This document shows, one piece after another, positions 1 to 23,828 of a DNA stretch of 23,828 bases. The translations under genes and the position numbers were made by a program. Where the stretch lies: the IMG/VR virus record IMGVR_UViG_3300042400_001014, positions 1 to 23,828 of that record; one strand, 5' to 3'. Position 1 is the stretch's first letter. Each line of letters begins with the position of its first letter. The stretch is from a virus. The notes under the pieces are model-generated. The model did no database searches, was not told where the DNA came from, and was given only the letters and a program-made list of their open reading frames with translations.

Positions 1-350
1 CTGAAGCCCGACGTGTTATCCGTTCGAGGGCTTGATTGATTGTGACTATTTTCTTGATGGGTAGCTAATCGTAAATTACTTATACGATTATTACTTGGAT
101 TTTCATCAACATGATCTAATCCTTTTTTTGGAAATTCCCCATAGATATATAACCAAGCTAATCTATGCGCAAGATATAATTTACCATCAAGCATGATTTT
201 AATATATCCATCTTGTCGTTTATGCCCAGCAACAGAACCTGTTTTAATCCTATTGCTTCTTTGCGTAAGATTAATAAAAAGTCCCGTTTCTGGATCGTAA
301 GATAATAATTCTTGTAATCTTTGTTGAGTTATGATATTTTGTAGTCTCAT
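1..350 (-). CDS. HNH endonuclease, C-terminus beyond window edge
   Basis: This leftward frame opens at 350 behind a good ribosome site (GAGGAG) and is still open at base 1, so only the first 116 residues are visible. The N-terminal part has the YDPETGLF strand common at the start of phage HNH proteins. The middle part, ending LDHVDENPSNNRISNLRLAT, carries the His and the two Asn positions of the HNH_3 type zinc-less nuclease fold. The last visible residues (DNTSGF) resemble the start of an AP2-like DNA-binding segment that often follows in this family. By family knowledge these are free-standing homing or nicking endonucleases, sometimes placed near packaging genes. Its target cannot be read from the sequence. 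The upstream secreted-protein gene lies about 70 bp away, and a terminator-like hairpin in the opposite orientation lies between them. Confidence 0.85.
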   Translation of the reverse strand, partial: MRLQNIITQQRLQELLSYDPETGLFINLTQRSNRIKTGSVAGHKRQDGYIKIMLDGKLYLAHRLAWLYIYGEFPKKGLDHVDENPSNNRISNLRLATHQENSHNQSSPRTDNTSGF

Positions 351-392
351 TGTATTACTCCTCGTTGTATTGATTGCGCTCGTTGGGCATTG

Positions 393-421
393 GGCTCCCT
401 TAAAAAAGGAGCCTTTTTTTT
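393..421 (+). terminator. rho-independent terminator, rightward
   Basis: GGCTCC and GGAGCC form a perfect 6-bp stem around a 9-base loop, followed on the plus strand by eight T. Read leftward, the direction of both flanking genes, there is no T-run after the stem. It therefore appears to stop rightward (antisense) transcription. Confidence 0.6.
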
Positions 422-677
422 ATTCTATACCTTGTAGTCTAGTCATATCGCCATACATATCTCTAAACAAAGGCTCTTGCCCACCATTCAATCTTTCATT
501 GACAGCGTTATCTACAATGATACGTTCTGTTTGCTGTAGCATGTATTGATTATGTTGCGCTTCTTGTTGTTGCTCTAATGAATTGTACCCATGATAGGTA
601 TGACCATAACCGTAATCCCCTTCTTCAACAGCTAGAGCGGATGTTGATATCGCCAGTAATATGATTAATTTTTTCAT
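420..677 (-). CDS. small secreted protein of unknown function
   Basis: This 85-residue protein has a clear signal peptide: MKK, a hydrophobic core (LIILLAISTSA) and an Ala-Leu-Ala cleavage site near residue 16. The mature part is polar, rich in Gln, Tyr, Gly and His (for example QQQEAQHNQYMLQQ), with no recognised domain and no Cys. It is therefore predicted to be exported to the periplasm or held at the membrane. A strong ribosome site (GAGGA) lies 6-8 bases before the ATG. Its ATG overlaps the stop codon of the upstream 56-residue gene (ATGA arrangement), which implies coupled translation from the promoter at 872-899. A role in host envelope modification is only a guess. Confidence 0.7.
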   Translation of the reverse strand: MKKLIILLAISTSALAVEEGDYGYGHTYHGYNSLEQQQEAQHNQYMLQQTERIIVDNAVNERLNGGQEPLFRDMYGDMTRLQGIE

Positions 678-844
678 TTGTATTCCTCGTTGAGATAAGT
701 AATAAAGTTCCAGTTACGTTTATCTGGAATCACAGACGGGCGTTGTGATCGTAAATACAACATGCAGATCGGATATAAACTCAATAAGGCTCCACACTTG
801 TATTCTCGGTGTTTATTATCCCCAACATCCGATAGGGTATCCAC
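674..844 (-). CDS. small protein, GTG start, coupled to the secreted protein gene
   Basis: The frame is open for 56 residues from a GTG at 844 (MDTLSDVGDNKHREYKCG...) to a TGA at 674. That stop overlaps the ATG of the secreted-protein gene in an ATGA junction. The ribosome site is weak (AGAGA, 9 bases before the GTG). No family is recognised. The protein has two Cys, a hydrophobic stretch around residues 19-31 (ALLSLYPICMLYL) that may insert in a membrane, and a charged end. Support comes from the coupling, the position just after a good promoter and the lack of any other use for the interval. An ATG at residue 28 is an alternative start giving a 29-residue product. Confidence 0.5.
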   Translation of the reverse strand: MDTLSDVGDNKHREYKCGALLSLYPICMLYLRSQRPSVIPDKRNWNFITYLNEEYK

Positions 845-871
845 ACAAAGAAATCTCTCTGTTGCTAAAGA

Positions 872-899
872 ATTATACAGAAGATTTACATAATGTAAA
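872..899 (-). promoter_or_regulatory. leftward promoter, -35 TTTACA / 16 bp / -10 TATAAT
   Basis: On the minus strand TTTACA (894-899) and a perfect TATAAT (872-877) are separated by 16 bp. The -35 box lies inside one of two palindromes. Transcription would enter the 56-residue gene, the secreted-protein gene and the HNH gene. Confidence 0.6.
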
Positions 900-923
900 C
901 AAATAATATTTACATTATGTAAA
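885..923. promoter_or_regulatory. tandem palindromic operator, 2 x 15 bp
   Basis: TTTACATAATGTAAA (885-899) and TTTACATTATGTAAA (909-923) are near-perfect palindromes repeated 24 bp apart, about two to two and a half helix turns. The proximal copy covers the -35 box of the leftward promoter, the usual layout for a dimeric repressor. The same palindrome was not seen elsewhere in the window, so the regulator is probably not the one binding the TGTTGAC sites. Confidence 0.6.
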
Positions 924-929
924 CAAATA

Positions 930-2276
930 TTAAATCTCTTTGTATTTCAAAGCTTTAAGCAAGTCTTCTTGGGTTGCATCTTTGGCAGCGAGTGCGGATA
1001 TTACACGATCATCTACAGTATCTCTTGCGACAATATGAATAATTCGAACAGGTTTTTCCTGACCCTGTCTATATAGACGAGCATTAAATTGTTTGTAATA
1101 CTCTAGGTTCCAGTTAAGGCCAAACCACACAGCTAGACAGCCACCATGCTGCAGGTTAAGACCGTGCCCGGCTGACTGCGGATGAGCTAAGAGTAAAGGT
1201 ATCTCACCTGCATTCCAACGTGTAATGGTGTTTGGATTCTGATCCAATACTTGAGCTTTAGGAAAGCGTTTCTTTAGGCGTTCAAGGTCAGTTTTAAAGT
1301 TATAAGCCACAAGAATACTCTCGCCCTCATTCTGCTCTATAAGCTCGTGTAGGGTATCTAATTTAACCGAATGTACTTCTGCCCAATTCTTATGCTCATC
1401 TGTATAAATAGCTCCGTTAGCGTACTGTAAGAGCTTATTTGCAAGTACACCTGCAGAGAGTGCTTCAACGATTTCCCCAGATTCCAACTCTAATAACAAT
1501 TCTTTTTCAAAAGCATCATAAGCATCTTTTGCAGCAGTGGGTATATCTACAAACTCAGTCAGATCTATACGTTCAGGTAGCTCAAGATAGTCCTCACCTT
1601 TCATAGACAATACCATATGCGCTATAGCATTATGAATAAGCACATCTGCCCCTGCTCGTGGGGTATATTTGTAACCCATATAGTCAGCTTCAAAGAATCT
1701 TTGCTTATAAGCCGTCATTGTACGGCCTATTGCCGTACCACCATCTATAAGATACATCTGCGCCCATAGGTCGAGCAAACCATTAGGAGCAGGTGTGCCT
1801 GTAAGTAAGACCATATAATTAGTAAAAGGTATTATCTTTTTTAAAGCTTTAAATCTAAGGCTGGTTGCTGATTTAAAAGAACTGGACTCATCTATTACGA
1901 CCATATCAAAAGGCCATTTCTTACCGTACTGTTTAACTAGCCAAGGTACATTCTCACGATTGATTGTATATACATCTGCTTCACGGTGAAGACTTGTTAA
2001 TCTTTCACGCTCTGTGCCTGTACACACTTGAACTTTCATGTGTTTTAAGTGTCGCCATAATTTCACTTCGTTATGCCATACAGAGTTGGCTACTCGGAGT
2101 GGAGCTATGACCAGTGTTTTATGTACGCACATCTGATCTTGTAACTCAGATACAGCAGTTAGAGTACTGGTTGTTTTACCTGCGCCTAGAAAAAGAAATA
2201 GAGCACAGCGTTTCTTTTCCTTTATAAACTCAACAGCTCGTTCTTGATACTTATGTAGATCACTTCGTGAATGCAC
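930..2276 (-). CDS. SNF2-family DEAD-box helicase
   Basis: This is a 448-residue superfamily 2 ATPase of the SNF2 type that phages carry beside VRR-NUC and DNA polymerase genes. Visible motifs in order are the Walker A loop GAGKTT (31-36), motif Ia around VIAPLRV (56-62), the DES form of the DExx box (129-131), motif III LLTGTPAPNG (157-166), motif V QSAGHGLNL (367-375) and motif VI with the arginine finger, QFNARLYRQGQ (396-406). It should use ATP to translocate on or remodel DNA during phage replication or recombination. The start is a GTG at 2276, chosen because GGAGG lies 7 bases before it. The start overlaps the end of the VRR-NUC gene by 17 bp. The length fits compact phage members of the family, which lack the chromatin domains of cellular SNF2 proteins. 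Confidence 0.92.
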   Translation of the reverse strand: MHSRSDLHKYQERAVEFIKEKKRCALFLFLGAGKTTSTLTAVSELQDQMCVHKTLVIAPLRVANSVWHNEVKLWRHLKHMKVQVCTGTERERLTSLHREADVYTINRENVPWLVKQYGKKWPFDMVVIDESSSFKSATSLRFKALKKIIPFTNYMVLLTGTPAPNGLLDLWAQMYLIDGGTAIGRTMTAYKQRFFEADYMGYKYTPRAGADVLIHNAIAHMVLSMKGEDYLELPERIDLTEFVDIPTAAKDAYDAFEKELLLELESGEIVEALSAGVLANKLLQYANGAIYTDEHKNWAEVHSVKLDTLHELIEQNEGESILVAYNFKTDLERLKKRFPKAQVLDQNPNTITRWNAGEIPLLLAHPQSAGHGLNLQHGGCLAVWFGLNWNLEYYKQFNARLYRQGQEKPVRIIHIVARDTVDDRVISALAAKDATQEDLLKALKYKEI

Positions 2277-2526
2277 GAGCGTCCTCCAATGTATTGATTA
2301 CCCTTACATCACAGCCGTATAACCTTCGTCTAGCATGGTCAAACTGTTGAGCTTCTGTCGGGTGTTTGTTAGGTGCTTTAAGTTCTACAAAAATAATAGT
2401 ATTATCAAATAGAGTGATTATACGATCAGGCACTGAGCGTCTTCCTGGAGATGCAAACTTCTCACACATACCACCAAGTTCTTTAACTCGTTTGATTAAA
2501 GCTTTCTCTATTTCTTTCTCAAGCAT
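2260..2526 (-). CDS. VRR-NUC domain nuclease
   Basis: This 88-residue protein is a stand-alone VRR-NUC domain, a compact PD-(D/E)XK nuclease fold. An N-terminal Glu helix (MLEKEIEKALIKRVKELGG) leads to the PDRI motif at about residues 33-36, followed by the VELKAPNK motif at about 47-54 that holds the catalytic Glu and Lys. Related single-domain phage proteins cleave branched DNA such as Holliday junctions, and Fan1 uses the same domain. The gene sits between polymerase and SNF2 helicase, which supports a job in resolving replication or recombination intermediates. It overlaps the 54-residue gene upstream and the helicase gene downstream, so all three are probably translated from one message. 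Confidence 0.92.
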   Translation of the reverse strand: MLEKEIEKALIKRVKELGGMCEKFASPGRRSVPDRIITLFDNTIIFVELKAPNKHPTEAQQFDHARRRLYGCDVRVINTLEDARAFTK

Positions 2527-2683
2527 AATATCTCTCGTCTCTATTTTGTTTCATACGTTCTCTAAATTGCTGTAAAGTTTGGTAATCAGGTAGATGGTAA
2601 TCGACATCCCCCATGTCTCTTTGCATGTCTTCTAAATAAAAATAATAAAAGAAAGCATCGTCTATACTCATGTCGTCATACAT
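2519..2683 (-). CDS. small acidic/aromatic protein between polymerase and VRR-NUC
   Basis: The 54-residue product (MYDDMSIDDAFFYYFYLEDM...) matches no family I know. It is rich in Asp and Tyr, has an aromatic block at residues 10-15, and ends in a basic, probably helical tail. The start at 2683 was chosen over an upstream ATG at 2740 because GAGGTGGG lies just before it and because it overlaps the polymerase stop by a few bases, implying coupled translation. Its own stop overlaps the VRR-NUC start. The position inside the replication block suggests a small accessory protein for the polymerase or nuclease, but this rests only on context. Confidence 0.65.
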   Translation of the reverse strand: MYDDMSIDDAFFYYFYLEDMQRDMGDVDYHLPDYQTLQQFRERMKQNRDERYYA

Positions 2684-4460
2684 ATCCCACCTCTTTGAGG
2701 AGATCGTGCGCCATTTGTACGTACACTTGGTAATCCACATCCGATGGGAATGTATCTGGTAGAGTCATTAAAGGTTTGCCACCTCCAGACATGGGTACTC
2801 TGTTTGAGTTCTTGGCATAGTGAATACATGTATCTTTAGGCACTTCTGTTGAGTAGTAGAACCTAACAGCTTTACCAAGATACTCATCTTGCCAGACAGC
2901 CCCACCTGTGACCCTGCGCACAGTTACGAACTGTGTTATGTCTTGACACTCTTTAATAGTTTTCTCAACAGGAATGTTTTTGGCTACACAAAGTGCTACA
3001 GCACTCTTGACAATAGATCCGTCAGGGTTCTTAGCTAGACCTGTGGATGCGAACACACCTTTACCTTTAACCTTGCCATCTGTCTTTACAGCGAGGTAGT
3101 TATTGACGTCTCTTGATGCGAGTTTGACGTAGTCAGTTGTTTCAAGCTGATAGCTGGTATCTAATTCCCATTCAAAAGCAACAGCGTTACACTCATGTAT
3201 TAAGCTTTTTGGAGCATAACATACAATACCATCAGTATTAGCAGATACGATTTGAATACCTACGTCCTCCATGCGTTCAATGAGCATGAGCAGAGCTAAC
3301 TGCCCTGTTATAGTTGTTTGAAGCAATAGGTCTGGAGCATAGAGAAGACTATATTTAGATCCAAGTTTGCCGAATGAGCCGTTCAAAAAAATCTTAAGGG
3401 TGTTGGCAACAACATTGTCACCTTGTTTCTTGGCAGCAATACGTTCAGTAACAATACCTTGGTACAACTCTAAGAAAGGTTTGCCCATATTCTTAGGTGC
3501 TACTTGTTGCTGTAAGATGATGCTTGGATAATAAGACACAACATCTCGATCCTGTAAGAACCAGTCATCAGGTGCGTTGATGTATTGACTCTTCTCACAA
3601 GAGTGTAAGCCACCGATACCCATCTGATACTTGCGACCGTTGATTACAATAATTTCTTTCTTTAACCAGTCAGGTAAGGTTAGAGCACCATTGAGTCCAA
3701 GTGTGAACTTCTGATCAATAACTCGCTGTAATATTGTGTCTAGTTGCTCAGTCTTGAAACTGATGATCTCAGGGTCTAAGTATCTGAAGGTGTCTGTAGG
3801 TTTTACATTAGGACGACTTAGTTCTTTCTTAGTTATCTTTGTAAGTTCACTTGCAAGTACTGCTTCAGCAATCTGTGCATCAGACTTTGAGCGTAGATCA
3901 ATACCATACTTTGCGGTCATACTTTCACGCAGAGTGATCTGAGGTAGCAGGGAGTCGTAGAGAAGTTTTGTAGTTTCTAAGTCGTTCTTACAATATGTAC
4001 GGAGTTCTTCTCGTTGCTCTGGTGATATTGATGCGTCAGGAGCAATGGGTAGGTCTTGAATAGTAGGAGCGTTTAATCTACCACCGTAGATTTTAAGTGA
4101 GACCATTCCTGGAGCAACCTCGATAAGATCAATGGTATTCCAGTCTTCCTGCATGTTAAGTTTGTTGGTTTTGTAAATGCTCCACATGGATGCATTTGAT
4201 CCGATGATACTGTCGCAAAGTCCTTTTAACTTGTCGTTATCATAACCATCTACTGCAGCAACGAGCATAGGTATGTCGAATTTGTTTGAGTTAAAACCTA
4301 TAGTTATATACTTACGCATTAGATCGTTAACACGCTCTACATCCAGAGGGTGGCCTTCGTACATTTCGATATTGATAATTCGTCCCGTATCTACTTCCAT
4401 TGCAGAAAGTAAAAAGTAATCTTTGTATACTTCTGTATCTATTATTATTTTCTTTTTCAT
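2676..4460 (-). CDS. family B DNA polymerase with proofreading exonuclease
   Basis: This 594-residue replicative polymerase has a DEDD 3'-5' exonuclease domain: Exo I with D8 and E10 (IIIDTEVY), Exo II GFNSNKFD near 55-62, and Exo III TYCKND with Y156 and D160. The polymerase domain shows motif A with D306 and SYYPSII (309-315), motif B KIFLNGSFG (356-364) and motif C NTDG (408-411). The order and the SxYPSII signature place it in family B. Motif C has Asn where most family B enzymes have the first Asp of DTDS. The start at 4460 (MKKKIIIDTE) was preferred over an ATG at 4511, because the latter falls inside a terminator hairpin; the ribosome site CGGAAC is weak. Expression probably depends on read-through of that terminator. 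Confidence 0.92.
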   Translation of the reverse strand: MKKKIIIDTEVYKDYFLLSAMEVDTGRIINIEMYEGHPLDVERVNDLMRKYITIGFNSNKFDIPMLVAAVDGYDNDKLKGLCDSIIGSNASMWSIYKTNKLNMQEDWNTIDLIEVAPGMVSLKIYGGRLNAPTIQDLPIAPDASISPEQREELRTYCKNDLETTKLLYDSLLPQITLRESMTAKYGIDLRSKSDAQIAEAVLASELTKITKKELSRPNVKPTDTFRYLDPEIISFKTEQLDTILQRVIDQKFTLGLNGALTLPDWLKKEIIVINGRKYQMGIGGLHSCEKSQYINAPDDWFLQDRDVVSYYPSIILQQQVAPKNMGKPFLELYQGIVTERIAAKKQGDNVVANTLKIFLNGSFGKLGSKYSLLYAPDLLLQTTITGQLALLMLIERMEDVGIQIVSANTDGIVCYAPKSLIHECNAVAFEWELDTSYQLETTDYVKLASRDVNNYLAVKTDGKVKGKGVFASTGLAKNPDGSIVKSAVALCVAKNIPVEKTIKECQDITQFVTVRRVTGGAVWQDEYLGKAVRFYYSTEVPKDTCIHYAKNSNRVPMSGGGKPLMTLPDTFPSDVDYQVYVQMAHDLLKEVGYV

Positions 4461-4501
4461 ATTGGTTCCGTATGGGGGTAGCCCATATTTTAGTGATAAA
4501 A

Positions 4502-4523
4502 AAGGCCTCAATTAAGAGGCCTT
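4502..4523 (-). terminator. rho-independent terminator after the DUF2815 gene
   Basis: AAGGCCTC and GAGGCCTT form a perfect 8-bp stem with a 6-base loop. On the minus strand it is followed by TTTTTTATC. It lies between the DUF2815 gene and the polymerase, so it would cut most messages after the abundant DNA-binding protein and let a minority continue into the polymerase. Confidence 0.85.
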
Positions 4524-4539
4524 AGTTTTACGTTATCGC

Positions 4540-5064
4540 TTATGCGAACATGTCGTCGTCATCATCAAACATATCAAAGTCGTTAACATCACCGACCGCA
4601 CCATCAGCAAATGGTTCGCCATCTTTGAAGAATTGTACAGCTAAAAGAGTAGAGTTAACACGTTTGCCGTATGCATTGTTCTGTACCCAGAAGTCTACAG
4701 TAGCATTAACATAGCAACCACCATAAGGTTTACCATCTTCTTCTACTAAAGGTGTCTTATCTTTATTAACTACGATAGGGCGTTTCTTAGTTGAAGCTTT
4801 TAGAGAAAAACAACCTGCATAACCATCATACTCAACTTCATCACCGTCACGTAAGCAAAGTTTATCTGCAGGAACTTTGGCACCTTTAAGATTTGTTTTA
4901 ATTAACTCTGCAATCTGAGCTTTAATCTCTGCAATTGTATCTGCGTGTTCTTCTTTGTTGAGAAGAAAAGTTGCTTCGTATTTGGTCTCTTCACCGTTAA
5001 ATGAACCTTTTTTGAAAAGGCTTGGGAAAGAAAGACGTACGTTTTTAAGAATTACTTTAGACAT
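4540..5064 (-). CDS. DUF2815 family, single-stranded DNA-binding-like protein
   Basis: The 174-residue protein begins MSKVILKNVRLSFPSLF, typical of the DUF2815 family found in phage replication modules beside DUF2800 and DNA polymerase. The fold is thought to be an OB-type single-stranded DNA-binding protein like T7 gp2.5. In agreement, it ends in a strongly acidic tail with a final aromatic (FDMFDDDDDMFA), the kind of C-terminus that SSB proteins use to recruit partners. It would coat single-stranded DNA at the fork and interact with the polymerase. It has its own promoter and operator just upstream and a strong terminator just downstream, as expected for a protein needed in larger amounts than its neighbours. 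Assignment to the family is firm; DNA binding is inferred. Confidence 0.9.
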   Translation of the reverse strand: MSKVILKNVRLSFPSLFKKGSFNGEETKYEATFLLNKEEHADTIAEIKAQIAELIKTNLKGAKVPADKLCLRDGDEVEYDGYAGCFSLKASTKKRPIVVNKDKTPLVEEDGKPYGGCYVNATVDFWVQNNAYGKRVNSTLLAVQFFKDGEPFADGAVGDVNDFDMFDDDDDMFA

Positions 5065-5108
5065 TTTATTTTCCTTTTGGTTTTGATTTTAAATTTTAGT
5101 TTTGGTTT

Positions 5109-5138
5109 TTTGTACTGCGAGTTAAGTATACGTCAACA
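5109..5138 (-). promoter_or_regulatory. promoter and 19-bp operator for the DUF2815 gene
   Basis: On the minus strand TTGACG (5131-5136), a 16-bp spacer and TACAAA (5109-5114) form a leftward promoter about 45 bp before the ATG. The -35 box lies in the operator-like sequence AGTTAAGtatacGTCAACA (5120-5138), which shares its 7-5-7 layout with sites at 7159, 16065, 16391 and 17770. Confidence 0.55.
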
Positions 5139-5156
5139 TTTATTCTCCTGTCAAAT

Positions 5157-5357
5157 TTATTTTATATAATTATCTTGAATTACTGTAACTTCCGAACCTG
5201 AATTTCGGCGCACAAAGTGTGGTATTTTTACTAGCTCCCAAAAAATGTTGTGTGCCTGTGTTATTCGGCTTCGGTCGGAGCTTAATTCCCACACTTGCCC
5301 TTCATCACACAAGCCAAAAATAATACCACCTGAATCAATTATTTGTATTATTTTCAT
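5157..5357 (-). CDS. small hypothetical protein
   Basis: The 66-residue product (MKIIQIIDSGGIIFGLCDEG...) is mostly beta-strand-like, with a short Gly-rich turn and a single Cys. I recognise no family. The start at 5357 is preferred over an in-frame ATG at 5468, because GAGGGT lies 6 bases before it and because the longer form would run far into the DUF2800 gene. It starts 11 bp after the DUF2800 stop and so belongs to the same leftward message. The pattern of strands, with QVWELSSDR in the middle, resembles small SH3-like phage proteins, but this is only an impression. Confidence 0.65.
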   Translation of the reverse strand: MKIIQIIDSGGIIFGLCDEGQVWELSSDRSRITQAHNIFWELVKIPHFVRRNSGSEVTVIQDNYIK

Positions 5358-5367
5358 TACATTACCC

Positions 5368-6495
5368 TCAATCAAAGTCACTAATATCACCAGAAGATAT
5401 CTCTGGTCTGTTGTCAGATTCTGGAACCATTGTCGGTTTACCCTCATGTTTAGAGATAAGACCTTCAAGTAGTCCAGCTTTCTTTTTGCCCAATGCTTTC
5501 TCAGCTTGAGGCGCAGTTATTATTTTCTTAGGTGCAAACGCTGCCTCACCTAGTTCCTCTACAAGCACTTGTTCAGCAAGTTGGGGATCAGACCAAGAAC
5601 GTGATGACCTCCCATGAACGAGCTTATAACCTGCGAACTCTTCTCCATTGTTGAGTTTCTCAAAGGCGAGGTTCTCTACAGCATCAAGCCAAGAGAGGAT
5701 CACCTTTTTATTATCTAGAGCAAAGCGTAGGTCACGCATAGATAACTTGTCAGGGGATTTAGCATTAACAACAACATCATCGAAGTCTGCAAGCAAAGCT
5801 TCTTCAGTCAGCCTCATCAACTCTGGGCAAGTAGGTTTGGCTTTACACCACATACAGGCTTTCTCTGAAGCTACTCTAGGCGCATCTGGCTGGGCACAAA
5901 GGGCTGCTCGATCTTTGACCCAGTTAGCCCATTCTAAAAGTTCAGCAACACTTATTTCCCAAACCGAGATGTTATCTATGCGAGGTTGGACTATATGTAT
6001 AACTACAGTCTTGATCTCATAGAGAAACCCATAGTCACATAGAGCACCAATGGCGTAGAGTTTACCTTGAGAGTTGTCTGTAGCGTCTACCTTTACACCT
6101 TTGCCATACTTAAGGTCAATGATGTGCATAGTATCGCCATCGATAACAATACCATCACTTGTGCCAAACCCATCAGGTACGTATTCAGAGAAGTCCACAC
6201 GCTGTTCGATCATACGTGTACCTTTGAACTGGTCTACGTAATCAATGTATGTCTGCACATGCTCTACCATTTCGTCGTCTACTTTCCATTTTGATTCAGG
6301 TAATAGCTGATTAAGGTAACTCTTTGCCGTACGCCCATTGATTAAGCATAACTCTCCCAGCTCGTGTGCTGCTGTGCCTTCCATGGCAAAAGGTGACGAA
6401 CCTCGGTCTGGTATAGACTCTTCTGCTCGCACACTGCCCGGACAGGTAAGCCAACGCTCCGATCCAGAGGCGGAAAGCTTAGCGTGTGCTGCCAT
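5368..6495 (-). CDS. DUF2800 family, RecB/Cas4-like nuclease with four-Cys cluster
   Basis: The 375-residue protein belongs to the DUF2800 family of phage RecB-like nucleases. It opens with SASGSERWLTCPGS and GTAAHELGE (40-47). The nuclease core shows GTSDG (111-115), IIDLKYGKG (125-133, with the Asp and Lys of the PD-(D/E)XK site) and a following N-x-Q-x-x-LYA (141-148). Cys18 together with Cys214, Cys217 and Cys223 (CMWCKAKPTC) repeats the one-plus-three arrangement that binds an iron-sulfur cluster in Cas4 and AddB. It probably trims DNA ends during phage recombination or replication. The ATG at 6495 overlaps the stop of the preceding gene (TAATG). The last 40 residues are polar and acidic and may be a flexible tail that binds partners. 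Confidence 0.9.
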   Translation of the reverse strand: MAAHAKLSASGSERWLTCPGSVRAEESIPDRGSSPFAMEGTAAHELGELCLINGRTAKSYLNQLLPESKWKVDDEMVEHVQTYIDYVDQFKGTRMIEQRVDFSEYVPDGFGTSDGIVIDGDTMHIIDLKYGKGVKVDATDNSQGKLYAIGALCDYGFLYEIKTVVIHIVQPRIDNISVWEISVAELLEWANWVKDRAALCAQPDAPRVASEKACMWCKAKPTCPELMRLTEEALLADFDDVVVNAKSPDKLSMRDLRFALDNKKVILSWLDAVENLAFEKLNNGEEFAGYKLVHGRSSRSWSDPQLAEQVLVEELGEAAFAPKKIITAPQAEKALGKKKAGLLEGLISKHEGKPTMVPESDNRPEISSGDISDFD

Positions 6496-6722
6496 TACGC
6501 TGGTACTCCATGTAATAGGTTTATCGCTGCGGGATAGAGTTGAGCAAGCTCTTCTATATCCAAATGGATATATTTCCCCTCAGAGTATATAGTAAAGTAA
6601 TGTGTTGCTCCTTCATCGTTTGTTTCTATACCTATATATACGTCGGTTGCACAAGGTGATTCACCTTTTTTATGTATCGCCATTGTGCGTGGCGTATATC
6701 TATGTGTATCATGATTGATCAT
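6495..6722 (-). CDS. small hypothetical protein
   Basis: This is a 75-residue protein with no recognised family (MINHDTHRYTPRTMAIHKKG...). It begins with a polar, His-rich segment, then has alternating strands (TDVYIGIETN, HYFTIYSEGKYIHLDIEEL) and ends in a hydrophobic helix. The ribosome site AAGGA precedes the ATG. The ATG overlaps the stop of the upstream 132-residue gene, and its own stop overlaps the DUF2800 start, so it sits in a tightly coupled leftward operon. Function is unknown. The coupling argues for a stable partner or accessory of the nuclease, but there is no direct evidence. Confidence 0.75.
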   Translation of the reverse strand: MINHDTHRYTPRTMAIHKKGESPCATDVYIGIETNDEGATHYFTIYSEGKYIHLDIEELAQLYPAAINLLHGVPA

Positions 6723-7117
6723 TTTTGTTCCTTTTTAATAGTGACTAGTTTTGAAAATAATATAGGGAGTTCTTTGTCAGAAATTTGTGACAAAGACTTT
6801 GCACCATTGAATGAAGCAAAAGCCTGTTGCACTTTCGGTTTATCATCTCGGTTCTTGTCCATGATGTCCTTGCAGAACATTGGAATCTCTTCACGTAAAG
6901 CCCCATATGATGTCTCATCTAGGTTAGGTGCTTCTTCTATATCACTTGGAGTTACAGCAACAAGTGTGTTATCTTCTTCGTCCCTAGCTTGTTTATCAGC
7001 CAATGCTTTTTCGTAAGTATTGAAATCGTCATTTAAATCTTTTGATATTTCACCAATTGCGATGGTGAGTTTGGTTACAGCGAGGGTGAGTTCCTCGATT
7101 CTTTTTTCTAAGCTCAT
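6719..7117 (-). CDS. hypothetical protein with N-terminal coiled coil
   Basis: This 132-residue acidic protein starts MSLEKRIEELTLAVTKLTIA, with heptad spacing that predicts a coiled coil over about residues 3-45. A loop rich in Glu, Asp and Pro follows, then a helical C-terminal part (FASFNGAKSLSQISDKELPILFSKLV). It is the first gene of the leftward replication operon, with a strong ribosome site (AAAGGAAG) and the divergent control region directly upstream. Genes of this shape (coiled coil, then a short helical domain) are common at the head of DUF2800/DUF2815 modules. I cannot name a family or function. Coiled-coil oligomerisation is the only safe inference. Confidence 0.8.
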   Translation of the reverse strand: MSLEKRIEELTLAVTKLTIAIGEISKDLNDDFNTYEKALADKQARDEEDNTLVAVTPSDIEEAPNLDETSYGALREEIPMFCKDIMDKNRDDKPKVQQAFASFNGAKSLSQISDKELPILFSKLVTIKKEQK

Positions 7118-7138
7118 TGTACTTCCTTTCTATAGTTG

Positions 7139-7177
7139 TTGACGGTGTTGACTAACTTTGTTAAGCTAGTGTCAACA
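7139..7177. promoter_or_regulatory. divergent control region with TGTTGAC/TGTTAAG half-sites
   Basis: The 88-bp gap between divergent genes holds five half-sites of one motif: two direct TGTTGAC-type copies (7138-7152), TGTTAAG (7159-7165), its inverted partner GTCAACA (7171-7177) and a CTTAACA half-site just after (7179-7185). The pair at 7159-7177 forms the 19-bp operator TGTTAAGctagtGTCAACA. TTGACA-like -35 boxes exist on both strands, but neither -10 box is strong. The layout is typical of a phage switch region. Confidence 0.6.
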
Positions 7178-7205
7178 TCTTAACACAACCAATGGGAATT
7201 ACAAC

Positions 7206-7391
7206 ATGAGAAATGAAATTTTTAAATATTTTGGCGGTAAGGCAAATTTAGCTAAACAAATGCTAGTACATAGGTCTTCGGTATCACAGTGGATCAAGCG
7301 TGGTATACCCGCAGTTAGAGCGATGGAGATTGAAGAGTTATCTTGTGGAAAGTTTAAGGCAGTGGAGATCATGGCAAAATGGTCAGACTAG
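7206..7391 (+). CDS. YdaS/Cro-like helix-turn-helix regulator
   Basis: This 61-residue protein has the shape of Cro and YdaS family DNA-binding proteins. It begins with a helix (NEIFKYFGGKANLAKQM), then VHRSSVSQWIKRGIPAVRAMEIEEL, where SSVSQWIKRG is the recognition helix followed by the Ile-Pro turn and the A-M-E-I-E helix of the family. It likely acts as a dimeric repressor. The gene lies just after repeated TGTTGAC/TGTTAAG half-sites, so autoregulation and control of the divergent leftward operon are expected. It is the best candidate in the window for binding the 19-bp operator found at four other promoters. No CI-type partner with a peptidase domain is seen here. The primase-helicase gene follows 36 bp downstream on the same strand. 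Confidence 0.85.
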   Translation: MRNEIFKYFGGKANLAKQMLVHRSSVSQWIKRGIPAVRAMEIEELSCGKFKAVEIMAKWSD

Positions 7392-7427
7392 AGTGACGTT
7401 GCAGTTAATAATTGACGAAGGATTTTT

Positions 7428-9989
7428 ATGATCAATACAATGAAATTTCACATCGCTGTCGGATTGGATCTGGGCGTATGTGAAAACAAAGAGATGACAT
7501 GGGAGAAGTTATGCAGTGCTTTTACCACACATAAGGTTTCTTCCAGTAAGGTTGGGCGGTACTTTGTAGGTGGTTACTTCAGTGGCAATGTACGTAGGGA
7601 TGAGTTTCTAGTACAGAGAACTCTGCTCGTACTAGACATTGATGATAGTGAAATGACTCAGGCTGAGTTAGAGTTTGACTTGATACTTGGGTTGGACTGT
7701 GCTTTTGTTGTGTACTCTACGTACTCACATACAAAGGATGCAGCTAAGGTTAGAGTAGTTATACCGTTAAGTCGTGGTGTTACTCCAGTTGAGTATAGAG
7801 AACTGTCGCAGAAGTTCGTAGCAGAGTTAGGTATTAAGTGTGATCCTTGTTCGTTCAAACCGAATCAGGTTATGTACACACCTAGGTGTAAGAGTTTGGA
7901 TAATGCATGGTCGATGCGAATGGATGGTGAATGTTTAGACGTTGAGCCTTTGCTTAAGAGTGTGGGTTCGGGTGTGGTTGATGTTGGTTTTGACTTAGAA
8001 TCTGCCGATGTTTCTGCCGATGTTGAAGATGCCGTCAAGGGCATGTTGGCTGTGGTCGCAGCAGAACCTTTAGACATATCAGATAACGAAGTTTCTGCCT
8101 ATCTTGATGCTTATCCATCCTTGGGTTCTGAGTATCACGATTGGCTTAATGTAGGCTTAGCATTACATCATCAGTATAGAGGTAGTGAGCAGGGGTTTGA
8201 GCTATGGTTTGATTGGTCGAATGTCGGATGTGATGATGAAGGGTTCGAACGTGAGCGTGAGGATCGGCATGAGTTATGGGTTAAGTACAAAGGCTTTGGC
8301 AATGGTCAACGGGAGAAGCCTCGCACCTTTGCTTCGGTAAAACATGCTGTAAAAGAGCGTGGTGGACTGGACGAGGCAGTAGTTGCTGAACTGCGTGGTG
8401 TTATGGTTGCAAGTTCAGAGGACTTTGAAGAGCTGTTGGTCGAGGCGTCTGAGATTGAAGACTGGGGTGCTTATAACATCTTTAAAGACAAGCTGTTGCG
8501 TATGAGTACGGTTAAGTTGGGTACAGACTTACGTTCAGCAATTGCGTCTGAGTTGTTTGCAGGGATTGGTAAGGCTAAGGGTATGAGTAAGGCTGAGATC
8601 AAGAAAGCAATTACTCCAGCAGGGGTGAGTAATGGAGGATTGGTTAGAGACGAAGGGGAAGTAGCAGACTGGGCTTCGGTGTGGATATACATAGAGGCAA
8701 CACGTTTGTTTTATAATGTTAAGCGTAACTATGGGATTAGTCGTGAGGCATTCAACGCTAAGTATGATCGTATGGAAGAGTGCGTTGCGTCTGGTATGCA
8801 AGCCTCCCAGCTCTGCTTGGTGATCTATAAGATAGAGACAGTCGTTGATACGATCTTCTGGCCTGGAGCTGGGCAGATCGTTATGTTTGAGGGTAAGCGT
8901 ATGTTCAACTCTTACAGAAAGAATGGCGTTAAGCCTTGTAAGGGGTTGGAGGGCGGTGATGGTGGCGATGGAGGTGGCGAGGGTGAGGGTGATTCGGAAG
9001 GTCGTGAGGTTGTTGGGATGTTTCTCAAACATTTAGAGCACCTGATAGACGATGAGGTAGAGCGGGAGATAGTTCTGCACTGGATGATCTTTGTGGTACA
9101 GAATCCAGGAAAGCGGTTGAATTGGTCGTTGATATTGCAGGGTACGCAGGGTTCGGGTAAGTCATATATAGGCAATGTTATGGCACTACTGTTGGGTAGT
9201 AACGTGCAGTCGTTGGATACGGCTACGATCTCAGGGAGGTTTACCTCTTGGGCGACAGGGGCGATATTGAACATTGTCGAGGAGATCAGGATTAGTGGGA
9301 CGAATCGCTGGGCTATTATGGATAGGATCAAACCTTATATAACGAATGATCAGATTCTTTGTGAAAAGAAAGGTCGAGATGTGCAAACGCTACCGAACTT
9401 TACTTCGTATTTGCTTTTGACTAATCATAAGGATGCTGTACCGCTGGATGATGAGGATAGACGATACTGTGTGGTCTATTCGAGATTGCAAACGTCTGAG
9501 CAATTACATGAATACTTTGGCGGTGCTGAGAAGGTTGAGGAGTATTTTGATAGACTATTCACAATGACTAGGGCGAGACCTGATGCTATTGCTAGGTATT
9601 TTATGGACTATAAGTTACCTAGTTCTTTTAAGCCTTTTGGAAGAGCACCGAAGACTGAAGCTAAATCTCAGATGATCGATCTTGCTGTATCAGAAGTTCA
9701 TCAAGAAGTTGAGGATTTGTTAAGCAGGTTTAAAGATAGTCTCATTACCGATGAGTTTATTGATGTGACACATCTTAATGATGTTGCGTTGTTAAATGGG
9801 GAAGAAGTGCCGAAGACTAGATCGCTTTCGTCTGTGTTGTTGGATATGGGATTTAGACCGATTAAGGGCGGGTTTTTTAGGGTCTATAACCCAGATAGGA
9901 AGCACAGAGTTTGGGTCAAGGAAGGAATAACTGATGACTTTGCGATTGAAAAGGTTAAGGGAGCGTTGAAGGAGAAGAGATTAGTGTAG
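7428..9989 (+). CDS. primase-helicase: PrimPol, PriCT-2 and SF3/D5-like helicase
   Basis: This 853-residue protein combines priming and unwinding. An archaeo-eukaryotic primase domain fills the first 160 residues, with the metal-binding D70-I-D72 (LLVLDIDD) and the YSTYSHT...RVVIPLSR segment (96-116). A PriCT-2 type region follows at about 220-310 (DWLNVGLALHHQY...WFDWS). The C-terminal half is a superfamily 3 / poxvirus D5-like helicase with Walker A GTQGSGKS (about 572-579), Walker B ILNIVEEI (about 613-620) and sensor LLLTNHKDAVPLDDEDRRY (about 662-680). A Gly/Glu/Asp-rich linker near 505-528 separates primase and helicase halves. GAAGGA before the ATG supports the start. Together with the leftward polymerase block it completes the replisome. 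The gene ends at a strong terminator. Confidence 0.9.
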   Translation: MINTMKFHIAVGLDLGVCENKEMTWEKLCSAFTTHKVSSSKVGRYFVGGYFSGNVRRDEFLVQRTLLVLDIDDSEMTQAELEFDLILGLDCAFVVYSTYSHTKDAAKVRVVIPLSRGVTPVEYRELSQKFVAELGIKCDPCSFKPNQVMYTPRCKSLDNAWSMRMDGECLDVEPLLKSVGSGVVDVGFDLESADVSADVEDAVKGMLAVVAAEPLDISDNEVSAYLDAYPSLGSEYHDWLNVGLALHHQYRGSEQGFELWFDWSNVGCDDEGFEREREDRHELWVKYKGFGNGQREKPRTFASVKHAVKERGGLDEAVVAELRGVMVASSEDFEELLVEASEIEDWGAYNIFKDKLLRMSTVKLGTDLRSAIASELFAGIGKAKGMSKAEIKKAITPAGVSNGGLVRDEGEVADWASVWIYIEATRLFYNVKRNYGISREAFNAKYDRMEECVASGMQASQLCLVIYKIETVVDTIFWPGAGQIVMFEGKRMFNSYRKNGVKPCKGLEGGDGGDGGGEGEGDSEGREVVGMFLKHLEHLIDDEVEREIVLHWMIFVVQNPGKRLNWSLILQGTQGSGKSYIGNVMALLLGSNVQSLDTATISGRFTSWATGAILNIVEEIRISGTNRWAIMDRIKPYITNDQILCEKKGRDVQTLPNFTSYLLLTNHKDAVPLDDEDRRYCVVYSRLQTSEQLHEYFGGAEKVEEYFDRLFTMTRARPDAIARYFMDYKLPSSFKPFGRAPKTEAKSQMIDLAVSEVHQEVEDLLSRFKDSLITDEFIDVTHLNDVALLNGEEVPKTRSLSSVLLDMGFRPIKGGFFRVYNPDRKHRVWVKEGITDDFAIEKVKGALKEKRLV

Positions 9990-9996
9990 TGGTGAT

Positions 9997-10026
9997 AACC
10001 TAGACCAATTGATTTTGGTCTAGGTT
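9997..10026 (+). terminator. rho-independent terminator after the primase-helicase gene
   Basis: AACCTAGACCAA and TTGGTCTAGGTT form a perfect 12-bp stem with a 6-base loop, 8 bp after the stop codon. The 3' side continues TTGGGGTTTAATT, a poor T-run, but the stem is very stable. It may also protect the leftward transcript that ends here from the facing gene. Confidence 0.75.
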
Positions 10027-10037
10027 TTGGGGTTTAA

Positions 10038-10211
10038 TTAAGCGAACAGGTCTTCGTCTATATCTGGTTCCTCATAAAATTTATGCGCATACATATCACC
10101 TATGGCTATATCTAACCAACTTCTAATAGAACGATCGTCTTCTTTAGCTAGTTTTTTTATTAATTCATAGGTGCTTAAACTAACGCTAACAACTTTTAAT
10201 GGGTCACTCAT
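10038..10211 (-). CDS. small ribbon-helix-helix-like protein
   Basis: This 57-residue frame begins MSDPLKVVSVSLSTYELIKK and continues with a short second helix (EDDRSIRSWLDIAI). A beta strand, a helix starting STYELIKKLAKE and a second helix match the ribbon-helix-helix fold of Arc/MetJ/CopG-type repressors. The tail is acidic (EEPDIDEDLFA). AAGGA stands 9 bases before the ATG. An imperfect inverted repeat (ATTTTAATTTAAACTAAAAT, 10247-10266) just upstream could be its own operator. Such proteins bind DNA as dimers and often repress themselves. The gene faces the primase-helicase gene across the shared terminator. Confidence 0.65.
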   Translation of the reverse strand: MSDPLKVVSVSLSTYELIKKLAKEDDRSIRSWLDIAIGDMYAHKFYEEPDIDEDLFA

Positions 10212-10719
10212 ACGGTTAATTCCTTACATATTTGTTTATAGAAATTGTATTTTAATTTAAACTAAAATAAAGTCAATATAAATTTAAGTAAATTAAAACA
10301 AATAGCATAGGGCTCAGCACGTTTGAAGGGCGGAAAACCTTAAATAGGACTAATTATATGTCCTGAAAAGCTATATGTCCTATTTTTTGTCCTGTCCCTA
10401 AGTTATTGTTTTTCTTTATTTCTTTCTCTTTAAGGATAAAAGGACAAATAAAAAGATAAATGAAAAGATTGTTGTATAGGTAAATAGAGGAATTGACAAA
10501 AGGTAAATAGATAGGGTATTTTTGAATTACCCCCTATATAAAAAAAGTAATTTCCTTTTTGTCCTATGTCCTTTCGTCCTGTAAAACACCTAAACCCAGC
10601 AGTGGTGCGGGCTGTAGCGTAGGACAAAAATTAAGGGTGTTTTTATAAATTTGTAAGTTGTTGTTTTATAAACGTATTATTTTAAACTATTTGGCCTGTT
10701 GGTGAATGAGGTTGTTCCT
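10212..10719. other. AT-rich intergenic region, possible replication origin
   Basis: This 508-bp gap separates the leftward RHH-like gene from the rightward Cys/His gene. It is very AT-rich and holds at least nine copies of GTCCT or AGGAC, mostly in two clusters (10343-10394 and 10558-10626), including TAGGAC/ATGTCCT as an inverted pair. It also holds a direct repeat AGGTAAATAGA (10478 and 10501), short A/T tracts and candidate promoters. I see no protein-coding frame that I trust. The position beside the primase-helicase gene, with AT-richness and repeated short motifs, fits a replication origin, but this is inference. Confidence 0.35.
10493..10522 (+). promoter_or_regulatory. candidate rightward promoter
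   Basis: A perfect TTGACA at 10493-10498 is followed after 18 bp by TATTTT (10517-10522). The -35 box is flanked by two AGGTAAATAGA repeats. A second candidate, TTGTAA / 18 bp / TATTAT (10651-10680), is closer to the gene at 10720. Confidence 0.4.
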
Positions 10720-11166
10720 ATGAAAAGAAGACCAAGAGAAGTGTTTGATTATGAGCCTTCTGATAATTTCGATCCTGAGACAGGGTTATTCCGTTACGCA
10801 AATGTACAAGGGGCGCAAAACTTGTGGGTAAATCGTTGCGTTAGAATTAAAAGGGATGGCACTCAATGTAAAGGATATGCTCAGAACGATAAGTTAGGCA
10901 AATACTGTTACAAGCATAATACTAAATCTCGCTACATGATGGGGAAACAGAACGGGCTTAAGCATGGAAGACGAGCTAAAGCGTATATGGAAAAGATTAG
11001 TGCTGAAAAAGCAATGATTAGTTATCTTGGTGATTGTATGCGGATGTTTGATAACCCAACAGCTTTGCCTAGGAATCTAGGTAACTCCCCATTTAAACCG
11101 TTTAGAACGATGGCACAAGTTGAGGCGTACTTACACTCAATAGGTTATAGGGAAGACATTACATAA
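10720..11166 (+). CDS. Cys/His-cluster (HGG-like) phage protein
   Basis: The 148-residue product has a probable zinc site formed by Cys-x8-Cys-x12-Cys-x2-His (NRCVRIKRDGTQCKGYA...KYCYKH). Next comes GKQNGLKHGRRAKAY, which matches the N-x-N-A-L-K-H-G signature that follows the Cys cluster in the small 'HGG' proteins of phages and integrated elements. Their role is not established; DNA or RNA binding is likely because the region is very basic. The C-terminal half is helical without a known domain. The ATG at 10720 (GAGG 8 bases before) is preferred over a TTG at 10699. The gene converges on the SleB gene and overlaps its end by 22 bp. Confidence 0.75.
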   Translation: MKRRPREVFDYEPSDNFDPETGLFRYANVQGAQNLWVNRCVRIKRDGTQCKGYAQNDKLGKYCYKHNTKSRYMMGKQNGLKHGRRAKAYMEKISAEKAMISYLGDCMRMFDNPTALPRNLGNSPFKPFRTMAQVEAYLHSIGYREDIT

Positions 11167-11555
11167 AAGACATGCTGTCCTATTACTTTTACCTTTTTGC
11201 CTCGTGAGTGAGGTTTTTTACCTGTATTCCAGGAATCGGCTACGCCAATCAGTTTGTGCTTAGATGAGAGCGATTTCGCAGCGAGGGTTTTGAAGTAAGG
11301 TTGAAGCTTTAGCGGTATATGTTTACGGGTAACACCTTTGATCTTACATGTAGATCGTTCTGATCGCTTTGCTCTATTGATCGAAGCATGGGCTACAGCT
11401 AATTTGCCAATCTCAGGCTCACCACGAGCTTCAGCGTAGATGATGCTACTAAGGCATTGGATTTCTTTATTCGTTGCGTGGTGACGCTCAGCGTAGGTAG
11501 AATGAGTAGGAATGAGGATAAGTGTAGCGGATAAAGCGAGTGTTGGTAGATTCAT
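11145..11555 (-). CDS. SleB-type cell wall hydrolase (endolysin candidate)
   Basis: The 136-residue protein has an N-terminal hydrophobic segment ending in an Ala-rich site (LALSATLILIPTHSTYA), which suggests export by a signal peptide or signal-anchor. The rest is a Hydrolase_2 (SleB) domain: SSIIYAEARGEP carries the catalytic Glu, followed by KLAVAHASINRA, and the end has ADSWNTGKK and GQHVFYV, both typical. The family cleaves peptidoglycan as a lytic transglycosylase or amidase-like enzyme. The start at 11555 was chosen because GGAAG lies 7 bases before it. An ATG at 11570 would add MGRLL, including a positive charge useful for export, but has no ribosome site. It lies alone, with no holin or spanin beside it, between a terminator and a convergent gene. 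Confidence 0.85.
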   Translation of the reverse strand: MNLPTLALSATLILIPTHSTYAERHHATNKEIQCLSSIIYAEARGEPEIGKLAVAHASINRAKRSERSTCKIKGVTRKHIPLKLQPYFKTLAAKSLSSKHKLIGVADSWNTGKKPHSRGKKVKVIGQHVFYVMSSL

Positions 11556-11578
11556 AAGTAATCTTCCCATAGTTAAGA

Positions 11579-11615
11579 TAAAAAAGAGGGTAACCTAAGC
11601 TGTCTTAAGTTACCC
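11579..11615 (-). terminator. rho-independent terminator between kilA-N and sleB genes
   Basis: On the minus strand GGGTAACTTAAG pairs with CTTAGGTTACCC (12 bp, one G-U pair) around a 4-base loop and is followed by TCTTTTTTATC. It lies after the KilA-N gene and 24 bp before the SleB start, so the lysin is probably expressed by read-through or its own weak promoter. Confidence 0.85.
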
Positions 11616-11645
11616 TTAAAGGTACACCCTTCAGAAGTGTATGTT

Positions 11646-12245
11646 TTAATTCTCTACAGCGGAATGGACTAAGTTATCAAACGTCATTGTCTTTGTTGTC
11701 TTGCATAGCAGGATCACATTGCGTTGAAGTCTATCCCTTTCATTTAGTTGTTCTTCTGTTGCACTATTCCAGTCGACAACACCTACTGTTTCACGAATTA
11801 GATTTGCAGTATTGCTGTAAAACCAATATTTAGCACCGATATTAAACTGAGCATCTAACGCTTCGTTCATAACCTTGAATGAATTGCCAGAATCAACACG
11901 TTTTATTAGTAGTTGATCAGCCATCCATTTATATATTTCAACTTTAAGTGACGGGCTAAGCCATAGTGCAAAATCCATAGCTAAGAGTTTATGCCCCCAT
12001 GTAACACCCGATCTACCTTTGGATGCTGATTTAACTGTTGTAATATTCTCAACAGACTTAAGAACTTCCATAAACTCTTGAGCTTCTGTGGTTGTAAAAT
12101 AATCACTTAACTTTCTCTGAGTCAAACCAGCCATGCTCCTAGCATTATTGCCAGCCAGTAATAAATCGTTCAATGAAATGAAATCGTCTTTAGTCCTTTG
12201 ACGAACATCGTAACCGTTTAATTGTCTTAACATGATATAGCTCAT
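11646..12245 (-). CDS. KilA-N domain protein (regulator or antirepressor type)
   Basis: The 199-residue protein has a KilA-N domain over about residues 10-115. Typical segments are NGYDVRQRTKDDFISLNDLL, then YFTTTEAQEFMEVL, SGVTWGHKLLAMDFALWLSP and the helix KVEIYKWMADQLL. The C-terminal 80 residues are helical and do not match a common partner domain. KilA-N proteins of phages bind DNA and often act as antirepressors or as lytic regulators. GGAG stands 7 bases before the ATG. The gene is expressed from a striking 56-bp palindromic promoter directly upstream, which suggests that the protein or another symmetric regulator controls it. A strong terminator follows. Confidence 0.88.
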   Translation of the reverse strand: MSYIMLRQLNGYDVRQRTKDDFISLNDLLLAGNNARSMAGLTQRKLSDYFTTTEAQEFMEVLKSVENITTVKSASKGRSGVTWGHKLLAMDFALWLSPSLKVEIYKWMADQLLIKRVDSGNSFKVMNEALDAQFNIGAKYWFYSNTANLIRETVGVVDWNSATEEQLNERDRLQRNVILLCKTTKTMTFDNLVHSAVEN

Positions 12246-12255
12246 AATAACTCCA

Positions 12256-12311
12256 AATTGTATGGTTTAGAAAATACATATTATAATATATATTTTCTAA
12301 ACCATACAATT
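12256..12311. promoter_or_regulatory. 56-bp near-perfect palindrome holding a symmetric promoter
   Basis: Arms at 12257-12276 and 12291-12310 are perfect 20-bp inverted repeats (ATTGTATGGTTTAGAAAATA and its complement). The centre contains ATATTATAATAT, itself a palindrome, so only one base pair in the whole 56 bp breaks symmetry. TATAAT can be read on both strands, and on each strand a TTGTAT box lies 18 bp before it. This gives one promoter facing the KilA-N gene (leftward) and a mirror copy facing right, into noncoding DNA and the end of the small-gene operon. It could also form a long cruciform. Confidence 0.7.
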
Positions 12312-12391
12312 AAAATTAGGTAAAGCCACAACTATTTAACCCTAGTTTATAAAATTACATAAGTTAATCTAATGAAATTATATTATGTTTT

Positions 12392-12460
12392 AAATATAAT
12401 ATTTTCCCATCGGTTCTTCTCATGTAATTTCATCATATTCCAAATGTAATATTTTCTCAT
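12392..12460. repeat. 19-bp direct repeat, 50 bp apart, after the small-gene operon
   Basis: AAATATAATATTTTCCCAT (12392-12410) and AAATGTAATATTTTCTCAT (12442-12460) differ at 2 of 19 positions and are spaced exactly 50 bp. They lie between the last gene of the leftward small-gene run and the palindromic promoter. The segment holds no ORF I trust and no GC-rich terminator. Confidence 0.5.
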
Positions 12461-12464
12461 TGAA

Positions 12465-12701
12465 TCAATCGTCTAGAACATAATCCTCAGTCACTAGAAT
12501 CCCATCACCTTTGTAAGTGATATAGATTTTAACCTCGTCATTAACGATCTGGTAATACTGTGCAGTTCTGGTTATCAACTTACCTGACTCGGTCTTAAGT
12601 GTCACATGATCCTTACGACCATACTGATCTAGATAACACCATCTGGTATTATTAACCAAAGGTATTTTCGTGAAGTGTTGTGTATTAATTATTGCAGTCA
12701 T
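12465..12701 (-). CDS. hypothetical protein, last gene of the small-gene run
   Basis: This 78-residue protein (MTAIINTQHFTKIPLVNNTR...) is predicted to be mostly beta structure with alternating polar and hydrophobic residues, for example VKIYITYKGDGILVTEDYVLD. No family is recognised. AAGGA stands before the ATG, and the ATG overlaps the stop of the upstream 73-residue gene by 4 bp. It is the 3' end of the leftward small-gene series. No clear terminator follows; two 19-bp direct repeats occupy the next 70 bp. Confidence 0.75.
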   Translation of the reverse strand: MTAIINTQHFTKIPLVNNTRWCYLDQYGRKDHVTLKTESGKLITRTAQYYQIVNDEVKIYITYKGDGILVTEDYVLDD

Positions 12702-12919
12702 TTCTTTTTCCTTTTGTTTGCAAGTTCAGCCTCAAGTTCGGCTATGCGTTTCTCTAAGTCAGCCACATAGTTAATCGCTATGAGTAGATGCGTACCGATC
12801 CTCCATGCTACAGCTCGGGACATCAATCGCTTTCGTACGTCTTCGTGGAAACAATTCTTATCTACCCATGCCATGGCTTCGTCTATCGTTATTGATCGGT
12901 AGTCTTTTTCTTTTCTCAT
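12698..12919 (-). CDS. hypothetical protein with C-terminal coiled coil
   Basis: The 73-residue product begins MRKEKDYRSITIDEAMAWVD and ends with a clear heptad helix (VADLEKRIAELEAELANKRKKK), so it should dimerise or oligomerise through its C-terminus. The lysine-rich end could also contact nucleic acid. No family is recognised. The ATG overlaps the preceding stop and its own stop overlaps the next start, so it is coupled on both sides. The function is unknown. Confidence 0.75.
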   Translation of the reverse strand: MRKEKDYRSITIDEAMAWVDKNCFHEDVRKRLMSRAVAWRIGTHLLIAINYVADLEKRIAELEAELANKRKKK

Positions 12920-13119
12920 ACACCCACCTTGTATTCTAAATTTGTATAGAAGTTTTCCCCTGTTATTTTGTCAATAACAACACATCTAGGAAATGATTTG
13001 TTCCATTCAACATTGTGTTGATTTAATGAGTCACACGCTCGTATTGCCTGTTCACCCGTTCTCCAAGATTCCACAACATTACCTGTATTAGTATTCATAA
13101 TAATGTATCTATCGTTCAT
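12916..13119 (-). CDS. small hypothetical protein
   Basis: A 67-residue protein (MNDRYIIMNTNTGNVVESWR...) with no known family. The pattern YIIMNTNTGNVVESWRTGEQAIRAC resembles the small strand-strand-helix domains common in phage early proteins. The start at 13119 has GGGGA 6 bases before it and overlaps the methyltransferase-like stop (ATGA). An ATG 12 bp upstream is less well placed. It has two Cys but no metal-binding spacing. Function is unknown. Confidence 0.7.
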   Translation of the reverse strand: MNDRYIIMNTNTGNVVESWRTGEQAIRACDSLNQHNVEWNKSFPRCVVIDKITGENFYTNLEYKVGV

Positions 13120-13715
13120 AATGATCCCCATTGTTGTGCCATAGCATCAGCTATGCCTTGATATGTTTTTGATCTTAGCTTTGCTCTGTCCTTAGATGGT
13201 GAGAGTAAGTGCAATCGCTGTTCTCTACCCTCTACTACATTTGTAGCTTCAAGCTTTGGTAAGTTCTTAAGCCACAGACATGTCGCTTTGGTTTCTCCAT
13301 GCCCAAACATCCAAGGTTGTAGCACTTGATCAGGCTTACGATATCGTGACGACATTATGCCGATCGGATTCTCAATAGCGATTCTCGGGATGTTACAGGT
13401 CATCAATCGCATAAAGAAAAAGATCGCATCTTCTCTAGCATCTCTTCTAGCCTGACCAACCAAAGCACCAGACTTACGCTCAGGCTGATCTGCATACCAT
13501 TTGTTGGCACTAACCGTTAAATAAGTGCAGGTAGGGAAAAAGATACCCATGTCCCAACCACCCTCATCTATCGCATCAAATACATCCCCTCTGATATGCC
13601 ATTCTGGATGACCTCCCGAGCATGGGATTAGGTCACAACTATATGCTTCATGCCCTAATGCTTGGAACGCTTTGGTTACTGCTTGCGACTCTTCACATCC
13701 GACTAGAATTCTCAT
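13116..13715 (-). CDS. cytosine-C5 methyltransferase-like protein
   Basis: The 199-residue protein belongs to the phage family annotated as DNA cytosine methylase. Features are the SAM-binding start MRILVGCEESQAVTKAF (motif I-like), the CDLIP segment near residue 27, the catalytic Cys in FFPTCTYLTVS (motif IV, normally PPCTYLT), IAIENPIG (motif VI, ENV form), the family signature QPWMFGHGETKATCLWLKNL, and a C-terminal YQGIADAMAQQWG. The Cys is retained but the second Pro of motif IV is Thr. It probably methylates cytosine in phage DNA as protection from host restriction; no partner endonuclease is seen. The stop overlaps the next gene, and its start overlaps the membrane-protein gene by 4 bp. 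Confidence 0.85.
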   Translation of the reverse strand: MRILVGCEESQAVTKAFQALGHEAYSCDLIPCSGGHPEWHIRGDVFDAIDEGGWDMGIFFPTCTYLTVSANKWYADQPERKSGALVGQARRDAREDAIFFFMRLMTCNIPRIAIENPIGIMSSRYRKPDQVLQPWMFGHGETKATCLWLKNLPKLEATNVVEGREQRLHLLSPSKDRAKLRSKTYQGIADAMAQQWGSL

Positions 13716-13951
13716 TGTGATATATCCCCTTCTTGAAAGTTCTTACGATTAGTCGGTAGTTCTAAGACTTCATAAATCTTTGATTCCATCTTGCCTTTTG
13801 TACCGTTCGGGCTATCATCTACGATAAACATCCCCGATCTGGTCTTATGGATCGTAAACTTATCGCTATCTTGCTTACCTGTGCCATAACCTAAGCCAAA
13901 GCCAAAGATCATTGAAATTGCTATTGTTGCCAATACGTTTTTTGTGTCCAT
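13712..13951 (-). CDS. small membrane-anchored protein
   Basis: The 79-residue protein starts MDTKNVLATIAISMIFGFGLGYGTG: one membrane segment at about residues 6-24 with a Gly-rich small-residue pattern, no cleavage site, and a soluble polar tail of about 50 residues. It may sit in the inner membrane with the tail in the periplasm or cytoplasm. GGAG precedes the ATG, which overlaps the preceding stop (TAATG). No family is recognised. Spanin- or superinfection-exclusion-type proteins have similar size and layout, but no lipobox or lysis gene is near, so the role stays open. Confidence 0.7.
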   Translation of the reverse strand: MDTKNVLATIAISMIFGFGLGYGTGKQDSDKFTIHKTRSGMFIVDDSPNGTKGKMESKIYEVLELPTNRKNFQEGDISQ

Positions 13952-14220
13952 TAGTATGCTCCTAAGAAGTTTATTAATTCGTTATATGTTGCTTCGCTAA
14001 TCTCTTTAACACCATCGCTGTAGGTCACACACCCATTACCTTGGGAGTATAATCCTTCAGAATCTTCACACTCAAGCACAGGCTCATCTTCGCTGTACCA
14101 TTTTGAGCATATCTCACCTACTTTTAGATCGATTGTCTTGTCTGTTGCTTTGACTAGGACACAGGTTCTAAACTCCATGTCCCGATAACTATCGATTATA
14201 CCTGCAATGTAATGTTTCAT
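13951..14220 (-). CDS. hypothetical protein
   Basis: The 89-residue protein (MKHYIAGIIDSYRDMEFRT...) has alternating strands and three Cys (FRTCVLV, GEICSKWY, VLECEDSEG) plus a fourth near the end (GNGCVTY), which may bind metal or form a compact core. The start at 14220 is preferred over an ATG at 14250, because GGAGGGA lies before it and it overlaps the upstream stop (ATGA). No family is known to me. It is one of the coupled small genes of the leftward run. Confidence 0.7.
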   Translation of the reverse strand: MKHYIAGIIDSYRDMEFRTCVLVKATDKTIDLKVGEICSKWYSEDEPVLECEDSEGLYSQGNGCVTYSDGVKEISEATYNELINFLGAY

Positions 14221-14369
14221 TCTAATCCCTCCAGTTCGGCATCGCTCCAAGTGCTAAGCCAATCGAATAAATCATCAGCATAAGCTTCGATGATCTCTCG
14301 TGTTGTCATCTGGTCTATCGTTTTAGATATGTATGTATTTATTAAGGCACTTCTTTGGTCTTTATTCAT
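14217..14369 (-). CDS. tiny hypothetical protein, 50 residues
   Basis: This frame starts MNKDQRSALINTYISKTIDQ and ends in an acidic helix (SDAELEGLE). It is helical throughout with Trp in the middle (LFDWLSTWSD). GAGGATTAAGACA stands directly before the ATG, identical to the leader of the next upstream gene. Its TGA overlaps the ATG of the 89-residue gene (ATGA). The tight coupling and strong ribosome site make it a real gene despite its size. Function is unknown. Confidence 0.65.
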   Translation of the reverse strand: MNKDQRSALINTYISKTIDQMTTREIIEAYADDLFDWLSTWSDAELEGLE

Positions 14370-14373
14370 TGTC

Positions 14374-14535
14374 TTAATCCTCTAGTAAATCGTTATAGTT
14401 TTCGAGCATCTCTTCTTCTGTCATGTTTAAGATGATGCCTAATGAATCATCATAGTAAAGATTTCTTAAATCCTTTTCTGAGGCTCTATCTGTCCACATT
14501 TTTGCTATTTCGTGTGCCATATCTTGTGTATTCAT
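14374..14535 (-). CDS. tiny hypothetical protein, 53 residues
   Basis: The product (MNTQDMAHEIAKMWTDRASE...) is a short acidic helical protein that ends LLED. Its stop codon lies inside the ribosome site of the following 50-residue gene, so the two are probably translated together. The leader GAGGATTAAGACAATGAATA is exactly shared by both genes, which suggests that one leader was copied from the other. No family is recognised. Confidence 0.65.
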   Translation of the reverse strand: MNTQDMAHEIAKMWTDRASEKDLRNLYYDDSLGIILNMTEEEMLENYNDLLED

Positions 14536-14548
14536 TGTCTTAATCCTC

Positions 14549-14740
14549 TTAAATAATTTCTACAATTCTGTAATCATTACGATCATAATCCATACCAACA
14601 AGCTCCATCTCTTCTATCATGTCGTCAATTTCCGCTTGAGCTTCTTCCACTGTGTCAAAGACCACAAGCTCGTCAAAACCCTCATGCCAAACGTTTTCCC
14701 AGTTGTTCCCAAAATTGGTTTGCACTTCGAATTTACTCAT
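14549..14740 (-). CDS. small acidic hypothetical protein
   Basis: The 63-residue protein (MSKFEVQTNFGNNWENVWHE...) is strongly acidic with strand-helix-strand character and EAQAEIDDMIEEMEL as a helix. The pattern 'strand, WxxV, EEAQAEIDD helix, DYRIVE' resembles small phage early proteins that accompany replication genes; no family name is certain. GAGGAG precedes the ATG, which overlaps the preceding stop. Acidic proteins of this type are sometimes DNA mimics that block host nucleases, but nothing here proves it. Confidence 0.7.
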   Translation of the reverse strand: MSKFEVQTNFGNNWENVWHEGFDELVVFDTVEEAQAEIDDMIEEMELVGMDYDRNDYRIVEII

Positions 14741-15072
14741 TTCAAATACTCCTCTTTAAACTGTTTCAATATGTACATGTAGTCATACATATCAGCTGCA
14801 ATATTGTCGTAGCTTGTGAAGAACACAATACTTACATTCCTGTCCCGATCGTCTTCTACCCAATCGAACGTGACGTAAATCACACCATCATCTGGCAAGT
14901 CTAAACTTTCATCTGATACATACTCCCACGCAGGAGTACAATATATTGTCCTGCCCGTTTCCATTTTCCAGCACACAGCACCTGTATGTATATCAACGCT
15001 AAAATCTTCGCCATGATCTACAATTGCCTTGATCAACAGATTTAAATAATCTCTTTTGTCTTTTGGGGTCAT
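14737..15072 (-). CDS. acidic hypothetical protein
   Basis: A 111-residue, strongly acidic protein (MTPKDKRDYLNLLIKAIVDH...). It has an N-terminal helix, then strands with many Asp and Glu (VSDESLDLPDDGVIYVTFDWVEDDRDRN are all in one acidic stretch of 27), and a C-terminal helix with aromatic residues. No family is recognised. The ATG has AGGAG about 10 bases before it, and the end overlaps the next gene by 4 bp. The high acidity again invites a comparison with DNA-mimic antidefence proteins, as speculation only. Confidence 0.7.
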   Translation of the reverse strand: MTPKDKRDYLNLLIKAIVDHGEDFSVDIHTGAVCWKMETGRTIYCTPAWEYVSDESLDLPDDGVIYVTFDWVEDDRDRNVSIVFFTSYDNIAADMYDYMYILKQFKEEYLK

Positions 15073-15087
15073 CGTCTTAACTCCTAG

Positions 15088-15336
15088 TTAATAATCAAAA
15101 TTACAATTGCGACCATCTTCGAGCTGGTCTTCGATATCACCTAGTGCGTCGTCACTCAGCACTGGCAGGATATCGACGCCATTCAATTTAACAGCGTATA
15201 TTTCATATACACCCCCTTGACCGTAGAGCATATCAATACCACTTGGCTCTTCGTATGTGAACGTGACAGCCATGTCAACACCTGCTATAACACAAGTGGT
15301 TTCTCTGGCATCACTCGGTATCTTAAAATTACTCAT
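15088..15336 (-). CDS. small hypothetical protein
   Basis: The 82-residue protein (MSNFKIPSDARETTCVIAGV...) is mostly beta with a Gly-rich loop (DMLYGQGGVYEIYAVKL) and an acidic C-terminus (DDALGDIEDQLEDGRN). Two Cys are present. The ATG at 15336 overlaps the stop of the 29-residue membrane peptide gene (ATGA) and is preferred over an in-frame GTG at 15345. No family is recognised. The pattern of strands is similar to small phage proteins from early regions. Confidence 0.7.
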   Translation of the reverse strand: MSNFKIPSDARETTCVIAGVDMAVTFTYEEPSGIDMLYGQGGVYEIYAVKLNGVDILPVLSDDALGDIEDQLEDGRNCNFDY

Positions 15337-15422
15337 GATAACCACACCAAAACTTGACAGACCAATCGGATTGATCCGATGAATAACAGGGCAAATAATC
15401 CTGCCAATAAATATAATTTCAT
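15333..15422 (-). CDS. 29-residue single-span membrane peptide
   Basis: A 29-residue frame starts MKLYLLAGLFALLFIGSIRL and ends VCQVLVWLS, almost entirely hydrophobic with one Arg near residue 19. AGGGGA stands 5 bases before the ATG, and its TGA overlaps the start of the next gene (ATGA). Both argue for real translation. It should insert in the inner membrane. Possible roles are a small toxin, a superinfection-exclusion peptide or an inhibitor of a host membrane complex; none can be chosen from the sequence. Confidence 0.6.
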   Translation of the reverse strand: MKLYLLAGLFALLFIGSIRLVCQVLVWLS

Positions 15423-15434
15423 TTTATTCCCCTG

Positions 15435-15623
15435 TTATTGAAGTCTGAGTGCATTATCATAAGCACTCATTAATGACATATTGGACAATCTCACAATCCC
15501 TGATTGCCTGTCGATAAAATGATATAAAGGTTTGCCATTTAAAGTGGTACTACTTTTTTTAAATGTTAGACCTTTGTTTTTACACAAAAGTCTAATATCT
15601 TTTATTACTTCGTTATGAGTCAT
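15435..15623 (-). CDS. small hypothetical protein
   Basis: The 62-residue protein (MTHNEVIKDIRLLCKNKGLT...) has an N-terminal helix and then a strand-turn-strand (TTLNGKPLYHFIDRQSG) and a short helix. The fold pattern, a helix with lysines followed by LNGKPLYHFIDR, suggests a small nucleic-acid-binding or protein-binding domain, but no family is certain. AGGGGA precedes the ATG. It begins directly after the 65-residue gene with no gap. Confidence 0.7.
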   Translation of the reverse strand: MTHNEVIKDIRLLCKNKGLTFKKSSTTLNGKPLYHFIDRQSGIVRLSNMSLMSAYDNALRLQ

Positions 15624-15624
15624 A

Positions 15625-15822
15625 TCAATCCCCTATTAATTCAACAACATAACCGTTGGCGGTAAACTTGCCATCTTTACGCAATTTATGGCTGTACTCC
15701 ATCGCTTTGGCTGTTTGAACAGCCGTAAGACCACCGCCAGCAACGTGTAAGCACACGCGTTCAAACTGATCGTTTTGCAGTTTGAACAATTTGTTTTCTT
15801 TTACTTTTAATACTTTAATCAT
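15625..15822 (-). CDS. small hypothetical protein
   Basis: The 65-residue protein (MIKVLKVKENKLFKLQNDQF...) is basic at its start and contains a Gly-rich turn VAGGGLTAVQTAKAMEYSH, followed by a helix and strands. The ATG at 15822 has AAGGTG 7 bases before it; a GTG 9 bp upstream is less likely. The ribosome site overlaps the stop of the preceding 55-residue gene. No family is recognised. Confidence 0.65.
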   Translation of the reverse strand: MIKVLKVKENKLFKLQNDQFERVCLHVAGGGLTAVQTAKAMEYSHKLRKDGKFTANGYVVELIGD

Positions 15823-15832
15823 CCCAATCACC

Positions 15833-16000
15833 TTATTTATAATATGCCATAAGGCATATTTTTTTGACTAAGCTCTTGCTGTAGCCATTATCAATAAGAT
15901 CAACAATAAGTTGATCTAACGAATTACCCAGACCACAGCCGTTATAGCCGTAGTCTAGATAATGAGATTTTAATTCGGTGTATAAAGTTTGTAAGTTCAT
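15833..16000 (-). CDS. tiny hypothetical protein, 55 residues
   Basis: The product begins MNLQTLYTELKSHYLDYGYN and continues LGNSLDQLIVDLIDNGYSKS. It is helical with several Tyr and ends in a basic segment (VKKICLMAYYK). AGGGGA precedes the ATG. It is the first gene after the promoter and operator cassette at 16020-16094. A stem-loop in the last codons (15841-15860) forms a hairpin with a T-run on the opposite strand. No family is recognised. Confidence 0.65.
   Translation of the reverse strand: MNLQTLYTELKSHYLDYGYNGCGLGNSLDQLIVDLIDNGYSKSLVKKICLMAYYK
15841..15865 (+). terminator. terminator-like hairpin inside the 55-residue gene, plus strand
   Basis: AATATGCC-ATAA-GGCATATT is a perfect 8-bp stem with a 4-base loop followed by five more T on the plus strand. 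All genes nearby run left, so it would stop antisense transcripts. In the sense message the hairpin lies at the end of the coding region and next to the following ribosome site. Confidence 0.4.
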
Positions 16001-16019
16001 ATCGTTCCCCTTGGGAGTT

Positions 16020-16094
16020 AATCGTTTTGAGCCGATCCCAAAACATGGTTTATTTTAGATCATTTGTTGACACTATGTCAACAGTTATTTTCAA
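16020..16094 (-). promoter_or_regulatory. promoter/operator cassette, copy 1
   Basis: This 75-bp segment matches 72 of 75 bases in the segment at 16346-16420. On the minus strand it holds TTGACA (16076-16081), an 18-bp spacer and TAAAAT (16052-16057). The -35 box lies in the perfect operator TGTTGACactatGTCAACA (16065-16083). It should drive the 55-residue gene and those after it. Confidence 0.7.
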
Positions 16095-16132
16095 TCGATT
16101 TGAATTTATTTTAATCGCTCTACACAATCGCT

Positions 16133-16327
16133 TTAATCCTCGATTAATTCCCAAGTAGCACCTATTAAATTGCTTTTTTCGGATAACAAAACAAAATTTT
16201 TATAACCTAAATCGTCAATTATCCAGCCATATTGTTTACCAGAATAATGAGTTTGCAAGTCTATAACGGGATATAGTTTTAAAGCAGTTATGTTTGAGCT
16301 AGTTGTTGTATTTGTTCTGATTTTCAT
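16133..16327 (-). CDS. small hypothetical protein
   Basis: The 64-residue protein (MKIRTNTTTSSNITALKLYP...) has an unusual Thr/Ser-rich start, then strands (GKQYGWIIDDLGYKNFVLLS) and an ending GATWELIED. The start at 16327 has AAGGTG before it and is preferred over an ATG at 16372, which lies in the promoter cassette. The leader AAGGTGATGAAATG is the same as that of the 74-residue gene upstream. It starts just after cassette copy 2. Function is unknown. Confidence 0.65.
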   Translation of the reverse strand: MKIRTNTTTSSNITALKLYPVIDLQTHYSGKQYGWIIDDLGYKNFVLLSEKSNLIGATWELIED

Positions 16328-16345
16328 TTCATCACCTTGTGATTC

Positions 16346-16420
16346 AATCGTTTTGAGCCAATCCCAAAACATGGTTTATTTTAGATCATTTGTTGACACC
16401 ATGTTAACAGTTATTTTCAA
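16346..16420 (-). promoter_or_regulatory. promoter/operator cassette, copy 2
   Basis: A near-identical copy of 16020-16094 (3 differences in 75). On the minus strand it reads TTAACA (16402-16407), 18 bp, TAAAAT (16378-16383). Two of the three changes fall in the operator, which becomes TGTTGACaccatGTTAACA (16391-16409). The weaker -35 box and altered operator suggest a different strength or repressor response from copy 1. Confidence 0.65.
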
Positions 16421-16425
16421 CTATT

Positions 16426-16650
16426 TCAATCGATTTGTTTAAATTTGCCAAATTGCAACTCATAATCAAAGTCAATCCAATCTTTTGCAGTTTCGATCTT
16501 TTTAAAACTACGGTTACCTAACTTACCACCAGTAACATAAAACCCTTGTCTAGGTATCGATTCAGACCAATATGCACCTGATACTGGATCGTGTTTATAT
16601 ATCTTTTCATCATTGTTTGTTATTGAACAATGCTTGTATTTTTCAATCAT
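16426..16650 (-). CDS. small hypothetical protein
   Basis: The 74-residue protein (MIEKYKHCSITNNDEKIYKH...) is charged, with aromatic residues spread through it, and ends DYELQFGKFKQID. AAGGTGATGA directly precedes the ATG at 16650; an ATG at 16689 has no such site. The leader matches that of the 64-residue gene. The pattern GFYVTGGKLGNRSFKKIETAKDW (a strand, then a helix) may be a small nucleic-acid-contacting fold, but no family is recognised. Confidence 0.65.
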   Translation of the reverse strand: MIEKYKHCSITNNDEKIYKHDPVSGAYWSESIPRQGFYVTGGKLGNRSFKKIETAKDWIDFDYELQFGKFKQID

Positions 16651-16736
16651 TTCATCACCTTGATAATAGTTAATTATTGTTAATAACACTCGATTGAATG
16701 CTATTAAAAATAATGGGCTTCCTTGCCCGATCGGTT

Positions 16737-16937
16737 TTAACCCTTGTTAGTAAAATACTCTAGTTGATAATTAGCCGATCCAATGGCCTCATCCCTTGCG
16801 TCATGAAAGCTTGTACAATCGTCTTGCCTAACGCCATTTACAAAAGGAATGACTTGATACTCATCCCACTCGCTATCTCTATAAACCTTGATGCAAACAG
16901 TGTTTAATTCTAATTTTAATATTATACGTTTTGACAT
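16737..16937 (-). CDS. small hypothetical protein
   Basis: The 66-residue protein (MSKRIILKLELNTVCIKVYR...) is beta-rich at its N-terminus and ends in a helix (DEAIGSANYQLEYFTN). GAGGGT precedes the ATG. It follows the Gp88-like gene by 14 bp, so both share the promoter at 17756-17786. No family is recognised. Confidence 0.7.
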   Translation of the reverse strand: MSKRIILKLELNTVCIKVYRDSEWDEYQVIPFVNGVRQDDCTSFHDARDEAIGSANYQLEYFTNKG

Positions 16938-16951
16938 GATATAACCCTCGA

Positions 16952-17692
16952 TTAAGCGACTAACGAACTAGGACGAACTACGAAACCCGTAGTATCTTTT
17001 TTTGCTTTCCCTTTGGCATACAGAGCAACAATACCAGCACCATCTAAAAACCGTAAGTCGCTATCATCACCGCCCATAACTGGCATAGAATCAAACGATT
17101 GCGGAATATTAATAGCCTTATCAAACACAACTGCAAACCTTTTAAAAACAGGGTTAAGCTTAGCCTTTTGATAGACTGGTAAAAAGGTCTCAACTCCTGA
17201 ATAACTGAAAGTTAAATCGTAGTTGGCAGGGATACTATGACGAGTGGGAATCTTAGTATAGTCATAGAATTGAACATCAGGGAACATCGCAAAAATGTTT
17301 TTATATATAACACCCTCGAACACAAAGGAATATAGCTCCCATTGTAGATCTGAAGTACCATTCAAACGGATTACAGGAGTTAAACCGAGCCTTTTAGCCC
17401 GTTTTATAACCCTCCTGATTGACCTACACAAATGATTAAAAAATACAGCCCGATCATTGAACCATAGTTCAGTTTTAGCAAGCCGTGCTAATTGAACGTT
17501 ATTAAAAGCACCACGCCCAGCAGTGTTAAGGCATGGTTTATCACATCCAGCCAATAATGCAAACGGGCAAACGTTACCGAACTCGCTACCATCGGCAGGT
17601 GTTAAGTAAAGAATCCCTGTTAAATAGCCAAATTTTTGACCCTTGATTGTTTTGGCATCAGCAGACATGGATAAGAGCATTTTATAAGACAT
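16952..17692 (-). CDS. Gp88-like phage protein with cysteine cluster
   Basis: The 246-residue protein has an N-terminal cluster CPFALLAGCDKPCLNTAGRG: three Cys and the AGR signature seen at the start of the Gp88 family of phage proteins. Other shared segments are RLNGTSDLQWEL, FYDYTKIP and, near the middle, LTFSYSGVE. The Gp88 family has no proven function; the Cys cluster could bind a metal or iron-sulfur cluster, and an enzymatic role has been suspected. The ATG at 17692 has TAGGTGG before it; an ATG at 17737 would add a hydrophobic leader without support from a ribosome site. It is the first gene of the leftward run and sits directly behind a strong promoter. Confidence 0.7.
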   Translation of the reverse strand: MSYKMLLSMSADAKTIKGQKFGYLTGILYLTPADGSEFGNVCPFALLAGCDKPCLNTAGRGAFNNVQLARLAKTELWFNDRAVFFNHLCRSIRRVIKRAKRLGLTPVIRLNGTSDLQWELYSFVFEGVIYKNIFAMFPDVQFYDYTKIPTRHSIPANYDLTFSYSGVETFLPVYQKAKLNPVFKRFAVVFDKAINIPQSFDSMPVMGGDDSDLRFLDGAGIVALYAKGKAKKDTTGFVVRPSSLVA

Positions 17693-17755
17693 ATAACCAC
17701 CTAGGGTAATAATTAAAAGAGAAAAAAGAGCGTACAAGCAACCGCTTGAGGGTTA

Positions 17756-17788
17756 ATTATAACAGTAATAGTTTACTGTGTGTCAATT
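17756..17788 (-). promoter_or_regulatory. leftward promoter of the small-gene run, with degenerate operator
   Basis: On the minus strand TTGACA (17781-17786) and TATAAT (17756-17761) are both perfect but 19 bp apart, 2 longer than ideal. The operator-like AGTTTACtgtgtGTCAATT (17770-17788) covers the -35 box in the same position as at the other operator sites. It should drive the Gp88-like gene. Confidence 0.6.
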
Positions 17789-17897
17789 AATTTGTATTAA
17801 AACATCGACTAAGAGCCTGAAGGCTTAAAACTTGCCCATCACCTGAGACAATTGACCACACGTTAACACCAACCGCCTAGAATAACCAAACCAAAAC

Positions 17898-18038
17898 GGC
17901 TCAACGCTCAACGGCTCAACGGCTCAACGGCTCAACGGCTCAACGGCTCAACGCTCAACGCTCAACGCTCAACGGCTCAACGCTCAACGGCTCAACGCTC
18001 AACGCTCAACGGCTCAACGCTCAACGCTCAACGCTCAC
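17898..18038. repeat. tandem array of mixed 7- and 8-bp units, GCTCAAC / GGCTCAAC
   Basis: Eighteen full units and one partial one run without interruption. The unit lengths are 8,7,8,8,8,8,8,7,7,7,8,7,8,7,7,8,7,7. Each is GCTCAAC with or without one extra G. The mixed lengths break any reading frame, so it is not a coding repeat. It lies in the gap between the leftward small genes and the terminase genes. Confidence 0.97.
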
Positions 18039-18048
18039 AGCTAATAAC

Positions 18049-18150
18049 TATCTGTATCTGTATCTGTATCTGTATCTGTATCTGTATCTGTATCTGTATC
18101 TGTATCTGTATCTGTATCTGTATCTGTATCTGTATCTGTATCTGTATCTG
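18049..18150. repeat. perfect hexanucleotide array, TATCTG x 17
   Basis: Seventeen identical TATCTG units cover 102 bp without a mismatch, then end in TATATC. The array starts only 10 bp after the GCTCAAC array. The following 30 bp hold four imperfect CTAACGG/CTAACAA units (18155-18182). Perfect identity over 17 units implies recent expansion by slippage, or active homogenisation. Confidence 0.97.
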
Positions 18151-18191
18151 TATATCTAACGGCTAACAACTAACGGCTAAAATCAAAATCG

Positions 18192-18263
18192 AAAAGCATA
18201 AGGACTTTTAACCATTTAGAAACAAGCAAAAGCATAAGGACTGTTTACCATTTAGAAACAAGC
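18192..18263. repeat. 36-bp tandem duplication
   Basis: The 36-bp unit beginning AAAAGCATAAGGACT and ending TTTAGAAACAAGC occurs twice back to back (18192-18227 and 18228-18263) with two differences. It is independent of the two short-unit arrays before it. Confidence 0.9.
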
Positions 18264-18361
18264 GGAGCCAGGATCTAAACACTACCCCCTATGCCCCGTT
18301 TTTATATATTTTGACCCCAGTCTCTTACATAGTATTCCGCACAGCCAATCCCCAATTTTCA

Positions 18362-18478
18362 AAACACCCTCCCCCTTATTTACAATAAGTCAACATAAAA
18401 ATTTTATATATTAATTTTAGAAACACCCCCTATGTATTTATATTTAGTCAACAAAAAATTTTATATTGTAATTTTTAA
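18362..18478. repeat. two degenerate 60-bp repeats upstream of terS
   Basis: Copies start at 18362 and 18421, each with AAACACCC, a TATTTA stretch, an AGTCAACA half-site, and an A-run/T-run (AAAAATTTTATAT) suited to DNA bending. A third AAACAC...CCCCCTATG start lies at 18277. Each copy contains GTCAACA preceded by a weak TATTTAC-like partner at the operator spacing. They end 50 bp before the TerS start, where a rightward late promoter or a packaging site could be expected. Confidence 0.6.
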
Positions 18479-18528
18479 AAAAGCATGTTACAAATGCTCA
18501 ACAAACTACAACCCAACCTGTAGACAGA

Positions 18529-18999
18529 ATGATACGACACTCTAATTCCGACGCAATAGACGTTATTTTTGACGAGAAAGATAAGTCAAAAGTTTTATAT
18601 ATGAGCGATGCTCATAGCAACACTCCCCCCATGATAAGCGAACAAGCGGCACTTGAGTCTTTACTCTCTCGCTATGACTATCAGCTTATAAATTCCACAA
18701 ATAAAATGCGCCAATTTGTCTTGGCAAAGCTTTTTAGAATTGCTAATGAGTCTGAAGATGAAAAAAACGCACTCAAAGCATTAGAGACACTTGGGCGTGT
18801 TACCGAGATTGGCTTATTTACAACTAAGATTGAAGTCTCTGTGGCTGATAAGCCAACATCCGATCTAGAGTCTGAACTCAGGGGCTTATTAAAGAACTAT
18901 GCCAAACCTGAAAAAGAAGTTGTACCAGAACTTACTGATGAAGAGCTACGTGGTTACAGTGTTGATGAAGAGGTAGAGTCTGCGGACGAAGATGAATGA
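18529..18999 (+). CDS. terS: terminase small subunit
   Basis: The 156-residue protein precedes and overlaps the large terminase gene by 4 bp (ATGA). The central part NKMRQFVLAKLFRIANESEDEKNALKALETLGRVTEIGLF matches small terminase subunits of tailed phages, which carry this helical block followed by TTKIEVSV. The C-terminus is acidic (DEEVESADEDE). It should form a ring that recognises phage DNA and hands it to TerL. The N-terminal 30 residues are variable and an HTH is not obvious. The ribosome site is weak, so the exact start is less sure than the frame. Confidence 0.85.
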   Translation: MIRHSNSDAIDVIFDEKDKSKVLYMSDAHSNTPPMISEQAALESLLSRYDYQLINSTNKMRQFVLAKLFRIANESEDEKNALKALETLGRVTEIGLFTTKIEVSVADKPTSDLESELRGLLKNYAKPEKEVVPELTDEELRGYSVDEEVESADEDE

Positions 19000-20528
19000 G
19001 TAATCATTTAGGTAATATTGCTCTAAATGAGGAAATACTTACTGCTGCCCTTGCAGCTGCGCCAGTTAGTGAACGAGCAAAGCTTGTTGAATTGATTGAT
19101 GAATTGCATAGACGACATGCGCGGGAACAGGCACAGGTAAATTTCTTAGCCTTTGTGCAAAAGGTATGGCCTGGATTTATTTATGGTCGCCACCATGCCA
19201 GAATGGCACAAGAATTTGAAAAAGTAGTTAACGGCGAGAATAAGCGGCTAATTATTAACCTTGGTCCAAGGCATACTAAGTCTGAGTTTGGGTCTTTTTT
19301 ATTACCAGCGTGGTTTCTTGGTAAGTATCCTGATAAAAAGATCATACAATGCTCGCACACAGCCGAACTTGCTGTAGGTTTTGGTCGTAAGGTTCGTAAC
19401 TTAGTGGCTAATCCGCTCTATCAGGAAGTGTTTCCTGGTGTGGAGCTGCAGACTGACTCTAAAGCTGCGGGTAGATGGAACACCAGTGCAGGTGGCAACT
19501 ACTTTGCGATCGGTGTCGGTGGTGCTGTAACAGGTATTGGTGCGGATATACTCATCATTGATGATCCACACTCGGAACAAGAGGCAGCAATAGCTGCAAG
19601 TAACCCTGAGATCTACGATAAGGTCTATGAGTGGTACACATCAGGGCCTAGGCAGCGGCTACAGCCTGGTGGGGCCATAATTATTGTTCAAACCCGATGG
19701 TCGAAACGAGATTTAACTGGACAAGTTAGGCAAAAAGAGTTAAATGGGGGTGGAGACAAGTGGCGTGTGGTAGAACTTCCTGCTATTCTACCTTCAGGTA
19801 AGCCCTTATGGCCTGAGTTTTGGACAATAGAAGAGTTAGAGGCTACTAGAAACGCCATTGATGTTTCAAAATGGCAAGCTCAGTATCAACAGAACCCAAC
19901 TTCTGAAGAAGGGGCGATAGTTAAACGTGAATGGTGGCAGAAATGGGAGAGTGATTCCCCACCACCTACAGATTTTATACTGCAAACGTGGGATACTGCG
20001 TTTGAAAAACACAACCGAGCAGACTATTCTGCATGTATTACGTGGGGAGTGTTCTATCACGCTGATGAAAATGGTATTACTCAAGCCAATATCATTATGC
20101 TAGATGCCAAACGTGATCGTATGGAGTTTCCTAGGCTTAAGGAGGCTGTGTTAGATGAGTATAAGTACTGGCAGCCCGATGCTTTGATCATAGAAAAGAA
20201 AGCCTCTGGTGCGCCTTTAATTTATGAGTTGCGAGCAACAGGTGTTCCAGTGTCAGAATTTACACCAAGTCGTGGTAATGATAAGATTTCTAGATTAAAT
20301 GCTGTTGCTGATGTATTTGCATCTGGTAGAGTATGGGTTCCAAACACTCGTTGGGCAGATGAGGTTATAGAGGAAGTAGCATCATTTCCTGCAGGGCAAC
20401 ACGATGACTATGTGGACTGCGTATCAATGGGAATCTCTCGATTTAGGAAAGGCGGATTCTTAAGTTTGCGTTTGGACTCTGACGATATGGATAGTGATTT
20501 TACACCAAGACAAGCAGCGTATTATTAA
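18996..20528 (+). CDS. terL: terminase large subunit
   Basis: The 510-residue packaging motor has an N-terminal ATPase: Walker A GPRHTKS (90-96), an adenine-binding segment around residue 66, Walker B ILIIDDP (185-191) with the catalytic acid, and VQTRW (231-235) as coupling motif. The C-terminal RNase H-like nuclease has FILQTWDTAFEKHNRADYS (D333 of the first metal site), LIIEKKASGAPL (Glu in the second strand) and AGQHDDYVDC (the third acid). It pumps DNA into the procapsid through the portal and cuts the concatemer. The size is normal for the family. The start overlaps TerS; the stop is directly followed by a 32-residue membrane peptide and then the portal. Confidence 0.95.
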   Translation: MSNHLGNIALNEEILTAALAAAPVSERAKLVELIDELHRRHAREQAQVNFLAFVQKVWPGFIYGRHHARMAQEFEKVVNGENKRLIINLGPRHTKSEFGSFLLPAWFLGKYPDKKIIQCSHTAELAVGFGRKVRNLVANPLYQEVFPGVELQTDSKAAGRWNTSAGGNYFAIGVGGAVTGIGADILIIDDPHSEQEAAIAASNPEIYDKVYEWYTSGPRQRLQPGGAIIIVQTRWSKRDLTGQVRQKELNGGGDKWRVVELPAILPSGKPLWPEFWTIEELEATRNAIDVSKWQAQYQQNPTSEEGAIVKREWWQKWESDSPPPTDFILQTWDTAFEKHNRADYSACITWGVFYHADENGITQANIIMLDAKRDRMEFPRLKEAVLDEYKYWQPDALIIEKKASGAPLIYELRATGVPVSEFTPSRGNDKISRLNAVADVFASGRVWVPNTRWADEVIEEVASFPAGQHDDYVDCVSMGISRFRKGGFLSLRLDSDDMDSDFTPRQAAYY

Positions 20529-20627
20529 ATGAATAAAGAATTTAAACAAATGTTAATAGAATTTTTAGGGTGTGCATTGTTAGTATTGGCAGCCTGCTAT
20601 GTTTTAACACTTATAACTCCCTGTTAA
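20529..20627 (+). CDS. 32-residue membrane peptide between terL and portal
   Basis: The frame MNKEFKQMLIEFLGCALLVL... begins one base after the TerL stop (TAAATG) and ends TLITPC. Residues 10-30 form a single membrane span; three Cys are present. No ribosome site is seen, so translation would depend on reinitiation after TerL. The absence of another use for the gap supports it, but a frame of 32 codons can arise by chance. If real, it is a small membrane protein of unknown role. Confidence 0.5.
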   Translation: MNKEFKQMLIEFLGCALLVLAACYVLTLITPC

Positions 20628-20640
20628 ATAAGGAAACATA

Positions 20641-23229
20641 ATGATAGATAAAAGTGTAAACCCGGCCCCTATGGGCTTAGATGCCATAGATCAAGAAGAA
20701 GACCTAAATCAAGAACCTCTTGAAATTGAGATTGAAGATCCTGAGTCAGTAACGATAAGTCATGGTGATGAGATTATTCTTCAGATCCAAAAAGAAGTTG
20801 ATGAAGAAAAGTTTAATGCAAACCTTGCTGAAGAGATTGATGATGCAACTCTTGACTCTCTAGCTTCAGATCTTATTAATGACTTTGAGTCTGATGTAAG
20901 CGCACGTAAAGACTGGGTACAGACTTATGTCGATGGGTTAGAGTTGTTAGGTCTTAAGATGGAAGAACGCTCAGAACCTTGGGAAGGCGCATGTGGCGTG
21001 TATCACCCACTATTAACTGAGGCTGTTATTAAGTTCCAAGCTGAGACAATTACTGCTACATTTCCTGCGTCTGGACCAGTTAAAACACAAATAATAGGTA
21101 AAGAAACAGAAGATAAGAAAGAAGCTGCACAGCGTGTTCAGGACGATATGAACTACCAGCTTACTGATGTTATGACTGAGTATAGACCAGAGCATGAACG
21201 CATGTTATGGGGCTTAGGATTAGCAGGTAATGCGTTTAAGAAAGTATATTATGACCCATACTTAACTCGACAAGTATCTATGTACGTACCTGCTGAAGAT
21301 GTAGTTGTACCATATGGCGCATCAAGCCTTGAGTCTGCAGAACGTGTAACCCATGTAATGCGTAAGACTGAGAATGAAATACGTAGACTGCAGTATGAGG
21401 GTTTTTACAGAGATGTAGACCTTGGTGAACCTTCCAATACTATGGATGACGTTGAGAAGAAGATAGCTGATAAGCTTGGGTTTAGAGCGTCAACGGATGA
21501 TCGGTTTAAGTTGTTAGAAATGCATGTTGAGATCAATTTAGAAGGGTTTGAACATGAAGATCATGATGGTAAGAAAACTGACATAGCCCTGCCTTATGTA
21601 GTTACTATTGAAAAAGGCACTGGAACTATCCTTTCAATTCGCAGAAATTGGGACCCTGAAGATGAATCATGTAAAAAACGCAATCACTTCGTTCACTATG
21701 GCTATGTGCCGGGTTTTGGCTTTTATTGTTTTGGGCTTATTCATCTTATTGGTGCTTTTGCCAAGTCTAGTACTTCAATCCTTCGCCAGTTGGTTGACGC
21801 GGGCACTCTCAGTAATCTTCCGGGGGGCTTTAAAACTAGAGGATTAAGAGTTAAGGGTGATGATACTCCGATTGCTCCGGGCGAGTGGAGGGATGTAGAT
21901 GTACCATCTGGTGTAATGCGTGATAACTTCATGCCACTGCCGTACAAAGAACCAAGCCAAACACTATTAACTCTACTACAAGGAATCGTTGATGAAGGTC
22001 GCCGTTTTGCTGGGGCTGCTGATCTTGCTGTCTCTGATATGTCCTCTAATAGTCCTGTTGGTACAACATTGGCTGTACTCGAGCGAACCCTTAAAGTAAT
22101 GAGCGCAGTTCAGTCGCGTATTCACTACTCGATGAAACAAGAGTTTATTTTACTACGTAACATTATTAGAGATTATTGCCCAGAGGAATATGCATATGAG
22201 CCCACAGAAGGTAGTAGACACGCTAAGAAAGCTGATTATGATTTGGTGTATGTTTTACCTGTCTCTGACCCAAATGCCGCAACTATGGCACAAAAGGTCG
22301 TCCAATACCAAGCAGCCTTACAACTAGCACAAGGCGCACCACAGCTATATAACATGCCTGTATTACACAGGCAAATGCTGGAAGTACTAGGTATACCTAA
22401 CTATCAAAAGTTAGTGCCTATGGAAGATGATATGAAACCTCGTGACCCAGTTACAGAGAATCAAAACATCCTCAAAAACAAACCTGTTAAAGCATTTTTG
22501 TACCAAGATCATCAAGCTCATATTGCTGTACATATGTCTGCTATGCAAGATCCTAAAGTTCAAATGGTTATTCAACAGTCTATGGGTCAAAACCCACAAG
22601 CTCTAGCGGCATTACAAGCGGCAATGTCTGCACATATTAATGAGCACTTAGGGTATGAGTATAGAAAACAGATTGAGCAAACTATGGGTATGGATATTCC
22701 TAACTACGGTGAAGATGATACTGACAACCAAGTGACTATACCTGAAGCTATGGAAGTTCAAATCTCCAAATTAGCAGCTCAGGCATCACAACAGTTGTTA
22801 CAGCAAAATCAACAAGAAGCTCAAGCACAACGAAATCAACAGAAAGCTCAGGATCCGTTGATACAAATGCAACAACAAGAGCTGCAACTTAAAGCTCAGG
22901 ACTTGCAACGCAAAGTAGCTAAAGATCAGTCTGATGCTCAGTTGGAAGCTATGAAGATACAAGTTGATCGTGAGCGTATTGGTGCTCAACAACAGTCTAC
23001 AGGAGCACAAATCTCAGCTAAGATGCAAGATACGCAAGCTCAATTACGAGCAAAGCAAGATGAGATGGCAGCTAAGTTAGGTGTGGATGTAGCACTTAAA
23101 GAAAGTGAGCGTGCACACCATAAGCAGCAAACTAATCAACAGCATGACCATGCTAAGTTCTTAGCTGAAAGACAAGCACAAATAGCTGAAAGACAAGCTG
23201 AAAGACAGGTAGAAAAACGCAAAAAATAA
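20641..23229 (+). CDS. portal protein with long Gln-rich C-terminal coil
   Basis: The 862-residue protein is a portal of the type used by podovirus-like phages. The core has LINDFESDVSARKDWVQTYV, PWEGACGVYHPLLTEAVIKF, a stretch around GLGLAGNAFKKVYYDP, VPAEDVVVPYGASSLESAE, and SPVGTTLAVLERTLKVMSAV near the middle. The dodecamer of this protein forms the DNA gate that TerL docks on. About 150 C-terminal residues are Gln/Ala/Lys-rich and predicted to be coiled coil (from about ISKLAAQASQQLLQQ to the end), which is longer than in many portals and may form a barrel or tail. AAGGA precedes the ATG. Confidence 0.92.
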   Translation: MIDKSVNPAPMGLDAIDQEEDLNQEPLEIEIEDPESVTISHGDEIILQIQKEVDEEKFNANLAEEIDDATLDSLASDLINDFESDVSARKDWVQTYVDGLELLGLKMEERSEPWEGACGVYHPLLTEAVIKFQAETITATFPASGPVKTQIIGKETEDKKEAAQRVQDDMNYQLTDVMTEYRPEHERMLWGLGLAGNAFKKVYYDPYLTRQVSMYVPAEDVVVPYGASSLESAERVTHVMRKTENEIRRLQYEGFYRDVDLGEPSNTMDDVEKKIADKLGFRASTDDRFKLLEMHVEINLEGFEHEDHDGKKTDIALPYVVTIEKGTGTILSIRRNWDPEDESCKKRNHFVHYGYVPGFGFYCFGLIHLIGAFAKSSTSILRQLVDAGTLSNLPGGFKTRGLRVKGDDTPIAPGEWRDVDVPSGVMRDNFMPLPYKEPSQTLLTLLQGIVDEGRRFAGAADLAVSDMSSNSPVGTTLAVLERTLKVMSAVQSRIHYSMKQEFILLRNIIRDYCPEEYAYEPTEGSRHAKKADYDLVYVLPVSDPNAATMAQKVVQYQAALQLAQGAPQLYNMPVLHRQMLEVLGIPNYQKLVPMEDDMKPRDPVTENQNILKNKPVKAFLYQDHQAHIAVHMSAMQDPKVQMVIQQSMGQNPQALAALQAAMSAHINEHLGYEYRKQIEQTMGMDIPNYGEDDTDNQVTIPEAMEVQISKLAAQASQQLLQQNQQEAQAQRNQQKAQDPLIQMQQQELQLKAQDLQRKVAKDQSDAQLEAMKIQVDRERIGAQQQSTGAQISAKMQDTQAQLRAKQDEMAAKLGVDVALKESERAHHKQQTNQQHDHAKFLAERQAQIAERQAERQVEKRKK

Positions 23230-23233
23230 CCTA

Positions 23234-23256
23234 GAGGCCGCGTCACTTGTGGCCTC
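23234..23256 (+). other. stem-loop after the portal gene, no T-run
   Basis: GAGGCC and GGCCTC form a perfect 6-bp stem around an 11-base loop, 5 bp after the stop codon. No T-run follows, so it is not a standard terminator. It could stabilise the 3' end of the portal message or reduce flow to the next genes. Confidence 0.45.
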
Positions 23257-23280
23257 AGCAACAGCATTTGGAGATAAATA

Positions 23281-23472
23281 ATGGATAGAGAAGCGGAGAT
23301 TCTCTTTAAACAAATTGATGACAGAGTAGCGTTATTAACACAAGCGTTAGCGTCTGGTAGAGCAGAGGATTATGCAGCATATAAGTACATATGTGGGCAG
23401 ATCCAAGGTTTAGACCAAGCGCGAAGCGCCATAGAAGTACTAACTAAAAAACTGGAGTTCGAAGACGAATGA
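23281..23472 (+). CDS. small head-module protein of unknown function
   Basis: The 63-residue protein (MDREAEILFKQIDDRVALLT...) contains DYAAYKYICGQIQGLDQARSAI, the 'YK-x-x-C/L-G-x-I-x-G-L' pattern of a short helical protein often found between portal and co-chaperonin or scaffolding genes of related phages. Its role is not established. GGAG precedes the ATG, and its stop overlaps the GroES-like gene (ATGA), so the two are coupled. Confidence 0.8.
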   Translation: MDREAEILFKQIDDRVALLTQALASGRAEDYAAYKYICGQIQGLDQARSAIEVLTKKLEFEDE

Positions 23473-23828
23473 GTAAAATCCTAATTGGATCCAATCCAAA
23501 CAACCCCCAAGTCGTAGGGTCGGTAGACCTTGAGGCTACTAATGAAGAAAAGGCAACACAACTGCCTACACCAACAGGATACCGTATACTGTGTGCGTTA
23601 CCTGAAGTGGAGAAAGAGTATGAAAGCGGTCTTCTTAAAGCTGATGAAACATTGCGTCATGAAGGTCTTTTGGCTACTGTGTTGTTTGTTGTGGCTATGG
23701 GCCCTGATTGCTATGGTGACAAAGACCGTTTTCCTACTGGCCCTTGGTGCAAAGTTGGGGATTTTGTCCTTGTAAGACCTAACGCTGGCACTCGACTAAA
23801 GATACACGGTACAGAGATGCGCATGATT
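23469..23828 (+). CDS. GroES-like co-chaperonin, 3' end outside the window
   Basis: The frame is open for 120 residues up to the last base. It starts MSKILIGSNPNNPQVVGSVD and then shows the Cpn10 beta-barrel: PTGYRILCALPEVEKEYESG, LLATVLFVVAMGPDCYGDKD, RFPTGPWCKVGDFVLVRPNA, followed by GTRLKIHGTEMRM. This matches the phage GroES-like proteins, with the mobile loop region around the EYESGLLKADETL segment. Like T4 gp31 it probably works with host GroEL to fold the capsid protein. The start overlaps the preceding stop (ATGA). A short competing frame at 23530-23775 is only a shadow of this gene. Confidence 0.85.
   Translation, partial: MSKILIGSNPNNPQVVGSVDLEATNEEKATQLPTPTGYRILCALPEVEKEYESGLLKADETLRHEGLLATVLFVVAMGPDCYGDKDRFPTGPWCKVGDFVLVRPNAGTRLKIHGTEMRMI

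Follow-up and report, generated by a model that had tools for sequence, protein, structure and literature searches.

A near-perfect 56-bp palindrome ahead of a phage KilA-N gene as a candidate promoter-operator

The 23,828-nucleotide stretch of viral DNA analysed here (the window) carries, on its leftward strand, a gene for a KilA-N domain protein preceded by a near-perfect 56-bp palindrome. This dyad overlaps a promoter-like pair, is conserved with paired changes, and is linked to the KilA-N gene and to the DNA-binding domain that it encodes; judged from sequence comparison, it is probably the promoter-operator of a single-gene regulatory cassette that would be autorepressed by KilA-N. The initial annotation had read the palindrome as the same promoter on both strands, blocked by a dimeric regulator. 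A candidate KilA-N dyad operator over a promoter is the part of that interpretation that stands, on the evidence of the co-varying arms and linked DNA-binding domain; the asserted rarity of such a promoter and an antisense role for its rightward transcript do not. The features concerned are:

12256-12311 (no strand assigned): 56-bp palindrome, proposed KilA-N operator, from its sequence and the co-varying arms in the relatives L001 and L002
12280-12309 (minus strand): promoter-like pair TTGTAT-N18-TATAAT in the gene direction, the top-scoring promoter of the leader, with a unique pattern and a predicted start at ~12273
12258-12287 (plus strand): mirror-image rightward promoter-like pair TTGTAT-N18-TATAAT, from sequence, with a predicted start at ~12294; no rightward gene follows
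11646-12245 (minus strand): gene for a KilA-N domain protein of 199 aa (PF04383, E 1.1e-10)
11587-11616 (minus strand): intrinsic-terminator-like hairpin just 3' of the KilA-N gene, outside the swapped segment
11646-12464 (minus strand): exchangeable slot, holding the palindrome and KilA-N gene in the window, a Rha-type gene and another promoter in L006-L008, L010 and L011; the gene in L012 matches Rha more weakly

With regard to transcription, KilA-N binding, oligomeric state, and repression rather than activation, we infer the following. Host RNA polymerase would start the leftward KilA-N mRNA from the TATAAT in the palindrome centre, and KilA-N, as a dimer or a pair of dimers, would bind the dyad where it covers the -10 and -35 boxes; once bound, it would silence the promoter of its own gene and, unavoidably, the mirror promoter as well. 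The latter would exist mainly as a strand copy arising from a perfect dyad on the -10 box, any rightward RNA being weak or incidental.

The palindrome and its promoter-like pairs

The palindrome (window 12256-12311, AATTGTATGGTTTAGAAAATACATATTATAATATATATTTTCTAAACCATACAATT) consists of two 28-nt arms, 12256-12283 and 12284-12311, without a spacer, and ends 10 bp before the ATG of the leftward gene. The arms are complementary at 27 of 28 pairs, the sole imperfect pair, C12277/T12290, being a G.U wobble in the leftward RNA and C.A in the opposite strand; the initial description of a 56-bp palindrome with one broken pair, upstream of a KilA-N gene, is thus accurate. In each of 20 simulations of equally AT-rich 24-kb sequence, palindromes with no more than one mismatch reached arms of 10-15 bp at best, so arms of 28 bp are far beyond chance; the next-best palindrome in the window has arms of 13. 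No known RNA family was matched at the palindrome, and megablast to phage genomes gave no match. An intrinsic terminator is ruled out, the stem being AT-rich and followed by no T run on either strand. A repeated regulon site is likewise rejected; within the three KilA-N contigs, and allowing up to two mismatches, the half-site was found nowhere but at the palindrome, which suits autoregulation.

TATAAT occurs at 12282-12287 on the plus strand and at 12285-12280 on the minus strand, with TTGTAT at 12258-12263 and 12309-12304, respectively, and a spacer of 18 bp on both strands, as had been annotated. The pattern TTG-N19..21-TATAAT is present at these two sites only, on both strands of the 23.8-kb window; TATAAT alone occurs 17 times. 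TTGTAT is a weak -35, fitting only three of the six consensus positions, and the pair is for this reason unlisted by a consensus promoter scanner.

Overlapping TATAAT elements on opposite strands are the mark of bidirectional bacterial promoters that share a -10 element. Such divergent promoters are widespread: according to one report (PMC12825309) they give rise to 19% of E. coli RNAs, and their start sites usually lie 18, 10 or 23 bp from each other. The claim that a symmetric bidirectional promoter is rare is thus not borne out. The present locus resembles those described by the Warman/Grainger group in having divergent predicted starts around one symmetric -10, with mutually exclusive polymerase binding, albeit at a predicted spacing of ~21 bp as compared with the known peaks of 10, 18 and 23 bp (PMC12825309). 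It differs from them in having no gene in the second direction, and the unusual feature is the symmetry, which extends 28 bp each side, taking in both -35 boxes and further sequence outside them. TATTATAATA reads the same on either strand, so any dyad with TATAAT at its centre must carry a second TATAAT facing the other way, and the mirror promoter needs no selection; it probably arose as a by-product, the -10 box being the centre of the dyad.

The small genes to the right of the palindrome form a run, all leftward; there is no divergent gene pair here, and therefore a rightward RNA would have antisense targets only. A functional role for such an antisense RNA is unsupported, in that no rightward gene is present here or in the relatives, the first ~150 nt of the RNA would be a non-coding stretch mostly missing in L001 and L002, and the TATAAT/spacing pattern of L002 is no longer symmetric. 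The stretch beside the palindrome that is mostly absent from L001 and L002 (12329-12464) contains imperfect repeats, AATATAATATTTTCCCAT and AAATGTAATATTTTCTCAT, and an inverted pair, 12366-12383 and 12422-12439.

The KilA-N gene, its slot and its relatives

The KilA-N assignment is by profile match to PF04383 (41.7 bits versus a curated cut-off of 23.8, E 1.1e-10). The predicted fold weakly resembles the Mbp1 DNA-binding domain and the dimeric DNA-binding protein DdrC (Foldseek, E 0.003-0.03), its lowest-confidence linker being at residues 115-117; a search of solved structures by sequence gave no match. A Shine-Dalgarno GGAG sits between the palindrome and the ATG, and the predicted terminator-like hairpin closes the single-gene unit. 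Leftward beyond the hairpin (11616-11587) lies a gene whose product weakly matches a cell-wall hydrolase.

Several other observations concern the window more broadly. Its portal protein is ~43-45% identical to those of Pelagibacter phages HTVC027P and HTVC023P. Homologues of the KilA-N protein carry the label 'amidase' (PHROG phrog_6095, lysis category) in Vibrio phage D67 and many relatives, a label that looks wrong, the member in the window matching the KilA-N domain. A 611-aa protein (2676-4511) is, by eye, family A DNA polymerase-like, with no Pfam match at E 0.001. Cumulative GC skew turns sharply at 6500-7500 and 11500-12300, around the rightward primase gene, the second turn being near the palindrome. 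In the gap between two leftward genes at 885-923, two near-identical 15-bp palindromes, TTTACATAATGTAAA and TTTACATTATGTAAA, stand 9 bp apart and look like tandem operators.

The palindrome is kept in place in L001 (KilA-N 97% identical) and L002 (82%), ~10 bp ahead of the KilA-N start in all three KilA-N phages. A pattern scan of the whole collection, in which the relatives are metagenomic fragments, matched only the contigs of these two; with the window, the palindrome-bearing sequences number three. Aligning the relatives, a check suggested in the initial annotation, reveals that the arms do co-vary: across the sequences, three column pairs (arm positions 7, 9 and 10) have changed on both sides (A-T to G-C; G-C to A-T; G-C to C-G and T-A), and 91.7% of cells are paired versus 33-54% when the partner strand is slid. 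In L002, seven positions no longer pair, four of them in the arm and three close to the centre; the best TATAAT of its gene strand is 15 or 20 bp from TTGTGT, and its opposite strand has only TATATT/TATTAT. Because of this layout, exact promoter symmetry is not conserved, the dyad being largely kept. The dyad overlaps the gene's own likely promoter and is conserved with paired changes, as is looked for in an autoregulatory operator.

The slot is bounded by a 78-aa gene and the hydrolase-like gene, with swap edges sharp at both. Five relatives with a Rha-type gene (PF09669) in the slot share these neighbours, with flanks up to 95-97% identical to the window (L007/L008), and their leaders have a different promoter-like sequence without a strong dyad; no dyad near the -10 was seen in these Rha leaders. 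The palindrome is absent from these five and from L012, and therefore travels with the KilA-N gene. Across the three KilA-N contigs and the six relatives with another slot gene, the putative operator is co-inherited with the regulator and co-diverges with its DNA-binding domain.

The latter point is apparent from comparison of the window with L002. Their DNA is ~60-78% identical over 11901-12320 (the palindrome and KilA-N DNA-binding domain) as against 88-95% over 12501-12920 and 80-100% to the left of the block; overall, the C-terminal half of the gene and the flanks are mostly 80-100% identical. In the protein, 32 of the first 110 residues differ versus 4 of the 89 C-terminal ones, the break being near residue 110-117, at the linker of the predicted structure. 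Because synonymous differences are also raised in the DNA-binding half (37 versus 16), recombination is likely part of the cause, and the divergent block could come from one recombination event without co-adaptation. The linked block is what would be expected of an operator and a recognition domain that make up one specificity unit, and no other observation argues as strongly for the predicted binding of KilA-N to the palindrome. Since the arms change together and with the DNA-binding half of the protein, the palindrome appears to be KilA-N's own binding site. Counting against the operator reading, no more than three sequences have the palindrome itself, 28-bp arms are long for a single dimer and their perfection is unusual, and the L002 centre is less symmetric, with its candidate -10 and -35 boxes 15 or 20 bp apart.

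The leaders of seven more distant homologues (34-38% identical) also contain promoter-like pairs, and a dyad lies within 4 nt of the -10 more often than in controls whose flanks were shuffled (combined p 0.004; 0.010 when L032 is left out). Individually, L017 (p 0.004) and L032 (p 0.047) fall below 0.05; L032 has the strongest dyad among the distant leaders, its core, AATATATATTATATAATATATATT, resembling that of the window. The leaders of L013, L015 and L031 have no significant dyad. Given these nulls, the inflation of dyads by AT-richness and the inclusion of three related Vibrio leaders, the signal is modest, supportive rather than decisive. A shared half-site word, ATGTATT, is present in six of nine distant leaders versus 0.7 expected; it was rejected as not significant, shuffles matching the best count for some 7-mer. 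The KilA-N genes of enterobacteria, and those of Bacteroides type embedded in operons, were not preceded by any comparable dyad.

Alternative explanations

The chief competing explanation is a switch at the mRNA level, through a hairpin that resembles that of T4 gene e or is cleaved by RNase III. RNA reading through from the run of small genes would carry the full 28-bp hairpin at the KilA-N ribosome-binding site and be poorly translated or cleaved, and RNA started inside the palindrome would be without the left arm. The sole mismatch, a G.U wobble for the leftward RNA and C.A for the opposite strand, fits such a switch, as do the stability of the leftward hairpin (-29.9 kcal/mol, z -11.5, versus -25.6 for the other strand) and its position directly adjoining GGAG. 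It is nonetheless unlikely: left-flank shuffles mask GGAG equally or better in 34% of cases, the short transcript masks it too (unpaired 0.20 versus 0.09 in the long RNA), the distant homologue L032, with its strong dyad, has an open start region (0.88), and the linked divergence of the DNA-binding domain is unexplained. In the leaders of T4 gene e, soc and I-TevI, the 5' strand of a hairpin beside the ribosome-binding site includes a promoter-like sequence (PMC3014915), an arrangement shared by the KilA-N leader. Unlike in the T4 gene e leaders, sequestration of the KilA-N start is not above chance, and ribosome-site masking as a selected feature, i.e. a T4 gene e-type sequestered start, was rejected as no better than with shuffled flanks.

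Binding sites do not usually require arms as perfect as these, and template switching in replication, by copying changes from arm to arm, perfects inverted repeats and yields compensatory changes (PMC8794818), such that neither the perfection nor the paired changes would need strong selection. Mutational upkeep as the explanation is distinctly unlikely, as it does not account for the fixed place, the central promoter or the link to KilA-N type; it is compatible with an operator, and both may act together. The palindrome might also be a replication origin, cruciform or recombination site driving the swapping of regulator cassettes, since it is AT-rich and near-perfect, borders an exchangeable segment and lies close to where cumulative GC skew peaks. 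This is very unlikely, in that the skew follows gene direction, Rha-type relatives have the same slot without the palindrome, and there are no iterons or second copies. N15-type telRL is a ~56-bp palindrome, and in size and symmetry the present one is similar; a telomere resolution site of a linear-plasmid phage is, even so, barely credible, since eight related contigs, up to 60 kb long and all possibly fragments, yielded no protelomerase (PF16684).

Relation to known regulatory modules

In lambdoid immunity regions, operators and the repressor N-terminal domain vary together. The locus is similar in that the candidate operator and DNA-binding domain diverge as a block next to a C-terminal domain that is conserved, and in that regulator cassettes of different families replace each other. 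By contrast with the lambdoid modules, the regulator would be KilA-N rather than an HTH repressor, and a single long palindrome lies over one promoter, in place of several short operators. No integrase was seen in the relatives, and lysogeny control is therefore probably not involved.

It is possible, if on the doubtful side, that KilA-N, as a stand-alone phage protein, recognises the 56-bp palindrome on a fully symmetric two-way promoter, and that a specificity module made up of operator and DNA-binding domain is exchanged without change to the C-terminal half. A literature search for KilA-N protein binding sites found no report; if true, this proposal would make the locus a two-strand autorepressed switch and the first KilA-N-family operator defined, within the literature searched. 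At this locus, phages that are nearly identical in other respects have KilA-N and Rha regulator cassettes exchanged in a single slot. KilA-N proteins occur commonly among phages, and the locus gives a concrete 56-bp candidate site which, together with the natural variants bearing paired changes and a natural chimera of the DNA-binding domain, makes sequence recognition by KilA-N directly testable.
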